Assembly: GCA_016931695.1 (NCBI GenBank)
Contig: JAFGEI010000217.1
Span: 30,248-94,247, forward strand
Origin: Anaerolineae bacterium
Lineage (GTDB): Bacteria; Chloroflexota; Anaerolineae; B4-G1; DUEL01
DNA: 64,000 bases
Direction: 5' to 3'
Each line of letters starts with the position of its first letter. The stretch's first letter is position 1. The position numbers were made by a program, and so were the translations under genes. The notes beneath the pieces were generated by a model. The model was not told where the DNA came from, searched no databases, and was given only the letters and a program-made list of their open reading frames with translations. Positions 1-64,000 of the stretch are shown piece after piece.

Positions 1-969
1 AAAACGTACTTCGGCAAACCCCATCTCGGCCGACAACAATTTCTCCACGTCCAACGGCTGCTCTTTGACCAGGATCTGCTGCCCATTGCTGAACTCGGCC
101 AGTTGGTCCAGGCGGCCCTCCACCAGCAGACGGTCGTCAGCCTGGAGGACGGTTTCCGGCGTGGGGGCCAGCCGGACCGCGCCCTGGCGGAGGATGCCGA
201 CGACGTTCAGGCCCAGCACCACGCCCAGGCGGCTTTCGAGCAGAGATTTACCCGCCAGGGGCGAAGCGGGCGGCAGGCGCACAGTGTACAACCGCTCGCG
301 CAGTCCAAAGAACTCGGCCAGGTCGGCGCGTTCGTCGCCGGGCAGCCGCTTTGTCTCGCGCCTCGGCAACAGGTGGCGCCCTCCCAGCGTCATAAAGACG
401 ATGCTCGCCAGGGTCACGGCCAGGCCCACCGGCAAAAAGTCAAACATCTGGAAAGAGTTCAAGCCGCTCTCGTGCAGCGCCTCGCTGATCAGGAGGTTGG
501 GCGGGGTGCCGATCAGGGTAATCGACCCGCCTACCAGGGTGGCAAAGGCGAGGGGCATGAGCAGCCGTGACGGGGGGCGCCCGGTCTGCCGGGCAATGTT
601 GACGACCACCGGCAGCATCAGCGCGGCCACGCCCACATTGTTCATAAAACCCGACAGCACGGCGGCGGTCAGCATAATGACCGCCACCAGGCGAGCCTCG
701 CTGTGGCCGGCCAGCCTGAGCATCTGTTGGCCCACCAGGCCGGCCAGACCGGCGCGGGTCAGGCCGGCGCTGAGGATCAGCACCGCCCAAACGGTCACTA
801 CCGCCGGGCTGCTAAAGCCTGACAGGGCTTCGGCGGGGGTGATCAGCCCGGTCACGACCAGGCTGACCAGTATCAGCATGGCCGCCAGGTCCATGCGCAC
901 CCGCTCGGTCACAAAGAGCAGCAAAGCAACTCCCAGGATAGCCAGTACAAGCGCAATCTGAAACGTCAT
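1..969 (-). CDS. SLC13/DASS-type permease with TrkA-C domain (3' end outside window)
   Basis: An open frame runs from an ATG at 969 to the window edge, giving 323 codons with no stop, so the C-terminus is missing. The first 200 or so residues are hydrophobic, with several predicted membrane segments. They include the family-like stretches LSGFMNNVGVAALMLPV and ITLIGTPPNLLISEAL, which resemble the ArsB/NhaD/SLC13 ion-transporter fold (anion or dicarboxylate with Na+). From about residue 240 a soluble part (LAGKSLLESRLGVVLGLNVV) looks like a TrkA-C/RCK_C regulatory domain, as in the SLC13-plus-TrkA-C permeases of many bacteria. The substrate cannot be read from the sequence. The ORF track lists only shadows here because the stop lies outside. 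It is divergent from ssb. Confidence 0.85.
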   Translation of the reverse strand, partial: MTFQIALVLAILGVALLLFVTERVRMDLAAMLILVSLVVTGLITPAEALSGFSSPAVVTVWAVLILSAGLTRAGLAGLVGQQMLRLAGHSEARLVAVIMLTAAVLSGFMNNVGVAALMLPVVVNIARQTGRPPSRLLMPLAFATLVGGSITLIGTPPNLLISEALHESGLNSFQMFDFLPVGLAVTLASIVFMTLGGRHLLPRRETKRLPGDERADLAEFFGLRERLYTVRLPPASPLAGKSLLESRLGVVLGLNVVGILRQGAVRLAPTPETVLQADDRLLVEGRLDQLAEFSNGQQILVKEQPLDVEKLLSAEMGFAEVRF

Positions 970-1238
970 ACTACGACTCGGCCAATAAAAGTTGTAACTG
1001 CCTCGACAATGGCACATTTCAACATTGGATGCTCTACCGCAGTGGGAGAAGGGGAAAAGGGCGGTTTCGACTCCGATGGCGCGGTAGTTGAACTCTGCCG
1101 CAGCTCCTGATTACGCCATTTTACCACAGAATCCCGGCGCCACGAACCACGAAACTGGTTTTGACTTTCTACCGATTTTGGTGTAAGATATTTTCACAGT
1201 CGACAATGAAGCTTACAACGCAGCAATAAGGAGGCAAC
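970..1238. other. Divergent intergenic region, SLC13 permease / ssb
   Basis: These 269 bases hold the ssb promoter near the right end. On the left is a stretch, GTAACTGC followed by GACAATGGCACATTTCA, that recurs in part near the right window edge. The GTAACTGC part resembles one end of the dispersed AACTGCTCAG element, but no second end is recognisable. No convincing ORF was seen. Confidence 0.5.
1161..1189 (+). promoter_or_regulatory. ssb promoter (sigma70-type)
   Basis: A -35 hexamer TTGACT (1161-1166) and a -10 hexamer TAAGAT (1184-1189) are separated by exactly 17 bases, about 50 bases upstream of the ssb ATG. A strong ribosome-binding site, AAGGAGG (1228-1234), follows. Confidence 0.75.
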
Positions 1239-1652
1239 ATGTTTCACACAATCATTATCGCAGGATACCTGGGCCGGGACCCCGAGATGCGCTATCTTCC
1301 CAGCGGGACGCCGGTGACCGACTTTTCCGTGGCCACCAGCCGCCGCTGGACGGGCCAGGACGGCCAGCAGCAGGAGGAAACCATCTGGTTCCGCGTCTCC
1401 GCCTTTGGCCGGACAGGCGAGGTCTGCAACCAGTACCTCTCCAAGGGCCGGCCAGTGCTGATCGAGGGGCGGCTCCGCCCCGACGAAAACGGCAACCCGC
1501 GCACCTGGACCGGAAACGACGGCGCTGTTCGGGCGAGCTTTGAGGTCGTCGCGCAAACCGTCCGCTTCCTGGGCGGCCGGGGCGAAACTGCTGGCCCGAC
1601 GTCCGAGGTCCCACCATACGAGGAGCCCGGCGAGGAGGAGATTCCCTTCTAG
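1239..1652 (+). CDS. ssb: Single-stranded DNA-binding protein
   Basis: This 137-residue protein has the OB-fold hallmarks of bacterial SSB: an N-terminal IIAGYLGRDPEMRY segment, the TSRRWTG strand, WFRVSAFGR, and KGRPVLIEGRLRPDE. It ends in a short acidic tail, EEPGEEEIPF, the conserved C-terminal tip that docks partner proteins in replication and repair. It should bind single-stranded DNA during replication, recombination and repair. The ATG follows AAGGAGG by four bases. The gene appears monocistronic, with its own promoter and a downstream hairpin terminator. The linker between OB fold and tail is very short compared with E. coli SSB. The length fits small SSBs of this phylum. Confidence 0.97.
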   Translation: MFHTIIIAGYLGRDPEMRYLPSGTPVTDFSVATSRRWTGQDGQQQEETIWFRVSAFGRTGEVCNQYLSKGRPVLIEGRLRPDENGNPRTWTGNDGAVRASFEVVAQTVRFLGGRGETAGPTSEVPPYEEPGEEEIPF

Positions 1653-1689
1653 CTGGAAGAATGGCCGGCAAGGTCATTGTGAACGGCAA

Positions 1690-1717
1690 GGGCGGCCCCC
1701 TGGGGGTCGCCCTTTTT
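1690..1717 (+). terminator. Rho-independent terminator after ssb
   Basis: A GC-rich inverted repeat, GGGCGGCCCCC / GGGGGTCGCCC, is followed directly by TTTTT. It lies about 37 bases after the ssb stop, in the convergent gap with the biotin carrier gene, whose stop overlaps the T run. Confidence 0.85.
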
Positions 1718-2222
1718 ACTCCTGACCGATCACCAGCAACAGCTCTCCCTGCGCCACCTCCACCCCAGGCGCAGCGCAGACGCGTTGCACTGCGCCGGCG
1801 CACGACGTGCGCAGCTCCAGGCGCATCTTCATCGACTCGAGCACAGCGACGACCTGGCCCTGGCCAACTGCCTCTCCCTCGACCACGCGCACTTCCGCCA
1901 ACAGCCCGGGCAGCGGCGCACAGACGCGATCCGACCCGGCTGGGGACGGCGGCGGATAACGGGCCGGCTCGCTGGACGGCGTCGGCTCTGATTGCAGGCA
2001 GGCCTGGTAGGTGCGGCCGGCGACCATCACCTGGCACTCGCCCGCCTCTTCCGTCTCGACGTGGGTTTCGTAGGAGCGGTGATCGACCAGCAGCGAGTAC
2101 TGGGGCAGTCCGTCGATGCCCTCCAGGTCAACGTCAAACGGCTGGCGGTCTACCCACACCTTCCCTTCGGCGTCGATCTCGATCTCGAAAGTTCGCCCCT
2201 CGACGACGACCTGGTACTTCAC
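1716..2222 (-). CDS. accB: Biotin carboxyl carrier protein of acyl-CoA carboxylase
   Basis: The protein has 168 residues if it starts at the GTG at 2222. That GTG is preceded by GGGAGG and overlaps the upstream stop (GTGA), whereas the track's earlier ATG has no good site. The N-terminus KYQVVVEGRTFEIEI is typical of the short leading domain of carboxylase carriers. A Ser/Pro-rich linker follows, then a C-terminal biotinyl domain with the ESMKM motif whose Lys is the biotin attachment site. It carries carboxybiotin between the biotin carboxylase and the carboxyltransferase. It is the last gene of the fabF-fabH-carboxyltransferase-accC-accB run. The second half of the biotinyl domain (LRTSCAGAVQRV) is somewhat divergent. 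Confidence 0.88.
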   Translation of the reverse strand: MKYQVVVEGRTFEIEIDAEGKVWVDRQPFDVDLEGIDGLPQYSLLVDHRSYETHVETEEAGECQVMVAGRTYQACLQSEPTPSSEPARYPPPSPAGSDRVCAPLPGLLAEVRVVEGEAVGQGQVVAVLESMKMRLELRTSCAGAVQRVCAAPGVEVAQGELLLVIGQE

Positions 2223-3709
2223 CGGCTGCCTCCCTGCAAATCCCACCGGCCCAACATCTTCCAGCGGCTGGTTGAACGGGCCTCTCCCTCCCGGCCACGG
2301 GCCCGGCGGCGCCAGTCGAGCAGCGCGGCGGTCAAGGCAGCCGCCAAATAGTCCTCTTCTTCGGACGAGGGGGGAATAAACTGCTCCTCCAGGAACCGGG
2401 TGTGGAACTGCCCGCCAAAGAAGCGGTGGCTGTCCAACAGCGCCCGGTGCAGCTCCAGGTTGGTCGTGACGCCGACAATTTGATACTCTTCCAACACGCG
2501 GCGCATGCGGACGATGGCCACGCCTCGCGTCTCACCCCAGGCCACCAGCTTGGCCAGCAGCGGATCGTAATCGGGCACCACGGTCAGTCCTTCACAGACC
2601 CCGCTGTCGACGCGGATGCCGGGCCCGCCCGGCTCCCGCAGGCGCGAGATATGCCCGACGCAGGGGGCAAAATTGTTAAAGGGGTCGTGGGCCAGGATGC
2701 GGCACTCCAACGCCCAACCACGGGGAAGGACGTCCTTCTGCGCGTAACGCAGCTCCCGCCCGGCAGCGATCCGCAACTGCGCCTTGACGATGTCGATGCC
2801 GGTGATCGCTTCGGTCACCGTATGGCCCACCTGCAGGCGCGGCTTGAGGCGCAGAAAGTAGAAATTTCCCTCTGCATCCAGCAGAAATTCGACCGCGCCG
2901 GCGCCGATGTAACCGGCCGCACGGCCAATCCGCACCGCGGCGCGGCAAACCCGCCGGCGTAGGACGCCGTCCAACGCCCGCGACGGCGCTTCTTCGATCA
3001 GCTTTTGATTCGGTCGCTGGATGGAACACTCCCGCTCCCCCAGGTGAATGACGCGTCCCTGGTGGTCGCCGAGGATCTGCACCTCGATGTGGCGGACATT
3101 TTCGACCAATCGCTCCAACAAGAGCGCGTCGTCGCCGCAGGCAGCTTGCGCCTCCTGCCGGGCCCGGGGGATCGCTGCCTGCAGCTCGTCTGGGGAGCTG
3201 GCGGAGCAAATACTCCGCTCATCCTTTCCCCCTGCCGCTTTCAACGAGACGGGATACCCGACGCGCCCGGCGGCCTCGAGCAGGCCCGCGTCGTCGAGCG
3301 CCTGATCGGTGCCGGGCAGGAGCGGCAGGCGCAGGCGGCGCACCATCCGCCGCGCGGCCGTTCTGCTCCCCAGCAGCTGGAGCGTCTCGGGGCGCGGCCC
3401 GACAAAGATCAACCCCGCCTCGTCGCACGCACGGGCAAAGTCGGGCGACTCGGACAGGAAGCGATAGCCGGGGTGGATGGCCTGGGCGCCGCTCTCCAGG
3501 GCGACGCGGATGAGGCGCTCGCCCCGCAGATAGCTCTGCTCGGCCGGCGGCGGGCCGATGCAGTACGCCGCGTCGGCATAACGGACGTGGGGCGCCTCGC
3601 GGTCCGCTTCCGAAAAGACCGCCACCGTCTCTAACCCCAACTCCCTGCAGGTGCGCAGCACGCGCACGGCAACCTCGCCGCGATTTGCCACCAGCACCTT
3701 GTTGATCAT
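2219..3709 (-). CDS. accC: Biotin carboxylase homologue with degraded active site
   Basis: This 496-residue protein starts MINKVLVANRGEVAVRV, the usual biotin carboxylase N-terminus, and aligns along the whole family length. The track's 33-residue extension is dropped because the ATG at 3709 gives the family start. Several catalytic positions are changed. The glycine-rich ATP loop (normally GGGGRGM) reads GGKDERSIC. The EMN metal/catalytic motif reads RLK. The VEH glutamate is Gly (QVGHTVTE). GDK before the ATP loop reads GSR, and QRRNQK reads QRPNQK. The equivalents of E. coli Glu276, Lys238, Arg292 and Arg338 remain. The frame is intact, so this is not a simple pseudogene. It could be a regulatory or scaffold pseudoenzyme, with carboxylation supplied by another subunit. 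It overlaps accB by 4 bases. Confidence 0.85.
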   Translation of the reverse strand: MINKVLVANRGEVAVRVLRTCRELGLETVAVFSEADREAPHVRYADAAYCIGPPPAEQSYLRGERLIRVALESGAQAIHPGYRFLSESPDFARACDEAGLIFVGPRPETLQLLGSRTAARRMVRRLRLPLLPGTDQALDDAGLLEAAGRVGYPVSLKAAGGKDERSICSASSPDELQAAIPRARQEAQAACGDDALLLERLVENVRHIEVQILGDHQGRVIHLGERECSIQRPNQKLIEEAPSRALDGVLRRRVCRAAVRIGRAAGYIGAGAVEFLLDAEGNFYFLRLKPRLQVGHTVTEAITGIDIVKAQLRIAAGRELRYAQKDVLPRGWALECRILAHDPFNNFAPCVGHISRLREPGGPGIRVDSGVCEGLTVVPDYDPLLAKLVAWGETRGVAIVRMRRVLEEYQIVGVTTNLELHRALLDSHRFFGGQFHTRFLEEQFIPPSSEEEDYLAAALTAALLDWRRRARGREGEARSTSRWKMLGRWDLQGGSR

Positions 3710-3737
3710 TCGTCGCCCGCCCCCTGCTTGCCGCCGG

Positions 3738-5285
3738 TCACAACGGGATATTCCCGTGCTTCCGCGGCGGCCGGCGCACGCGCTTGTCCCGCAGCATGCG
3801 CAGCGCACGAATCAGCATCGGGCGGGTCTGGCGGGGACGGATCACCCCATCCAGGTAGCCCCGCGCTGCAGCGACGTACGGATTGGCAAAAGTGTCGCGG
3901 TACTCGTCCACCAGGCGCGCCCGCTCCGCCTCCGGGTCCCCGGCGCTGCCCAGCTCGCGCCGGAAAACCACGTTCACCGCGCCCTCCGGCCCCATCACGG
4001 CGATCTCGGCGCCCGGCCAGGCCAGGCAGACGTCGCCGCGCAGGTGCTTGGAGCTCATGACGATGTACGCCCCGCCGTAGGCCTTGCGGGTGATGACCGA
4101 CAGTTTGGGCACCGTGGCCTCGGCGTAGGCATAGATCATCTTGGCCCCGTGACGGATGATGCCCCCGTGCTCCTGCGACACGCCGGGCAGAAAGCCGGGC
4201 GTGTCGGCCAAGGTGACCAGGGGGATGTTAAAGCTGTCGCAGAAACGGATAAAGCGCGCTCCCTTGTCGGCGGCGTCGATGTCGAGCACGCCCGCCAGCA
4301 CGAGCGGCTGCTGGGCCACCACTCCGACCACGTACCCGTCCAACCGGGCAAAACCGACGATCAGGTTGGCAGCGAATCCCGCCTGTACCTCCAAAAAAAC
4401 GCCATCGTCCACCACACAACGGATCACCGCCCGCATATCGTACCCCAGGGCCGGGTCCTCCGGCACCAGCTCGTCCAGCGATGCTTCGCTGCGGTCCGGC
4501 GGATCGACAGGCGAGACGTGGGGCGGGTCCTCGGCGTTGTTCGCGGGCAGGTAGGACAGCAGCTGGCGCACCAGCGCCAGGGCCGCGCGGTCGTCCTGAG
4601 CCGTAAAGTGGGCCACCCCGCTGGTGTGGTGATGGAGCGATGCGCCGCCCAGCTCCTCGGCGCTGATCTCTTCGCGGGTCACGGCGCGGACCACGTCGGG
4701 GCCGGTGATAAACATCTGGGCAGTCCCTTCGACCATCAGGACAAAGTCGGTGATGGCAGGAGAATAGACCGCTCCCCCAGCGCAAGGCCCCATGATGACC
4801 GATATCTGGGGGATCACGCCGGAGGCGAGGACGTTGCGGTAAAAGATTTCGCCATAGGCCGACAGCGCATCGACCCCCTCCTGGATGCGCGCCCCGCCCG
4901 AGTCGTTGAGGCCGATCAGCGGCGCGCCATTCTCCAGCGCCAGATCGAGCACCTTGCAAATCTTTTGCCCGTGGGCCTGTCCCACCGATCCCCCGAGCAC
5001 GGTAAAATCCTGGGCAAAGAGATAAACCAACCGGCCATCGATTCTCCCCCATCCGGTGACGACGCCATCCCCCAGCGGATGCTGCCGGTCCAGGCCAAAA
5101 TCGGCCGCCCGGTGGGTGACAAACATGTCCAGCTCGCAGAAGGAGCCGGGGTCGAGCAGCACCTCCAGCCGCTCACGGGCCGTCAACTTGCCCCGTTGGT
5201 GCTGCCGCTCGATCCGCTCGGGCCCGCCCCCCTGCTGGGCTTGCACAACGACTTGTTCCAGGCGCTCCAGCACAGCGCGGCTCAT
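3738..5285 (-). CDS. Acyl-CoA carboxylase carboxyltransferase (PccB/AccD5 family), acetyl-CoA type residue
   Basis: The protein has 515 residues from the ATG at 5285, which follows AAAGGAG and overlaps the fabH stop as ATGA. It is a fused two-domain carboxyltransferase. The N domain has HPLGDGVVTGWGRIDG, LIGLNDSGGARIQEGVDAL and ELGGASLHHHTSGVAH. The C domain has LADTPGFLPG and KAYGGAYIVMSSKHL. It transfers the carboxyl group from carboxybiotin to an acyl-CoA. At the position where propionyl-CoA carboxylases carry Asp (GGAYDVM; Asp422 in Streptomyces PccB) this protein has Ile, the residue of acetyl-CoA-using homologues. Together with fabF and fabH next door, this suggests malonyl-CoA supply for fatty-acid synthesis. 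Automatic annotation would probably say propionyl-CoA carboxylase beta. Confidence 0.92.
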   Translation of the reverse strand: MSRAVLERLEQVVVQAQQGGGPERIERQHQRGKLTARERLEVLLDPGSFCELDMFVTHRAADFGLDRQHPLGDGVVTGWGRIDGRLVYLFAQDFTVLGGSVGQAHGQKICKVLDLALENGAPLIGLNDSGGARIQEGVDALSAYGEIFYRNVLASGVIPQISVIMGPCAGGAVYSPAITDFVLMVEGTAQMFITGPDVVRAVTREEISAEELGGASLHHHTSGVAHFTAQDDRAALALVRQLLSYLPANNAEDPPHVSPVDPPDRSEASLDELVPEDPALGYDMRAVIRCVVDDGVFLEVQAGFAANLIVGFARLDGYVVGVVAQQPLVLAGVLDIDAADKGARFIRFCDSFNIPLVTLADTPGFLPGVSQEHGGIIRHGAKMIYAYAEATVPKLSVITRKAYGGAYIVMSSKHLRGDVCLAWPGAEIAVMGPEGAVNVVFRRELGSAGDPEAERARLVDEYRDTFANPYVAAARGYLDGVIRPRQTRPMLIRALRMLRDKRVRRPPRKHGNIPL

Positions 5286-6424
5286 TGCTCCTTTCTCCCA
5301 TCTTTGGCCATCGGATCGCGGGTCAGCAAGGCGTTCAACCACCGCCATGCCTTGCGCAGCCGGGAGCGCGTCGTCGCCAGCAGGTAGAGCAAGCGGCGCA
5401 GGAAGCGGCGCAACGGGGGCGTTGGAACCGGCTGCGGGCGCGTCCAGCGGATCGCCGCCGCACCCCAGGTCAATCCGGCGCCAAACCCCACGCAGACCAT
5501 CAGGTCGCCGGGCTGAATCCGCCCTTCGTCGGCCGCCTCGCACAAGGCCAGCGGGATCGAGGCGGAAGAGGTATTGCCGTAGCGATGCAAGTTGCTGTAC
5601 ACCCGTTCCGGCGGCAGGTCGAGGGCGCGGGTTGCCGCCTCGATGATGCGCTGGTTGGCCTGGTGGGGAATCAGCAGGTTCACGTCGGCTATCGAAAGCC
5701 CCGCCTTCTGCAACACCTCTTGAGTGGCGGCGGGCATCTTGCGCACGGCAAAGCGAAAGACCTCGCGCCCTCTCATCTGGATATAGTGCATCCCCTCGGC
5801 CACGGTGCGGTGGGAAGCCGGGTAGCGGCTCCCGCCCGCCGGCAGGTGGAGCAGCTCGCCGCCGGAACCATCCGCACCCAGGACCGTTGCCAGTATACCG
5901 CCCTCGTTCTCCCCGGCCTGCAGGATCACTGCGCCGGCCCCGTCGCCAAAAAGGACACAGGTCGCCCGATCCTGCCAGTCCGTGATGCGCGACAGGGTCT
6001 CGGCGCCGATCACCAGGGCGGTCCGATAGACCCCGGCGATCAGCAGGTGAGAGGCAATGCCGAGTCCATAGACAAAGCCAGTGCAGCCGGCCGAGAGGTC
6101 GAATGCAGCGGCGCGGGTCGCGCCCAGGGCATCCTGGAGCAGGCAGGATGTCGCGGGGAAAAGGTGGTCGGGGGTCACGGTGGCGATGACGATCAAATCG
6201 AGCTGGTTGGGGCGCAAATGGGCTACCTCCAGGGCTTGCTGCGCCGCGTGGAGCGACATGCTCAGCGTCGTCTCCTCTTCACCAACGATTCGCCGCTCCT
6301 GGATGCCAGTGCGGGCGAGGATCCATTCGTCAGACGTATCGACCATCTCGGACAGTTCATCGTTGGTCAACGCCCGCTCTGGCACACACTTGCCCCAGCC
6401 GACGATGTGGGCGTAGGGGGTCAC
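5282..6424 (-). CDS. fabH: 3-oxoacyl-ACP synthase III with basic C-terminal extension
   Basis: This is a 380-residue KASIII that starts fatty-acid synthesis by condensing an acyl-CoA with malonyl-ACP. The catalytic Cys is in LSAGCTGFVYG, the His in IPHQANQRI and the Asn in RYGNTSSASIP. The start is the GTG at 6424 (VTPYAHIVGWGKCVPE), overlapping the fabF stop as GTGA; the track's longer start reads into fabF. Typical FabH proteins have about 320-335 residues and end near GFGAGLTWGA. Here about 50 extra residues follow, rich in Arg/Lys with a hydrophobic-basic stretch (LRRFLRRLLYLLATTRSRLRKAW), which could be an amphipathic membrane-association helix. It is the second gene of the lipid operon. 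Confidence 0.95.
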   Translation of the reverse strand: MTPYAHIVGWGKCVPERALTNDELSEMVDTSDEWILARTGIQERRIVGEEETTLSMSLHAAQQALEVAHLRPNQLDLIVIATVTPDHLFPATSCLLQDALGATRAAAFDLSAGCTGFVYGLGIASHLLIAGVYRTALVIGAETLSRITDWQDRATCVLFGDGAGAVILQAGENEGGILATVLGADGSGGELLHLPAGGSRYPASHRTVAEGMHYIQMRGREVFRFAVRKMPAATQEVLQKAGLSIADVNLLIPHQANQRIIEAATRALDLPPERVYSNLHRYGNTSSASIPLALCEAADEGRIQPGDLMVCVGFGAGLTWGAAAIRWTRPQPVPTPPLRRFLRRLLYLLATTRSRLRKAWRWLNALLTRDPMAKDGRKEQ

Positions 6425-7665
6425 GACACATCCTCCGCCCTGGCCAAGATCACGCAAGCGTTGTGACCGCCAAAGCCAAAGGAATTCGAGAGCACGTAGC
6501 GGGGGTTCAACTGCCGCGCCTGGTTGGGCACATAGTCCAAGTCACACAGGGGATCCACGGTTTCATAGTTGATCGTCGGATGGACCCAACCAGTCTCTAC
6601 GCTTTTGACGCTGACGACGCCTTCGACCGCACCAGCAGCCCCCATCAAGTGGCCGATCATTGACTTGGTCGCACTGACCGCCAACCGGTCGGCGTGGGCG
6701 CCAAAAACCGTCCGGATCGCCCGGGTCTCGATGGGATCGTTGAGCTGGGTGCTGGTGCCGTGCGCGTTGATGTAACCGACATCCTCGGGAGCCAGGTTGG
6801 CGCGCCGCAGCGCCCGCTGCATCGCCATTGCCGCCCCCTCGCCCATCTCGTCAGGCGCGGTGATGTGAAAAGCATCAGCCGTCGCGCCATATCCCACCAG
6901 CGCGCAATAGATGCGCGCATCGCGCTGCCGGGCGTGTTCCAGGCTTTCCAACACCAATACTCCCGCCCCCTCGCCAACCACGAAACCATCGCGGTCGGCG
7001 TCAAAGGGGCGGCTGGCCCGTTCCGGCTCGTCGTTGCGGGTGGAAAGCGCCCCCATGTTGCTAAAGCCGGACACCGAGAGCGGGTGGGTGGCAGCCTCGC
7101 TGCCGCCGCAGATCATGACCTCGGCATCCCCGCGCTGGATGATCGCCGCCGCTTCGCCCAAGACGTGCGTGCCGGTGGCGCAGGCGGAAACGATCGTAAA
7201 GTTGGGGCCGTTCAGCCCGTAGGTGATGGCGACTGCCGCCGAGGCCGAGTTGGGCATCATCATTGGGGTCATGAAGGGGCTGATCCGCCGCGGGCCGGAT
7301 TCGTTAAACTGGTCATAGTTCTCCAACAACGTGCCGACGCCTCCGATGCCCGTGCCAATCAGCACCCCGACGTCCCAACTGGGATGGCTAAAAGTCAGGC
7401 CGGCGTCCGTGATGGCCTGCCGCGCAGCTTCGAGGGCAAAGAGGGTAAAGCGATCGTTCCGTCGCGCCACCCGCCGGTCGAAAAGAGCCTCGGCATCGAA
7501 ATCTTTTACTTCAGCGGCGATCTGGACTTCGAGGTCAGAGGCGTCAAAACGGCTGATGCGGGCGATGCCACTTTGTCCCGCCAGCAGGCATTCCCACAGC
7601 GTGGGAACGTCATTGCCCAGGGGCGTCACTGCGCCCAACCCCGTCACCACAACTTGTCTTGCCAT
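6421..7665 (-). CDS. fabF: 3-oxoacyl-ACP synthase II
   Basis: This 414-residue KASII elongates acyl-ACP in fatty-acid synthesis. It opens MARQVVVTGLGAVTPLG and keeps the catalytic Cys (VSACATGTHVLGEA), the two His residues (NAHGTSTQLND and MIGHLMGAAGA) and the C-terminal NSFGFGGHNA. The ATG at 7665 follows CAGGGAGGAACC, a strong ribosome-binding site; the 46-residue upstream extension in the track is discarded. It is the first gene of a tightly overlapped operon (fabF, fabH, carboxyltransferase, accC, accB), which links elongation, initiation and malonyl-CoA supply. Confidence 0.96.
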   Translation of the reverse strand: MARQVVVTGLGAVTPLGNDVPTLWECLLAGQSGIARISRFDASDLEVQIAAEVKDFDAEALFDRRVARRNDRFTLFALEAARQAITDAGLTFSHPSWDVGVLIGTGIGGVGTLLENYDQFNESGPRRISPFMTPMMMPNSASAAVAITYGLNGPNFTIVSACATGTHVLGEAAAIIQRGDAEVMICGGSEAATHPLSVSGFSNMGALSTRNDEPERASRPFDADRDGFVVGEGAGVLVLESLEHARQRDARIYCALVGYGATADAFHITAPDEMGEGAAMAMQRALRRANLAPEDVGYINAHGTSTQLNDPIETRAIRTVFGAHADRLAVSATKSMIGHLMGAAGAVEGVVSVKSVETGWVHPTINYETVDPLCDLDYVPNQARQLNPRYVLSNSFGFGGHNACVILARAEDVS

Positions 7666-7938
7666 TGGTTCCTCCCTGATCACAATGTTCAGTTGAATTA
7701 ACACCACAACCAGTCGAAGGTCACGCTGACTTGGGGCAACTGCGCACCCACCACCGGCGAGGAGAAAAAACGGGGGGTTCACCAGCAGCGCTACCGCTGG
7801 CAAACCCCCCTGTTCCCTCCTGCCGGGGGCGGTTACCTAGGCGGCCGAAGCGAAAAAGATCGGTTTCGGCTGCACCCGGCCGGGATCTGGCGATCCCGGC
7901 CGAGCGCGAAACCGGCGAGCGATTTCCGCCAAGATGCG
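7666..7938. other. Intergenic region between the FG-GAP gene and fabF
   Basis: These 273 bases contain the FG-GAP gene terminator (7763-7812). They also hold two small inverted repeats near 7840-7890 (GCCGAA / TTCGGC and CCGGGAT / ATCCCGG) of unknown role, and the fabF leader with its ribosome-binding site. No clear promoter for fabF was identified. Confidence 0.4.
7763..7812 (-). terminator. Rho-independent terminator of the FG-GAP gene (minus strand)
   Basis: On the minus strand, CAGGGGGGTT-(T)GCCAGCGG folds on CTGCTGGTGAACCCCCC and is followed by GTTTTTT. The hairpin lies about 130 bases after the stop of the 1357-residue FG-GAP protein and upstream of fabF. Confidence 0.75.
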
Positions 7939-10900
7939 CTAGGGCCCATCCTGTACAGTGATAGGCAGGTAAATGAACGATCCGCCGCTGGTAACGACGA
8001 CCGTGGTGGTCGTCGTCGCCGAACTGACCGTGTTGCTGGCGGTGACGATCGCCGTATAGACGCCAGGGGCGGCGTAGGCGTGATAGACCTGCGCCCCAGC
8101 CCCAAACGTCCCGTCCCCCAGGTCCCAGGCATAGTCCACCGGGTTGCCCTCAGTGACCATGGCGGAAAGCGCCACCAGCGTTCCTACCGGCTTGGGACTG
8201 TTGTTGATCGCCGCAAGACCGGCGACCGGGATCGGGGTGCGGAAATCCGTCTCGGCCCAGCTGTTCCAGGGCACGTGGATCCAGCGGCTGGCCTGCTGGC
8301 CGAGCAGGTTGTTGGGACGATAGAGCAGGCGAACGCGCCAGTGATAGGACGTGCCCATCGCCAGCCCGGTGACCTCCTCGACGAGGAGCACGTTAGGAGT
8401 GACCACAGTGGTCCACGCCGCGCTGGTGCCGCTGATGACGACCGTCTCGGTGTAGGGCACGCCAACGGGCGCCACCTCCCACTGCAGCTTGACGTCCCCG
8501 CGCCCGATCGGCAGGCGCCCATTCAGCTGGAGCTGCACCGAGGTGGTCGAGTCGCTCATCCCCAGCCAGGAGATGGACCGGGCGCCAGCGGTGAACATCT
8601 GGCGCGGCAGGTAGGGCAGGCCGTTTCCGGCCCCCACAGAGTAGTAAACGGAAGCAACGCCCTCGCCGCTCTGGCCGGCGCTGGCGTCGGGGGCACCGAC
8701 GACGAGGTCGGCATAGCCATCCCCATCGACGTCGCCGGCCGTTCCAACCGCCTGGCCAAAGTGCGCGCCGTCCTGCTCCCCATCTGTCATCCAGCAAGGG
8801 TCCGGGTCCAAATCGTACCGGGTGCCGCAAAAGACATAGACCCGGCCCCGATCCGGGCCTGTGCCGTCGTATCCGGGCGCAGCGACGGCGGTGTCGGCAT
8901 AGTGGTCGCCGTTGACGTCGCCCAGCCCGGTCACGGCAGCGCCAAAGTGAGCGCTGTGCTGGCTCCCTTTGGCGGTCCAGGCGGGAACGATCCCGATGCC
9001 GCCCGGCCAGCCACGGTAGATAAAGACCGCGCCGGCATCGGTGTACGTATCGTCATAGTAAGGAGCGCCGACGACGAGGTCGGAGTAGTTATCGCCATTC
9101 ACGTCGCCAGCGTTGCCCAGCGCCGCGCCAAGCCGGGCGCCGTCCTGATCGCCCTCGACGGTCCAGTCGCGCGTCGTGCTCAACCCGGCCGCAGAACCCC
9201 AGTAGCCGAATGCCGCCCCGGCGTCGACATCGTCGTTATCATAGCCGGGGGCGCCGACGATCACTTCGCTGTAGCCGTCATTGTTCGGGTCGCCCGCACT
9301 GCCCACCACGCTTCCGTACAGCGATCCCTCCTGGCCCCCATCCGCCATCCAGTCGTAGATGGCGCTGAGGCCAGCCGCGGAGCCATAGTAGACAAAAGCC
9401 GCGCCCTCATTCAACTGCCCGCCGTCGAAACCGGGGGCGCCGACGACGACATCGCCGTAGCCATCGCCGTTGACGTCGCCCGCCGTTGCCACGGAATGTC
9501 CATAGGCCGCTGCCACCTGCCCGCCCAGGCCGATCCAATCCGCCGTCAGGCTCAAGCCGGACGCCGAGCCGTGGTAGACAAAGGCAGCGCCCTCGTCGCC
9601 ATACGCGTCGGTGTAGCCGTCCGCGCCGACGACGACGTCGCCGTAGCCGTCGCCGTTGACGTCGCCCGCGCTGCCCACCGAAAGGCCCATGTAGGCCCAC
9701 GCCTGGTCGCCCTCGACCATCCAGTCCGCCGTCGTATTCAGACCCCAGGCGGAACCGTGGTAGACGACGGCGGCGCCTTCGTCCTCCTGGCCATTGTCAT
9801 AGTAGGGCAGGCCGACGATGACGTCGGCATAGCCGTCGCCGTTGACGTCGCCCGCCGTCCCCACCGCGGCGCCCATCATCGCGCCGTCCTGGTCCCCTTC
9901 CGCCGTCCAGTTTGCCGTTTCCTGCAGGCCGTCGGTAGAACCATAGAAGGCATAGGCCATGCCCTCGTTGTCCTCCCCCTCGTTGCTGCGCGGGGAACCG
10001 ACGACGATGTCGCTGTAGCCATCGCCGTTGACGTCCCCCGCCAGGCCCGTCGAGGTGCCAAAGCCACAGTTCTCTTGATCGCCCTCGACGATCCAGTCCG
10101 GCGTTGCCGCGGGACCGGACGACGAGCCGTGATAGACAAAAAGCCGGCCCTCGTTGGCCAGCTCGTTGTCATACTGCTCGGCGGCGATGACGAGATCGGC
10201 ATAGCCATCGCCGTCGACGTCGCCGGCGGTGCTGACCTGGTTTCCCATCTGGGCGCCGGCCTGGTCAGATTCGCCGACCCAGGCCGGGGAAGTATCCAGC
10301 CCTGACGACGCGCCATAGTAGAGAAAGGCCGCCCCTTCGCTGATTTCGCCGTTCTCATAACCGGTCATGCCGACGAGAACGTCGCCATAGCCATCGCCGT
10401 TCACGTCGCCCGCCATGCCGACCGCGGCGCCATAATAGCCAAAGTCCTGATCCCCTTCCATCATCCAGGCCGGGGTGACCTCCAGGCCGGTCGCCGAGCC
10501 GTGGTAGACGAATGCAGCGCCCTCGTTCGATTCGCCAGCGTCGTAGAGGATGGCGCCGACGACGACATCATAATACCCGTCGCCGTTCACATCACCGGCC
10601 GTGCTGACGGCACTGCCGAAACGGGCGTTGATCTGTCCACCATTGGCGACCCAGGCGGGAGCCAGGCCCAGCCCGCCGGCGGAGCCGTGGTAGACAAAAA
10701 CCATGCCCTCGTTGGACTCGCTGTTGTCATAGAGCTCGGCGCCGACGATGACGTCGGCATAGCCATCGCCGTTCACGTCCCCCGCGGCTTTGATCGCGCT
10801 GCCCAGAAACGCATCGTCCTGGTCGCCCTCGACCATCCAGTCGGGCGCGGTGCTGGGGCCAGTGGCAGAGCCGTAATAGGCATAGACGCTGCCCTCGTCG

Positions 10901-12012
10901 ACCTGGCCGTCGTCGAACTCGGGCGCGCTGACGATCACGTCGCCAAAGCCATCGCCGTTCACGTCCCCAGCCATCGCAACGGCGCTGGCAAAGTGGGCGC
11001 TGGCCTGGCTGAACTCGACCGTCCAGCCGGGGGTTGTGCTCAGGCCGTCGACTGAACCGAAAAAGATAAAGGCCGCGCCCGCATCGACGTCCCCATTGTC
11101 GTAATAGGGTGCGCCGACGATGACCTCGGCATAGCCGTCTCCATTCACGTCGCCGGCCGAATCTACGGCGGTGCCAAAGAAAGCGCCGACCTGCCCACCC
11201 TCCGTATACCAGCTCACCTCAGTGGCCAGACCATCGGTAGCGGCGGAGAGGACAGCAGAGAAGGTGAGGGGATAAACAGCCGCCGGGGCATCGCCGGCCA
11301 GTTCGAGGGTCCAGGCCTGCAATTCCGCGCCCGAAACTCGAAGCTGGGCGGCCAGTTGGCGACCGGTGGCGTCGACGAGGCGCAGGTCAGTGTAGCGCAG
11401 GACGGGCTGCCCATCCGCCGCGGTCAGCTCGACGTCATCGCCGACGCGACGCGGGACGAGGTCACCGCTGATATCCAGGATCAGAGACAGCGGGCCGGCA
11501 GAGAGGGGGGCTGAGAGGACAAGTTCCTGCCGCAGGCCGCGCGCGTCGTTGTGATACCGTTCGACGATGCCGGGACGGCGGTATTCGACCACATGGCCGT
11601 CTGGATAAAGGGCCGCTGCGCCGACGGGCATCCCCCCCCAGGCGGAGAGGGAGAGATTCAAACGCCAGGGCGGCGCCGCGGCGTCATCCGCCCAGGTGCG
11701 GGGGATTACCGCCACCTCGCCGGGGGTAAAGTAGACGCGCAGGTTGTGGGCCCGGTTGGGAGCGTGATAAGCCGCCGCCACGTCCGCCAGGTGCGTCCTT
11801 TCCTGCCAGGTGACCTGGTACTCGGCGAGCTGGACGCTCCCCATCGCTCTCGTCCACCAATCGCCGCCTGTTTCTGCGGCAGTGACCGCCAGCAGAGCGC
11901 CCGCCCGTTCACCTGGCACCAGGGGAGCCGCAAACATCTGCGCGGCCCAAGGGCCAGGCAACACTGCCATGCCAATGATGACAACCATGATCGAGAAACG
12001 CCAGAACTTCAT
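7939..12012 (-). CDS. Secreted FG-GAP/integrin-alpha repeat protein with C-terminal PKD domain
   Basis: This 1357-residue exported protein starts at the ATG at 12012 after GGAGG; the track's upstream extension covers a repeat element. An N-terminal signal segment (KFWRFSIMVVIIGMAVLPG) ends near QMFAAP. About 250 residues with no recognised family follow. Then come 14 repeats of about 62 residues, each with a calcium-binding-like GDVNGDGYxDVxVGAP core (FG-GAP/VCBS repeat). After a fibronectin-like stretch comes a PKD domain (VDYAWDLGDGTFGAG, YHAYAAPGVYTAIVTASN). The end is FIYLPITVQDGP, a YLP motif shared with another exported protein in this window. Fourteen blades would fit two seven-bladed propellers. 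A surface or adhesion role is an inference from the fold. Confidence 0.92.
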   Translation of the reverse strand: MKFWRFSIMVVIIGMAVLPGPWAAQMFAAPLVPGERAGALLAVTAAETGGDWWTRAMGSVQLAEYQVTWQERTHLADVAAAYHAPNRAHNLRVYFTPGEVAVIPRTWADDAAAPPWRLNLSLSAWGGMPVGAAALYPDGHVVEYRRPGIVERYHNDARGLRQELVLSAPLSAGPLSLILDISGDLVPRRVGDDVELTAADGQPVLRYTDLRLVDATGRQLAAQLRVSGAELQAWTLELAGDAPAAVYPLTFSAVLSAATDGLATEVSWYTEGGQVGAFFGTAVDSAGDVNGDGYAEVIVGAPYYDNGDVDAGAAFIFFGSVDGLSTTPGWTVEFSQASAHFASAVAMAGDVNGDGFGDVIVSAPEFDDGQVDEGSVYAYYGSATGPSTAPDWMVEGDQDDAFLGSAIKAAGDVNGDGYADVIVGAELYDNSESNEGMVFVYHGSAGGLGLAPAWVANGGQINARFGSAVSTAGDVNGDGYYDVVVGAILYDAGESNEGAAFVYHGSATGLEVTPAWMMEGDQDFGYYGAAVGMAGDVNGDGYGDVLVGMTGYENGEISEGAAFLYYGASSGLDTSPAWVGESDQAGAQMGNQVSTAGDVDGDGYADLVIAAEQYDNELANEGRLFVYHGSSSGPAATPDWIVEGDQENCGFGTSTGLAGDVNGDGYSDIVVGSPRSNEGEDNEGMAYAFYGSTDGLQETANWTAEGDQDGAMMGAAVGTAGDVNGDGYADVIVGLPYYDNGQEDEGAAVVYHGSAWGLNTTADWMVEGDQAWAYMGLSVGSAGDVNGDGYGDVVVGADGYTDAYGDEGAAFVYHGSASGLSLTADWIGLGGQVAAAYGHSVATAGDVNGDGYGDVVVGAPGFDGGQLNEGAAFVYYGSAAGLSAIYDWMADGGQEGSLYGSVVGSAGDPNNDGYSEVIVGAPGYDNDDVDAGAAFGYWGSAAGLSTTRDWTVEGDQDGARLGAALGNAGDVNGDNYSDLVVGAPYYDDTYTDAGAVFIYRGWPGGIGIVPAWTAKGSQHSAHFGAAVTGLGDVNGDHYADTAVAAPGYDGTGPDRGRVYVFCGTRYDLDPDPCWMTDGEQDGAHFGQAVGTAGDVDGDGYADLVVGAPDASAGQSGEGVASVYYSVGAGNGLPYLPRQMFTAGARSISWLGMSDSTTSVQLQLNGRLPIGRGDVKLQWEVAPVGVPYTETVVISGTSAAWTTVVTPNVLLVEEVTGLAMGTSYHWRVRLLYRPNNLLGQQASRWIHVPWNSWAETDFRTPIPVAGLAAINNSPKPVGTLVALSAMVTEGNPVDYAWDLGDGTFGAGAQVYHAYAAPGVYTAIVTASNTVSSATTTTTVVVTSGGSFIYLPITVQDGP
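8690..11200 (-). repeat. 14 tandem coding repeats of about 186 bp (FG-GAP blades)
   Basis: The complement of GGCATAGCCATCGCCGTT-like units recurs every 183-190 bases from about 8707 to 11125, inside one open frame. Neighbouring units are similar at the DNA level, so this stretch is prone to slippage and assembly collapse. It is a protein repeat, not a CRISPR array. Confidence 0.9.
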
Positions 12013-12035
12013 TGATACCTCCAGATGTAAAAAGT

Positions 12036-12184
12036 CAACGCTCAGCCAGTTGCCCTTGGATGATTCCCCAAGCACGGAGAAAGAGGGTTTGTGGGTGTCG
12101 GGGGCGGCAAAGCCGCCTGCAACACCCGCAAACCCCCCTCTCCAGCCTTGGGAGGGCATCCCGGCGGCTCGCCTGAGCAGTTAG
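12036..12184. repeat. Dispersed palindromic element R1 (AACTGCTCAG family)
   Basis: The ends are imperfect inverted copies: AACGCTCAG...TTGGATGATTCCCCAAG on the left and CTTGGGAGGGCATCC...CTGAGCAGTTAG on the right. The centre is a GGGTTTGTGGGTGTCG-GGCGGC-AAA-GCCGCC-TGCAACACCCGCAAACCC hairpin. Related copies lie at 23131, 30374 and 63666. No transposase is inside. Confidence 0.75.
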
Positions 12185-12220
12185 GAATCAAGTGCGAACA
12201 GCTTGAGCGGTTGCGCTGTG

Positions 12221-12248
12221 AGTATATGTAGAATACCGCGTTTGTCAA
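12221..12248 (-). promoter_or_regulatory. Promoter of the FG-GAP gene (minus strand)
   Basis: Read on the minus strand, TTGACA (12248-12243) and TATACT (12226-12221) are 16 bases apart, a near-consensus sigma70-type promoter. The same TTGACA-16-TATACT arrangement precedes the FHA operon at 23285-23312. Confidence 0.75.
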
Positions 12249-12337
12249 GACACACTCGAACGGGAGCGATGGAATTGCCCTCTTCCCTGTTCCGTGCTAC
12301 CATGGGGCGCTGTGAAGCACGACAAGGCCGGATAAAT

Positions 12338-13138
12338 ATGAATGATTTGCAGCCCATGACCAGCCATCCTCAATCCGTCATCGACGCACTTCAAGAACGG
12401 ATCGACTACCGTTTCGCAGAGACCGACTGGCTACTCCGCGCCCTGACCCATTCTTCCTACCTCAACGAACACCCGGAAGAGAAAAGCGACAACCAACGGC
12501 TCGAATTCCTGGGCGATGCGGTGCTCGACTTTGCCGTCGCCGCGTGGATTTTTGTCGCTTACCCCGAATTTCAGGAAGGAGAGATGACCCGGCTGCGAGC
12601 AGCGTTGGTGAGGGAAGAGCAACTGGCCGCTTTTGCCCGCCAGTTGGGCCTGGGCGCAGCGCTGCGGTTGGGCCGGGGCGAGGAGGAGGGCGGCGGCCAG
12701 GCCCGGCCGGCGAACCTGGCCGACGCTTTTGAAGCCCTGATGGGGGCGCTTTACCTGGACGGCGGGCTGGCCCCCGTCCAGCAAATCTTGCTGCAATTGA
12801 TCCAGCCCGTTGCCGAGCGGATCATTTCCAGTGCCGCGGATAAGGACGCCAAAAGCCGCTTCCAGGAATGGGCCCAGGGCACGCTCGGGGTGACGCCGCG
12901 CTACCACATCGTCGACGAGACAGGCCCCGACCACGACAAACTCTTTGTCGCCGAGATCACCCTGGAGCAAACGGTCGTCGGGCGGGGAGAGGGCCATTCC
13001 AAACAGCTCGCCGAACAAGCAGCCGCCCAGGCAGCGTGGGAAGAAATGTCCCAAGCGAACCGGATTGTCACTGCCCAACCGGTCGCCGCAGGTGGGGGGG
13101 CAGGCGAAGCGGGAGAGCACCCAGGTACAACCGGCTGA
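12338..13138 (+). CDS. rnc: Ribonuclease III
   Basis: This 266-residue protein cleaves double-stranded RNA in rRNA and mRNA processing. The RNase III domain covers roughly residues 15-160 with the signature [21 protein letters not shown] and the second catalytic segment [20 protein letters not shown] double-stranded RNA-binding domain follows ([23 protein letters not shown] ... [13 protein letters not shown]). The C-terminus is a Gly-rich tail ([12 protein letters not shown]). The ATG at 12338 is chosen because it gives the usual N-terminal length; its ribosome-binding site is weak (AAGG), and the ATG at 12356 is an alternative. An acyl-CoA mutase gene follows after 41 bases. Confidence 0.96.
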
Positions 13139-13179
13139 GTCGTGGCCGATCGTACAGCCTACACGCAATGGGGGTACTG

Positions 13180-14853
13180 ATGAACAAGAAAGAACGCGAA
13201 AAGATAAAAAATGCGCTGGAGCAGTGGGAACGGACGACGTTACAACCGACGTTGGAGCGCCGGGCAGAACGGAGCGAAGAATTCATCACCGCTTCCAGCG
13301 ACCCGGTCAAGCGGCTGTACACCCCGCTGGACGTAGAAGGGGAATATGCGGAAAAGCTGGGCTTTCCGGGCGAATACCCATTCACCCGCGGCGTGCATCC
13401 GACCATGCACCGCGGCCGGCTGTGGACGATGCGAATGTTTGCCGGATTTGGTACCGCGGAAGAGACCAACGCCCGCTTCAAGTACCTGCTGGAACAGGGC
13501 CAGACGGGGCTGTCCGTTGCCTTTGACCTGCCGACGCTGATGGGATACGACACCGACGCTCCCCAGGCGATGGGCGAGTTTGGCAAATGCGGCGTGGCAA
13601 TCTCTTCGCTCAAGGACATGGAGATTCTCTTCGACGGCATTCCGCTGGACAAGGTGACGACCTCGATGACGATCAACAGTCCGGCCGCGGTGGTCTGGGC
13701 CATGTACATTGCCGCTGCCGAGCAGCAAGGGGTGCCAATGTACCAGTTGGGCGGTACGATCCAGAACGACATCTTGAAAGAGTACATTGCGCAGAAGGAA
13801 TACATCTTTCCCCCCCACCCTTCGATGCGGCTGGTGACCGACACGGTGGAATTTGGCAGCGAGAACCTGCCGCAGTGGAACACCATCTCGATCTCTGGCT
13901 ACCACATCCGCGAGGCCGGGGCGACGGCGGCCCAAGAGCTGGCCTTTACCCTGATCGACGGCATCGAGTACGTCCGCTGGGCGCTGGAGCGGGGGCTCGA
14001 CGTCGACGCCTTTGCGCCGCGCCTGTCCTACTTTTTCAACTGCCACAACGACTTTTTGGAGGAAATCGCCAAGTTCCGCGCCGCACGCCGAATATGGGCG
14101 CGGGAGATGCGCGAGACCTTTGGCGCCCAGAATCCCCGCTCCTGGTGGCTGCGCTTCCACACCCAGACCGCTGGCTGCACCCTCACCGCCAAGCAGCCCG
14201 AGATCAACATCGTCCGCGTGGCCATCCAGGCCCTGGCCGCAGTGCTCGGCGGAACTCAGAGCCTGCACACCAACAGCATGGACGAAGCCCTGGCACTGCC
14301 CAGCGAGTTTGCCGTCACCGTTGCCCTGCGCACCCAGCAGATCATCGCCCACGAGTCGGGCGTGGTCAACACCGTCGATCCGCTGGGTGGCTCTTATGCC
14401 ATCGAGGCCCTCACCGATCGCATGGAGCAACAGGCGTACGACTACTTTGCGCGCATCGAGGCCCTGGGCGGGGTGCTGCCCGCTATCGAGCTGGGTTTCT
14501 TTCAGCAAGAGATCGCCGACGCCGCCTACCGCTACCAGCGCGAGATCGACGCGCAGCGGCGGGTGATTGTCGGGGTCAACGAGTACGCAGACGACGAGCC
14601 GCTGCGGATCCCGCTGCTGGAGATGGATCCGCAAGGGTATGAGCGGCAGCGGGCGCGGTTGGAACAGGTGCGGAAAGAGCGGGACAATGGCGCCGTAGGC
14701 CAGGCCCTCGACCGCCTGCGCATTGCCGCCGAGGGCAGCGAAAACACCATGCCCCACATCCTGCGCGCGGTGAGAGCCTACGCCACGCTGCAAGAGGTCA
14801 TGGACATCTTTCGCGAGGTGTTTGGCCTGTACCAGGAGCCGATGATTTTATAG
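13180..14853 (+). CDS. B12-dependent acyl-CoA mutase large subunit, isobutyryl-CoA mutase-type active site
   Basis: This 557-residue protein is the catalytic TIM-barrel domain of the methylmalonyl-CoA mutase family, without the cobalamin-binding domain, so it needs a separate small subunit not seen here. The ATG at 13180 is used; an ATG at 13168 is possible. Family motifs include [35 protein letters not shown] and [16 protein letters not shown] (with the catalytic His). The two residues that set substrate choice differ from methylmalonyl-CoA mutase: Tyr89 (RQYAGF) is Phe (RMFAGF), and Arg207 (MVRNTY) is Gln (IAQKEY). Phe/Gln is the isobutyryl-CoA mutase pattern. Isobutyryl-CoA to n-butyryl-CoA is therefore the favoured reaction. 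Automatic annotation is likely to say methylmalonyl-CoA mutase. Confidence 0.9.
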
Positions 14854-14874
14854 CGGGCGCCCTTCCGAGCAACC

Positions 14875-15540
14875 TCAATACCCTGCCCCCTCCAAGAGGT
14901 TGATCGCTGCGATCAGCACGTTCAGGGCATTGTTCACCTCTTGCCGCGCCACTCCCCACTGCTGGAAGGGGATGCTTCCTCCCTCCGGGTTGGCCAAAAA
15001 GTCCCGGCAATTCTGGGTCATATTTGCCGCACCAGACGAAAAAATATAGACTGCTTGCTGATAGCTGGCGTAGGCGTTTTGCACCGTCGAACTGCTCCCG
15101 GAGACATTGTAGGTTGGCGCAGCGACGATGGCATCGTAAGAATCGACAACGTCCTGACAGTCGATCCACCCCTGTCTCACTGCGACGTCGATCAGGCCGC
15201 CAAATCTCTCGATTTGCGTGCGCTTGGTGCGCAGCGTGCCCAACAGCTGAGACCCAACGTCCCGTGGAACGGCGGTCGGCGGGGGGCCAGCTGGAGTTGC
15301 AGTGGCAGTCGCCGTTTCGGTGGGCGGTGGAACGGGGGTCGACGTCAACGTGGGAGTTGGTTCTGGCGTCGGCGTATTCGTCGGCTCCGGCGTGTAGGTC
15401 GGCAGAGGGGTATAGGTCGGATAAGGCGTCGCGGTTGGATACGGCGTAGGCGTCGGCTCCTCTTCGGTCAGGCTGCATGCCGCCTGGACCACAATCGACA
15501 ATAAAAGGCAAATAACCAGAACGAGCAATTTCTTTTTCAC
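14875..15540 (-). CDS. Exported Thr-Pro-rich linker protein, unknown function
   Basis: The protein has 221 residues from the GTG at 15540, which sits six bases after AAGGAGG; the track's ATG upstream would place this site inside the gene. The N-terminus KKKLLVLVICLLLSIVVQAAC is a signal segment ending in an AAC that could be an imperfect lipobox. About 65 residues rich in Thr and Pro follow (TPTPYPTATPYPTYTP), a spacer typical of Chloroflexota surface proteins. The C-terminal 130 residues contain no domain I recognise; they look helical, with two cysteines. Its promoter -35 coincides with a GAAC-N4-GTTC SOS-type box shared with divergent recA, so damage-dependent expression is possible. Confidence 0.8.
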   Translation of the reverse strand: MKKKLLVLVICLLLSIVVQAACSLTEEEPTPTPYPTATPYPTYTPLPTYTPEPTNTPTPEPTPTLTSTPVPPPTETATATATPAGPPPTAVPRDVGSQLLGTLRTKRTQIERFGGLIDVAVRQGWIDCQDVVDSYDAIVAAPTYNVSGSSSTVQNAYASYQQAVYIFSSGAANMTQNCRDFLANPEGGSIPFQQWGVARQEVNNALNVLIAAINLLEGAGY

Positions 15541-15634
15541 GTTTTTCCTCCTTGAATCCAGTTGCATCATCGATACCCGTCTCGCTTTGATCCCTGCAAA
15601 AGGAAAAAGTCCAGGCCGACAGCGGGGACGGCAC

Positions 15635-15663
15635 ATTATAGCATAGAACGCGCGAGGGAACCA
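15635..15663 (-). promoter_or_regulatory. Promoter of the Thr-Pro-rich exported protein (minus strand)
   Basis: The minus strand shows TATAAT (15640-15635). A weak -35, TGGTTC, lies 17 bases upstream (15663-15658). The -35 falls inside the SOS-type box. Confidence 0.55.
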
Positions 15664-15669
15664 CTGTTC
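15658..15669. promoter_or_regulatory. SOS (LexA) box, GAACCACTGTTC
   Basis: GAAC-CACT-GTTC matches the GAACNNNNGTTC core of the Gram-positive-type LexA operator (Cheo box). It lies 86 bases before the recA ATG, 22 bases upstream of the recA -35, and directly over the -35 of the divergent gene. Binding by LexA is inferred; no lexA gene is in the window. Confidence 0.7.
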
Positions 15670-15690
15670 GAGCAAACCAGCTCAGATCAT

Positions 15691-15719
15691 TTGCTCTTTC
15701 CCCACTTTTGTAGTAAACT
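15691..15719 (+). promoter_or_regulatory. recA promoter
   Basis: TTGCTC (15691-15696) and TAAACT (15714-15719) are 17 bases apart. A small inverted repeat, GTAGT...ACTAC, spans the -10 and start region. The GAGGAGG at 15735-15741 lies 13 bases before the ATG, unusually far for a ribosome-binding site. Confidence 0.6.
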
Positions 15720-15754
15720 ATTTATCACTACAATGAGGAGGACAACGAGACAAG

Positions 15755-16789
15755 ATGACAGAAGAAGGACGCAGGAAGGCGCTGGAATCGGCGTTGGCAA
15801 CGCTGACCAAGCGGTTTGGGGAAGGGACGGTGATGCGGTTGGGGGAAGCGTCGCACCTGGCAGTGGACGTCATCCCCACCGGTTCACTCTCGCTTGATCT
15901 TGCCCTGGGCGTCGGCGGCATTCCGCGGGGCCGCGTGACAGAGATTTATGGGCCGGACGGAGCCGGCAAGACCACCCTGGCCCAGCACATTGTCGCCGAA
16001 GCGCAAAAGAAGGATGGGGTAACGGCGTACATCGATATGGAGCACGCCCTGGACCCCACCTATGCTGCTGCCTGCGGCGTTGATGTGGACAACCTCTACA
16101 TTTCTCAGCCGGATACAGGAGAACAGGCTCTCGAGATCGCCGAAGCATTGGTGCGCAGCGGTGCGGTCGACCTGGTCGTGATCGACTCGGTCGCGGCCCT
16201 CGTGCCCCGAGCGGAGCTCGAAGGCGAGATGGGGGATTCCCACCCCGGACTGCAAGCACGGCTGATGAGCCAAGCCCTGCGCAAGTTGTCGGGAGCTATC
16301 AAGCAGTCGAACACGGCCATGGTCTTTACCAACCAGCTGCGAGAAAAGATCGGCGTCATGTTCGGCAATCCCGAGACCACTTCCGGTGGCCGTGCGCTCA
16401 AATTCTATGCCAGTGTGCGGCTCGACGTGCGACGAGTGACGGGGATTAAGCACCGCGGAGAAATGATCGGCGTCCGCACCCGCGTGCGAGTGACCAAGAA
16501 CAAGGTCGCGCCGCCGTTTCGAGTTGTCGAGTTCGACATTATCTATGGCCAGGGAATCAGCCGGGAGGGCGACCTGCTAGACCTGGGCGTTGATCTTGGG
16601 GTGATCGAAAAACGGGGCTCGTATTATGGTTACCAGGGCGAGAACTTTGCCCAGGGACGGGAAAGTGCCAAGAATTACCTGGCAGAAAATCCGGAGCTGA
16701 CCAATACCATCGAGTCCGTGATTCGCCAACAGGCGCTGGTACCCCCAACCGACGATTCCGACGACTCGGAAGACATAGAATTGAGCTAG
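15755..16789 (+). CDS. recA: Recombinase A
   Basis: This 344-residue RecA catalyses strand exchange and LexA cleavage in the SOS response. It shows the Walker A motif GPDGAGKT (a variant of the usual GPESSGKT), [12 protein letters not shown], the Walker B region [24 protein letters not shown], the L2 segment [24 protein letters not shown] and the C-terminal domain, ending in an acidic tail, [12 protein letters not shown]. The ATG at 15755 gives the standard N-terminus. A GAACCACTGTTC operator upstream indicates LexA control. Downstream is a structured region ending in a strong terminator just before recX, so recX output probably depends on read-through from recA. Confidence 0.98.
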
Positions 16790-16811
16790 GTTTTCCCAGC
16801 CAACTTCCTGC

Positions 16812-17021
16812 GTCGCGGCTGAACCACAGCCACGACAATGATTGCGTGTTCTACCCTTTGATGGGATACCCGTCAAAGGAAGGCCCTGTGTGACCGGTAT
16901 TTGTTGGTGAATCGAGCGTAAAAGGGGGTCCCCCAGCAGTCCGACGTTGGGGTAGGCACTTTTTCTACCGGTCCAGACACGCGAGACCCGCCGTGGCGGT
17001 TGAGCCACGGCGGGTTTTTTT
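16812..17021 (+). ncRNA. Candidate structured RNA between recA and recX
   Basis: Four consecutive helices can be drawn by eye. H1 is GTCG-GGCTG / CAGCC-CGAC (16812-16836). H2 is CCTTTGA-GGG / CCC-TCAAAGG (16855-16879). H3 is a long-range stem, GTGTGACCGGTA (16888-16899), pairing with TACCGGTC...ACAC (16966-16980), enclosing a GGGGGTCCCCC hairpin. H4 is the intrinsic terminator. The region holds no ORF. It could be a small RNA, or a leader that controls entry into recX. I cannot assign it to a known RNA family. Confidence 0.45.
16987..17021 (+). terminator. Intrinsic terminator immediately upstream of recX
   Basis: CCCGCCGTGGC-ggttga-GCCACGGCGGG is a perfect 11-bp stem followed by seven T residues. 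The T run touches the recX ATG at 17022, so recX has no ordinary ribosome-binding site and its initiation region is part of the terminator. Confidence 0.9.
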
Positions 17022-17672
17022 ATGGGTGGACAGATCACAGCATTAAAGGTTCAAAAACGCAACCCGCAGCGGGTGAACGTCTTTTTGGACGGTCAATTCG
17101 CTTTCGGGCTGGCGGCGATCGAGGCAGCCCATCTGCGGACGGGGCAGTTCCTCTCTGACGACGAGGTCGCCAGCCTGAAAGGGCGGGACGCGGTAGAACG
17201 GGCGGCCGACCGCGCGCTGAACCTCCTCTCCTATCGCCCTCGCAGCCAGGTGGAGGTCCGCCGCCGTCTGGCTGAAAAAGGTTTCGAGGACGAGGCAATT
17301 GACGGGGCGCTGGATCGCCTACAGCGCAGCGAGTTAGTCAATGATCGGGCTTTTGCCCGCTATTGGATTGAAAATCGGTTCCAGTTCAAACCTCGGGGTT
17401 TGGCCCTGTTACGCCAGGAACTGCGCCAAAAGGGAATCGACGACCGGATCATCGTGGAAACCCTCGCGGAATACGATGAAAATGATGCCGCAGTTCGGGC
17501 TGCTGAAGGAGGCATTCGCCGCTTGCGCGGTCTCGAGCCGGCTGCCTTTCGGCGCAAGCTGACGGATTATCTGCGGCGGCGGGGGTTTTCCTACTCGGTC
17601 ATCGCCCCCATCGTGCAGCGCGCCGTGGCCGACCACGCCCCAGAGGACTCTTGGCAAAAAGATGAGGTGTGA
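17022..17672 (+). CDS. recX: RecX-family regulator of RecA
   Basis: This 216-residue protein begins MGGQITALKVQKRNPQRVNVFLDGQFAFGL, the usual RecX N-terminal extension, followed by three-helix RecX repeats (NLLSYRPRSQVEVRRRLAEKG, ELVNDRAFARYWIENR, DYLRRRGFSYSVI). RecX binds RecA filaments and limits their extension. The start at 17022 is fixed by homology because the next in-frame starts cut conserved residues. It directly abuts the T run of a strong terminator and lacks a normal ribosome-binding site; GGCGGG in the hairpin arm is the only purine-rich candidate. The stop lies two bases before the rny ATG, so recX and rny are probably co-translated. Confidence 0.92.
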   Translation: MGGQITALKVQKRNPQRVNVFLDGQFAFGLAAIEAAHLRTGQFLSDDEVASLKGRDAVERAADRALNLLSYRPRSQVEVRRRLAEKGFEDEAIDGALDRLQRSELVNDRAFARYWIENRFQFKPRGLALLRQELRQKGIDDRIIVETLAEYDENDAAVRAAEGGIRRLRGLEPAAFRRKLTDYLRRRGFSYSVIAPIVQRAVADHAPEDSWQKDEV

Positions 17673-17674
17673 CA

Positions 17675-19219
17675 ATGAACGGTTGGACAATGAATGGCTT
17701 GTGGATCATCCTGTTCGGTATTGTCGGCCTGGGGGTCGGAATTGCGGTCGGGTATTACCTCAACCGGATGGTGGGGCAGAACCAGATCGCCAAGGCCCAG
17801 GCAGAAGCGCAGCGGATCACAGCAGACGCCGAGTCCCGGGCTCAGAACGCGGTCCTGGCGGCAAAGGATGAAGCGGTCAAGATTCGCGACCAAGCCCAGG
17901 CCGAGTCGTCGCGCTGGCGGGCGAACCTGCACCGCGAGGAGGAGCGGCTGCAGAAACGGCGGGAGCAGCTCGACGAGCGGCAGGAGACGCTGGACAAGCG
18001 CGAGCAGCGGCTGGGCAAGCGCCAGAGCACGATTGACCGGCAGCGGAACGAGATACAGAAACTCTACGACCAGCGGCTGCAGGAGTTGGAAAAAGTAGCA
18101 CAAATGACCCGCGGCGAAGCACACCAAGAACTGCTCCAGGTGGTGGAGGACGATGCCCGCCAGGATATGGCCCGCATTATCCGCGAGATCGAACAAGAGG
18201 CAAAGGAGGAAGGAGATCGGCGGGCGCGCAAAATCCTCACCGTGGCCATCCAGCGGATAGCAACCGACCACGTGGCCGAGATGACCGTCTCTTCCATCGA
18301 TTTGCCTTCCGACGAGATGAAGGGCCGCGTGATTGGCCGCGGCGGGCGAAATATCCGCGCCTTTGAACAGGCCGCCGGTGTAGACGTGGTGGTCGACGAC
18401 ACCCCCGAGGCGATAACAATCTCCTGCTTCGATCCGATCCGCCGCGAGATCGCGCGCCGGTCGATGGAACGGCTGGTGGTCGACGGACGGATTCACCCCA
18501 GCCGCATCGAAAAAATCCTCTCGGATTCGCGCAAAGAGGTGGAGCAGGTCATCCGCGACGAAGGGGAGCGGGCGGTCTATGAGGCGGGGGTGTCCGGCCT
18601 CCATCCCGAACTGGTCAAGCTGTTGGGCAAGCTCTACTTTCGCACCAGCTACGGCCAGAACCAGCATGCCCACGCCATCGAATCGGCCAAGCTGGCGGCA
18701 ATGCTCGCCGCCGAGCTAGGAGCGAACGTCGAGGTGTCCCGGCTGGGCGGGCTGCTGCACGACATCGGCAAGGCGATCGACTTTGAGGTGGAAGGCACGC
18801 ACTCGGCCATCGGGGCCGACCTGGCGCGGCGGTACGGCGTGCCCGACGAGGTGGTGCACTGCCTGGAAGCCCACCATCACGAGGTGGAACCCCAGTCGGT
18901 AGAGGCGGTCATCGTTGAGGCGGCAGATGCCATCTCCGGCGCTCGCCCCGGCGCCCGGCGGGAAAGCCTGGAACAGTACATCAAGCGCATTCACGCCCTG
19001 GAAGAGATCGCCTCTTCCTTCGACGGCGTCGCCGAGACCTATGCCATCCAGGCCGGCCGCGAGATTCGCATCATCGTCAAGCCGGAAGAGATCGACGACC
19101 TAGCCGCCATTCAACTGTCGCGGGATATTGCCACCAAGATCGAGGAGGGGATGCAGTATCCAGGCCAGATCAAGGTGATGGTGATTCGAGAGACGCGGGC
19201 GGTCGATTATGCCAAGTGA
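17675..19219 (+). CDS. rny: Ribonuclease Y
   Basis: This 514-residue membrane-anchored endoribonuclease initiates mRNA decay. An N-terminal transmembrane helix (LWIILFGIVGLGVGIAVGYYL) is followed by a long coiled coil (about residues 35-190, rich in Glu/Arg/Gln), a KH RNA-binding domain (DEMKGRVIGRGGRNIRAFEQAAGVDVVVDDTPE), and an HD domain with LLHDIGKAID and EAHHHEVEP metal-ligand segments. The ATG at 17675, seven bases after GAGG, is preferred over the GTG at 17669. The last 50 bases overlap the 3' end of a convergent small gene. Confidence 0.96.
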   Translation: MNGWTMNGLWIILFGIVGLGVGIAVGYYLNRMVGQNQIAKAQAEAQRITADAESRAQNAVLAAKDEAVKIRDQAQAESSRWRANLHREEERLQKRREQLDERQETLDKREQRLGKRQSTIDRQRNEIQKLYDQRLQELEKVAQMTRGEAHQELLQVVEDDARQDMARIIREIEQEAKEEGDRRARKILTVAIQRIATDHVAEMTVSSIDLPSDEMKGRVIGRGGRNIRAFEQAAGVDVVVDDTPEAITISCFDPIRREIARRSMERLVVDGRIHPSRIEKILSDSRKEVEQVIRDEGERAVYEAGVSGLHPELVKLLGKLYFRTSYGQNQHAHAIESAKLAAMLAAELGANVEVSRLGGLLHDIGKAIDFEVEGTHSAIGADLARRYGVPDEVVHCLEAHHHEVEPQSVEAVIVEAADAISGARPGARRESLEQYIKRIHALEEIASSFDGVAETYAIQAGREIRIIVKPEEIDDLAAIQLSRDIATKIEEGMQYPGQIKVMVIRETRAVDYAK

Positions 19220-19550
19220 TTAACCGCTGAATCCGAATCCGCTGGGCGCGAAGCCAACGACGAGGGCCGAGAATTGCGCGGCCAAACTCTGGCGGGCGGT
19301 CGGGCAGACGGCGCAGCTTGCCCTCTTCCTCCAGCCGACCCCAGAGGGCAAAGAACCGTTCTTGCAGCTCCTCGTCGCTGAACTCGCACCCCCGCTCAGC
19401 CGCCTCGTGGGCCAGATGCTCGATGTAGGCCGCCGTCTCGTCGATCAACGTCTCGACCGGCTCGAACACCATTCCCCAGCCATAGACCGGGTCCAGCGGC
19501 ATGGAGCCAAACTCCATTGGCGAAGGGCGGCGCAGTTTTTCCTCACCCAT
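19170..19550 (-). CDS. Conserved hypothetical protein, last gene of CapA cluster
   Basis: The protein has 126 residues from the ATG at 19550, six bases after GGGGAG and overlapping the stop region of the CapA-like gene, which suggests translational coupling. The sequence is charged and helical (LIDETAAYIEHLAHEAAERGCEF, DEELQERFFALWGRLEEEGKLRRLP), with no signal peptide or membrane segment. I do not recognise a family. Its 3' end runs 50 bases into the end of rny on the opposite strand, so the two transcripts overlap tail to tail. It may be a cytoplasmic partner of the envelope operon. A spurious ORF cannot be excluded, but the start signals and coupling favour a real gene. Confidence 0.65.
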   Translation of the reverse strand: MGEEKLRRPSPMEFGSMPLDPVYGWGMVFEPVETLIDETAAYIEHLAHEAAERGCEFSDEELQERFFALWGRLEEEGKLRRLPDRPPEFGRAILGPRRWLRAQRIRIQRLITWHNRPPASLESPSP

Positions 19551-19551
19551 C

Positions 19552-21249
19552 TCATTCTCCCCACCCGCTGACGGCAAAAACCGCCTCCAGCAGCGCGCGG
19601 CGCTCTTCCGCCGTCATAGGTCGCGGGCGCGCATATTCTTCCAACATTGCCGTCAGCAGCTCGACGCTCAGCAGCCGCCCGTCGTAAAAGAACAGCCGGT
19701 CGACAAACTCTTGCCGCGTTTCCAGCGATTGCATCTGGTCAAAGAAAAGATTGCCCAGCCCATAGTGGATCAGCGCCCCGGCACGAAAATCAAAGCCCTG
19801 GGGTTGGTGGGCCTGGCTGCCCTGGACCAGCACCGCCCCCGCGTCCGCCAGCGCGCGAAAGGTGTCCCGCTGGGCGGCAGTAGGAAAATACTCATAGGTC
19901 TCGTACGCCTGGACGGTACAGATGGGCAGCCAGCCCGCGGCGCGCAGGGCAGTGACCTGGGCACGCAACGCTTCCCAATCACAAGGAGCAGCGCCGGGCG
20001 ACTCTTCCGTCGCCCAGGCGTAGGCCGGGCCGACGGCGTTGCAGCCCACAAAAGCCAGCCGGTTGGGCCCGATGGTCACGGTCAACGGGCGGGTCGCCTC
20101 CGCCAGGTCTGTACCGCCGCCAAACCAGCGCCACCCCCGCTCACGGAACATGTCCAGCGTGTGCAGGTTCGGCCTGATGCCATAGTCGTTGTTGTGGTTC
20201 CCCGTCAGCTCGATGACGTCAACCTCTGCCGCTTCCAACAGCTCGATGTACCGGTCGTGAGAGCAAAAGGTCATCGTCCCCAGCTGTGGCGGCACGGGAC
20301 AGTCGGGAGTGAACGACACCTCGTTGCTGACGTGAGTCAAGTCCGCACTGCGCAGCCAATCGCCGATATCCTGGGCGGGGTAGGTCGTCCCACGAGATTC
20401 CATGGTCTGGGCGGTGCCCCGCGTCAGCGCGGTGACGCCGGTCATGATCACCACTGCCAGCCGGCTCTCGTCGCGGTTGGCCAAGTCGCCGGGCAGCATG
20501 CCCAGCGCATCCGGACGTCGTTCGCTGCTCAAGTAGAGGGCAACGGAGAGGGGGTAACGAGCGAACGCGTCCCCCCGTTCCAGCGGCGAGAGCCCGTCGA
20601 TCCGCAGCACCTTCCAGCGCGGTTCCAACTCGTGAAAGGGCAGGATCGCCCAGGCATCGGCCTGGAGCGCGTCAGCCAGCATGTCGCCAGCCTCCACGAC
20701 GCGCACGATCCCGCCCGCCGGCGCTCCCCACTGCACTGCCAGGGCGTCCGCCGTATCCGCTGCAAGCAGCAGGGTGCGCCCGACCCATGGCCCCGCCGGC
20801 GTCCCGGCCCAGGCGGCCTGCAGGTCGGCCAGGGAGACCGCGTCCTCGATGGTGTAAAAAGGCGCAGCGAGGGCATAGGCCCACGTTCCGACCCCCAGCG
20901 CCCCCGGGTCTCCCTGCAGGTCCAGGCGGACGTCGGCAGCGAGGGGGTCGTCGGCCCAGGCAAAATGGCCGGAATCCAGGTCGACGGTTTCACGCAGGCG
21001 GCTGCAGGCCGCGTCGGGCACTGCGGTCGCGCAGCCGACCGTGACCGGCCAGGCCGGCGTCGGGGTTGGAATGGGGGTGGGCGTCGCCGTGGGCGTGGGC
21101 GTCAGCGTAGGGCGCGGCGTGCGAGTGGGCGTAGGCGTGATGTCAAAGCGATAGGCCGGGCCGCACGAGCCCAAAGCCACCAGGGCCAACCCGACGACGA
21201 GCAGCAGCAGCAAGAGCCACTTCAGGCGACGAGAGGCGGCGTTGTTCAC
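19552..21249 (-). CDS. CapA/PgsA-fold metallophosphatase-like lipoprotein
   Basis: This protein of about 565 residues is membrane-anchored. An N-terminal hydrophobic helix (LKWLLLLLLVVGLALVALGSC) ends in a lipobox-like LGSC. A Thr-Pro linker follows (PTPTRTPRPTLTPTPT), then about 200 residues resembling a ligand-binding insert. The C-terminal half is a CapA (PGA_cap) calcineurin-like domain: IMTGVTALTRG, SNEVSFT, ELTGNHNNDYG, QGSQAHQPQGFDF and YGLGNLFFDQM. CapA proteins act in poly-gamma-glutamate capsule formation, but many homologues have unknown substrates. The start is uncertain between a GTG at 21249 and a TTG at 21255; neither has a strong site. It is third in the FHA-YkuD-CapA operon. 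Confidence 0.85.
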   Translation of the reverse strand: MNNAASRRLKWLLLLLLVVGLALVALGSCGPAYRFDITPTPTRTPRPTLTPTPTATPTPIPTPTPAWPVTVGCATAVPDAACSRLRETVDLDSGHFAWADDPLAADVRLDLQGDPGALGVGTWAYALAAPFYTIEDAVSLADLQAAWAGTPAGPWVGRTLLLAADTADALAVQWGAPAGGIVRVVEAGDMLADALQADAWAILPFHELEPRWKVLRIDGLSPLERGDAFARYPLSVALYLSSERRPDALGMLPGDLANRDESRLAVVIMTGVTALTRGTAQTMESRGTTYPAQDIGDWLRSADLTHVSNEVSFTPDCPVPPQLGTMTFCSHDRYIELLEAAEVDVIELTGNHNNDYGIRPNLHTLDMFRERGWRWFGGGTDLAEATRPLTVTIGPNRLAFVGCNAVGPAYAWATEESPGAAPCDWEALRAQVTALRAAGWLPICTVQAYETYEYFPTAAQRDTFRALADAGAVLVQGSQAHQPQGFDFRAGALIHYGLGNLFFDQMQSLETRQEFVDRLFFYDGRLLSVELLTAMLEEYARPRPMTAEERRALLEAVFAVSGWGE

Positions 21250-21270
21250 CGGCAAACCTGTTCGCTCTTT

Positions 21271-22461
21271 CTACTCGCCAAACGGCGAGGTGTTGTGCAC
21301 CCACACCGTGTCGCCGACGCTGGCCCAGTGATAGATCCACTCGGCATCCCGCGGCGCCAGGTTGACGCAGCCGTGGCTGCGGGTAAAGCCAAAGGCGTCG
21401 TGCCAGTAGGCAGTGTGGAGGGCGGTGGGCCCGTTAAAGTAGAGCGTCCACGGCACATCTTCCAGGTAATACCATGCCGGGCTGCCGTCCTGGACATCCG
21501 GGTTGCTCATCTTGCCCGCGTCCAGCTTGAGCCAGATGCGGAACACCCCCGAGTCGGTCCAGGTCGAACCGGGACGGCCGCTGGAGATGAGCGTCGCATA
21601 GACCATGCGCGTTCCTTGATAGAGCGCAATCGTCTGCTCGAACAGATCGACCTCGATCCACCGCCCCTCTCCCACGCCCGCTGGCGGCGGGTCGACGGTG
21701 ACCCTGGAAACGTGGCTCTGTTCCACCCACTGCTCCGGCCCGATCAAGTACCAGATTTCATCCCCCCGGAGTTCCTGCGCATAGATGGTGACCAGCTGGT
21801 ATCGTTGATAGAGCGGCGCGCTCTCGTCCGGGGCGGCCTGGGGGGTGCGGGCCGGACGGGTCAGGCGGTTGATCCAGGCAAAGGAGTACGCAGGCTGCTC
21901 GTTGAGATAGACGCCCTGGAAGCGGGAGGGACGGCCAATGGCAAGAGCGTCGGCGGAGACGAATTCGCTGGGGTTGATCTGGTACCACCGCGCGCCCTCG
22001 TATTCCACCTCCCCGTCGACGCTCACCCACTGGTCGCCAGAGTACAGGATGCGCACCGGCGGCAGGCCCAGAGCGGCCTCCAGCGGATGGCGATAGATGG
22101 ACAGGGGAAGGGTGCGGACGTAGGCAAAGGTGAAGGGAACGACGTCCTCCTCGGGATCGACTTCCATCTCGACCAGCGGGAGTTCGGGCAGCGGGTCGGG
22201 CAGCCGGATGTGGGAGATGCGATAGTCGGTCGTTGCGGGGCCATTCCCTGGGCAGCTCTGCCGCCAGCGCCAGACCCGCCCGGGCGTACAGACGACACCG
22301 TTGATTGCCGGCGGGGACAACGGCTCGGCAACGGACCCGCGGGGAGGGTACTCTGTTGCCGCGGCGGTGAGCGGAAAGCCCAACACGACCACAGCGGCGG
22401 CCGCCAGCATGCAGAAAAGAACACGCCGGCTGATTCTGGGCACCACAAATCCTCGTTGCAT
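21271..22461 (-). CDS. L,D-transpeptidase (YkuD), exported
   Basis: The protein has 396 residues from the ATG at 22461, preceded by GAGAGG at seven bases. A signal segment (VLFCMLAAAAVVVLGFPLTAAA) is followed by about 220 residues that include SH3-like parts (LPLSIYRHP..., WYQINPSEFV). The C-terminal YkuD domain starts around RWIEVDLFEQTIALYQGTRMVYATLISSG and has the catalytic HDAFGFTRSHGCVNL motif with its Cys. It forms 3-3 cross-links in peptidoglycan or attaches proteins to it. It sits between an FHA membrane protein and a CapA-like lipoprotein on one transcript, which points to cell-wall work regulated by phosphorylation. Confidence 0.94.
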   Translation of the reverse strand: MQRGFVVPRISRRVLFCMLAAAAVVVLGFPLTAAATEYPPRGSVAEPLSPPAINGVVCTPGRVWRWRQSCPGNGPATTDYRISHIRLPDPLPELPLVEMEVDPEEDVVPFTFAYVRTLPLSIYRHPLEAALGLPPVRILYSGDQWVSVDGEVEYEGARWYQINPSEFVSADALAIGRPSRFQGVYLNEQPAYSFAWINRLTRPARTPQAAPDESAPLYQRYQLVTIYAQELRGDEIWYLIGPEQWVEQSHVSRVTVDPPPAGVGEGRWIEVDLFEQTIALYQGTRMVYATLISSGRPGSTWTDSGVFRIWLKLDAGKMSNPDVQDGSPAWYYLEDVPWTLYFNGPTALHTAYWHDAFGFTRSHGCVNLAPRDAEWIYHWASVGDTVWVHNTSPFGE

Positions 22462-22484
22462 CGGAGACCTCTCGCAAACCGGCG

Positions 22485-23078
22485 CTAGGGCAACGGCAAG
22501 CTGAAAGGGGACATCCCGAACAGATCGAACAACCAGAGCCAAAAGCGCTCGGGGGCAACCCAGAGAAAGGCGGCGACGGCGATGCAGAGGACCAGAACGA
22601 CGACCAGGCACCCCACCCCAATCCACAACCCGCGACGGCTCCGCCGGGGCGGATGGGCAACGCTTTCGGCCACCGGCGGTGCGGAGTAGGTTGGCGGGGG
22701 AGGTGGAGAGCTGGCCTGCGGCTTCAGGGAAGGAATCTCGCCCGGCCGGGTCACCACCGTCTCTTCCATGCCAGTAGGCCGGCCGTAAAAAGTCAGCGTC
22801 ACCGATTCCCCCAGTCCGACCACGTCGCCGTTGGCGAGGGTATGCGGGGAGGTCAAGCGCATCCCGTTGACAAAGGTGCCGTTGGTGCTTCCCAGGTCTT
22901 CCAATACGATCACCCCGCCCTGGAGGGTCAGCCGAGCGTGCTGGCGGGATACCTGCAGATGGCCAATAGCCAGATCGTTGGAGGGATCGCGGCCGATGGT
23001 GATGATCTCGCTGTCCAGTGTAAACGTCTGCCCCGACTGCGGGCCTTGGGTCATTACAAGGCGAAACCCGTCTGTCAT
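22485..23078 (-). CDS. FHA-domain membrane protein
   Basis: The protein has 197 residues from the ATG at 23078. The N-terminal FHA domain has the phosphothreonine-binding set GRDPSND, SRQHARL and DLGSTNGTFVNG. A Pro-rich linker (SSPPPPPTYSAPP) follows, then a C-terminal transmembrane helix (GLWIGVGCLVVVLVLCIAVAAFLWV) and a short hydrophobic tail. FHA domains read phosphorylated Ser/Thr-kinase targets. Here the domain is cytoplasmic and probably anchors a phospho-signal to the wall enzymes encoded after it. It is the first gene of the operon, with a promoter at 23285-23312. No Ser/Thr kinase is in the window. Confidence 0.93.
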   Translation of the reverse strand: MTDGFRLVMTQGPQSGQTFTLDSEIITIGRDPSNDLAIGHLQVSRQHARLTLQGGVIVLEDLGSTNGTFVNGMRLTSPHTLANGDVVGLGESVTLTFYGRPTGMEETVVTRPGEIPSLKPQASSPPPPPTYSAPPVAESVAHPPRRSRRGLWIGVGCLVVVLVLCIAVAAFLWVAPERFWLWLFDLFGMSPFSLPLP

Positions 23079-23130
23079 TCTCCCTGTCTCCTTACGACAC
23101 AATGATAGAAACCCCTATCAGAAAAGTATA

Positions 23131-23282
23131 GTAACTGCTCAGGCTGCCCACCCGGATGCTCTCCCGTGCCAGAGAAGGGGGAAAATGTGGGTGTTGCGGG
23201 CGGCTTCGCCGCCCGCAACACCCACACCCTCCCCTTTTCCGGACTTGGGAGAGCATCCAAGGGCAACCGGCTGAGCAGTTAC
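23131..23282. repeat. Dispersed palindromic element R2 (AACTGCTCAG family)
   Basis: The ends are GTAACTGCTCAGGCTGCCCACCCGGATGCTCTCCC and the inverted GGGAGAGCATCCAAGGGCAACCGGCTGAGCAGTTAC. The centre is a perfect palindrome, GTGGGTGTTGCGGGCGGC-TTC-GCCGCCCGCAACACCCAC. This is the best-preserved copy. It lies between divergent genes and abuts the FHA-operon promoter, whose -10 begins about three bases beyond its right end. Confidence 0.85.
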
Positions 23283-23284
23283 AA

Positions 23285-23312
23285 AGTATATATGGTTCTC
23301 GCCGCTTGTCAA
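23285..23312 (-). promoter_or_regulatory. Promoter of the FHA-YkuD-CapA operon (minus strand)
   Basis: Read on the minus strand, TTGACA (23312-23307) and TATACT (23290-23285) are 16 bases apart. The -35 overlaps the -35 of the divergent peptidase promoter. Confidence 0.75.
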
Positions 23313-23333
23313 ACGGCCCAAGTGGTGTACACT
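23306..23333 (+). promoter_or_regulatory. Promoter of the M19 peptidase; message likely leaderless
   Basis: TTGTCA (23306-23311) and TACACT (23328-23333) are 16 bases apart. Transcription would start at about 23340-23341, the A of the ATG, so the mRNA would have no 5' leader. This agrees with the absence of a ribosome-binding site. Confidence 0.65.
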
Positions 23334-23340
23334 GGTAGCC

Positions 23341-24408
23341 ATGAAAATCATTGATGCGCACGAGGACATTGCATGGAACGTCCTGACTTTTGGGCGGGAC
23401 ATACTGAACAGCGCACAAGAAACGCGGCGGCAGGAGGAGGGAACCCGGATTCCCAGCTACAACGGGAGCTGCATGCTGGGGCTGCCCGACTGGCTGGCGG
23501 GCGGCGTCGCCCTGGTTTGGGGCTCGCTCTTTGTTGCACCGGCCCGCCGTTCGCTGGGGAGCTGGGACAGCGAAGCGTACGCCGATGCGGAGCAAGCCCA
23601 CCGGCGCTTTTCCGCTCAACTGGACGTCTACCACCGGCTGCGGGATCAGTCGAAACAGATCGAGCTGGTGGGCAGCCAGGCCGACCTGGAGGCGGTGTGG
23701 GAGCCGCAAGAAGGCGCGGCGCCCCGCGTGGGAATCCTGCCGCTGATGGAAGGAGCGGACGGGATTCGTCGTCCGGCCGAGGTGGCAGAGTGGCATCGAC
23801 GCGGTGTGCGGGCGGTGGGGCTGACCTGGGCAACCCGCTCTCGCTACGCCGGCGGGAATGTGGAGCCCGGCCCCCTCACCGACGCCGGGCGCGAACTGCT
23901 GGCGGCGATGGCCGACGTCGGCATGGTGCTCGACGTCAGCCACCTGGCCGAGGAAGCTTTCTGGGAAGCCGTGGAGCGGTACCAGGGGCCAGTCGCTGCC
24001 AGCCACGCCAACCCGCGCGCCATCGTCCCCGGCCCGCGCCAGCTGTCCGATGGCATGATTGCCGCGCTGGCGGAACGGGACGGTGTGATCGGGATCGTGC
24101 CCTTCAACCGCTTCCTCAGCCGCGGCTGGGCGCCGACAGATGGAAAAGAGACAGTGACCATCCAGCACGTAGCGGCGGCGATCGACCACGTCTGCCAGGT
24201 CGTCGGCGACGCCGCGCACGTCGGCCTGGGTTCGGACTTTGACGGCGGGTTCGGCGCGGAATCGGCGCCAGCCGGGATCGACACGGTGGCAGATCTGCCC
24301 AAGATCGCCGCTGCCCTGGGCGAGCGCGGCTATGCCGACGCACAGGTGGCGGCGATCATGGGCGAGAACTGGCTGCGCTTGCTGCGCGCGGCCCTGCCCG
24401 CCGACTAG
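23341..24408 (+). CDS. Membrane dipeptidase (peptidase M19)
   Basis: This 355-residue zinc peptidase of the renal-dipeptidase family is likely to cleave dipeptides, including those with D-residues. Metal and active-site segments are visible in order: IDAHEDIAW (H-x-D), GILPLMEGADGI (bridging Glu), LDVSHLAEEAFWE, VAASHANPRAIVPGPRQLSDG and VGLGSDFDGGFG. No signal peptide is seen, so it is probably cytoplasmic. The ATG at 23341 lies at the predicted transcription start. It is a single gene, convergent with the transglutaminase gene, whose stop is 16 bases away. Confidence 0.94.
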   Translation: MKIIDAHEDIAWNVLTFGRDILNSAQETRRQEEGTRIPSYNGSCMLGLPDWLAGGVALVWGSLFVAPARRSLGSWDSEAYADAEQAHRRFSAQLDVYHRLRDQSKQIELVGSQADLEAVWEPQEGAAPRVGILPLMEGADGIRRPAEVAEWHRRGVRAVGLTWATRSRYAGGNVEPGPLTDAGRELLAAMADVGMVLDVSHLAEEAFWEAVERYQGPVAASHANPRAIVPGPRQLSDGMIAALAERDGVIGIVPFNRFLSRGWAPTDGKETVTIQHVAAAIDHVCQVVGDAAHVGLGSDFDGGFGAESAPAGIDTVADLPKIAAALGERGYADAQVAAIMGENWLRLLRAALPAD

Positions 24409-24423
24409 GTTGCAGGCAGCAGC

Positions 24424-26790
24424 TCAGGCTTCCCGCCCGACGAGGCGCCGGAAAAAGGCGCGGCGGGACGTGGCGCGGATGATGCGTCCCGCCCGTTTGG
24501 CAGCGTAGGGGTCGCCCGGCGTGGGACCGTAGGCGGTCGCCTGGTACTCGGCCAGCAAGCCCCTGACATAGACCGCGCTCTCGGGAAGAAGTTGGATCAA
24601 AGCCGCGGCCCGCTCGGCAGGGGTATAGTGAGGGGCCGGTGCCCCGCCCAGCAGTGACAAGGCGCGGTTGATCTCGCCGTAGGCGCGTTCCAGGAGCGGC
24701 AACGTGCTGCGCCGGGCCCAGCGACGCAAAGCCGGCGGCGGCCCGAGGCCCAGTCGGCGCATCCCCCGCTCCAGCAGCAACGAGACGGGCGGCAGCAGCT
24801 GCCGCTGCCGGACACGCCACAGCAACAAGACCGCGAGCGCTCCCAGGCCCAGCAGCAGCGGGCCAAAGGGAAACCGGCGCCGCAGCGGCGGCGGCGCGCT
24901 GCCGCCAGCCGCATAGGGATCGAGGGCCAACAACTCCTCTAGCCGCTCCTCCAGGCGGTCCCGCCCCCCATCCCCCATCTCTCCACCCGCTGCCCCCCCG
25001 CTGCCCTCCGGCCCGTCCATGTCCTGCGTCGCCCGCTCCCCTGCCGGCCGCTCGATGAAAACCTCGGTCGCAGTCGGCTCAAACTCGACCCAGCCCAGGG
25101 TGGGAAAATAGACCTCGGGCCACGCGTGCAGGTCGTACCGATGCACCAGGTAGATGTTTGTTTCGGGCTGGCGTTCGCCGGAGGAAAAACCGGCCGCCAG
25201 GCGGGCGGGAATCCCCAGCGTGCGCAGCAGGATGACTTCGGAAGAGGCGTAATAGTTGCAAAACCCCTTCTGCACGTCGAACAGGAACCAGTCCAACGGC
25301 TCCTGTTCGTCCGGGCGGTCCTGGGGAAGCGTGTCGCTGTAGGGGTAGGTGCGCAGGTGGGTGGTGACGGCAACCGCAATGTCGTAGGGATTGTCCAATC
25401 CCTGCGCCAGCTCCTGGGCCAGCTCGTAGGTTTGGGAAGTGATTTCTGGCGGAAGCTGCAGGTAGCGGTTGCGGACCCATTGTGGATAGTCCCTGCCCGC
25501 AGACCGCAACTGGGAGACGGTGAACGTGCTGGGAGAAGACCACGCCCGGTACTTTTCCCCCGCCGCAAGCGGGGTGACGGCGTGCAGGGCGAACATGTCC
25601 AGCCCTCCGCCAGGAGTGGGACTCGCGTCGGCATAGACCGGGCGGTCGATCCACAGCGGTTGAGGGGCAGCATAGATGATGCCCAGGCCAGTCGCCGGGG
25701 TAAAGGTAAACGTCAGCGTCTCGCGATGCTGCAGGCCGGGCACGGTGGCGCCGAAATGGGCCAGGGTGATCGGCATGGTGGCGGAAAAGACGCTGCGCCA
25801 GCGCCCGTCGGCATAGGTGTCATAGGTGTGGGCACGCCAGTAATAGGGCGGCATGAGCTCGGAGCGCGGCGGGGCATCGACGGTCAGGACGAGCTCGCTG
25901 GAAGCGGTAAATTGGGTGCCCAGCACCAGGCGATCGCCATAGTCATCCTGGACATAAACCAGGGCGGTGCCACGCAGGGCGTCGAAAGCGTGGCCGAGCC
26001 GCTCCGTCAACTCTGCCCAGGGCTTGGTGACCGTCAGCCACGCTTCTCGCACTGCCGGCATCGCGTCGGCCGCCGCGGGGATGGACCAAGAGACCAGGAC
26101 CAGCAGCAGGGTGACGACGATGACTGTACGGGCAATCTCCAGCCCCATGTAGGGCAAGGTTTGGGCGCGATAGCGGCGCCACTCGACCTGGTAGCGCAGA
26201 TAAGCAAAACGGGCCACCAGCAGCAGCGCCAAGAACAGGTAGAAGGCAACAAACCACATCCGCCTGGAGACGTACGGATCATAGGCCTGGATGACCAGCA
26301 TCAACAGGCCGCCGGGGATGATCGACTGCCACGGCCGCCCGTGCCGGGTGAGAGAATAGCCGGCGTGCAGGCTCACGCCCCAAAAGAGGCTGTCCATCAG
26401 CATGAGAAAGAGCAGGGGGTCGCGCACCGACTCCTGGCGCGCCAGCAAGCCGGCGGTTTTCGCCAGCCGCGCCAGCAGCTCGGACACCCGCTCCACCCAC
26501 AACGAGCCCTCATCCAGCGTGACGCCCAACTGCCAGCCGACGACAAAGAGGCCATAGGCAAGGGACAAAAGGAGCGCGATCCGTGGCGAGAAGCAACTGC
26601 CGCCCAGCGCCAGCCCGGTCAATAAGCCTAAAAAGACCACCGTCTGGACCAGACCCAGGTGGTCGGTCCAATCGGTTGCCCCCAGGCGGGCAGCGGCGAT
26701 GGTCATTGCCCCCAGCAGCAACAAGGCCCCCAGAAGGTCCCACCAACGTTCTGGGCGCGGACTGTTGTCGTTTCGTCGATTCTTTTTCAT
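24424..26790 (-). CDS. Transglutaminase-like membrane protein (TgpA family)
   Basis: This 788-residue protein has an N-terminal membrane part of about six helices (residues 15-245), then an extracytoplasmic region and a transglutaminase-like domain. The domain has the catalytic Cys in QKGFCNYYASSEVILLRTLGIPARLAAGF, the His in DLHAWPEVYFPTLGW and the acidic region EFEPTATE. Then come a Gly-rich linker, one more helix (FGPLLLGLGALAVLLLWRV) and a DUF4129-like cytoplasmic tail (YGEINRALSLLG...YTPAERAAALIQLLP). Such proteins are encoded with MoxR and DUF58 genes, as here. The substrate is unknown. The start overlaps the DUF58 stop as ATGA. Confidence 0.93.
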   Translation of the reverse strand: MKKNRRNDNSPRPERWWDLLGALLLLGAMTIAAARLGATDWTDHLGLVQTVVFLGLLTGLALGGSCFSPRIALLLSLAYGLFVVGWQLGVTLDEGSLWVERVSELLARLAKTAGLLARQESVRDPLLFLMLMDSLFWGVSLHAGYSLTRHGRPWQSIIPGGLLMLVIQAYDPYVSRRMWFVAFYLFLALLLVARFAYLRYQVEWRRYRAQTLPYMGLEIARTVIVVTLLLVLVSWSIPAAADAMPAVREAWLTVTKPWAELTERLGHAFDALRGTALVYVQDDYGDRLVLGTQFTASSELVLTVDAPPRSELMPPYYWRAHTYDTYADGRWRSVFSATMPITLAHFGATVPGLQHRETLTFTFTPATGLGIIYAAPQPLWIDRPVYADASPTPGGGLDMFALHAVTPLAAGEKYRAWSSPSTFTVSQLRSAGRDYPQWVRNRYLQLPPEITSQTYELAQELAQGLDNPYDIAVAVTTHLRTYPYSDTLPQDRPDEQEPLDWFLFDVQKGFCNYYASSEVILLRTLGIPARLAAGFSSGERQPETNIYLVHRYDLHAWPEVYFPTLGWVEFEPTATEVFIERPAGERATQDMDGPEGSGGAAGGEMGDGGRDRLEERLEELLALDPYAAGGSAPPPLRRRFPFGPLLLGLGALAVLLLWRVRQRQLLPPVSLLLERGMRRLGLGPPPALRRWARRSTLPLLERAYGEINRALSLLGGAPAPHYTPAERAAALIQLLPESAVYVRGLLAEYQATAYGPTPGDPYAAKRAGRIIRATSRRAFFRRLVGREA

Positions 26791-28073
26791 CGTGACAGTT
26801 GGGCCATTCCCTGGGCCGCGACGACGACGCCCAGGGCAACCACCAGGTCGGCCCCGCGGTCCACGCGGCAGACCGGTGCGCCGAGGGAAGCGATGGTGTG
26901 GGCCAGCCTGGCGCTCCCCGCCGGTCCGCCAAAGGAAGCAGCGTCGAGCAGAACGATAACTGGCCGCAGGCCGCGCCGCAGTAGATAATCGGCCGTCAGG
27001 GCCACGTCCTGCCGCACAGAGGGCGTGACCAGGATCACCGTGCTGCCGCGCGGCAGGTGTTGCGCCTGCGCCGTCGCCAGGGCCGAGATCGACATCTCGC
27101 CCGTTGCCTGCAGCAGGGCCAGCGCTTCCAGTATCTTGCCCAACTGGCGCCCGCCGCGGTCGGGGGGCAGCACATCCAATCCCTGGTTGTAATAGGCCAG
27201 CCCGACCGTCCGCCCGCGGCGCAAAAAGTAGCGCGCCAGAGAGGCGGCAATGCTCACGGCGTATTCCTCGGTCGAGGGCGGCAGTTCGACCTGGGGCAGC
27301 GGCTGCCAGAAGGCGTCTGCGGCCTCCTCCAGCGTGCGCGAGGAGTGTTTGACGCGCACCGCCCGCTCTGCATCGACGACGATCCAGACCTCGGCCAATG
27401 GGTCCAGCTCAAACTCTTTCGCCATCAGCCGCCCCCGCCGCGCCGTGCTCGGCCAGTGGATGCGGTTCATGGAATCACCGGGGGCATAGTCGCGCACAGT
27501 CGCCGCGTTTGGCGTGACCTGGTGCGTACGGCGCCGCAGCGCCTCCCCGCCTGGCAGCAAGCCCGGTGGGCTGGGAAAAGCGCGCACCTCAAACATCAGG
27601 GGATAGACGAGCACTGATTTGCCGGCCGGCACAGTCCGGCTGACGGGAAAGAGGCCAAAGGGGTCCGCCGATCTCAGCTCGGTCGGTCCCAGCGGGAACA
27701 CCCCGCGCCGGACCAGGCGAGTTCGCGCCAGGTAGGAGCCGCCTTCGCGCCCGCCGATCCGCGTCAGCACGCGAGAGCCCTGGGCGCCCGGCAAGGCAGA
27801 GCGATCGCGCACCTCGACCCACAGCCGCGGCAGGCGGCCGGTGTTTTGCACCTGGAACCGCTCGCCCAGAATCTGCCCCACCTCGGCGCGGCGCGTCTGT
27901 GTGAGGCGCGTCACCTCCACGCCCCGCAGGGCGATCTTGGACCACAGCCAGCAGGTCGCCAGGACGAACCCCCACAGGTAGCTCAGGCGGGCATAGACCG
28001 GCGAACCGGTGGCCGCCAGGGCAAACAGGCTGAGGGCCAGCATGACAAGCACGACGCGCAGTGAAACAGTCAT
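26787..28073 (-). CDS. DUF58 domain protein
   Basis: This 428-residue protein has two N-terminal membrane helices (LRVVLVMLALSLFALAA, LSYLWGFVLATCWLW), a beta-rich middle part, and the DUF58 signature DYAPGDSMNRIHWPSTARRGRLMAKEFE at about residues 195-225. A von Willebrand-like C-terminal region follows (STVILVTPS, LRPVIVLLDAASFGG). DUF58 proteins usually occur with a MoxR ATPase, which is thought to act as a chaperone on them, and with TgpA-type proteins. That trio is present here. The upstream site is weak (CTGGAC). A 76-base gap separates it from the SPFH gene; nothing was found in that gap. Confidence 0.93.
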   Translation of the reverse strand: MTVSLRVVLVMLALSLFALAATGSPVYARLSYLWGFVLATCWLWSKIALRGVEVTRLTQTRRAEVGQILGERFQVQNTGRLPRLWVEVRDRSALPGAQGSRVLTRIGGREGGSYLARTRLVRRGVFPLGPTELRSADPFGLFPVSRTVPAGKSVLVYPLMFEVRAFPSPPGLLPGGEALRRRTHQVTPNAATVRDYAPGDSMNRIHWPSTARRGRLMAKEFELDPLAEVWIVVDAERAVRVKHSSRTLEEAADAFWQPLPQVELPPSTEEYAVSIAASLARYFLRRGRTVGLAYYNQGLDVLPPDRGGRQLGKILEALALLQATGEMSISALATAQAQHLPRGSTVILVTPSVRQDVALTADYLLRRGLRPVIVLLDAASFGGPAGSARLAHTIASLGAPVCRVDRGADLVVALGVVVAAQGMAQLSR

Positions 28074-28149
28074 TACAGTCCAGTTGTGATAGATCGAGAT
28101 GCGCGCGGTGGATTTCCGCGCTCTTGCGCGGGACAGTCTTTAGGCCCAC

Positions 28150-29070
28150 TCATTTGCCCGATTCGAGCATTTCCCGCACGCTCCCCAATGCGCCCAAAAT
28201 TCCCGTTGCCTCGTACGGCAAAAACAACTTGGTTGCATTCCCTTTCGATATCTCTTGCAGCGATTCCAGGTATTTCAGGGCGATGAGATAATCGGTTGCT
28301 TTGCCTTTTCCAATCTTGGCTTCGATACACTCTAGCGCCTGCGCTTCCGCTTCGGCAACTGCCAACCTGGCCTGCGCGATTCCCTCGGCCTCCAATATCC
28401 TGGCCTGTTTTGCCGCTTCCGCTTTCCTGATCTCGGCCGTCGCCTCGCCTTCAGCTTCCAGCACGGCCGCTTGCTTCTTCCCTTCCGCCCTCAACACTTC
28501 GGCCCTCTTTTCCCGCTCCGCCGTCATCTGCAATTCCATCCGCTGCCGGATGTCTTCTGGAGGGCTGATCTCTTGCAACTCGACCCGGGTCACGTGGACA
28601 CCCCACGGATTTGTCGCCTCGTCGAGAATTGCCCGCAGTTGCGTGTTGATAGTTTCGCGCGAGGACAGCGTTTCATCGAGGGTCAATTGCCCGACGACGT
28701 TCCTGAGGCTGGTCTGCACGACCTTTTCGATACCGTCGACCAGGTTTGAAATCCCGTATACCGCCTTGTCCGGTTCCCTGATCTGGAAATACAGCACGGC
28801 GTCGATGCCCATCGTCACGTTATCCTGGGTGATGACGCTCTGTTGGGGAAAATCCAAAACCTGCTCTCTCAGATCGATCAGGTAAGACGTCCGGGTGACA
28901 ATTCTCCTTCTCCCATCGACATCGACCTCCAGCGCTCTAAAATAGATATTGCGCTTTGCTTCCAGTATCGGCACGACGAACTGCATCCCGCTATGGATCA
29001 CGCGGTGAAATTTCCCCAGTCGCTCGACGACAATTGCATGGGCTTGCGGCACAATGATAAAACCGAACAT
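28150..29070 (-). CDS. SPFH/Band 7 protein (paraslipin/stomatin-like)
   Basis: This 306-residue membrane-microdomain protein begins FGFIIVPQAHAIVVERLGKFHRVIHSGMQFVVPI, the SPFH start, with the NPWGVHVTRVELQEISPPEDI motif in the middle. A long Ala/Glu/Lys coiled coil follows (EVLRAEGKKQAAVLEAEGEATAEIRKAEAAK). There is no full N-terminal membrane helix; association is probably through a hydrophobic hairpin. The ATG at 29070 follows AAAGGAG. It lies between moxR and the DUF58 gene in the same direction, which is not the usual trio order. It may help place the MoxR/DUF58/TgpA system in the membrane. It is usually paired with a NfeD protein, absent here. Confidence 0.94.
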   Translation of the reverse strand: MFGFIIVPQAHAIVVERLGKFHRVIHSGMQFVVPILEAKRNIYFRALEVDVDGRRRIVTRTSYLIDLREQVLDFPQQSVITQDNVTMGIDAVLYFQIREPDKAVYGISNLVDGIEKVVQTSLRNVVGQLTLDETLSSRETINTQLRAILDEATNPWGVHVTRVELQEISPPEDIRQRMELQMTAEREKRAEVLRAEGKKQAAVLEAEGEATAEIRKAEAAKQARILEAEGIAQARLAVAEAEAQALECIEAKIGKGKATDYLIALKYLESLQEISKGNATKLFLPYEATGILGALGSVREMLESGK

Positions 29071-29083
29071 CGCCTGACTCCTT

Positions 29084-30040
29084 TCATTGTACTCGATCTA
29101 AATCTCCGCCGGGCACGGCGAGTTTTTCCACGATCTCTTGCACAATATCCCTGGCGCTGACGTCGCGCAGGCGAGCGGCCGGGCCGGGGATCACGCGGTG
29201 CGCCAGGGCCGGCAGGGTCAGCGCCTTGACGTCGTCGGGCAGGACGAACTGCCGTCCTGCCATCGCCGCCCGCGCCTGCCCGGCCCGGTAGAGAGCCAGG
29301 CTGCCGCGGGGGCTGGCGCCCAGATAGACCTCGGGGTGCTGGCGGGTCCGCCGCGTCATCTCGACAGCATACTGTTTTACCGCCACAGAGACGTGAACCG
29401 ACTTGACCGCCTCCTGGGCAGCGACCAAATCCTCCACCGCGGCGACCGGCCCCAGCTCCTCAATGGGATGGCGGAACTGCTGTCGGTCCAGAATCTCGAC
29501 CTCGTCCTCCCGCGCCGGGTACCCCAGGCCAACCCGCAGCAAGAAGCGGTCGAGCTGGGCCTCGGGGAGGGGAAAAGTGCCCTCGTACTCGATGGGATTC
29601 TGGGTGGCGAGCACCAGGAAGGGTTGGGGCAGGGGATGGGTCACACCATCGACGGTAATCTGCCGCTCCTCCATCGCTTCCAGCAGGGCGGCCTGTGTCT
29701 TGGGCGTCGCGCGGTTGATCTCGTCGGCGAGGACAACCTGGGCCACCACCGGGCCGGGTCGAAACTCGAACTCGCGGCTGACCTGGTTAAAGATCGAAAC
29801 ACCCGTGACGTCGCTGGGCAGCATGTCGGGGGTAAACTGGATGCGGCTGAAGGAACAGCCCAGCGAGCGGGCCAGGCTGCGAGCCAGCACCGTCTTGCCC
29901 ACGCCGGGCACGTCCTCGATCAACAGGTGCCCCCGCGAGAGGAGGGCGATCACGACCAGCTCTACCGACTCTCGCTTGCCAACGATCACCTGTTCAATGT
30001 TCTCGATCAACAACTGGGCAAAAGCTTGTACCTGGGACAT
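29084..30040 (-). CDS. MoxR-family AAA+ ATPase
   Basis: The protein has 318 residues from the ATG at 30040; the track's earlier ATG is six codons upstream. The Walker A is [12 protein letters not shown], Walker B is [31 protein letters not shown], sensor 1 is [24 protein letters not shown], and the C-terminal lid has [18 protein letters not shown]. MoxR ATPases act as chaperones for neighbouring DUF58 or von Willebrand proteins, fitting the gene order moxR-SPFH-DUF58-TgpA. It is the first gene of this minus-strand operon. The upstream region holds an 18-bp inverted repeat and repeat R3. Confidence 0.95.
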
Positions 30041-30073
30041 GTTCTCTCCGTTTTGCAAGAGTCCTGATCATCG

Positions 30074-30129
30074 GCCACGAATTAACACGAAAAAGGTAGA
30101 AAATTCGGAAATTCGTGTTAATTCGTGGC
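30074..30129. repeat. 18-bp perfect inverted repeat upstream of moxR
   Basis: GCCACGAATTAACACGAA and TTCGTGTTAATTCGTGGC are separated by 20 bases. Similar CACGAATTA(A)CACGAA strings recur singly at about 35834 and 43640. It may be a repeat element, a hairpin in the moxR leader or a regulator site. Confidence 0.7.
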
Positions 30130-30373
30130 AGAAATTCCGAGATCATCTAGGGCTCCCCCAACTAATAAATGCGCCCGCTGCCCTGAAATGCACCCTCTGA
30201 GGATGGGCTGGTTGCGGGGGCACGACTCGGCTCACGTATACTATACCCACGAGAAACGGTTTTGGTTCATCTGGCTGAGCAGTCTCGTGTCAAGAGTCAT
30301 GTCATTCTTCAGCAAATAATAGGAAAAACGTCTATGGTCAATTTGGCCTTTTGGGTGTATCCTATGGGCGATA

Positions 30374-30491
30374 TAACTGCTCAAGCCACCCGCCTAGATG
30401 CCTTCCCTACGGTGCATAAAGAGATGGGGGGGGTTACGGGCGGCTTTGCCGCCTGCAAACCCCCATCTTGGCGAGTAGACTGGGCAGTTGC
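30374..30491. repeat. Dispersed palindromic element R3 (AACTGCTCAG family)
   Basis: The left end TAACTGCTCAAGCCACCCGCCTAGATGCC and the right end CTGGGCAGTTG are degenerate inverted copies. The centre is GGTTACGGGCGGC-TTT-GCCGCCTGCAAACCCCC. It sits between divergent genes, as do R1 and R2. Confidence 0.75.
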
Positions 30492-30519
30492 AGTTTACAT
30501 CCATTGAGGAGGGAATTTC

Positions 30520-32058
30520 ATGGCACGACTGCACGAATTTCAGGGAAAAGCGCTTTTGCGGCAGTTCAAGATCGCCGTGCCCCAGGGGGGCGTGGCGGCG
30601 ACGCCGGACGAAGCGCGCACGATTGCCGCAGAGATCGGCAAGCCAGTCATGGTCAAGGCCCAGGCCTGGGTGACAGGGCGGGCGAGCATGGGCGGCATCA
30701 AAAAGGCCGCCACGCCCAACGAGGCTGCCGCGGCGGCCGAGGCAATGCTCGGGATGAAGGTCAAGGGCTTTGTCGTCGAACAGGTGCTGATCGAGGAACA
30801 GCTGGACATCACCCGCGAGTTCTACGCCGGGGTCATTGTCGATGACCGGGCGCAGGCGCCGCTGGTCATGTTCTCCAGCGTGGGCGGAACGGGCATCGAA
30901 GAGATCGCCGCGGCCCACCCGGACCAGGTCGCCAGCACCCACGTCGACATCATCGCCGGCCTGCAGGATTACAAGGCCCGCAACCTGGTGCGCAAGACCG
31001 GCATAGGCGGGCGGCTGCAGCGGGACCTGGGCGGTCTGTTGGTACAGCTGTACGATGTGGCGCGCACCTACGAGGCCCGTGCAGCCGAGATCAACCCGCT
31101 GGTTGAAACTGCCGACGGCAAGCTCTACGCCGCCGACTGCCGCCTCACCGTAGACGATTACGCCGTCTTTCGGCACAAGGACCTGGGCATCGAGATCGCG
31201 CGCGAGTACGACCGGCCGCCCACGGCGCTGGAAAAGATCGCCTACGCGGTGGAAGCAAAGGACTATCGCGGCACCTTTTATTTTATCCAGATGGCCGAGG
31301 ATTTTGAGCAGGGGGATGGCTACGTCGGCTTCCACGGCGCCGGCGGCGGCGGCTCGATGATGAGCATGGACGCCGTGCTGCGCCAGGGCTACAAGCTGGC
31401 GACCTTTGTCGACACCAGCGGCAACCCGCCCGCCAGCAAGGTCTACCGCGCGGCCCGCATCGTCCTGGCGACCGGCCCCATCGACGGCTACTTTGGCTCC
31501 GGCTCCGGCGTCGCCAGCCAGGAACAGTTCCACTCGGCGCGGGGGCTGGTCAAGGCCTTTTTGGAGGCCCACCTCGACATCCCCGTCGTCGTCCGCCTGG
31601 GCGGCAACGCCGAGGACAAGGCGGTCGAGATCCTGGAACGGCTCAACGAGCACATCCCGGCCCCCGTGGAGGGATACAGGAAAGACGACTCGCCCGACTT
31701 TTGCGCCCAGCGGCTCGCTGCCCTGATCGAGGCGGGGGAGCTGCGGGACGTCGCCCCGCCGGCACCACGCCCCGCGCCCCAGCAGCCCTACAGCTTTACC
31801 ACCGTCACCGGCGGCACGGTCACTTTCGACCACGCCCTCTGTGCCACCTGCGAGAGCAAAATCTGCGTGCAGGAATGCGTCGCCCAGATCCTCTCCCTAA
31901 ACGACGACGGCTGCCCAGAGCTCAACATTACGCTCGCAGAGGCCCAAAAAGGCCGCTGCATCGAGTGCCTGGCCTGCGAGGTCGAGTGCATGTTCCAGGG
32001 AGCGGGCGGCGGGCACATCGATCTGCCCATCCCCGGGCTGGACGAGGAGGTCATCTAA
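30520..32058 (+). CDS. SucC-like ATP-grasp CoA-ligase subunit fused to a two-cluster ferredoxin domain (possible citryl-CoA synthetase large subunit)
   Basis: In this 512-residue protein, residues 1-390 resemble the beta subunit of succinyl-CoA synthetase and the citryl-CoA synthetase/ATP-citrate lyase relatives: LHEFQGKALLRQF, PVMVKAQAWVTGR, VEQVLIEEQLDITREFYAG and AAEINPLVETADGKLYAADCRL. The usual DVGGGA motif is altered (FVDTSGNPPASKVYRAARI). After a Pro-rich linker the last 90 residues form a ferredoxin-like domain with C-x2-C-x4-C-x3-C (CATCESKICVQEC) and C-x2-C-x2-C-x3-C (CIECLACEVEC), enough for two [4Fe-4S] clusters. This fusion is not part of normal SucC. Next to SucD-like and citryl-CoA-lyase-like genes, ATP-driven CoA activation of citrate (or citrate formation in reverse) is the best guess. 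It overlaps the next gene by one base. Confidence 0.85.
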   Translation: MARLHEFQGKALLRQFKIAVPQGGVAATPDEARTIAAEIGKPVMVKAQAWVTGRASMGGIKKAATPNEAAAAAEAMLGMKVKGFVVEQVLIEEQLDITREFYAGVIVDDRAQAPLVMFSSVGGTGIEEIAAAHPDQVASTHVDIIAGLQDYKARNLVRKTGIGGRLQRDLGGLLVQLYDVARTYEARAAEINPLVETADGKLYAADCRLTVDDYAVFRHKDLGIEIAREYDRPPTALEKIAYAVEAKDYRGTFYFIQMAEDFEQGDGYVGFHGAGGGGSMMSMDAVLRQGYKLATFVDTSGNPPASKVYRAARIVLATGPIDGYFGSGSGVASQEQFHSARGLVKAFLEAHLDIPVVVRLGGNAEDKAVEILERLNEHIPAPVEGYRKDDSPDFCAQRLAALIEAGELRDVAPPAPRPAPQQPYSFTTVTGGTVTFDHALCATCESKICVQECVAQILSLNDDGCPELNITLAEAQKGRCIECLACEVECMFQGAGGGHIDLPIPGLDEEVI

Positions 32059-32963
32059 TGTCTATTCTCATCGATCAAACCAAGCGCGTCCTGGTACAGG
32101 GCATCACCGGGCGCGAGGGAATTGCACGCACGCAGTTGATGGTTGGCTACGGCACCCACGTCGTCGCCGGAGTGACGCCCGGCAAGGGCGGGCAGGCAGT
32201 CGAGGGCATCCCGGTCTTTGATACCGTCGAGGAAGCGTGGGAGCAGGCTGGCCCGATCGACATCAGCGTCCTCTTTATCCCCGCGCCACTGGTGCGGAGC
32301 GCGGCGTTGGAGGCGATCGACGCCGGGGTCAAGCTGCTGGTCATCGTGCCCGACCGGGTGCCCATCTATGACGTGCTCGTCATCGCCAAGCGGGCCAAAG
32401 AAACCGGGGCCCGCTTCGTCGGGCCGAACACGCTGGGAGTGCTCAGCCCCGACAAGGCAGTGCTGGGCATGATCGGCGGCCGCGCCGCCTCGGCCCGCTC
32501 CTGGTTCTTCCCGGGGCCGGTCGGCATCTCCTCTCGCAGCGGCGGCATCACTTCCTCAATGGCCTACTACCTGGCCCAGGAGGGCATCGGCGCCACCACC
32601 CTGGTCCACGTCGGCGGCGACGCGGTGGTCGGATTGCCCCACCCCGAGGTGGTCAAGCTCTTTGAGCATGACCCCGAGACCAAGGCGGTGGTCATGTTCG
32701 GCGAGATCGGCACCAGCCAGGAAGAGATGGTGGCGGATTTGATCGAAGAGGGCGCGTTCACCAAACCGCTGGTCGCCTACATCGGCGGCAAGGCGGCCAA
32801 GAGCGGCACCCGCTTCTCGCACGCCGGCGCCATCGTCGAAGGAGGCCGCGGCACCTACGAGGGCAAGGTCGAGCGGCTGCGCGAGGTCGGCGCGACGGTG
32901 GTGGAACAGTTTATGGATCTGCCGGCGGCAACCAAGGAGGTGTTGGCACGGATTGGCGCATGA
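32058..32963 (+). CDS. SucD-like CoA-ligase alpha subunit (possible citryl-CoA synthetase small subunit)
   Basis: The protein has 301 residues from the ATG at 32058, joined to the previous stop as TAATG and preceded by GAGGAGG. It is the full length of a succinyl-CoA synthetase alpha subunit: a Rossmann CoA-binding domain (KRVLVQGITGREGIARTQLMVGYGTHVVAGVTPGKGG), the ligase domain (VGISSRSGGITSSMAYYLAQEG, GEIGTSQEEMVADLI), and the phospho-histidine loop RFSHAGAIVEGGRGTYEGK. It forms the CoA-ligase with the upstream ferredoxin-fused subunit. The substrate may be succinate, citrate or malate; the citrate reading rests on the next gene. Confidence 0.92.
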   Translation: MSILIDQTKRVLVQGITGREGIARTQLMVGYGTHVVAGVTPGKGGQAVEGIPVFDTVEEAWEQAGPIDISVLFIPAPLVRSAALEAIDAGVKLLVIVPDRVPIYDVLVIAKRAKETGARFVGPNTLGVLSPDKAVLGMIGGRAASARSWFFPGPVGISSRSGGITSSMAYYLAQEGIGATTLVHVGGDAVVGLPHPEVVKLFEHDPETKAVVMFGEIGTSQEEMVADLIEEGAFTKPLVAYIGGKAAKSGTRFSHAGAIVEGGRGTYEGKVERLREVGATVVEQFMDLPAATKEVLARIGA

Positions 32964-32970
32964 GATTTAT

Positions 32971-33012
32971 CGCGTACTGCGTATTGTGTATTCCGTTCCT
33001 TACGCAATACGC
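32971..33012. repeat. Intercistronic hairpin repeat 1 (TACGCAATACG family)
   Basis: GCGTATTG...CAATACGC forms an inverted repeat in the 90-base gap between the SucD-like and lyase genes. Similar low-GC hairpins occupy other gaps of this cluster. Confidence 0.7.
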
Positions 33013-33053
33013 ACCATGTCGCTTCATCCAATTGAACGTTTGAGGAGATAATC

Positions 33054-33830
33054 ATGACCGAAGAAATCTGGTCTCAACCAATCACAAAAATCGAGCCCAA
33101 CAAGGTGGCTGTGCGCGGTTATCGCATCGACGAGTTGATGGGCCGCGTACCCTTTGCCCACGTCGTCTACCTGGTACTCAAGGGCGAGCTGCCCACTGCA
33201 GCCCAGGGGCAGGTAATGGACGCCATCCTCGTCTCCAGCGTCGACCACGGCGCGACGCCGCCCTCGGTGCTGGCGGCGCGGACGGTCGCCTCGGGCGGCG
33301 CCCCACTGACCACCGGCATCGCCGCCGGCATCATGACCATCAACCGCCACCACGGGGGAGCCATCGAGGGCTGCATGCGCGTGCTGCTGGAGGCAGTGGC
33401 CTCCAAGCGGGCGAAAGGGCAGGATACCCTCACCGCCGCTCGCGAGCTGGTGACCGACTACCGGGAGCAGAAAAAGCGCATCCCCGGCTACGGCCACCGC
33501 ATCCACACCGAGGACCCGCGCACGATCAAGCTCTTTGCCATCTGCGAAGAGGTGGGGGTGGCGGGCGAATACGTCGCGATGGGACACGCCCTGCGCCAGG
33601 CAATGAACGAGATCATTGGCAAGGACCTGCCGCTGAACGTCGACGGGGCCATCGCCGCCGTGCTGTGCGAGCTGGACATCCCACCCGAAATGGGCAACGG
33701 CCTCTTTGCCATCGCCCGCACCGTCGGCCTGACCGCCCACGTATTCGACGAAATCACCGCCCAGCGGCCGATGCGGCGCATCTCGCCTACAGCGCAGGAG
33801 TATAACGGACCGGAGGAACGGTCTCTGTAG
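33054..33830 (+). CDS. Citrate-synthase-fold protein, citryl-CoA lyase-like
   Basis: This 258-residue protein is a short member of the citrate synthase superfamily, about the length of the Hydrogenobacter citryl-CoA lyase and much shorter than citrate synthase (about 380-430). Visible segments are VRGYRIDELMGRVPFAHVVYLVLKGELP, INRHHGGAIEGCMRVLLEA, the active-site RIPGYGHRIHTEDPR, NVDGAIAAVLCELDIPPEMGNGLFAIARTVGLTAHVFDE. It would split citryl-CoA into acetyl-CoA and oxaloacetate, or run in reverse. With the two ligase subunits before it, this gives the three parts of ATP-citrate lyase as separate genes. Related substrates such as methylcitrate are possible. The ATG follows TGAGGAGATAATC. Confidence 0.88.
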   Translation: MTEEIWSQPITKIEPNKVAVRGYRIDELMGRVPFAHVVYLVLKGELPTAAQGQVMDAILVSSVDHGATPPSVLAARTVASGGAPLTTGIAAGIMTINRHHGGAIEGCMRVLLEAVASKRAKGQDTLTAARELVTDYREQKKRIPGYGHRIHTEDPRTIKLFAICEEVGVAGEYVAMGHALRQAMNEIIGKDLPLNVDGAIAAVLCELDIPPEMGNGLFAIARTVGLTAHVFDEITAQRPMRRISPTAQEYNGPEERSL

Positions 33831-33840
33831 CACAATTCAC

Positions 33841-33915
33841 ATTTTGCGCTTTACGCTTTACGCCTTACGTATTGCGTATTGCGTATTGCGTATTGCGTAA
33901 AACGTAGAGCGTAAT
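33841..33915. repeat. Intercistronic repeat 2 (TACGCAATACG family)
   Basis: The sequence CTTTACGCCTTACGTATTGCGTATTGCGTATTGCGTATTGCGTAAAACG contains four or so head-to-tail copies of TATTGCG. It fills the gap between the lyase-like and HD genes and is AT-richer than the surrounding genes. Confidence 0.8.
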
Positions 33916-33929
33916 GAGGAGAAAAAGTG

Positions 33930-34502
33930 ATGAGAGAACGACTGCTTGAACTGATGCCCGAGTTCGATCTGATCCAGGATGACGAACTGCGGGAAAAGTC
34001 AATCCACACCTGGGAGGTGGCGATGGAGCAGGGGGGCTGGACGCCGGATGAACTGGCCGAGATGCCCTTTACCCTGCTGCTCAACCCCTGCCCGGCCTCT
34101 TACATCGACCACGTCCGCGCGGTGACCCTGACCGCCGTCCGCACCGCCGAGGTCTTTGGCGAGATCTATGGCGACCGCGTGCCGGTCGACATGGACCTGC
34201 TCGTTGCCGGCGCGCTGCTGCACGACGTCGGCAAGATCCTCGAGTACGAGCCGTGCGAGGACGGCACGACGGTGCAGTCCTACAACGGCAAGCTGATGCG
34301 CCACCCCTTCAGTGGCATGGAGCTGGCGGCCCGCTGCGGCCTGCCGCTGGAGGTCCAACACATCATCGCCGCCCACGCCGGGGAGGGGGACAAGATGGAC
34401 CGCACCACCGAAGCGACGCTGGTCAACCACGCCGATTTCATGTCCTTCCACAGCTTTCAGCGCATGCTGACCAAGAAGCAACTTGCGGCGAGGATGGGGT
34501 AA
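33930..34502 (+). CDS. HD-domain phosphohydrolase-like protein
   Basis: The protein has 190 residues from the ATG at 33930, eight bases after GAGGAG; the track's GTG at 33927 is less well placed. It is an HD-superfamily metal-dependent hydrolase with an early His (YIDHVRAVTLTAVRTAE), the HD pair in LLVAGALLHDVGKILEYEP, a later His in IIAAHAGEGDKMD and an Asp in LVNHADFM. Its place between the lyase-like gene and the first dehydratase pair suggests a role tied to this pathway, for example hydrolysis of a phosphorylated or nucleotide side-product. No substrate can be named. Confidence 0.85.
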   Translation: MRERLLELMPEFDLIQDDELREKSIHTWEVAMEQGGWTPDELAEMPFTLLLNPCPASYIDHVRAVTLTAVRTAEVFGEIYGDRVPVDMDLLVAGALLHDVGKILEYEPCEDGTTVQSYNGKLMRHPFSGMELAARCGLPLEVQHIIAAHAGEGDKMDRTTEATLVNHADFMSFHSFQRMLTKKQLAARMG

Positions 34503-34556
34503 TACACAATACGCAGTACGTATTTCGTATTGCGTAGTACGTACTGTGTATTACAT
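34501..34556. repeat. Intercistronic hairpin repeat 3 (TACGCAATACG family)
   Basis: GTAATACACAATACGCAGTACG...CGTAGTACGTACTGTGTATTAC is a long imperfect palindrome that fills the gap between the HD gene and the first dehydratase large subunit. Confidence 0.8.
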
Positions 34557-34571
34557 AACGAGGAGAGACGT

Positions 34572-35831
34572 ATGGCTGGACAAACGATCATCGAAAAGAT
34601 ATTTGCCGCCCACACCGCCGCTGACGCCTCCGTCGAGCCGGGCAGCATCATCTGGCTCGACCTCGACGTGCGCACGGCGCGCGATTTTGCCGGGGCGAAC
34701 GTGGTCAAGAACTATCAAACCCACTATGGCGAAACGCCCGTCGCCGACAAAACCAAGACCTTTTTCACCTTCGACCTGGTCGTGCCGCCCAGCAACATCC
34801 CCTACGCCAACAACCAACAGGTCTGCCGCACCTGGGCGCGGGAGCAGGGGGTCGGGGTCTATGACGTCAACGCCGGCATCGGCTCCCACGTGGTGGTGGA
34901 GGAGGGGCTGGCCTACCCCGGCGTGACGCTGGTCGGCACCGACAGCCACCTCAACATCCTGGGAGCAATCGGCGCCTTCGGCCAGGGCATGGGCGATCAG
35001 GACATTGCCTTTGCCTTCAAAACCGGCCGCACCTGGTTCGAGGTGCCGCCGACGATGAAGGTGGTGGTCAAGGGAGAGTACCAGTACCCCTGCACCGCTC
35101 GCGACCTGACGCTGGCGATCCTGGACAAGCTGGGCTCCAAGGGCGCGCTGGGCCGGGCGATCGAGTTCTACGGCCCGGCAATCGAGGCCCTCGACCTGCC
35201 CGGGCGCATCACCCTCGCCAGCCAGGTGACCGAAATGGGCGGCATCGTCGGCTTTATCCCCCCTTCGGAGGAGGTGCTGGCCTACGCCCGCCAGCAAAGC
35301 GGACGGGCCGACATCCCGTCGTTCGCCGCCGATCCCGACGCCGAGTACGTAGAGACGGTCGTGGTCGACGTCAGCGGGCTGGAACCGCTCATCGCCTGCC
35401 CGCCCAACCCGGCCAACGTGGTGCCGGTGCGCGAGGTGGCGGGCCGGCGCATCGATTCGGTCTTTTTCGGCTCCTGCACCAACGGCCGGTTCGAGGATTT
35501 CGCGGCGGTGGCCGAGATCGTGCAGGGAAAGCGGGTCGCGCCGTGGGTCATGGCGACGGTGGTACCGGCGACGCGGGAGGTCTACCAGCAGATGCTTCGC
35601 TCCGGCGTGCTGCAGACCCTCTTTGATGCCGGGTTCATCATCAGCAACCCCGGCTGCGGCGGCTGCGCTTCGGGACATCTCGGCATGACCGGCGTGGGAC
35701 AGGTCAACATCAGCACCAGCAATCGCAATTTTCCCGGCAAGCAAGGCGCCGGCGACACCTACCTGGCCAGCCCGGTCACGGCCGCCTGGTGCGCCCTCAA
35801 AGGCGAGATCACGGTGCCGGAGGCCAGTTAA
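34572..35831 (+). CDS. Aconitase/isopropylmalate-isomerase-type dehydratase large subunit, pair 1
   Basis: The protein has 419 residues from the ATG at 34572, after GAGGAGAG. It is a LeuC-type large subunit. The three [4Fe-4S] ligands are visible (FFGSCTNGRFED and SNPGCGGCASGHLG), with the family segments TLVGTDSHLNILGAIGAFGQGMGDQD and SNRNFPGKQG. It pairs with the small subunit that follows. It would dehydrate and rehydrate a citrate- or malate-type hydroxyacid. DmdA (2,3-dimethylmalate dehydratase), homoaconitase and aconitase-like functions are all possible. Two such pairs stand in tandem here and differ in the early motif (FFTFDLVVPPSN here, VIVLDHVTPAAD in pair 2), so they probably handle different substrates. 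Confidence 0.9.
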   Translation: MAGQTIIEKIFAAHTAADASVEPGSIIWLDLDVRTARDFAGANVVKNYQTHYGETPVADKTKTFFTFDLVVPPSNIPYANNQQVCRTWAREQGVGVYDVNAGIGSHVVVEEGLAYPGVTLVGTDSHLNILGAIGAFGQGMGDQDIAFAFKTGRTWFEVPPTMKVVVKGEYQYPCTARDLTLAILDKLGSKGALGRAIEFYGPAIEALDLPGRITLASQVTEMGGIVGFIPPSEEVLAYARQQSGRADIPSFAADPDAEYVETVVVDVSGLEPLIACPPNPANVVPVREVAGRRIDSVFFGSCTNGRFEDFAAVAEIVQGKRVAPWVMATVVPATREVYQQMLRSGVLQTLFDAGFIISNPGCGGCASGHLGMTGVGQVNISTSNRNFPGKQGAGDTYLASPVTAAWCALKGEITVPEAS

Positions 35832-35888
35832 CCGACAAATCAGCCACGAATTACACGAATTCTCACGAGTAAAACAGGAGAATGATGT

Positions 35889-36422
35889 ATGAAGGAAACA
35901 ACAGTTAAAGGCCGCCTCTGGATCCTCACCAACCCGGCGGGCAAGCTGTACGACGACATCGACACCGACATGATCTTTCACAACCGCTACCTGCACATCA
36001 CCGACGTGGCCGAGATGGGGCAGTATGCGTTGGACAACCTGGTCGGTTGGAAGAATTTTGCGCGCAAGGCCCAGGCGGGGGACGTGATCATGGCCGGGCC
36101 GAACTTTGGCTCCGGCTCCTCCCGCCAGCAGGCAGTCGACTGCTTTCGCGCCCTGGGCATCAACGCGGTCATCGCCGAGAGCTTTGGCGCCATCTACAAG
36201 CGCAACGCCATCAACAGCGGGCTGCCCATCGTCACCATGCCTGGCCTCAGCAAGATCGCCGGCGAGTTTGCCACCGGCGACGAGCTGGCGGTCGATTTCG
36301 CCACCGGCGAGGTGGTGCTCAACGGCGAGAAGCGCTTCCAGGCCGAGCCCTTCTCCGGCGTGCAGATGGACATCTACCAGGCAGGGGACCTGTTCGCGTA
36401 CGGGGAGTCGTTGGGAGCGTGA
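35889..36422 (+). CDS. Dehydratase small subunit, pair 1
   Basis: This 177-residue LeuD-type swivel-domain subunit contains DIDTDMIFHNRYLHITD, GPNFGSGSSRQQAVDCFRALGINAVIAESFGAIYKRNAINSGLPIV and the C-terminal VVLNGEKRFQAEPFSG. The substrate-specificity loop between strands (HITDVAEMGQYALDNL) lacks the YLRL/YLVY-like signatures known from LeuD and HacB, so the substrate stays open. It follows its large subunit after 57 bases that carry one CACGAATTACACGAATT copy, and starts after ACAGGAG. Confidence 0.88.
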   Translation: MKETTVKGRLWILTNPAGKLYDDIDTDMIFHNRYLHITDVAEMGQYALDNLVGWKNFARKAQAGDVIMAGPNFGSGSSRQQAVDCFRALGINAVIAESFGAIYKRNAINSGLPIVTMPGLSKIAGEFATGDELAVDFATGEVVLNGEKRFQAEPFSGVQMDIYQAGDLFAYGESLGA

Positions 36423-36423
36423 A

Positions 36424-36481
36424 CATACAATTACGTTTCACGTTTTACGCTTTACGTATTGCGTAAAACGTGAAATGTAAT
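36424..36481. repeat. Intercistronic hairpin repeat 4 (TACGCAATACG family)
   Basis: TTACGTTTCACGTTTTACGC...GCGTAAAACGTGAAATGTAA is a near-perfect palindrome between the two dehydratase pairs. Confidence 0.85.
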
Positions 36482-36498
36482 GCAAGGAGAAATTGCAC

Positions 36499-37752
36499 AT
36501 GGGAGAAACGTTTGCTGAGAAACTCCTGGCCCGCAAAGCCGGGCTGGCCGGCGTGGTTCCGGGACAGATCGTCGTCGTACAGCCCGACAAGCTGCTGACC
36601 CACGACAACACGGCGGCGATCTCGAAAAAGTTTTACCAGATCGGGGTCGAGCGAGTTGCCAACCCGCGCATCAACGTCATCGTGCTCGACCACGTCACGC
36701 CGGCAGCGGACGAAAAGTATGCCACCAACCACCAGGTCATCCGTCAGTTCGCCGCCGAGCAGGGCATCGAGGCCTTTTACGACGTGGGGGAGGGCATCTG
36801 CCACCAGGTGCTGCCCGAGAAGGGGCACGCCTGGCCTGGCGCGCTGATTGTCGGTTCCGACTCCCACACGCCGACCCACGGCGCCTTTGGCGCCTTTGCC
36901 GCCGGCATCGGCCGCACCGAGGCGGCGGCAGTGATGGCGACGGGTAACATCTGGCTGCGGGTGCCGCACAGCTTTCGCATCGTCATTCGCGGCGCCATGC
37001 CGCCGCGGGTGACGCCCAAGGACCTGGCTCTCCACATCATCGGCGACCTGCGCGCCGACGGGGCCGACTACCGCTCGGTCGAGTTCGCCGGCGAGACGGT
37101 CCGCGACATGAGCGTCGCCGGACGCATGGTGCTGACCAACATGGTCGCCGAGATGGGCGGCAAGAACGGCGTGATCGAGCCGGACGACAAAACCCGCGCC
37201 TGGCTGCAGGGCCGCGTGACCCACGAGTACGAGGAGATCCACGCCGACCCCGACGCCAGCTACGAGCGGGTGATCGAGTACAACGTGAGCGGCCTGGCGC
37301 CCCAGGTGGCCAAGCCCCATACCGTCGACAACGTGGTGCCGGTGACCGAGACGGCTGGCATCCCCATCGACCAGGCCCTGATCGGTACCTGCACCAACGG
37401 GCGGGTGGAGGACCTGGCAGCAGCGGCCGAGATCCTGCGCGGGCGGCACATCGCCCCTGGCGTGCGGCTGCTGGTGCTGCCCGCCTCGCGCGAGGTGTTG
37501 CTGCAGGCAGTAGAACAGGGCCTGGTCAGCGACCTGGTCGCCGCCGGCGCGACGCTGCTCAATCCCGGCTGCGGCCCCTGCCTGGGCGCCCACCAGGGCT
37601 GTATGGCCCCCGGCGAGACGACCATCTCGACCGCCAACCGCAATTTCAAGGGCCGCATGGGCGCCAAGGAAGCCTTTATCTACCTCGCCAGCCCGGCCAC
37701 GGTAGCCGCCTCGGCCCTGACCGGCGCCATCACCGATCCGAGGGAGGTGTAA
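36499..37752 (+). CDS. Aconitase/isopropylmalate-isomerase-type dehydratase large subunit, pair 2
   Basis: The protein has 417 residues from the ATG at 36499, eight bases after AAGGAGA; the TTG in the track is too close. The iron-sulfur ligands are in IGTCTNGRVEDLAAAAEIL and LNPGCGPCLGAHQGCM. LIVGSDSHTPTHGAFGAFAAGIGRTEAA and RVTPKDLALHIIGDLRADGADY are typical of LeuC and archaeal-type homoaconitase. It begins with QPDKLLTHDNTAAISKKF and VIVLDHVTPAADEKYATNH, closer to canonical isomerases than pair 1. Together with its small subunit it is the likelier citrate-isocitrate isomerase of the cluster, or an isopropylmalate isomerase. Confidence 0.9.
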   Translation: MGETFAEKLLARKAGLAGVVPGQIVVVQPDKLLTHDNTAAISKKFYQIGVERVANPRINVIVLDHVTPAADEKYATNHQVIRQFAAEQGIEAFYDVGEGICHQVLPEKGHAWPGALIVGSDSHTPTHGAFGAFAAGIGRTEAAAVMATGNIWLRVPHSFRIVIRGAMPPRVTPKDLALHIIGDLRADGADYRSVEFAGETVRDMSVAGRMVLTNMVAEMGGKNGVIEPDDKTRAWLQGRVTHEYEEIHADPDASYERVIEYNVSGLAPQVAKPHTVDNVVPVTETAGIPIDQALIGTCTNGRVEDLAAAAEILRGRHIAPGVRLLVLPASREVLLQAVEQGLVSDLVAAGATLLNPGCGPCLGAHQGCMAPGETTISTANRNFKGRMGAKEAFIYLASPATVAASALTGAITDPREV

Positions 37753-37753
37753 C

Positions 37754-38251
37754 ATGCAGAGCAAGATCACGGGCCGCGTCTGGAAGTATGGCGATGACGT
37801 CAACACCGACGTCATCTTTCCCGGCAAGTATACCTACTCTGTCTCTGACCCACAAGAGATGGCCCGGCACGCCCTGGAGGACCTGGACCCGACCTTTGTC
37901 GCTAACGTGCAGCCGGGCGACGTCATCGTGGCTGGCAAGAACTGGGGCTGCGGCTCCTCCCGCGAGCAAGCAGTGACCTGCCTCAAGGAAATTGGGGTCG
38001 GCGCCATCGTCGCCCGCAGCTTTGCCCGCATCTATTTCCGCAACTGCATCAACCAAGCCCTGCCCATCGCCGCCTGCGACGCGGTGGACGGGGTCGAAAC
38101 GGGCGAAGAGGTCACCATCGACTTTGCCGCGGGCACGGTGACGACGCCGCGCGGCACCTACACCTTCCCGCCCCTGGCGCCCGAGGTGATGGAGATTTTG
38201 GAGACGGGGGGATTGATCCCCTACGTGCAAAAGCAGTTGGGGGTGAAATAG
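37754..38251 (+). CDS. Dehydratase small subunit, pair 2
   Basis: This 165-residue LeuD-type subunit starts one base after the stop of its large subunit. It has VNTDVIFPGKYTYSVSDPQEMARHALEDLDP (the substrate-loop region), GKNWGCGSSREQAVTCLKEIGVGAIVARSFARIYFRNCINQALPI and the C-terminal LETGGLIPYVQKQLG. The length and loop are those of the archaeal and bacterial LeuD2/HacB class. It ends the uninterrupted metabolic run; a palindromic repeat region separates it from the photolyase. Confidence 0.9.
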   Translation: MQSKITGRVWKYGDDVNTDVIFPGKYTYSVSDPQEMARHALEDLDPTFVANVQPGDVIVAGKNWGCGSSREQAVTCLKEIGVGAIVARSFARIYFRNCINQALPIAACDAVDGVETGEEVTIDFAAGTVTTPRGTYTFPPLAPEVMEILETGGLIPYVQKQLGVK

Positions 38252-38300
38252 CCGGTTGGCTGGTAAAATTCTCTTCGCTGCTCAATGATACGAACCAACC

Positions 38301-38439
38301 TGTCATTCTGAGCAGCCTGCCCCGGGCGTAGCCGAGGGGAGCGAAGAATCTCCACGTTGGCTATCAGAGAGATTCTTTGCCACTTTGGCCCCTACGTCCC
38401 CGTCCGGGGACTTTGGGACCTCCGTTCCTCAGAATGAAA
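38301..38439. repeat. Palindromic repeat, TCATTCTGAG/GAAGAATCTC type, copy 1
   Basis: TGTCATTCTGAG (38301) is inverted as CTCAGAATGA (38429). GAAGAATCTC (38343) is inverted as GAGATTCTT (38369). The same nested arrangement occurs at 62159-62312. It fills the 230-base gap before the photolyase gene; no promoter was picked out there. Confidence 0.85.
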
Positions 38440-38481
38440 GGCAAAGAATTTGCCAGTCAGTCAAGGCAATACGGTGAATTG

Positions 38482-39891
38482 ATGAAAACCGTACTTTGGT
38501 GGATCCGCCGCGACCTGCGGCTGGCCGATAACCAGGCCCTCGCCGCCGCGCTGAACGCGGCCGAGCGGGTGGTCCCGGTCTTTGTCCTCGACCCGGCCCT
38601 CCTCGCATCGGAGCGGGTTGGGCCGCTGCGCGTCGCCTTCCTGCTGGAGGGGCTGCGCCGCCTGGACAGCGACCTGCGCCAGCGGGGCAGCCGCCTCGTC
38701 CTGCGGCGGGGCGACCCGGCGGCGGAGTTGTCTGCTGTGGCGGCCGAGACCGGCGCCGGGGCGATCTTGGCCGAGGAGGATTTCACCCCCTACGCCCGGC
38801 AGCGGGACAGTCGCGTCCCGTCGCTGCAGTTGGTCGGCGGACGGCTGGTCCACCCCCCGGGCAGCGTGCGCAAGGCGGACGGCACTCCCTACGTCGTCTA
38901 TACCCCTTTCAGCCGCACGTGGAAGGGACTGCCTCAACCGGGGGCGGCAATGCCCGCCCCTGCCCACGTCCCCACAGCGCCACAGGTAGCATCCCTGCCG
39001 GTTCCCGACCAACCGGAACGGCCTCCCGCTATACCGTTCCCCTCAGGTGAGACAGAGGCTCAGCGCCGCCTGGCGGCCTTTGTCACCGGCGACGATGCCC
39101 CCGTCTACCGCTACGCCCAAACGCGCGACCGCGTCGACCTGGACGGCACTTCGCAGCTCTCCCCTTACCTGCACCTGGGGATGATCTCTTCTCGCCAGGC
39201 CGTCGCCGCGGCGTTGGACGCCATTGCCGCCGCCCCCAACGCCGCCGCCCGCGAGGGAGCCGAGACCTGGCTGAACGAGTTGATCTGGCGCGAGTTCTAT
39301 GTCCACATCCTCTACCACTTTCCCCACGTGCTGGAGCAGAGCTTTCGTGCCAACCTGCAAGAGATTCGCTGGCAGGACGATGCGTCATCCTTTGCCGCCT
39401 GGCGCGACGGTTGCACCGGTTATCCCATCGTCGACGCGGCAATGCGCCAGTTGGCCCAGACCGGCTGGATGCACAACCGGGCGCGCATGGTCGCCGCCTC
39501 CTTCCTGATCAAGGACCTGCTGATCGACTGGCGGTGGGGCGAGCGGTATTTCATGCAGACGCTGATCGACGGCGACAGCGCCGCCAACAACGGCGGCTGG
39601 CAGTGGACCGCTGGCACCGGCACCGACGCCGCACCCTACTTTCGCGTCTTTCACCCCGTCGCCCAGGGCAGGAAACACGACCCCCAGGGAACCTACGTCC
39701 GCCGCTGGCTGCCGGAACTGGGCCGCGTGCCGGAGCGCTTTGTCCACCAGCCGTGGAAGATGCCCGACGATGTGCAGCAAGCTGCCGGATGCGTGATCGG
39801 ACGGGATTACCCTGCGCCGATCGTCGATCACGCCTGGGCCCGAGAGCGGGCCCTGGACGCCTACCGGCACGCCCGGAGGAACCTGGCATGA
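38482..39891 (+). CDS. phr: Deoxyribodipyrimidine photolyase
   Basis: This 469-residue class I CPD photolyase repairs UV-induced pyrimidine dimers using light and FAD. The N-terminal antenna domain opens [16 protein letters not shown]. The C-terminal FAD domain has [71 protein letters not shown] and [25 protein letters not shown], retaining the Asn next to flavin and the conserved Trp residues. The ATG at 38482 is chosen by homology, with a weak GGTGA site; the track's extension covers a repeat. The stop overlaps the start of the cyclase gene (ATGA), so light repair and cyclase are translationally coupled. Confidence 0.95.
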
Positions 39892-42800
39892 CGTCCCTCC
39901 CGCTCCTCGCCGCCTACCTGCCCATCGACCGGCGTTTTTCGCTGCTCAGCGGGGAACCGATCCCGCAGCAGGACGAGGGAGCGGTGCTGGTCGCCGACGT
40001 GCGCGGTTTCACCGCCCTGGGCGAGAGCCTGGCCCAGCACCTGGGTCCCTGGGAGGGGGCGGAGGAGCTAAACCGGCGGGTCAGTGACTGTTTCGCCGAC
40101 CTGATCACTGCCGTCCACACCTTCCACGGCTCGGTCATCCGTTTCTCCGGCGACGCCCTGCTGGCTTTCTTCTCCGGCGGGAAAGCGGCGCGTCGGCGCG
40201 CCACCGCAGCAGCGCAGGCCGTTCAATCCGCCGCGCGCCACAACCACCCCGCCATCAGCCTGCGGGTGGGCGTGGGCGCCGGTGCCGTCCACCGCCGCCT
40301 GGTGGGCGATCCGGCCTACGGCCTGTACGACCTGGTCAGCGGCCCGGCCCTGAACGCGGCCCTGGTGGCGATGAAGCAGGCGCTGCCGGGCGGCATCAGC
40401 GGCGACCTGGCCGCCCAGCCGGCAGAGCCCTGGCCCTGGCCCGCCCAGGCGTGGGATGACCTGCCAGAGGCCAGCCTGCTGCCGTGGATTCCCCCCGCCA
40501 TCTATGCCCGGCTGGTGGAAGGAACAGCAGCCTTTGTGGCCGAGCTGCGCCAGGTCGTACCCATCTTTGTCCAGGCCGGGTGCTCGGAGGCGGATTTGGC
40601 CGATTACGTGCCGCGGGTCCAGGCGGTGCTCGCGCCCTACGAAGTCAGCCTCAACGGGGTGGACATCCTGGACAAGGGGCCGGTGCTGGTCGCATGTCTC
40701 GGCGCGCCGCTGGCGCGGGGCGACGATCCACTGCGCGCGGTCGGTGCGGCCCTCTCCCTCGCCGACGCCGGGCAGGCATGGGAGCGCCCCATCCCACAGC
40801 GAATCGGCATCAGCATGGGACCGATGTACGCGGGAATGGTCGGCAGCCCAGCCCGCCTCGCCTACACCCTCTACGGCGACGAGATGAACGTAGCGGCGCG
40901 GCTGATGGAGTCGGCCGCGCCGGGAGAGGTGCGGGTGCACGCCGGCCTGCGCCGCCTGACAGAGCGCTGGTACGATTACACCCCGCTGGGCGCAGTGACG
41001 GTCAAGGGACGGCGGGAACCGGTCCCCGTCGCCCGGCTGGAAGGGCAGCGGCAGTCGCCCGGCGGGCTGTCCAAGGGGCCGCTGGTCGGCCGGCAGCGGG
41101 AGTTGGCCCGCCTCGAGACGGCGATAGACGCCGCCTGGTCGGGCCGGAACCGCGTCGTCGTGCTGAGCGGCGAAGCCGGCATCGGCAAGAGCCGGCTGGC
41201 GGAATTCCTCGTGCAGCGGTGGCGCGAGCGCGGCGGAAGCGCCGCGGCCGGACAGGCGCAGGCTGCCGCCCAGCAGCAAGCCTATGCGGCCTGGACGGAG
41301 CTGCTGGGGCGGTTCTTCCACCTGCAAGGCGACGATCAGGACCGGCAGCGCCTGGCAGAGCACGTTGCAGCCGCAGAACCGGCGCTGCTGCCCCGCCTGC
41401 CGCTCTTGGGCGACGTGCTGGGCCTGTCCATCCCTGACAACGACCTCACCCGCGACATCGACGCCCGGCTGCGCCAGGCCAGCACCCAGGCGCTCGTCGT
41501 CGACCTGCTGCGTGCCCGCGGCGAGCCGACCCTGCTGCTGATCGAAGACGCGCAGTGGCTGGACGGGCCGTCCTGGGAGCTCATCCTCGCCGCCGCCCGC
41601 GGCCTTGCCGACAGGCCAGCCCTGCTCTGCCTGACCAGCCGCCCCATCGAACCGCCGCCCATGGCCCTGAACCAACTGCTGGCGCTGCCGCACAGCGAGC
41701 GGATCGCCCTGGGCGAGTTCTCCCCTGCAGAGGCGGTCGACCTGGCCCGCGCCCGCCTGGGAGTTTCATCCCTGCCGCCGGAACTGGCCGAGTTCCTCCA
41801 ATCCCGCGGACAGGGGAACCCCTTTTTCATCGAAGAACTGTTGCACGATCTGCAGGAGGAGGGATTTATCGCCCACGAGGACGGGCAGGTCAGCATGGCC
41901 CGCTCCCTGGACCAGGCCGATCCGCCCGACAACGTCCACGCCGTCATCCTGGCCCGCGTCGACCGGCTGGACGAGCCCGCCCGCTTGACACTCAAGGTGG
42001 CATCGGTCATCGGGCGCAGTTTTGCCTATTCAATCCTGCGCCAGGTCCACCCCGTCCAGGCCCGGCAGGATGCCGACTTGCTGGCGCAACTCGACCACCT
42101 CCAGATCGTCGACATCGTCCTCACCGAGACGCCGACCCCCGAACCGACCTATATCTTTAAGCACGCCATCACCCACGACGTCACTTACGGCACGCTTCTT
42201 TTTTCCCAGCGGCGGGAATTGCACGAGCAGATCGCCCGTTTCTACGAGGAACGTTACCGCGGCCGCCTGGAACCCTACTTTGCCCTGCTGGCCTACCATT
42301 ACAGCCGCAGCGGCAACGAGGAACGCCAGGTCGATTACTGCCTGCAGGCCGGGCAGGAAGCAGCCCGGCGATTTGCCAACGTGGAAGCGATCGCCTTCTA
42401 CAGCCAGGCCCTGGAGGTGCTGGAACGCCGGGCTGCTGTCCTAGAGGGAGCGCCGCTGCAGGACAACCGCCAGCGTCGTTGGGAGCTGCTGGTACGCCGC
42501 GAGGCACTGCTGAACCGCACCGGGCAGCGGGATGCGCAGCGCAGAGACGTCGACGCACTGGGAATTCTGGCCTGCGAGATGGGACAGCCAACACTCTTGC
42601 TCCAGGCCCTGTACCGCCGGGCCCACTTTTTGTACCTGGTCAACGACTATGAACAGAGCCTGTACGCCCTGGAAGAGTTAATGGACGCCGCCAAAGCGGC
42701 CGGCGACTTGTCGATCGAGGGCAAAGCACTGCATATCATGGGCCAGATTGCCTACTACCGGGGATACTGCCAGGAAGCGCTCGAGTACTACCACCAAGCC

Positions 42801-43658
42801 CTTGATCTGTTCCAGGCCGCCGAAGCCAGGAACGAAATGCCGCCACTGCTGAATTCCCTCGGCCTGGCGCACTACAGCCTGGCCGCGTACGACCAGGCGC
42901 TGCCCTATTACGAGCAGGCGATGGAGGTTTACCGCCAGACCAGGAATTACGACGGCGAGGTCCAGGCGCGGGGCAACATCGGCCTGGTCTATTGGGACTG
43001 CGGCCAGTACGACCTGGCGCTGGAGCAGTTCCGGCACATCCTCTCCCTGGCGCAGCAGATGGGCAACCGCCGCCACGAAGCTTATACGCTGCACAACATC
43101 GGCGACCTCTACCGCTACCTGGGCCAGCACGATCAGGCCATCGACTACCTGCAGCGGGCCCTTCACCTCTGCCAAGAGATCGACTCTTCATCGCTGAGAG
43201 GGGAATGCCTGAACAACCTCGGGCGGGTCTATTTGGAGCAGGGGCAGTTTGCGCAGGCACAATCCCACCTGGAGCAGGCACTGCGAATCCGCCAGCAGTT
43301 GGACGAGACCGGCAGCATGGTCCTCGACCGCTCGTTCCTGGCCCGGGCGGTCCTGGAACAGGGCAACCTGCAGGAGGCGCTGGCCCACTCGCGCCGGGCG
43401 ATGGAACTGCTGCAAGGGGATGACGTGGCGGTGGATTGGGAGCACCAGGTCCACTTTAACCATTACCGGGTCTGCCGCGCCTCCAGCCTGCCAGAAGAAG
43501 CCAGCGCAGCCCTGGAGCGCGCCTATCGAACGATGCAGGCGCTGACGGAAAAGATGAGCGAGGAAGGACGCCGCTCATTCCTGGGGGGAGTATGGATCAA
43601 TCGGGAAATTACAATGGCCTGGAAAGCCAACGCGAATCGCACGAATAAACACGAATGA
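39888..43658 (+). CDS. Soluble-adenylyl-cyclase-like protein: two class III cyclase domains, AAA ATPase, TPR
   Basis: The protein has 1256 residues from the ATG at 39888, seven bases after GGAGGA. The first cyclase domain (about 25-190) keeps the metal-binding Asp residues ([26 protein letters not shown]) but lacks the Asn-x3-Arg pair. The second (about 225-370) lacks the metal motif, showing [15 protein letters not shown] instead, but has the catalytic [11 protein letters not shown]. The two would complement each other in one active site, as in mammalian soluble adenylyl cyclase. Then come an AAA/NACHT-like ATPase ([28 protein letters not shown]) and TPR repeats (about 850-1200, such as [18 protein letters not shown]). 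It probably makes cAMP in response to a cytoplasmic signal. Confidence 0.88.
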
Positions 43659-43754
43659 AAACGAATGGAGTCACGAATGGCATCGATGATACGAACAAGA
43701 TGAACACCGACTTTGGATTCTAGACCTCAGACTATACATCATAAGGAGAAAAAT
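43659..43754. other. Gap before dehydrogenase gene
   Basis: The gap has repeats of the ACACGAATGAAAACGAATGG type and the ribosome-binding site AAGGAGAAAAAT. No promoter or terminator was recognised, so the dehydrogenase may be co-transcribed with the cyclase gene. Confidence 0.4.
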
Positions 43755-44873
43755 ATGCCCAAGTATCGAATCGCTTGGATGCCCGGAGATGGCATCGGCA
43801 ACGACGTGATGGACGCCGCCAGGATCGTCCTCGACAAGATCGCCATCGACGCCGAGTACGTCCCGGCCGACATCGGCTGGGAGTTTTGGCGTACAGAGGG
43901 GGAACCCTTGCCGCAGCGCACCATCGACATCCTCAACAGCTGCGACTGTGCCCTCTTTGCCGCCATCACCTCCAAGCCGAAGGAAGAAGCCGAGGCCGAC
44001 CTGGTCCCCGAGCTGCAAGGCAAGGGCCTCGTCTACCGCAGCCCCATCGTGCGGCTGCGGCAGATGTTTGACCTGTACATCAACCTGCGCCCCTGCAAGG
44101 CGTTCAAGGGCAATCCGCTCAACCTGCAGGACGGGATCGACATGGTCGTCTTTCGCGAGAATACCCAGGGGCTCTACGCCGGGGTCGAATTTCATCCCCT
44201 GCCGGCCGAGGTGCGGTCGGTGTTGGAAGCCCACAGCCCTCGCATGGCGGCCTTTGAGGGCGTTCCCTCGGAGGACATTGCCCTCTCCACGCGCATCTTT
44301 ACCCGCGCCGGCTGCCAGCGCATCGTGCGCGCCGCCTTTGAGTACGCCGACAAGTTTGGCTACCCCACCGTCACCTTGGTGGAAAAGCCAAACGTCATCC
44401 GCGAGACCTCCGGCCTGATGGTGCGCGAAGCGCGCAAGATCGCCAAAGAGTATCCGCGCATCGAGCTGTGGGAGACCAACGTCGACGCCATGGTGATGTG
44501 GATGGTCAAAAACCCGCAGAATTACGGCGTGATGGTGGCGAGCAACATGTTCGGCGACATTGTCTCCGACCTGGCAGCGCAGCTGGTCGGGGGGCTGGGC
44601 TTTGCCGCCAGCGGCAACATTGGCGACAAGTTTGCCGTCTTTGAACCGACCCACGGCTCGGCGCCCAAGTACGCCGGGCAGTACGTCGCCAACCCCACGG
44701 CAATGTTACTGGCGGTCAAGCTGATGCTCGATTGGCTGGGCGAGACCGAGACCGCGCAGGCGTTGGAGCAAGCTGTCGCCGCCGTGATCGAGGAAGGCCG
44801 GGTCCGCACCTACGACCTGGGCGGCCAAGACGGCACCCTCGACGTCGCGCGGGCGGTGGCGGAGCGTTTGTAA
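43755..44873 (+). CDS. Isocitrate/isopropylmalate dehydrogenase family protein
   Basis: The protein has 372 residues from the ATG at 43755 after AAGGAG. It is a beta-decarboxylating dehydrogenase with [41 protein letters not shown] (substrate-recognition helix), [25 protein letters not shown], the metal-binding [29 protein letters not shown] and [14 protein letters not shown]. The helix does not carry the leucine-rich isopropylmalate signature, and its SPIVRLR resembles homoisocitrate/isocitrate types. Coming after two dehydratase pairs and a citryl-CoA-lyase-like gene, NAD-dependent isocitrate dehydrogenase, oxidative or reductive, is favoured. Leucine biosynthesis is less likely because no isopropylmalate synthase is present. 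Confidence 0.9.
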
Positions 44874-45107
44874 ACTAGAGAGGCAAGCCGCTGGCTCGCC
44901 CCTGCTTGTGGAACAACCGCCACGGCCCGCCGGGCCGCCGCAAAAGGAAGAAAATGGGGGCGCAGCCCTCTCCCCACCCCTGCCCCTCTCCTGCCGAGCG
45001 GGAGAGGGGCAGGGACTTGTGCCCTAAAAACGCCGGGCCGAGTTAGCCAAGCCCTGCGGGCTTGTTTGGAGTCCCACGGTTCGCGCCAGGCCCCCCTACC
45101 CCGCGCC
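44874..45107. other. Convergent intergenic region with GC-rich palindrome
   Basis: The dehydrogenase and the sensor operon end here, tail to tail. The clear structure is a 14-bp perfect inverted repeat, CCCTGCCCCTCTCC / GGAGAGGGGCAGGG (44978-45014). It could terminate both transcripts, though no T run follows. No ORF or tRNA was seen. Confidence 0.55.
44978..45014. repeat. GC-rich inverted repeat between convergent operons
   Basis: CCCTGCCCCTCTCC-tgccgagcg-GGAGAGGGGCAGGG is a 14-bp perfect stem with a nine-base loop. It may be a repeat element or a bidirectional transcription barrier. Confidence 0.8.
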
Positions 45108-46235
45108 TCACCCGGCGGGGGCACCGGAGGCCACTGGCAGGCGGATGGTAAAGGTGCTGCCCTCCCCCACTTTGCTCTGCACCGTGATCTCTCCCCCGTG
45201 CATCCGGATCAGCTCCTGGGCAATGGCCAGTCCCAGGCCTGTTCCCTGCTGCTCCATCTTTTCCCGGCCGATCTGCTGAAACCGCTCGAACAGGCGCCGC
45301 ATCTCCTCGGCCGGGATTCCAACTCCCTGGTCTGAAACAGCGACCTCTACCCAGCCCTCCACGCTCGAGACCTGCACCGTGACCTGTTTTTCCTCGCCGC
45401 AGGAGAACTTGATCCCATTATCGATCAGCCGGGTGAGGGAATCGACAAAAAAGAACTCGTGAAAGCGAATGGGGGGCAGGCTCTCGCTCAACTCTTCTAG
45501 CGTCAACGTCACGCCGGCTGCGGCCGCTCGCGGCTGGCATTGACGGACGCTGCGCCGCACGACCGCATACAAGTTGGTGCGAACGCTGCCCAGCATGCGG
45601 TACTCCTCGACCGCCTGGCCAGTATCGAGCCGCACCAGGAGAATCAGGTCGTTGACCAGGCGGGCCAACCGATCCGCCCCCTTGCGAATTCCGCGCAGGA
45701 AATTCTCCAGGGCATCCGGAGAAAGCGTGGTGACGTCCTCCAGCGCCAGCTCGGTGTAGCCAAGGACGTAGGTGAGCGGCGTACGCAGCTCGTGCCCCAA
45801 AACGGTAACGATCTGCTGCTTCAGATCTTCGAGCTCGACCGCGGTTGCCGCCCGAATCTCCCGCGCCCGTCCCAACCGCGCCTGCACTGCCACGACCAAT
45901 TCCTGCGGATCAAAAGGCTTGGTGATGTAATCCTCCGCACCCAGCCCTTTTCCCCGGATCACGTCCTTCTGCTCCGCCTTGGCGGTCAAAAAGATAAAGG
46001 GGATCAACACCCAGCGCGGGTGTTTCCGGACCGCCTCGTAGAAAGCATAGCCGTCCATGCGCGGCATCATAATGTCCGCGACAATCAAGTCGGGACAGGT
46101 CTCTTCCATCACCTGGAGCGCCTCCACGCCATCGGAGGCGGTGAGAACGATATAGCCTTCCCGCTTTAGGATATCGCGAATCGCCATCAACAGGGGTCGA
46201 TGATCCTCCACAACCAGGATGCGCTGTTCTACCAT
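45108..46235 (-). CDS. Receiver domain-histidine kinase hybrid (REC-HisKA-HATPase)
   Basis: The protein has 375 residues from the ATG at 46235, six bases after GGGGAG. The N-terminal receiver domain is complete: VVEDH, phosphoacceptor Asp in LIVADIMMPRMDGY, IFLTAKAEQKD and the Lys in DYITKPFDP. A short linker leads to HisKA (VTVLGHELRTPLTYVLGYTELALED, with the His) and the HATPase (LTRLIDNGIKFS, VSDQGVGIPAEEMRRLFERF, GTGLGLAIAQELI). There is no membrane segment, so it is a cytoplasmic relay component, probably receiving phosphate from the upstream kinases. It is the last gene of the four-gene sensor operon, one base after the stop of the kinase before it. No output DNA-binding regulator is encoded here. 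Confidence 0.94.
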   Translation of the reverse strand: MVEQRILVVEDHRPLLMAIRDILKREGYIVLTASDGVEALQVMEETCPDLIVADIMMPRMDGYAFYEAVRKHPRWVLIPFIFLTAKAEQKDVIRGKGLGAEDYITKPFDPQELVVAVQARLGRAREIRAATAVELEDLKQQIVTVLGHELRTPLTYVLGYTELALEDVTTLSPDALENFLRGIRKGADRLARLVNDLILLVRLDTGQAVEEYRMLGSVRTNLYAVVRRSVRQCQPRAAAAGVTLTLEELSESLPPIRFHEFFFVDSLTRLIDNGIKFSCGEEKQVTVQVSSVEGWVEVAVSDQGVGIPAEEMRRLFERFQQIGREKMEQQGTGLGLAIAQELIRMHGGEITVQSKVGEGSTFTIRLPVASGAPAG

Positions 46236-46236
46236 A

Positions 46237-49200
46237 TCACTCTCCCCGGCTTGATTTGCCCTCTCCATCGCCGAGGGGCAGCCAGACGATGAACTCGCTG
46301 CCCTGCCCGACCTCGCTCTGAACCGTCACCTGCCCCCCGTGCAGTTCCAGGACCTCTTGGACGATCGCCAGCCCCAGGCCCGTTCCCGGCACCTGCATCT
46401 GGCGCGGCTCTTCGCCGCGGAAAAAGCGGTCAAATACGTAGGGCAATTCCGCCTCGGGAATACCAATGCCGGTATCTGTCACCTTCACCTGGGCCCACCG
46501 GCGTCCATTGACCTCCTCTTTTTCCGTGGCGACGACGACCCGCCCCCCGGCCGGCGTATAGCGGATGGCATTGATGACCAGGTTGTTCAGCGCCTGCATC
46601 ATCTGGCCCCGGTCGACCAGCACAACCAGGCCCGGCGTGACGATCCCCAATTCGAGGGTCAGACCGCGCTCCTGTGCCAGCACCCGGTGACTGTCCACGA
46701 CCGTTTCCGCCAGCTCGATAAGCGGAATGGGCCGCAGGTGCAACTCTAGCCGTCCGGCGTCGACGCGCGAGATTTGCAGAATATCCTCGATCAACCGCGC
46801 CTGTCGCTCCGCCTCTTGCTCCAGGGCGTCCAGGTATTCCGCCTGGTCCTCCGGCGCACATTGCCGCAGCAACGACACGTACAGCCTAATCGTCGTAATG
46901 GGCGTCCGGAGCTCGTGCGAGACGTTGGAGACGAGGCGGGATTTGAGGCGGTCGAGGGCCTTGAGGTGGCTGACATCGTGCACCGCGACGACTGCCCGCG
47001 CGCCCTCCATCCCCGGTTCCGAGATCGGAGCGGCGTTCAACTGCAAATCGAGCCCCTTCAACTCTAGCACCATCTCCGGCCGTTCTTCGACCCGCTGAAC
47101 CAGGCTGTAGACGGCATCCCGCAGCTGCTGCGCATCCTTGTCCGAGAGAATCTGGGTCAGCCAGGTATGGGCAATGGGGTTGGTCTGGAGGATGTTTCCC
47201 TCACCGTTGGTGACAATGATTCCATCGGAGGTGCTGCGGAGGACCGTCTCCAGGCGGGCGTATTGGGCCTGGATTTGCGCGGTTCGTTCCTGCACCCGTT
47301 CTTCCAGTTCCTCGCTAAAGCAGCGGATCTCTTCGTACAGGCGGACGTTGACCATGGCCACCGCGGCCTGGTTCGCCAGGGCCTGGGCCAGGCGTATCTG
47401 GTCGGCAGTAAACGTCCCTTCTCGCCGGGCAAGCTCGATCAACCCCACCGTCCGCCCGCGGGCGACCATGGACAGCAAGAGCAAGGCGTCCAACCCACGC
47501 CCCTGCAGCTCTGCCCCGACACCGTCGTTGGCATCGTCGGCCCGCAGCAGCAGTGGCTGTTGAGTCAGCAGGACTTCGAGCACCTCGGGGCGTTCGGCAG
47601 CGCGATACACGGCGCCGACCAGCGAATGGGCGTTCATCTCTCCCACCTGCCAGATGACTGCCACCTGGTCGCTCTCCCGCTCCCACTCGGAGATGATGCA
47701 GGCATTGGCGCCGGTCATCCGCAGCAGGCGGTCCCCCAACGCCTGGAGGACCCAATCGAGGTCCAGGGTGGAGGAAATCGCCCCACTCGCTTCGAGCAGG
47801 ATAGAGAGTTCTCGCGTCCGGCGCACCGCCTCGTCAAAGAGGCGCGCCCGCTCGATCGCCGCCGCCGCGTCCGCGGCCAGGGTCTGGCAAAGCTGGATCT
47901 CGACCTCGGTAAACTCGCGCTCCCACTCGGTCTCCCACAGCTCGATGTAGCCAATGACGCGATCCTGGCTCACCAGCGGCACGATCAAAAACGACTTCCA
48001 ACCATACTGTTCCGCCCCCACCTGCTCCGGGGGATCGAGAGTTGGATCGCTGGAGCGGACAAACAGGGGTTGCTTCTCCTCCAGGGCGCGCAGCGTGGTC
48101 GGGAACTGGCTCAGATCATAGGTCATGCCGAGGTCCGATTCCCGTTCCAGGCCCGTCGCCCGCGGGCCGATCCACTCTGCCAGCACGGTGGTTTGGGCCG
48201 TTTCACGATCCCAATCACAGATGTATGCACTGCTGACGTCCAACATCCGCCCGACCTGTCTCGCCAGCGTGCGCAGCACTTCTCCCAATTCCAGGCAGGA
48301 AGAGATGGCGACCGCCGCCTGGTGCATCTGGTTCAGCTCTTTGGCCCGGCGACGTGCCTCCTCAAAAAGCCGGCTGTTCTCAATCGCAATGGCAGCCTGG
48401 GCGGCAAACGCCTCCGCCAGGCGGGCGTGCTCGGCGGTGTAAAATTCAGGCTCCCGCTTATCCAGGGCGATCATGCCGACAAACCGCTCGCCCACCAGCA
48501 TGGGCACCCCCAGCCAGGAGCGGGTACCCAATGCGGCGTGCGGCTGCTGGCGGAAAGGCTCGTATTTTATCGGCGCATCGGCAACGATAAAGGGCCTGCG
48601 GCGGGAAAACACCTCGGCGTTCGGCGTAGCACCGTCGACGGGGAAAGAGCTGCCCAACAGCTCGTCGAGATTGGGAAACCCCCGCCCGCCGACAATCTCC
48701 ATGTTGTTCTGCCGCAGCAGCTGGACCGAGGCGCTGTCGTACGGCACAACCTTCTGCAGCTGGGCCAGAATGCGCTCGATGACTTGATTGCGGTCCAGCG
48801 TCGTGGTGAGCGCCAGCGCTGCCTCGCGCAGGGTATTCGCCTCCACCTGGTGGGTCGCGTCCTCCAAGATCCCGTCGACGAAACAGAACTTGCCGCCTTG
48901 ATCCCGCACCACGATCGAGTGCAACTCGGCCCAGAACGTCCCACCGTCCGGGCGGCGCATCTTGATCCGCCAGCCCGAGACGTGTCCCCGCCGTTCCAAC
49001 TCCTGCAGCAGCCGCTCCCGGTCGCCAGGATCGGCATAGAGACTCGAGATCGGGCAGGAAGCCGCCTCCTGGAGGGAGTCAAACCCCAGCAGGCGCAATC
49101 CCGCCGGGTTCAGTTCGAGGAATTCCCCTCCCACCGAACTGCGGTACACCCCGACCGGCAGATTGTCGATCAACTGGCGGTAGCGCACGTGCAGGTCGAG

Positions 49201-49602
49201 GGCCCGGCGCCTCTCGGCGGCCCGGTTGAACGCCGCCTGCACGGCAACCGGCAGCAGGGTATAGTGGTGAGGGGATTTGAGCACATAATCGTCCAGGCCC
49301 GCCTTCATCGCCTCGACGGCGATCTCCTCGCTGCCGGTGCCGGTAAACATGACCACCGGGCAGCCAGGCCAGTGCGCCTTGACCGTGCGCACCACGGTCA
49401 AGCCGTCTGTCCAACAAAGCTGGTAGTCGGTGACGACGAGGTCAGCCGGCTCCGCCTCTAGGGCCTGGGCAAATTCCTGCGCATTGGTGATCTCGATCAC
49501 CTCCAGGCCGGGGAGACTGCGCTTCAAGGCTCGCAGGGTCAACATCCGATCGTCGGGATTGTCGTCCAAGAGCAAAATGGACAATGGTCGTGCGCCAGTC
49601 AT
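46237..49602 (-). CDS. Multi-domain hybrid kinase: REC-PAS-GAF(x3)-PAS-HisKA-HATPase
   Basis: The protein has 1121 residues from the ATG at 49602; the longer track ORF reads into the neighbouring gene. In order: a receiver (LLLDDNPDDRML, Asp in LVVTDYQLCWTDG, DDYVLKSPHHYT), a PAS domain (RQLIDNLPVGVYRSSVGGEFLELN), three GAF domains (around 390-540, 560-710 and 730-880; for example SWLGVPMLVGERFVGMIALDK), a PAS-like segment (VLRSTSDGIIVTNGEGNILQTN), HisKA (LVSNVSHELRTPITTIRLYVSLL) and HATPase (LNNLVINAIRYTP, VTDTGIGIPEAELPYVFDRFF, GTGLGLAIVQEVL). It is soluble. It integrates intracellular signals through the GAF domains and is coupled to the membrane kinase before it. Confidence 0.93.
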   Translation of the reverse strand: MTGARPLSILLLDDNPDDRMLTLRALKRSLPGLEVIEITNAQEFAQALEAEPADLVVTDYQLCWTDGLTVVRTVKAHWPGCPVVMFTGTGSEEIAVEAMKAGLDDYVLKSPHHYTLLPVAVQAAFNRAAERRRALDLHVRYRQLIDNLPVGVYRSSVGGEFLELNPAGLRLLGFDSLQEAASCPISSLYADPGDRERLLQELERRGHVSGWRIKMRRPDGGTFWAELHSIVVRDQGGKFCFVDGILEDATHQVEANTLREAALALTTTLDRNQVIERILAQLQKVVPYDSASVQLLRQNNMEIVGGRGFPNLDELLGSSFPVDGATPNAEVFSRRRPFIVADAPIKYEPFRQQPHAALGTRSWLGVPMLVGERFVGMIALDKREPEFYTAEHARLAEAFAAQAAIAIENSRLFEEARRRAKELNQMHQAAVAISSCLELGEVLRTLARQVGRMLDVSSAYICDWDRETAQTTVLAEWIGPRATGLERESDLGMTYDLSQFPTTLRALEEKQPLFVRSSDPTLDPPEQVGAEQYGWKSFLIVPLVSQDRVIGYIELWETEWEREFTEVEIQLCQTLAADAAAAIERARLFDEAVRRTRELSILLEASGAISSTLDLDWVLQALGDRLLRMTGANACIISEWERESDQVAVIWQVGEMNAHSLVGAVYRAAERPEVLEVLLTQQPLLLRADDANDGVGAELQGRGLDALLLLSMVARGRTVGLIELARREGTFTADQIRLAQALANQAAVAMVNVRLYEEIRCFSEELEERVQERTAQIQAQYARLETVLRSTSDGIIVTNGEGNILQTNPIAHTWLTQILSDKDAQQLRDAVYSLVQRVEERPEMVLELKGLDLQLNAAPISEPGMEGARAVVAVHDVSHLKALDRLKSRLVSNVSHELRTPITTIRLYVSLLRQCAPEDQAEYLDALEQEAERQARLIEDILQISRVDAGRLELHLRPIPLIELAETVVDSHRVLAQERGLTLELGIVTPGLVVLVDRGQMMQALNNLVINAIRYTPAGGRVVVATEKEEVNGRRWAQVKVTDTGIGIPEAELPYVFDRFFRGEEPRQMQVPGTGLGLAIVQEVLELHGGQVTVQSEVGQGSEFIVWLPLGDGEGKSSRGE

Positions 49603-49615
49603 CGCTCCCCCACTT

Positions 49616-51496
49616 TTACCGCCGTGCGTTCTCGTCACCCACGGGCAACTCGATCCAGAAATCGCTTCCTTCGCCAACCGTCGAATCCAGCCCCACCGCC
49701 CCCCCCATGCGCTGCATCCCCTTGCGCACGATCGCCAGGCCAATGCCGGTGCCGGGGTAGGTTTCGATACCGTGCAGCCGTTCGAAAACGCAAAAGATGC
49801 GTTCGTAGTGCTCCGGGGCGATGCCGATGCCATTGTCCTCCACCCACAGGCGGACCACCCCGTCCCGCTTCTCGGCCCAAATTCGCACCCGGGGCTGCAC
49901 GTCGGGGGCGACGAACTTGATGGCGTTTGCAACCAGGTTCGCGACCACCTGGGCCAGGGTGGGATAATGGCCCACCACTGCCGGGAGCGGTTTCTCGACG
50001 GTCACTCGTGCATCCTGTTCACGGATGGCGCTCTCCAACTGCAGCAGCACGTCCTGCAGCACCAGCTCCAGGCTGACCACCTTGAACTCGACGTTGGCGC
50101 GGGCGATGCGGCTGTAGGCCAGCAGGTCCTGGATCAGCGTGTCCATCCGCTGTGCCGAGCCTTGGATGCGCAGGACATAGTCGCGGCCGACGGCGTCCAG
50201 CTGGTCGCCACAATCCTCCAGCAGGGCCTGGCTCAAGCCCTGCGTCGCCCGCAGCGGCGCGCGGAGGTCGTGAGAGACCGAATAGGCAAAGGCCTCCAAC
50301 TCGGCATTGGCCTCCTGCAATGCCTGCGTCCGTTCCGCCACCCGCTGTTCGAGGGTTGCGACCAGGTTGCGGAGCTGGCGGGTCATTTCGTTGAAGGCGT
50401 GGGCCAGCAGGCCCATCTCGTCCGCTCGCTGCAGCGGGGCGACCCGCTCCAGGTTTCCGGCGGCGATGTCGCTGGCGACTGCGGTCAGTTCGGTGATGGG
50501 ACGCACAATGCGCCGCGTCAGGAGCAGCGCGGCCGCCGCGGCCAGAACGGCGGCAACGCCGACTACGCCGGCCATCGTCGCCGCCTGGCGGTAGGCAGCA
50601 GCCACCACGACCGTCCAATCCTGCTCGATCAGCAAAGCGACTTCCATCTTGGGTACCCAGCGGTAGGTTCCCAGGACATCCTGGCCCCAGTCGTTGACGT
50701 AGCGCCCGCTTCCCGCCACGCGCAACAGCGCCCGGCGCACGCCGACGCTCCCCACCTCTCCCTGGGCAGCCACGTCCATTCCGCGGCTTCCGGCAATGTA
50801 CAGGCCAGCGTCGCTCACCAGGTACGTCTCGCCCTGGCCGCCCATCCCGCTACCCGCCTGGATCAACACGCCCAGGTCAGCCAGGTTCGCCCGCCCGACG
50901 AGCACCGCCAACACGTCGCCGCCCGGTTCCTCCACCGGCCGGGCGATGAGCATCGTCGGCCCATTGACGGTGGGGTCAAAAACCGGCGGTTGGACGTACA
51001 ATTCCCGCTGCCCGTGCTGGAAATAGGCGGCCGTAAAATGGGACTCGCCCTCGCGCAGCACGTCGGTCGAGACCATCGTCCGCCCCGTGTCGGCGTCCAG
51101 CAGCGCCAGCTCGACAAAGGCCACCTTTTTGCGCAAGAATCCGGTCAGGCGCACGGCAATTTCCGAATAGGCGTTCAACCGCTCCGGGCTCTCCCCTGGA
51201 GCGGTGCGCAGCACGGCGAGCAGCTGCTGCAGCGACGGCTCCGTCGCCAGCACCGCCAGGTCGCTCTCCCGCTCCTCGACCCAGCGCTCGATCTGCCGCT
51301 GCTTCAAGTCGGCCGCGGACGCCAGTTGACGGCGAGTGCTGGCGAGCTGGGACTGGTAGCTCAGCCTCGCCCCGATGAGGATGAAAGCCAGCGACAGGGC
51401 CAGGACCAGCAGCAGGCTGTAGGCGAGCATCGCGTGCCGGATGCTGCCCCGCCGCGCGGGCAAGGTCATTGCCTGACCAGGCTCAGAGTTTTGCAT
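49616..51496 (-). CDS. Membrane sensor histidine kinase (Cache-HAMP-HisKA-HATPase)
   Basis: This 626-residue protein has a first transmembrane helix (HAMLAYSLLLVLALSLAFILIG), an extracytoplasmic dCache-like domain of about 240 residues (SASDLKQRQIERWVEERESDLAVLA-like start, GETYLVSDAGLYIAGS), and a second helix (MAGVVGVAAVLAAAAALLL). HAMP follows (RRIVRPITELTAVASDIAAGNLER), then a coiled coil, HisKA (EAFAYSVSHDLRAPLRATQGLSQALLED) and HATPase (ANLVANAIKFV, VEDNGIGIAPEHYERIFCVFERL, GTGIGLAIVRKGM). It follows a periplasmic-type binding lipoprotein after six bases, so that protein may present a ligand to the Cache domain. The start has a weak site; an ATG nine codons later is possible. Confidence 0.94.
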   Translation of the reverse strand: MQNSEPGQAMTLPARRGSIRHAMLAYSLLLVLALSLAFILIGARLSYQSQLASTRRQLASAADLKQRQIERWVEERESDLAVLATEPSLQQLLAVLRTAPGESPERLNAYSEIAVRLTGFLRKKVAFVELALLDADTGRTMVSTDVLREGESHFTAAYFQHGQRELYVQPPVFDPTVNGPTMLIARPVEEPGGDVLAVLVGRANLADLGVLIQAGSGMGGQGETYLVSDAGLYIAGSRGMDVAAQGEVGSVGVRRALLRVAGSGRYVNDWGQDVLGTYRWVPKMEVALLIEQDWTVVVAAAYRQAATMAGVVGVAAVLAAAAALLLTRRIVRPITELTAVASDIAAGNLERVAPLQRADEMGLLAHAFNEMTRQLRNLVATLEQRVAERTQALQEANAELEAFAYSVSHDLRAPLRATQGLSQALLEDCGDQLDAVGRDYVLRIQGSAQRMDTLIQDLLAYSRIARANVEFKVVSLELVLQDVLLQLESAIREQDARVTVEKPLPAVVGHYPTLAQVVANLVANAIKFVAPDVQPRVRIWAEKRDGVVRLWVEDNGIGIAPEHYERIFCVFERLHGIETYPGTGIGLAIVRKGMQRMGGAVGLDSTVGEGSDFWIELPVGDENARR

Positions 51497-51502
51497 ATCG
51501 CT

Positions 51503-52654
51503 TCAGCGCCTGTAGAGTACAAACTGTCCGCCCGCGTCAATCTGGTAGACCACGCTGATTGCCCCGACGCGGTTCCCCTGTTCGTCAAATCCCTCGATCG
51601 GGCCGGTAATGCCGGCAAAGTCGGCCAGTTCGTCGTGCAGGTAGTCGGCGAGCAGCGCCGGGTCGTCGGACCCGGTCTGCTCGATGGCATAGACAACCAG
51701 GCGGAACCCGTCTGCCGCTCCCAGGGTACGATTGCTGGCCGGGAACTCGCCATAGGCCTGCTCGTAATCGGCGACAAAAGCAGCGGTCTCGGGGTACTGC
51801 AGCATATCCTGGGCCAAGAGCTCCGTGGTGACAAAAGTCCCCGCCGCTGCTGGCCCGGCGTAAGCGACGAACTCTGGGGTATCGAGGGCATCGCCGCCGA
51901 CGAACTGGACCTCCAGGCCGCTCTCGTACATCTGGCGCGCCAGCAGCCCTCCTTCGACATAGTAGCCGGTGAAATAGAGCGCGTCGGCCTCGCGCTCCGT
52001 CAATTCCTGGATCAAGGCGGTGAAATCCCGCTGACCCAAGCGGACGGCGGTCGACAAGACGACCGTTCCCCCGCGCACCTCGATGGCGGCCTGGGCCAGC
52101 GCGGCCAGTTCGTAGGCATACAAAGAGTGATCGTGGACCAAAGCGACCCGCGGCCGCTGCAGGTCGTCGACCATCAACCCGGCCGCGCATTGCGCCTGTC
52201 GCGCGTTGGTGGAACAGGTGCGGAAAAATCCCGGGCACCCCTGTTCGGTCAACTGCATCACGGTCGAGGCGGGCGTGATCTGCAGCACGCCCGCCTCAGC
52301 ATAGATCGCCGACGCCGCGGCAGTGGCATCCGAGTTGTACGAGCCCACGACGGCAACGACCCCTTCCGCTACCAGCCGCTCCGCCACCCGGCGCGCCTCC
52401 TCGCTGTCGCCCCGGTCATCCCCGACGACGACCTCGACCGGGCGCCCGCCCAGCACCCCGCCCCGATCATTCACCTGGTCGGCCAGCAACTGGAGCGCGC
52501 GGTAAAAGCCCACCCCCTCGTAGGCCAGGTCGCCGCTCATTGGGCCCTGCACACCGATCCGAACGGGAGAGCGATCGACCCGTCCACAGGCTGTCATCAA
52601 ACCGCACACAGCGGCGAGGATGGCCCCCATCGTCCAGAATAGCCGTGGCTTCAT
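51503..52654 (-). CDS. Leucine/branched-chain-amino-acid-type substrate-binding lipoprotein
   Basis: The protein has 383 residues from the ATG at 52654 after GGGAGGG. The signal peptide ends in the lipobox LMTAC, and the mature part is a type I periplasmic-binding fold of the LivJ/Leu-binding family: VRIGVQGPMSGDLAYEGVGFYRALQLLADQVNDRGGVLGGRPVEVVVGDD, VVAVVGSYNSDATAAAS, ITPASTVMQLTEQG, ALYFTGYYVEGGLLARQM. No ABC permease or ATPase genes are nearby. Instead three kinase genes follow on the same strand, so a sensing rather than uptake role is likely. Its promoter at 52772-52801 is near consensus. The ligand is unknown. Confidence 0.92.
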   Translation of the reverse strand: MKPRLFWTMGAILAAVCGLMTACGRVDRSPVRIGVQGPMSGDLAYEGVGFYRALQLLADQVNDRGGVLGGRPVEVVVGDDRGDSEEARRVAERLVAEGVVAVVGSYNSDATAAASAIYAEAGVLQITPASTVMQLTEQGCPGFFRTCSTNARQAQCAAGLMVDDLQRPRVALVHDHSLYAYELAALAQAAIEVRGGTVVLSTAVRLGQRDFTALIQELTEREADALYFTGYYVEGGLLARQMYESGLEVQFVGGDALDTPEFVAYAGPAAAGTFVTTELLAQDMLQYPETAAFVADYEQAYGEFPASNRTLGAADGFRLVVYAIEQTGSDDPALLADYLHDELADFAGITGPIEGFDEQGNRVGAISVVYQIDAGGQFVLYRR

Positions 52655-52771
52655 TTTTTTGCCCTCCCATCCCACTTGCAAGCCGCGATCCATCACGTCC
52701 TTGCGATTGGGCCGAGATGTGGAGAAAGAGCCAGCTTGTGCGCTTTTCAAGGGTCGACTGGATACAAATAG

Positions 52772-52801
52772 ATTATAGCACAACCCCAGGCAGTTTGGCA
52801 A
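52772..52801 (-). promoter_or_regulatory. Promoter of the sensor operon (minus strand)
   Basis: Read on the minus strand, TTGCCA (52801-52796) and a perfect TATAAT (52777-52772) are 18 bases apart. The leader before the lipoprotein ATG is about 110 bases. Confidence 0.75.
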
Positions 52802-52904
52802 TGCCCCCCCTGGGAGGGATTTCAAAGCAAAACACGCGACTGCCGCTTTTCTCTGCCATGGGAGCCTGAAAATGGCATCTCACGCTACCCAGGCCGTCAT
52901 TCCC

Positions 52905-52942
52905 GCGAAGCATGTCCCCGCTTTCGCGGGGACATGCTTCGC
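52905..52942. repeat. 17-bp perfect inverted repeat
   Basis: GCGAAGCATGTCCCCGC-tttc-GCGGGGACATGCTTCGC has a four-base loop. It follows GTCATTCCC, a common context of dispersed bacterial palindromes. It separates the two divergent promoters. Confidence 0.85.
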
Positions 52943-52999
52943 CGTGTCAATTCGTGTCACACCGATTTCCTCCAGCCGCTTTGCCCTCCATGTCCTCAT

Positions 53000-53028
53000 T
53001 TGCATGACCTGGCAGAGAAGTGTAGAAT
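53000..53028 (+). promoter_or_regulatory. Promoter of the ubiX-type gene and cyclase
   Basis: TTGCAT (53000-53005) and TAGAAT (53023-53028) are 17 bases apart, 20 bases before the ATG. GAGG lies in the short leader. Confidence 0.7.
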
Positions 53029-53048
53029 CAGATAGCGAGGATTGCGCG

Positions 53049-53603
53049 ATGAAAATCATTGTTGCCATAACCGGCGCGTCGGGTGCAGTCATGGCGCTCC
53101 GCCTGCTCCAGGAACTGTCCGCCCACCACGTCTACCTGGTCGTCACCGCCGCGGCACGCCGGGTCATTCGCTACGAACTGGGCGACCCAGTCCTGCCCTG
53201 CGCCCGCTGCTTTGCGGCGCAAGAGATGGACGCCAGCATCGCCAGTTCGTCCCACCCGGTCGACGCGATGGTCGTGATCCCCTGTTCGATGAAAACCCTG
53301 GCCGCCATTGCCCACGGCTATACGGACGACCTGGTCGTGCGGGCAGCGGATAACGTCCTGCGCATGAACAAGCGGCTGGTACTGGTGCCGCGGGAAACCC
53401 CGCTCTCGCTCGCCGCGCTGGAGAACATGCGCGTCGCCCGCCAGGCGGGGGCGGTGATCCTGCCGCCGGCGATGGCCTACTACTTTCAGCCCCAGACCGT
53501 CGACGACGTGACTGACTTTTTCGTCGGTAAGGTGCTCGATGCGCTGGGCCTGCCGCACGAACTGTACCGCCGCTGGAGCGGCCCCGAGACTGGAGAGGAA
53601 TAG
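53049..53603 (+). CDS. ubiX: UbiX/Pad1-family flavin prenyltransferase
   Basis: This 184-residue flavoprotein of the UbiX family makes the prenylated FMN cofactor used by UbiD-type decarboxylases. It shows the FMN-binding start IIVAITGASGAVMALRLLQEL, VVIPCSMKTLAAIAHGYTDDLVVRAADNVLRMNKRLVLVPRETPLS and the C-terminal VILPPAMAYYFQPQTVDDVTDFFVGKVLDALGL. The start at 53049 is set by homology. There is no ubiD next to it; instead a cyclase/AAA/TPR gene begins three bases after the stop, so the two are coupled. Its partner decarboxylase must lie elsewhere. Confidence 0.93.
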   Translation: MKIIVAITGASGAVMALRLLQELSAHHVYLVVTAAARRVIRYELGDPVLPCARCFAAQEMDASIASSSHPVDAMVVIPCSMKTLAAIAHGYTDDLVVRAADNVLRMNKRLVLVPRETPLSLAALENMRVARQAGAVILPPAMAYYFQPQTVDDVTDFFVGKVLDALGLPHELYRRWSGPETGEE

Positions 53604-53606
53604 CAA

Positions 53607-56600
53607 ATGACCGCTGACGAGATTTCGGCTCTGCGCGAGGCGATCGCCGCCCTAGAAGCGCAGCGGGCCATCCTGGGCGATGCGGTGGTCGAGACCGCCC
53701 TGGCGCCGCTGCAGGAGAAACTGCTCGCCCTCACCCGCGCCGCTCCCCCCGCAGACGAGCGCAAGCGGGTCACCATCCTCTTTTCCGACCTGGCCGGGTT
53801 CACCGCCATGTCCGAAACCCTCGATCCGGAAGACGTTCACGCCATCATCGACGCCTACTTTGCGCGCATGAACCCCGCCATCACCCGCTTTGGCGGCGTG
53901 ATCGAAAAGTACATTGGCGACGCGGTGATGGCCCTCTTTGGCGCTCCCCACGCCCTGGAGAACCACGAAGAGATGGCGGTCCGCGCGGCGCTGGCCATGC
54001 AGCAGGCGCTGGACGAGTACAACCAGGAACTGGAACGGGAGCGCGGCCTACAACTGGCCATGCGCATCGGCCTCAACACCGGGCTGGTGATGTACGGGGC
54101 AATGGGCGGCAAGGCGAGCTCCGACTTCACCGTCATCGGCGACGCGGTCAACCTGGCCTCGCGGCTGGAGCACGCCGCGCCGGTCGGCGGCATCCTGGTC
54201 AGCAGCGAGACGGCGCAGCGGCTGCATGCGATCTTTGAATTCGAGCCGCCGCAGCAGGTCACGGTCAAGGGCAAGGCAGAGCCGATCACCGTCTACGTGG
54301 TGCGGGGGGAAAAGGCGCAGCGGGGGCAGGTGCGCGGGCTGGCGGGGCTGCACGCGCCGATGGTGGGGCGCGAGCGGGAGATGGCGGCGCTGCAAGAGTC
54401 TTTCACCCGCGCGGTGGACGACAAGAACTGGCAGGTGGCGATGCTGGTCGGCGAGGCCGGCATCGGCAAGAGCCGCCTGCGGCGCGAGTTCGTCGCCTGG
54501 GTCAAGCAGGCCCACCCGCAGACCCGGCTGGTCATCGGCCGCTGCTACGCCCACACCCGCGACACGCCCTATTCCCTGGTCGCCGACATTGTGCGCAGTC
54601 TCTTCCAGATCGACGCGCAGGCCGATACCGCCACCACCCTCGCACAACTTGCAGAACGGGTGCGGGTGCTGGACCCGGCGGTCAACGAGACCGAATTCCG
54701 CTACCGGCTGGCCTCCCTCGCCAGCATCCTGGGCCTGCCGCTGCCCGACAATCCGCTGCACGCCCTGGCCCCAGAGCAGCGGCGCGACCGCGTCTTTCTC
54801 TCCCTGGAATGGATGCTGCTGGCAGTTTCAGCCGTCGCGCCAATGCCGATCATCCTCGACGACCTCCACTGGGCCGACACGACCTCCTGCGCCGTCGTCG
54901 AGCGCTGGGCTCAGGTGGCGCGCCGCGGTGCCACCGGCAACCACACCGCCTTCTTCCTGCTGATCAGCCGCCCGGCCGAAGAGCCCAACTCGCCACTGGA
55001 CCAGTTGATCGAGCAGTTGTCGACGCCGCCCTGCCTGGCGTTGCGCCTCTCCCCCCTGGACGAGGGGCAATCCACTGCACTCGTCTCCGCCCTGCTCGCC
55101 GGCGTCGACCTGCCAGCCGAGCTGCTGACACTGATCACCGCACGCGCCCAAGGCAACCCGTTCTTTGTCGAAGAACTGCTGCGCACGCTCATCGAGAACA
55201 AGTGCCTGACCCACGATCCGGCTTCCGGGCGCTGGCGCGTGACACAGCACGTGGCCGAACTCGACGTGCCCGGCACCGTACAGGGGGTGTTGGCCGCCCG
55301 CCTGGATCGCCTGCCGCCGCTGGACAAGCAGATCCTCCAACGGGCCGCTGTCAGCGGGCGGGTCTTTTGGCAGCAGCTGTTGGCCCGGATCAGCCAAGAC
55401 GGGCAGAACGTAGAACAAGCGGTACAGGAAACGCTCGACCGCCTGCAGGCCCGCCAGTTGGTGCTCCAGATGGGCGAGTCGCAGGTCATCAACGATTGGG
55501 AGTGGGCCTTTCGCCACGCCCTCACCCAGGAGGTTGCCTACGCCAGCCTGCCTCGCGGGGTGCGACAGCGCATCCACGCCCAGGTGGCACGCTGGTTGGA
55601 AGAACGGATCGTCGAACAGCAGAGCACGTTCATCCCGCTCATTGCCTATCACTACGATCAGGGTAACGTACCGCAAAAGGCGGCCATCTACCTGCGACGG
55701 GCTGGCGAACAGGCAGCCGCCCAGTTCGCCAACGACGACGCGGTACGCTACCTGAGCCGCGCCATCGAACTGGCCCCGCCGGCGGACGAGGCGGAACGCT
55801 ACGCGCTCTTGCTGGCGCGGGAGAACGTCCTGCACCTGCAGGGAGCGCGGGAGGTCCAGGCGCAGGACCTGTCGCTCCTGGCGCAGCTGGCAGACACGCT
55901 GGACGACGACCGTCGGCGGGCCGAGGCCGCCCTGCGCCGCGCCCGCTACGCCCAGGCGACCAGCGATTTTTCAGCGGCGATCGCCGCCACCCAGGAAGCC
56001 GCCCGTTGGGGAGAGGCCAGCCGCGACTCTGTGCTCCAGGCGTCCGCCCACCTGGGATGGGGTGACGCCCTCTTGAGCCAGGGCGCCTATGAAGCGGCGC
56101 GGCCGCAGCTCGAACAGGCGTTGGAGCTGGCCATGTCTGCCGAGGCCCACCAGGTCGCAGCCCATAGCCGCCATGCCCTCGGCCGTGCTGCCTTCGACCA
56201 GGGCGATTATGCGCAGGCGACCGCCGATTACGAGTGGGCGCTGGATATTTACCGCGCCAGCAGCGACCGGCGCGGAGAAGCCAGCGTGCTGAACAGCCTG
56301 GGTGTCGCCTGCTGGAAACTGGGCGAATACGACCGCGCTCGATCATACTACCACCAGGTGCTCCAGATACGGCGCGAGACCGGCGACCGGCGCGGCGAGG
56401 CCGGGATGCTGAACAACCTGGGGGTGATCTTCCAGGAACTGGCCCGGCACGACGAGGCGCTCGATTACTACGAACAGTCCTTGCACATCGCCCGCCAGAT
56501 CGAGGAGCGCCGCGGCGAAGCCGTTGCCCTGGAAAACAGCGGCATCACCTACATCTCCCAGGGCCAATACAGCCGGGCGTCAGCCAACCTTGAGACGGCA

Positions 56601-57314
56601 CTGTCGATCTACTGCGAGATCGGCGACCGGTGCGGCGAGAGCAACGCGTTGAACAACCTCGGCTATGTCGCGTCGCTCCAGGGCGATTACGCCACAGCGC
56701 GGCGGTATTTCGAGCAGGCGCTGGTCATCTACCGCCAGGTCGGCAACCGTTGGGGCGAGGGCATCGTCCTCGACGACCTGGGCTTTGTCGCCCACCACCA
56801 GGGCGACGACGCGGCGGCCCTCGATTACGCCCAACAGTCGCTCCAGGTAAGCGGGGAACTGGCCGATCGCTCCACCCAGGCCTACGCCCTGATCCACCTG
56901 GGCCACGCCTTGCTGGGCCTGGACCGCCCGGACGAGGCGGCGGCGGCCTACCAACATGCGCTCGACCTGCGACAAGAGATCGGCCAGCAGAATCGCGCCA
57001 TGGAGGGCTGGGCCGGCCGGGCCCAGGTGGCAATGGCAAAAGGGGAACTGGAACAGGCGCAGGCCTGCGTCGAACCCATCCTGCAGCACCTGCAAGACGG
57101 CAACCTGGAAGGGTGCCAGGAGCCTTTCTGGATCTATGTCACCTGTTATCGCGCCTTGCAGCGCAGCGGCGACCCCCGCGCCCCGCAGCTCCTTGCCGAG
57201 GCACACCGGCTGCTCCAGGAGCGAGCGCAGCAGATTCCCGACGCGCAGCTGCGCCGCTCATTCCTGGAGAACATTGCCGCCCACCGCGAGATCGTGCAGG
57301 CGTTCGAAAAGTAG
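53607..57314 (+). CDS. Class III adenylate cyclase-AAA ATPase-TPR protein
   Basis: This 1235-residue protein has a coiled N-terminal 45 residues, then a single class III cyclase domain (about 50-235) with all catalytic residues: metal Asp in ILFSDLAGFTAM and YIGDAVMALFG, the adenine-specifying Lys and Asp (EKYIGD, SDFTVIGD) and Asn-Arg in GDAVNLASRLE. It should form a homodimer and make cAMP. Next is an AAA/STAND-type ATPase ([29 protein letters not shown]) at about 270-560, then a helical region and many TPR repeats (for example NNLGVIFQELARHDEALDYYEQSL). The architecture matches the 39.9-43.7 kb protein except for one instead of two cyclase domains. A hairpin follows the stop. Confidence 0.93.
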   Translation: MTADEISALREAIAALEAQRAILGDAVVETALAPLQEKLLALTRAAPPADERKRVTILFSDLAGFTAMSETLDPEDVHAIIDAYFARMNPAITRFGGVIEKYIGDAVMALFGAPHALENHEEMAVRAALAMQQALDEYNQELERERGLQLAMRIGLNTGLVMYGAMGGKASSDFTVIGDAVNLASRLEHAAPVGGILVSSETAQRLHAIFEFEPPQQVTVKGKAEPITVYVVRGEKAQRGQVRGLAGLHAPMVGREREMAALQESFTRAVDDKNWQVAMLVGEAGIGKSRLRREFVAWVKQAHPQTRLVIGRCYAHTRDTPYSLVADIVRSLFQIDAQADTATTLAQLAERVRVLDPAVNETEFRYRLASLASILGLPLPDNPLHALAPEQRRDRVFLSLEWMLLAVSAVAPMPIILDDLHWADTTSCAVVERWAQVARRGATGNHTAFFLLISRPAEEPNSPLDQLIEQLSTPPCLALRLSPLDEGQSTALVSALLAGVDLPAELLTLITARAQGNPFFVEELLRTLIENKCLTHDPASGRWRVTQHVAELDVPGTVQGVLAARLDRLPPLDKQILQRAAVSGRVFWQQLLARISQDGQNVEQAVQETLDRLQARQLVLQMGESQVINDWEWAFRHALTQEVAYASLPRGVRQRIHAQVARWLEERIVEQQSTFIPLIAYHYDQGNVPQKAAIYLRRAGEQAAAQFANDDAVRYLSRAIELAPPADEAERYALLLARENVLHLQGAREVQAQDLSLLAQLADTLDDDRRRAEAALRRARYAQATSDFSAAIAATQEAARWGEASRDSVLQASAHLGWGDALLSQGAYEAARPQLEQALELAMSAEAHQVAAHSRHALGRAAFDQGDYAQATADYEWALDIYRASSDRRGEASVLNSLGVACWKLGEYDRARSYYHQVLQIRRETGDRRGEAGMLNNLGVIFQELARHDEALDYYEQSLHIARQIEERRGEAVALENSGITYISQGQYSRASANLETALSIYCEIGDRCGESNALNNLGYVASLQGDYATARRYFEQALVIYRQVGNRWGEGIVLDDLGFVAHHQGDDAAALDYAQQSLQVSGELADRSTQAYALIHLGHALLGLDRPDEAAAAYQHALDLRQEIGQQNRAMEGWAGRAQVAMAKGELEQAQACVEPILQHLQDGNLEGCQEPFWIYVTCYRALQRSGDPRAPQLLAEAHRLLQERAQQIPDAQLRRSFLENIAAHREIVQAFEK

Positions 57315-57315
57315 A

Positions 57316-57350
57316 ACGGATGGGCCAGAGTTGAACTCTGGCCCATCCGT
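57316..57350. terminator. 15-bp perfect hairpin between convergent genes
   Basis: ACGGATGGGCCAGAG-ttgaa-CTCTGGCCCATCCGT lies 2 bases after the cyclase stop and 4 bases before the stop of the minus-strand ThiS-like gene. It can end both transcripts, although T runs are poor. GATGGGCCAGAGTT recurs at about 63873, so this may also be a repeat family. Confidence 0.65.
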
Positions 57351-57353
57351 CCG

Positions 57354-57554
57354 CTATCCCCCGGCAATCAGGTGGATCAGCCGCACGTTGGCGCCATCGG
57401 GGATCACGCGGCGGTCGTACTCCTCTTCGTAGACGACTTGGCCGTCGACGGTGACGACGATGTGCGGATACGTGTAACCAAGCCGGTCGAGGAGAACAGA
57501 GACCGTCAACCCCTCCCGCCAATCGACCTCGTCGCGGTTGTTGACGCGGATCAT
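57354..57554 (-). CDS. ThiS/MoaD-like sulfur-carrier protein
   Basis: This 66-residue beta-grasp protein ends in the Gly-Gly tail (LIHLIAGG) that is adenylated and thiocarboxylated in MoaD/ThiS proteins. The track ORF is longer, but the family-sized product starts at the ATG at 57554 (MIRVNNRDEVDWREG); the site upstream is weak. It lies 47 bases after the aldehyde oxidoreductase gene on the same strand. Such small carriers often accompany tungsten/molybdenum aldehyde oxidoreductases, where they may supply sulfur for the pterin cofactor. That link is inferred from position. Confidence 0.8.
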   Translation of the reverse strand: MIRVNNRDEVDWREGLTVSVLLDRLGYTYPHIVVTVDGQVVYEEEYDRRVIPDGANVRLIHLIAGG

Positions 57555-57601
57555 GGGAACGAGGCCGCCTGGCACTTTCGGGCGCCAGGCGGCTCTCCTC
57601 G

Positions 57602-59755
57602 CTACAGGTGCTTCTCGACGACGGCGACGACCTCGGGCAGGTCCATGCCCAGTTGTCGCAGCTTCTCCAGCGTCGGCACGCCGTCGTTCGACCAGCCGCG
57701 CCGGGCATACACGGCGTCGATGAGCTTTTGATAGCGCTCGGTGCGATACTGGCGGTGGGCGGCCATCTTTTCCTCTAACGACATCTGCGCCGGGTCGAGG
57801 CCGAGCCACTCGCGGAGCTGGTCGTCGTACCGCTCGGCGCGGGATTCGTACTCTTCCGCCGTCACCGGGCCGGCGGAGCGGTAAGGGATGGCGTCGTGCT
57901 GGCGCAGGCCATAGCCGAGGCGAATATTAAAGACGCGCTGAAAGTTATAGACCCGCTCGGACATGGTGATGATGTCGTCCAGCGTGACGGCGGTGCCGGT
58001 CACGCCCTCATAGATCTTTTGGTAGTTTTCGACGTGGTGCATGATCTTTTGCGGCTCAGGAGAGAGCTTGTTCTTGGGGTGGACCACGTCGTTCCACGGC
58101 AGCTTGCAAAAGCCACACAGGCCGAACCAGGTGCGCCACATCGGAAAGTAGTGCAGCGCCTCGGCCTTGTCCTCAAAGGTCGGCAGCTCGTTGTTGACCA
58201 TGTCCATAAAGATCAGCCAGGCCTCGTCGTGCTGCGGCCCCTTGTTGGTCAGTCCGTACCCGCCCTGCTGTGCCAGCGACTCTTTGGTCATGTACTCCGA
58301 GTACTCCAGCCCCTTGGCCTGCATGCCAATGTCCCGCACGAACTGGGCATCGGCGCCATAGTGCTCGACGAAATAGTCCTGCATACCGCGGATGCCCATG
58401 CCAAAGATGCGGCCGAACTCGTCGCCGCGGGCCATCTGGTGCAGCACCTCGATCGCGTCGTCGGCGCTGCCAAAAGTCAGCTCGAGCCCGCCGGTCTTGG
58501 CTTCGTCGAGGATGCCGGCTTCGTAACACTCCATCGCAAAGGCCATCGCCGTGCCGAAAGAGATGGTATCGATGCCGTACGTGTCGCAGTAAAAGTTGAT
58601 CTCTAGAATCGCGTCGGGTTCAAAGATGCCACAGTTCGAGCCGACACCGGCGACGGTCTCGTACTCGGGCCCGTCGACGATGACCGCCTGCCCCTTGTAC
58701 GGCCCGCTGCGCACGACGTAGCCATCAACAGCGTGGGCGCAAGCGACGGTGCAGCCATACCAGCAGCCATCGGGCAAGCCCTGGGTCAGGCGGGCCTCCC
58801 ACACCTCGCCGTTGATCTTGGGCGTGTCGGGATGGGTGCCGAATTTGAAATTGTGCACCGGCAGCAAGTCGTAATCGTCCATGATCTGCACCAGGTAGGG
58901 CGTACCGCGGCTGCGCATGCGATTCTGGACGGGATCGTAATCGTGCACCTCCTGGTGCATTTCGGCGCCGGTCTCTTGCAGCAGCCCCAGGTCGGCCGGG
59001 GCGTTCAGATTGCCGGCAATGGGAAAGGTGCGCACGACCAGCGCCTTGACCTTTTTGTCGCGCAGGACGGTGCCGATGCCGCCGCGCCCGGCCTGCTTGT
59101 AGCGCAGGTCCTGCCGCCTGCGGTCGTAGAGGCTAAAGTTGAGGCAGCCCATCCGGCTGTGCTCGGAACCGCGCCCCGCGCTGACAAAGGACATCTGCTG
59201 GCGATCCGACTCGCTCTCGGCATAGTGCTCGAGGATCCACTTGCCCAGCACGTGCGTATCGGTGGGGGCGTCGGCGGGCACCTCCTCGATCGTGATCCGC
59301 CCGGCAGGGGCGTCGACAAAGACGATGACCTCCTGCTCCGCCTTGCCCTGCACCTCGATCGCATCCCAGCCGGCAAACTTTAAATATGGACCAAAGTGAC
59401 CGCCGGCATTGCTGTCGATGGGCACGCCGGTCAGCGGCGAGATCGCGGCGGCGATCGATTTGCCAGCGCCGGGGTACTGGGTCGTGCCGCCGCAGGGGCC
59501 AGAGGAGATGACGATCTCGTTCTCGGGATCGTCCCAGCGGGTGTCGTCGTCGACGCCGTGCCACAGCAGGTAGAGGTCAAAGCCGCGTCCGCCGATAAAC
59601 TTTTCCTTCATCAGGTTGGTGACCGGCCTGGCGGCAATCGTGTTATCGGACAGGTTGACATAGAGCGTCTGGCCGGCGTAACCGCGCTTGATGGAAGGCG
59701 CGTCATAGGTCAACTCGGCCAGAACGCGGCGGGGGGATAAGGTCTTTTCAGCCAT
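57602..59755 (-). CDS. Aldehyde:ferredoxin oxidoreductase (tungsten/molybdenum pterin)
   Basis: The protein has 717 residues from the ATG at 59755 after AAGGAGAGAGAGA; the longer track ORF runs into the ferredoxin gene. Domain 1 has the pterin-binding segments FIGGRGFDLYLLWHGVDD, GPCGGTTQYPGAGKS and AGGHFGPYLKFAGWDAIEVQG. Later come the Fe-S ligands C-x3-C-x3-C (CWYGCTVAC) and the C-terminal Cys in FGLCGFCKLPW, plus the GVGSNCGIFE stretch. It oxidises aldehydes to acids (or reduces acids) using ferredoxin. Most AORs have about 600-630 residues; the additional length lies partly in the C-terminal region after about 620. A four-cluster ferredoxin gene precedes it by 11 bases. Confidence 0.94.
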   Translation of the reverse strand: MAEKTLSPRRVLAELTYDAPSIKRGYAGQTLYVNLSDNTIAARPVTNLMKEKFIGGRGFDLYLLWHGVDDDTRWDDPENEIVISSGPCGGTTQYPGAGKSIAAAISPLTGVPIDSNAGGHFGPYLKFAGWDAIEVQGKAEQEVIVFVDAPAGRITIEEVPADAPTDTHVLGKWILEHYAESESDRQQMSFVSAGRGSEHSRMGCLNFSLYDRRRQDLRYKQAGRGGIGTVLRDKKVKALVVRTFPIAGNLNAPADLGLLQETGAEMHQEVHDYDPVQNRMRSRGTPYLVQIMDDYDLLPVHNFKFGTHPDTPKINGEVWEARLTQGLPDGCWYGCTVACAHAVDGYVVRSGPYKGQAVIVDGPEYETVAGVGSNCGIFEPDAILEINFYCDTYGIDTISFGTAMAFAMECYEAGILDEAKTGGLELTFGSADDAIEVLHQMARGDEFGRIFGMGIRGMQDYFVEHYGADAQFVRDIGMQAKGLEYSEYMTKESLAQQGGYGLTNKGPQHDEAWLIFMDMVNNELPTFEDKAEALHYFPMWRTWFGLCGFCKLPWNDVVHPKNKLSPEPQKIMHHVENYQKIYEGVTGTAVTLDDIITMSERVYNFQRVFNIRLGYGLRQHDAIPYRSAGPVTAEEYESRAERYDDQLREWLGLDPAQMSLEEKMAAHRQYRTERYQKLIDAVYARRGWSNDGVPTLEKLRQLGMDLPEVVAVVEKHL

Positions 59756-59766
59756 TCTCTCTCTCC

Positions 59767-60183
59767 TTATGCCTGGGGCCCTGGAGCGCTGGGCGTCTCC
59801 ACTTCGACGATCTCGAGCGCGCCGGCCGGGCATTCGTCGACACAGTTGCCGCAAGCCACGCACTTGAAGGGTTGGGACTGGTCCGGGTGATAGATCATTG
59901 CCAGGTAAGGGCAAAAGCCGACGCAGGAAAGGCAGCCCACGCACTGCTTTTCCCGCAGCAGGACGACGCCCTGCTTGTTGCGCGTGAGTGCATTGACCGG
60001 GCAGACGTCGATGCAGTCTCCCTTTTGTACGCAGTAGAGGGCGCTGATCGAGCCGTCGTCGTGTTCCTGGATGCGGATACGGGATTTGTCGCGGTCGGTG
60101 ACCTTGAACCAGGTTTGTGAGCAAACCTCCTCGCAAATATGGCAGCCAACGCAGCGGTCCGGATAGAAGGCTAGAACTTTCAT
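59767..60183 (-). CDS. Polyferredoxin (four [4Fe-4S] motifs), AOR electron-transfer subunit
   Basis: This 138-residue HycB/DMSO-reductase-B-type iron-sulfur protein has four cysteine sets, CVGCHICEEVC, CVQKGDCIDVCP, CVGCLSCVGFCP and CVACGNCVDECP: 16 cysteines, enough for four [4Fe-4S] clusters. There is no signal peptide, so it is cytoplasmic. The gene is 11 bases before the aldehyde oxidoreductase, and the pair probably forms an AorAB-like complex that passes electrons on to ferredoxin or NAD. The ATG at 60183 follows an AAGGAG site. Confidence 0.94.
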   Translation of the reverse strand: MKVLAFYPDRCVGCHICEEVCSQTWFKVTDRDKSRIRIQEHDDGSISALYCVQKGDCIDVCPVNALTRNKQGVVLLREKQCVGCLSCVGFCPYLAMIYHPDQSQPFKCVACGNCVDECPAGALEIVEVETPSAPGPQA

Positions 60184-60290
60184 ACTCCTTTCTCCTTGTT
60201 AATTGGGACTCGGCAGGTACAAGCGCCTTATTCTATCACACCTGCAAGGAACATGAAAGTGAGAGCACGAACGGGTGCACTTTCTTGGGG

Positions 60291-60335
60291 TGCCCCAAGA
60301 TGCAGCGGGGTTGTACTCCGCCGCATCTTGGGGCA
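60291..60335. terminator. Long hairpin downstream of the 100-residue exported protein gene
   Basis: TGCCCCAAGATGC and GCATCTTGGGGCA are perfect inverted arms with an inner GCGG/CCGC pairing. The hairpin lies about 18 bases beyond the stop of the minus-strand gene at 60353. There is no strong T run, so it could be a repeat or a barrier element. Confidence 0.55.
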
Positions 60336-60352
60336 TTATTGGGGGTATCCGA

Positions 60353-60655
60353 TTAGCCGGTCACGTCGCGCACGACGATGGGCAGATAAAGACGATGCAC
60401 AAGCACAGTGACCCGGCCCATGCTATACCAGTAACCAGCGCCGAGCATAAAGTTGTTGCTGCCCGACGGGCCGATATTGTTCTGGCCGATGGTGCTGTTG
60501 ATGCCATAATTTGGCGAGGCCATGTCGCGGCCACCCCGTCCAATTACGTCCCACGGGATCGAAAAGTTGGGCGACGATCCAGCAGCCATTGCAGCCCCGG
60601 TCACCACCAGTGCGATGAGGAGACCGAGCAGGACAATCGTGACACTCTTTTTCAT
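60353..60655 (-). CDS. Small exported protein with C-terminal YLPI motif
   Basis: This 100-residue protein has a clear signal peptide (KKSVTIVLLGLLIALVVTGAAMAAG). The mature part contains MASPNYGINSTIGQNNIGPSGSNNFMLGAGYWY, a short motif I associate with secreted proteins of this phylum. It ends VLVHRLYLPIVVRDVTG. The LYLPIVV ending matches the IYLPITV ending of the FG-GAP protein, which suggests a shared C-terminal surface-sorting or processing signal. It follows a larger lipoprotein gene on the same strand, 47 bases downstream. Its function is unknown. The ATG at 60655 is preceded by AGGAGGTGACGG. Confidence 0.82.
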   Translation of the reverse strand: MKKSVTIVLLGLLIALVVTGAAMAAGSSPNFSIPWDVIGRGGRDMASPNYGINSTIGQNNIGPSGSNNFMLGAGYWYSMGRVTVLVHRLYLPIVVRDVTG

Positions 60656-60702
60656 CCGTCACCTCCTGACTTGGGCGCACCGGGCAGGTGCGCCGCACGA
60701 CA

Positions 60703-61959
60703 CTAGTGGAAACCAACCATGACCCAAACCAGGCCGTCGGCGTCGACGATGTCGAGCGCCATGCCCAGCGGCTGCCCGCTTGCCTCAGTCGTCACGCCGT
60801 CAGCGCCGAGGTAGAGCAGGTCGCCGGCCGCGATCTCGGCCGCCGCGTCAGCCCGCACCTGGGCCGGGCCCTGCACGACGATGACCAGGTACTGGTTCGG
60901 CCCCGCCGCCCCACCGACGTCGTAAAAGTGGGGGCCGGGCCGGGCGCCGTCGGCATTCTCCTCGTCGACCATCGTCAGCTCGGTGCGGCCAGCGACGACG
61001 CCAAAGACTGTCTCGCCGGCAGCCGCAGGGGCGACTTCGATGATCGGAACCTCCATTCCCGTCAGCATGGCCGCCCCCACGGTGTGGACCGCGTCGCCCG
61101 GCTGGAGCGTGCGGCTGGAGACGTTGCGCCCGATGCTGCTGTAGGTACAGCCCACGCACATTGTCTCCACAAAGATCGGGCCGGCAAAGTAGGCGCTGTA
61201 GGCGGCATTCGCGCTCCAGGCGTAGAGGCCGTAGCCGTCGGTGCCGCGCGCCAAAACGCCATAGTCACTGACGTTGGTGCCCCGGCTGTAGAGATAGGCC
61301 CCTTCACCATAGCTGACCCCGTGGTAGGCGTCATCATCCGCACCAATGTCCGGTGCGGCGTTCCTGGAGGCGATCACCGCTGTACCATTTTGGGACGAGA
61401 GAGAGGCGGCATGCTCGGTCACGTTTTCCACAACGACCCCCTGGCGGGCAACGCTGGCACCGTCGATGGCGAGGCCCACTTCCGCCCAGGTGTTTATGGC
61501 GATGGTGTAGCCGGTGCCCGAGTCGCCGAAATTGAGCAGCCCTGGCTCATCGGCATCGATGTTCGAGCCGCCGACGATGACCGCGCCCGGCACCAGGGTC
61601 ATGGCAAAGGGAGCGCCGGTCAGCTTTTGGCGCGGGGTCATCTCCCCATCGCCATTCACTTCCACGCCCAGCCAGAGCTGCTGCGAAAAGATGGTCGGCG
61701 TGATATAGTTCACCGCGCCGATGGTCGCGTTAAAGAGACCGTCGTTCACGGCGACCGTCTGCGTCTCTTCCCACTCCAGATTATTGTCGATGTCGTACAG
61801 CCGGAAGGTCATCTGGTAATTCCCGTCCGATACAGGATTGCCGCTGGGGTCGGTGAGCTGTCCCTGGTAAGACATCTCCGGCTCCACCGGCGTACACGAG
61901 GCCAGGGCCAAAACAGCCAGGGCCAACCCAAGCACGATCCAAAGCGATTTTCTAGACAT
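60703..61959 (-). CDS. Exported lipoprotein, tail-fibre-like beta repeats, unknown function
   Basis: The protein has 418 residues from the ATG at 61959 after AAGGAG. The signal peptide ends in the lipobox LALASC. The mature protein begins with SYQGQLTDPSGNPVSDGNYQMTFRLYD, a segment common in bacterial surface proteins, and an EMTPRQKLTGAPFAMTL motif. Then come stretches rich in Gly/Ala/Ser (YGVLARGTDGYGLYAWS) resembling tail-fibre or autotransporter-type repeats, and a C-terminal domain of about 130 residues (GDAVHTVGAAML..., LLYLGADGVTTEAS). It is probably anchored outside the cell. A TATAAT -10 is visible upstream at 62078-62083. Confidence 0.82.
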   Translation of the reverse strand: MSRKSLWIVLGLALAVLALASCTPVEPEMSYQGQLTDPSGNPVSDGNYQMTFRLYDIDNNLEWEETQTVAVNDGLFNATIGAVNYITPTIFSQQLWLGVEVNGDGEMTPRQKLTGAPFAMTLVPGAVIVGGSNIDADEPGLLNFGDSGTGYTIAINTWAEVGLAIDGASVARQGVVVENVTEHAASLSSQNGTAVIASRNAAPDIGADDDAYHGVSYGEGAYLYSRGTNVSDYGVLARGTDGYGLYAWSANAAYSAYFAGPIFVETMCVGCTYSSIGRNVSSRTLQPGDAVHTVGAAMLTGMEVPIIEVAPAAAGETVFGVVAGRTELTMVDEENADGARPGPHFYDVGGAAGPNQYLVIVVQGPAQVRADAAAEIAAGDLLYLGADGVTTEASGQPLGMALDIVDADGLVWVMVGFH

Positions 61960-62335
61960 GATTTTTTCTCCTTTTTGAAATGATCACCCACAGCACGATT
62001 CAATTGCCCGCCCCGCCTGTCTTTGGGGGCTGCCGCAGTCCGGGGCAGCGAACTTTTTATTTACTACCGGTTTCTTTATTATACCACAACTGGGAAAAAA
62101 CAAAACCAAGCCCCACCTCCAGCCGGCTGGTACCTTTTCAAGGCGATTTTGACAAATTGTCATTCTGAGGAGCCAGAGACCGCAAAGCGGTCAGAGCGAC
62201 GAAGAATCTCGTTTTGGGCATAACAGCGTGTTTTCTAGAGAAAACCGAGATTCTTCGCCCTGATGTGGTTTATCATGAGTGATGACCAAAAAAGCCGGAC
62301 TCAGAATGACATATCAAAACCATGTTGAAAAGGTA
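61960..62335. other. Intergenic region with promoter and TCATTCTGAG palindrome
   Basis: These 376 bases hold a minus-strand TATAAT at 62083-62078 (with only a poor -35, GTTTTG, 17 bases upstream) and the palindromic repeat copy 2 (62159-62312). No ORF was supported; the track's ORFs here read through the repeat. Confidence 0.55.
62159..62312. repeat. Palindromic repeat, TCATTCTGAG/GAAGAATCTC type, copy 2
   Basis: TGTCATTCTGAG (62159) is inverted as CTCAGAATGACA (62300), and GACGAAGAATCTC (62198) as GAGATTCTTCG (62247). Outer and inner arms match copy 1 at 38301-38439, while the sequence between them differs. Confidence 0.88.
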
Positions 62336-63238
62336 CTAGTTCAGCACGTGCACCTGGGGCTTGAGGGGGATGCGCTCGACAAGATCAGCCAGGTCCGCGT
62401 CGGTAATCCGATCGTCCGGCTTGTCTACCAGGCAGCGGCAGACCGCTTCCATCACATTGGTGCCGAAGGAGCGACCGGCCAGGCGCGGGGTCGTCGTCAC
62501 CAGCATGTGCAGGTTGCGCCGCTGCAGTTCCTCGACGTTCCGGGCTGTCGTCGTGTTGGTGACAATGATCTTGCCGCCCAGTTCGTCGGGCAGGTTCGAC
62601 CAGACTTGCAAAAAGTCACCGGCGATGACGTCGGCCTGCTCGTAAAAGCGGCTGTACTTTTTGACCGGTTCCCGATCCTGTTCCTCGCCCAAGGGGTAAA
62701 ACCACATGTAGGGAAGCTGGGTGATCGGTGGGGCGAGCAGGGCGGCCAGGGTGTGCACAGTGCGCAGGCGGCGAATGGGAATCGGCAGGCCGAGGTAAAA
62801 CATCAGGTCGCCAAACACCGTCTCGCAGCCGGCATCGACCAGCGCCCGCGCCATCCCGTACCGGTCGACGGCGCTGGTCACAAAGGCACGTTTCCCCCGC
62901 AGGTCGACGCCACACGCGCGCAGGGCCTGGACGGCATAGGGGGCCAACAGGTGCTTGATCCCGTTGCCGTCGGCGATTTTCGAGAGCCGGACCGCCTGGC
63001 GGACCCGCTTGACGTCGCGAAAGTAGTAGCGGCGGTTGTTGACCAGGATGTAAAACTCGGCCCCACCGACGCCAAAGGCATCTACTTTGCCATCGTATTC
63101 GCGATACATCTGGATGTAGCGCTCGAAATCGCCGTCAGTGCCCTGGCGGCTGAGCCAAAAATGCCGGCCCAGAAAATCCGCTTCCGTCGTGTGATCGCGC
63201 TTCGACGACCCCATGCTGACGCTCAAAACCTTCTTCAT
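62336..63238 (-). CDS. Conserved protein of the family annotated as quinate 5-dehydrogenase
   Basis: This 300-residue protein begins MKKVLSVSMGSSKRDHTTEADFLG and contains DGKVDAFGVGGAEFYILVNNRRYYFRD, KRAFVTSAVDRYGMARALVDAGCETVFGDLMFYLGLP and KIIVTNTTTARNVEELQRRNL. I recall relatives in Firmicutes and Chloroflexota labelled quinate 5-dehydrogenase, but I see no canonical shikimate/quinate dehydrogenase motif (such as the VTxPxK substrate segment), so the activity is doubtful. The middle VTSAVDRYG and GDLMFYLG could be part of a nucleotide-binding fold. It follows the VOC gene by nine bases in one transcript. Confidence 0.75.
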   Translation of the reverse strand: MKKVLSVSMGSSKRDHTTEADFLGRHFWLSRQGTDGDFERYIQMYREYDGKVDAFGVGGAEFYILVNNRRYYFRDVKRVRQAVRLSKIADGNGIKHLLAPYAVQALRACGVDLRGKRAFVTSAVDRYGMARALVDAGCETVFGDLMFYLGLPIPIRRLRTVHTLAALLAPPITQLPYMWFYPLGEEQDREPVKKYSRFYEQADVIAGDFLQVWSNLPDELGGKIIVTNTTTARNVEELQRRNLHMLVTTTPRLAGRSFGTNVMEAVCRCLVDKPDDRITDADLADLVERIPLKPQVHVLN

Positions 63239-63247
63239 GCTTCCCCC

Positions 63248-63631
63248 CTACGCTGCCTTCCACTCGGGATCGAGAAACTGCTGGATCTCGATCCGGTAGC
63301 CATTCGGGTCCTGCAAGAAACAGTGATAGATGTTGTAGGCCGGGTTGACCGTCGGCGGGGTCTCAAAGACCACGTCCTGGTCGACCAGGTGCTGGTACCA
63401 GCGGTCGACCTCCTGGGTGACGATGGTAAAGAGAACGCCAGCGGGTTGTTCTGGGGCATTGGAACGCTGGCAGAAGCCGAGGTAGCCGTCCCGGCTGACG
63501 CGGTAGATGCGACAGTCACCCTGGTCGAGCACCAGGGGCAGCTTGACGACCTGTTCGTAAAAATGGGCCGTCGCGGCCAGATCGCGGCAGTAGAAAAACG
63601 TGATTTGCTCGTCGATGGAAGGATGGCGCAT
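63248..63631 (-). CDS. VOC-family (glyoxalase/dioxygenase fold) protein
   Basis: This 127-residue protein of the vicinal-oxygen-chelate superfamily starts at the ATG at 63631, eight bases after GAGGAG. Two beta-alpha-beta modules are visible: ITFFYCRDLAATAHFYEQVVKLPLVLDQG and VLFTIVTQEVDRWYQHLVDQDVVF ... YHCFLQDPNGYRIEIQQF, with the usual DPNGYxxEI ending that supplies a metal Glu. It is probably a small metalloenzyme or binding protein; the substrate is unknown. It is the first gene of a two-gene unit with the quinate-dehydrogenase-like gene. Confidence 0.9.
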   Translation of the reverse strand: MRHPSIDEQITFFYCRDLAATAHFYEQVVKLPLVLDQGDCRIYRVSRDGYLGFCQRSNAPEQPAGVLFTIVTQEVDRWYQHLVDQDVVFETPPTVNPAYNIYHCFLQDPNGYRIEIQQFLDPEWKAA

Positions 63632-63665
63632 CGCTCGTTCTCCTCACGGGAAATGATCCCGGCTC

Positions 63666-63747
63666 GCAACTGCTCAGCCGGCCACCCCTGGAAGCTCGCC
63701 CTCTTCCTGGGCAGGAGAGCTTCCGGGCGGGCAGCCTGAGCAGTTAT
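63666..63747. repeat. Dispersed palindromic element R4, short form
   Basis: GCAACTGCTCAGCCGGCCACCCCTGGAAGCTC and GAGCTTCCGGGCGGGCAGCCTGAGCAGTTAT are inverted ends with only a short centre. The long GGCGGC central palindrome seen in R1-R3 is missing. Confidence 0.8.
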
Positions 63748-63957
63748 CCCGGCTTTGCAACAACTCGGGCCGGGTTGGATAAACGAGGCTGATTCTACTC
63801 CACTCTGGCCGACTGCACAAATCAACCACTGGCGGGGGGTTGTGGTGTGCTCTCGTTTGGGACGAACTTGGTAGATGGGCCAGAGTTGCTGCGTGGAATG
63901 CAACTCCGCCCCGAAACTGAAATGAGTCTGGCTAAAATCTGTCGCAATTTCTACTTT

Positions 63958-63974
63958 GACAATGGCACATTTCA
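63958..63974. repeat. 17-base exact repeat GACAATGGCACATTTCA (second copy at 1005-1021)
   Basis: The identical 17-mer occurs at both ends of the window, in both cases upstream of a minus-strand gene. The flanks differ (CTCGACAATGG...CAACATTGG against TTTGACAATGG...CAGTAGATT). Confidence 0.7.
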
Positions 63975-64000
63975 GTAGATTGCCCTGCCAAGCACGGGGA

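Follow-up and report, generated by a model that had tools for sequence, protein, structure and literature searches.

What does the spacer between recA and recX do, and which genes does it serve? In the window, by which we mean the whole stretch of 64,000 nucleotides that was analysed, the genes recA, recX and rny (RNase Y) lie in succession on the forward strand, and the 232 nt between recA and recX are closed by a terminator that reaches the start codon of recX. From comparison with related genomes, we conclude with a probability of about 0.72 that this element is a leader of recX and rny which works as a transcription attenuator.

Features of the locus

The window comes from a draft genome (G000) of 3.87 Mb that is 93% complete, and the nearest named relatives of this genome are uncultured Anaerolineae/Thermoflexia of the phylum Chloroflexota. 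The genes and the RNA elements of the spacer are given in Table 1. Strand 1, strand 2 and strand 3 denote the three sequences that can form either an antiterminator (1 with 2) or the terminator (2 with 3). The upstream gene recA is likely the source of the leader transcript.

Table 1 Genes and predicted RNA elements of the recA–recX–rny locus, in order of position in the window
Feature	Position	Strand	Description
recA	15755..16789	+	Upstream gene; open reading frame; Pfam RecA (1.9e-131)
Hairpin 1	16812..16836	+	GTCGCGGCTG-AACCA-CAGCCACGAC; MFE fold; retained in an alignment to the four nearest relatives
Strand 1 (antiterminator strand), GCCACG	16829..16834	+	39 nt after the recA stop; positional equivalent of the class-wide strand 1
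P1 5' strand, GCGTGT	16844..16849	+	Pairs with 16977-16982
P2 hairpin	16855..16879	+	CCTTTGATGGG-ATA-CCCGTCAAAGG; MFE fold
P3 5' strand, GACCGGTA	16892..16899	+	Pairs with 16966-16973; MFE fold only
P3 3' strand, TACCGGTC	16966..16973	+	Pairs with 16892-16899; MFE fold
P1 3' strand, ACACGC	16977..16982	+	Pairs with 16844-16849
Terminator 5' arm (strand 2), ACCCGCCGTGGC	16986..16997	+	Contains the GCYRYGG core that is conserved in the class
Terminator 3' arm (strand 3), GCCACGGCGGGT, with run of seven T	17004..17021	+	3' arm 17004-17015; T at 17015-17021
recX	17022..17672	+	Pfam RecX_HTH1/2/3; start conserved in relatives
rny (RNase Y)	17669..19219	+	Pfam RNase_Y_N, KH_1, HD; overlaps the recX stop

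Structure of the leader

The 210 nt from 16812 to 17021 fold at −104.4 kcal mol−1, compared with −73.2 ± 4.8 kcal mol−1 for shuffled sequences (z = −6.5). No shuffle was as good, in agreement with the first-pass annotation, which had described the spacer as structured. When both switch strands are taken out, the interior in the window still folds at z = −2.7. The interiors of 26 leaders without their switch strands gave a mean z of −2.6, with 18 of the 26 below −2. The length of this domain is variable, roughly 130 to 600 nt, and no shared interior sequence core was found between aligned families.

Hairpin 1: The 3' arm of this hairpin contains strand 1. Hairpin 1 could therefore act as an anti-antiterminator.

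P1 and P3: A single long-range stem had been drawn here at first, which is better drawn as two helices. The four nearest relatives have P1 at the equivalent position with compensatory variants, identified by eye as CGTCAC/GTGACG (twice), TGTCAC/GTGACA, and GTCACG/CGTGAT. The closing helix that adjoins the antiterminator reaches z = 4.8 class-wide. P3, on the other hand, is not recovered in the consensus fold of the relatives.

P2: At the place of P2, the relatives carry a hairpin as well, with a different sequence.

The terminator before recX

In the window, the terminator is a perfect hairpin with the loop GGTTGA, and its T run abuts the recX ATG at 17022, as first described. We compared it with 141 distinct regions upstream of recX, sampled from the family, the order and the class. 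Nearly all are from Anaerolineae, and a few, from a collection of named genomes, carry other labels. With a terminator called as a terminator-like hairpin with a score of at least 20, 122 of the 141 regions have one within 80 nt of recX, and a T-rich tail is present in 118. The core GCYRYGG is found in the 5' arm of 86 of these 122 terminators. The ribosome-binding site of recX had been regarded as not normal. It is weak, with 4 of 6 matches to AGGAGG, but not unusual, as no other score is more frequent in the 141 recX genes.

The hairpin of the window followed by TTT occurs a single time in the whole genome of origin, upstream of recX. Two exact forms of the hairpin followed by TTT were searched in 48 whole genomes of the order, and overlapping and opposite-strand readings of one site were counted once. 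Of the 14 distinct sites obtained, 13 are located just upstream of recX and the fourteenth lies in an unrelated coding region. In the control with reversed patterns, there was no match for the first form and three raw matches, all in one genome, for the second. As 13 of the 14 sites lie just upstream of recX, the terminator is close to a recX-specific sequence that is present about once per genome.

A third strand predicted to compete for the terminator arm

Many relatives carry an upstream strand that duplicates the terminator 3' arm and is able to pair with the 5' arm. The leaders cannot be aligned between families (an alignment by sequence across families failed), and therefore an alignment-free test was used in which the 5' arm of each genome was matched to the upstream region of that genome and, for comparison, to the upstream regions of the others. 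Own versus permuted scores in 108 non-redundant regions gave z = 9.5, or z = 10.0 with a slightly different definition of the arm. The controls for the latter value were 1.4 (3' arm), 0.4 (reversed arm) and 0.4 (complemented arm). With one genome for each of 26 families, the median z is 4.0 (5–95% range 2.4–5.3). Families f7, f8, f13, f29, f31 and f36 show no excess complementarity. Clear three-strand variants are GCCACAGCTATC/GATAGCTGTGGC, GCTGTAGCCGT/ACGGCTACGGC, CGCAACGC/GCGTTGCG, and TGTCACAGCTTTT/AAAAGCTGTGACG. In other Chloroflexota, beyond this class, the spacer between recA and recX is mostly short and its terminator simple or missing, and third-strand pairing is not in excess there (z = 1.3, n = 15).

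Where the third strand is strong, in silico folds of transcripts that stop at the end of the 5' arm show strands 1 and 2 almost fully paired in nearly all relatives. In full-length folds, the terminator usually displaces the antiterminator, and in a few (e.g., L046, L118, L179, L209) the antiterminator still wins. The anatomy in these models is that of an attenuator in which the antiterminator would form first and is then challenged. The comparison across the class thus shows three strands whose pairings are predicted to be mutually exclusive, and a terminator/antiterminator attenuator that is widespread in this class is well supported at the level of sequence. The first-pass annotation is thus supported in part, and well so in its proposal of an attenuator. 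Covariation in relatives, which it had named as the test of its helices, holds for the terminator, the third strand and P1, and fails for P3.

The putative antiterminator in the window

The window itself is a weak instance. Its strand 1 offers only 6 bp (GCCACG/CGTGGC) with a pairing probability of about 0.2 on the nascent transcript. At full length, a fold with the antiterminator enforced is 11 kcal mol−1 less favourable than the terminator. Taken alone, this strand would not exceed chance. Its support comes from the four nearest relatives, which have GCCACGACGA at the same position. The best third strand proposed automatically in the window, GTCGCGGC, was set aside for the positionally conserved GCCACG. 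With so short an antiterminator, part of which is sequestered in hairpin 1, transcription in the lineage of the window is probably terminated by default.

A plain, unregulated terminator has to be weighed at this point. According to Pages 2003 as cited in PMC3542578, recX of E. coli is expressed by about 10% read-through of the terminator after recA. Partial read-through could likewise keep RecX below RecA here, with the other folding being incidental, and the very strong terminator of the window together with its weak antiterminator fits such a design. Against it stand the class-wide covariation of third strand and terminator, an interior that folds more strongly than expected by chance, and the presence of the element also at recX genes without linkage to recA (see below). 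The other Chloroflexota, with their short spacers, no or simple terminators and z = 1.3 (n = 15), also speak against it. An antiterminator strand and an element kept without recA do not match the simple read-through-only terminator of E. coli, and we consider this explanation improbable.

The element follows recX and rny, not recA

In several families, recX is not located near recA, and the leader element is still present. The genes upstream of such unlinked recX genes include those for a cobalamin adenosyltransferase, release factor 3, a PH-domain protein, and a LysM protein. The GCYRYGG core is kept in 34 of 41 terminators that have no recA in at least 1200 nt upstream. Downstream, the picture is constant: rny is found directly 3' of recX on the same strand in 103 of the 105 loci with room for it. 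This adjacency (window 17022-19219; L031-L121) holds with or without recA nearby. From the gene spacing, we infer that recX and rny are on one transcript and that rny is the second gene of the controlled operon. Because the element persists away from recA and rny lies downstream in nearly all loci, the controlled unit is taken to be recX–rny, and the leader element belongs to this operon. For the same two reasons, the role first assigned to the attenuator, setting the RecX:RecA ratio, is too narrow, although it stays one possible role.

Translation of recA was considered as a general signal and rejected, as many loci have recA elsewhere and the distance between the recA stop and strand 1 is variable. 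Likewise, a ribosome at this stop would not always cover strand 1, since the distance spans 8 to about 190 nt.

Some genomes in which no recX was found carry rny in other settings. In one near-complete genome (L261), a similar terminator precedes rny (GCCGTGA...TCACGGC), with a third strand that is non-significant (p = 0.09). Three loci of family f40 (L262, L263, L264) have no such leader before rny; there, rny follows directly after recA with a gap of about 140–175 nt.

RNA classes and promoters

The first-pass annotation had matched the spacer to no known RNA class, and the search confirmed this: at the gathering threshold, Rfam gave no match in the window or in the leaders of 40 relative loci, and only three tRNAs were detected elsewhere in those loci. 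Relaxed settings yielded only sub-threshold matches at chance level. A direct DNA search with the spacer returned short matches only, mostly to the terminator arms. With a sigma-70 model that is not built on the promoters of this phylum, no sigma-70-like promoter was found in 15500-17300, and such promoters were in no excess over shuffles before strand 1 in the relatives. In four loci with recX unlinked from recA (L075, L078, L085, L101), a common promoter-like TTGTGC/TTGTAC-17-CATAAT is present about 60 nt before strand 1, which is non-significant against shuffles.

These searches bear on a second explanation, a stand-alone structured small RNA in which strands 1 and 2 are the closing stem and the terminator only makes the 3' end. 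The long closed structure with its 5'–3' closing stem and the strong folding would suit such an RNA, and the terminated transcript would itself be one. We regard it as less probable still than the plain terminator: the element lies directly upstream of recX–rny, with the two exact hairpin forms otherwise in one coding region only among the 48 genomes; the interior has no conserved core; and neither an Rfam match nor a significant promoter was found. A classical metabolite riboswitch, whose folded domain would bind a ligand while P1 and the antiterminator serve as expression platform, shares the terminator/antiterminator layout of such platforms but is very improbable, as known riboswitches have strongly conserved cores and the domain here varies in length and sequence with no core common to the families.

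In four loci (L084, L093, L096, L109), the recA–recX spacer of about 365 nt is well conserved in sequence, unlike the spacers of other families. RNase P, tmRNA and 6S were considered for these spacers and rejected, as Rfam gave no match. A word similar to GGGTAGGCA is common to the window and seven loci, including these four. The leaders of family f2 (L043-L051) have a conserved GTCCTTCTC near the 5' side and words similar to GAGAAGGAC near the 3' side, which are able to pair.

Proposed mechanism

In the attenuator that we favour, strand 1 near the start of the leader would pair with the terminator 5' arm (strand 2). Together with P1, this pairing would close the large folded domain, and the polymerase would continue into recX and rny. 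If strand 2 is taken up by strand 3 instead, the terminator would form and transcription would halt just before the start codon of recX. Read-through in cells would then be set by the competition of the strands. As the interior is long and folded and its sequence can drift freely, we favour a signal that acts on its shape or integrity over a ligand pocket.

As a guess, RNase Y activity is the leading candidate for this signal. In B. subtilis, RNase Y cuts the 5' UTR of its own mRNA (PMC10303841). A cut of the nascent leader by RNase Y could separate strand 1 from strand 2, which would lead to termination and hence to less RNase Y. That the attenuator reads RNase Y activity class-wide, with the drifting folded interior as the target and with RNase Y and RecX being shut off together, is a doubtful, tentative extension. 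If the attenuator itself is real, a single RNA switch would govern a main RNA-decay enzyme and a main recombination brake in a large class of mostly uncultured bacteria.

The attenuator would be an unusual one, as the switch strands are kept over very long times while the domain between them drifts freely. The drifting interior makes sensing by shape or by cleavage, as opposed to a ligand pocket, a testable matter, and the compensating changes in the three strands predict the read-through, which offers a clear mutational test.

Comparison with known systems

E. coli recA–recX: As proposed here, a terminator between recA and recX limits the transcription of recX. In contrast to E. coli, the Anaerolineae element combines a large folded domain with an antiterminator strand predicted to compete for the terminator arm, and it follows recX even away from recA, with rny downstream in what appears from the gene spacing to be the same operon.

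Leader attenuators: In B. subtilis rplJL (PMC4538822) and in the TRAP/trp system (PMC3913778), a mutually exclusive antiterminator and terminator likewise lie upstream of an operon. The Anaerolineae leader differs in that it has no known binding protein or effector, its interior sequence is not conserved, and its target is recX–rny.

B. subtilis rny: The 5' UTR of rny is a control site there as well (PMC10303841). The control in B. subtilis consists of mRNA cleavage and decay, whereas the Anaerolineae leader has the predicted anatomy of a transcription attenuator.

A conserved antiterminator/terminator pair before recX–rny was not found in Rfam or in the searchable literature, a search that most subscription papers lie outside. 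As far as searched, the recX–rny attenuator is thus undescribed.

A related arrangement was seen in four small genomes of other Chloroflexota (L238, L242, L247, L249). They have a terminator before recX, which contains GGGGCTGAGGCA... in three of them, and the recA coding region itself holds a complementary strand, TGCCTCAGC, about 43 nt ahead of its stop. This is possibly a simpler attenuator that is blocked by translating ribosomes.
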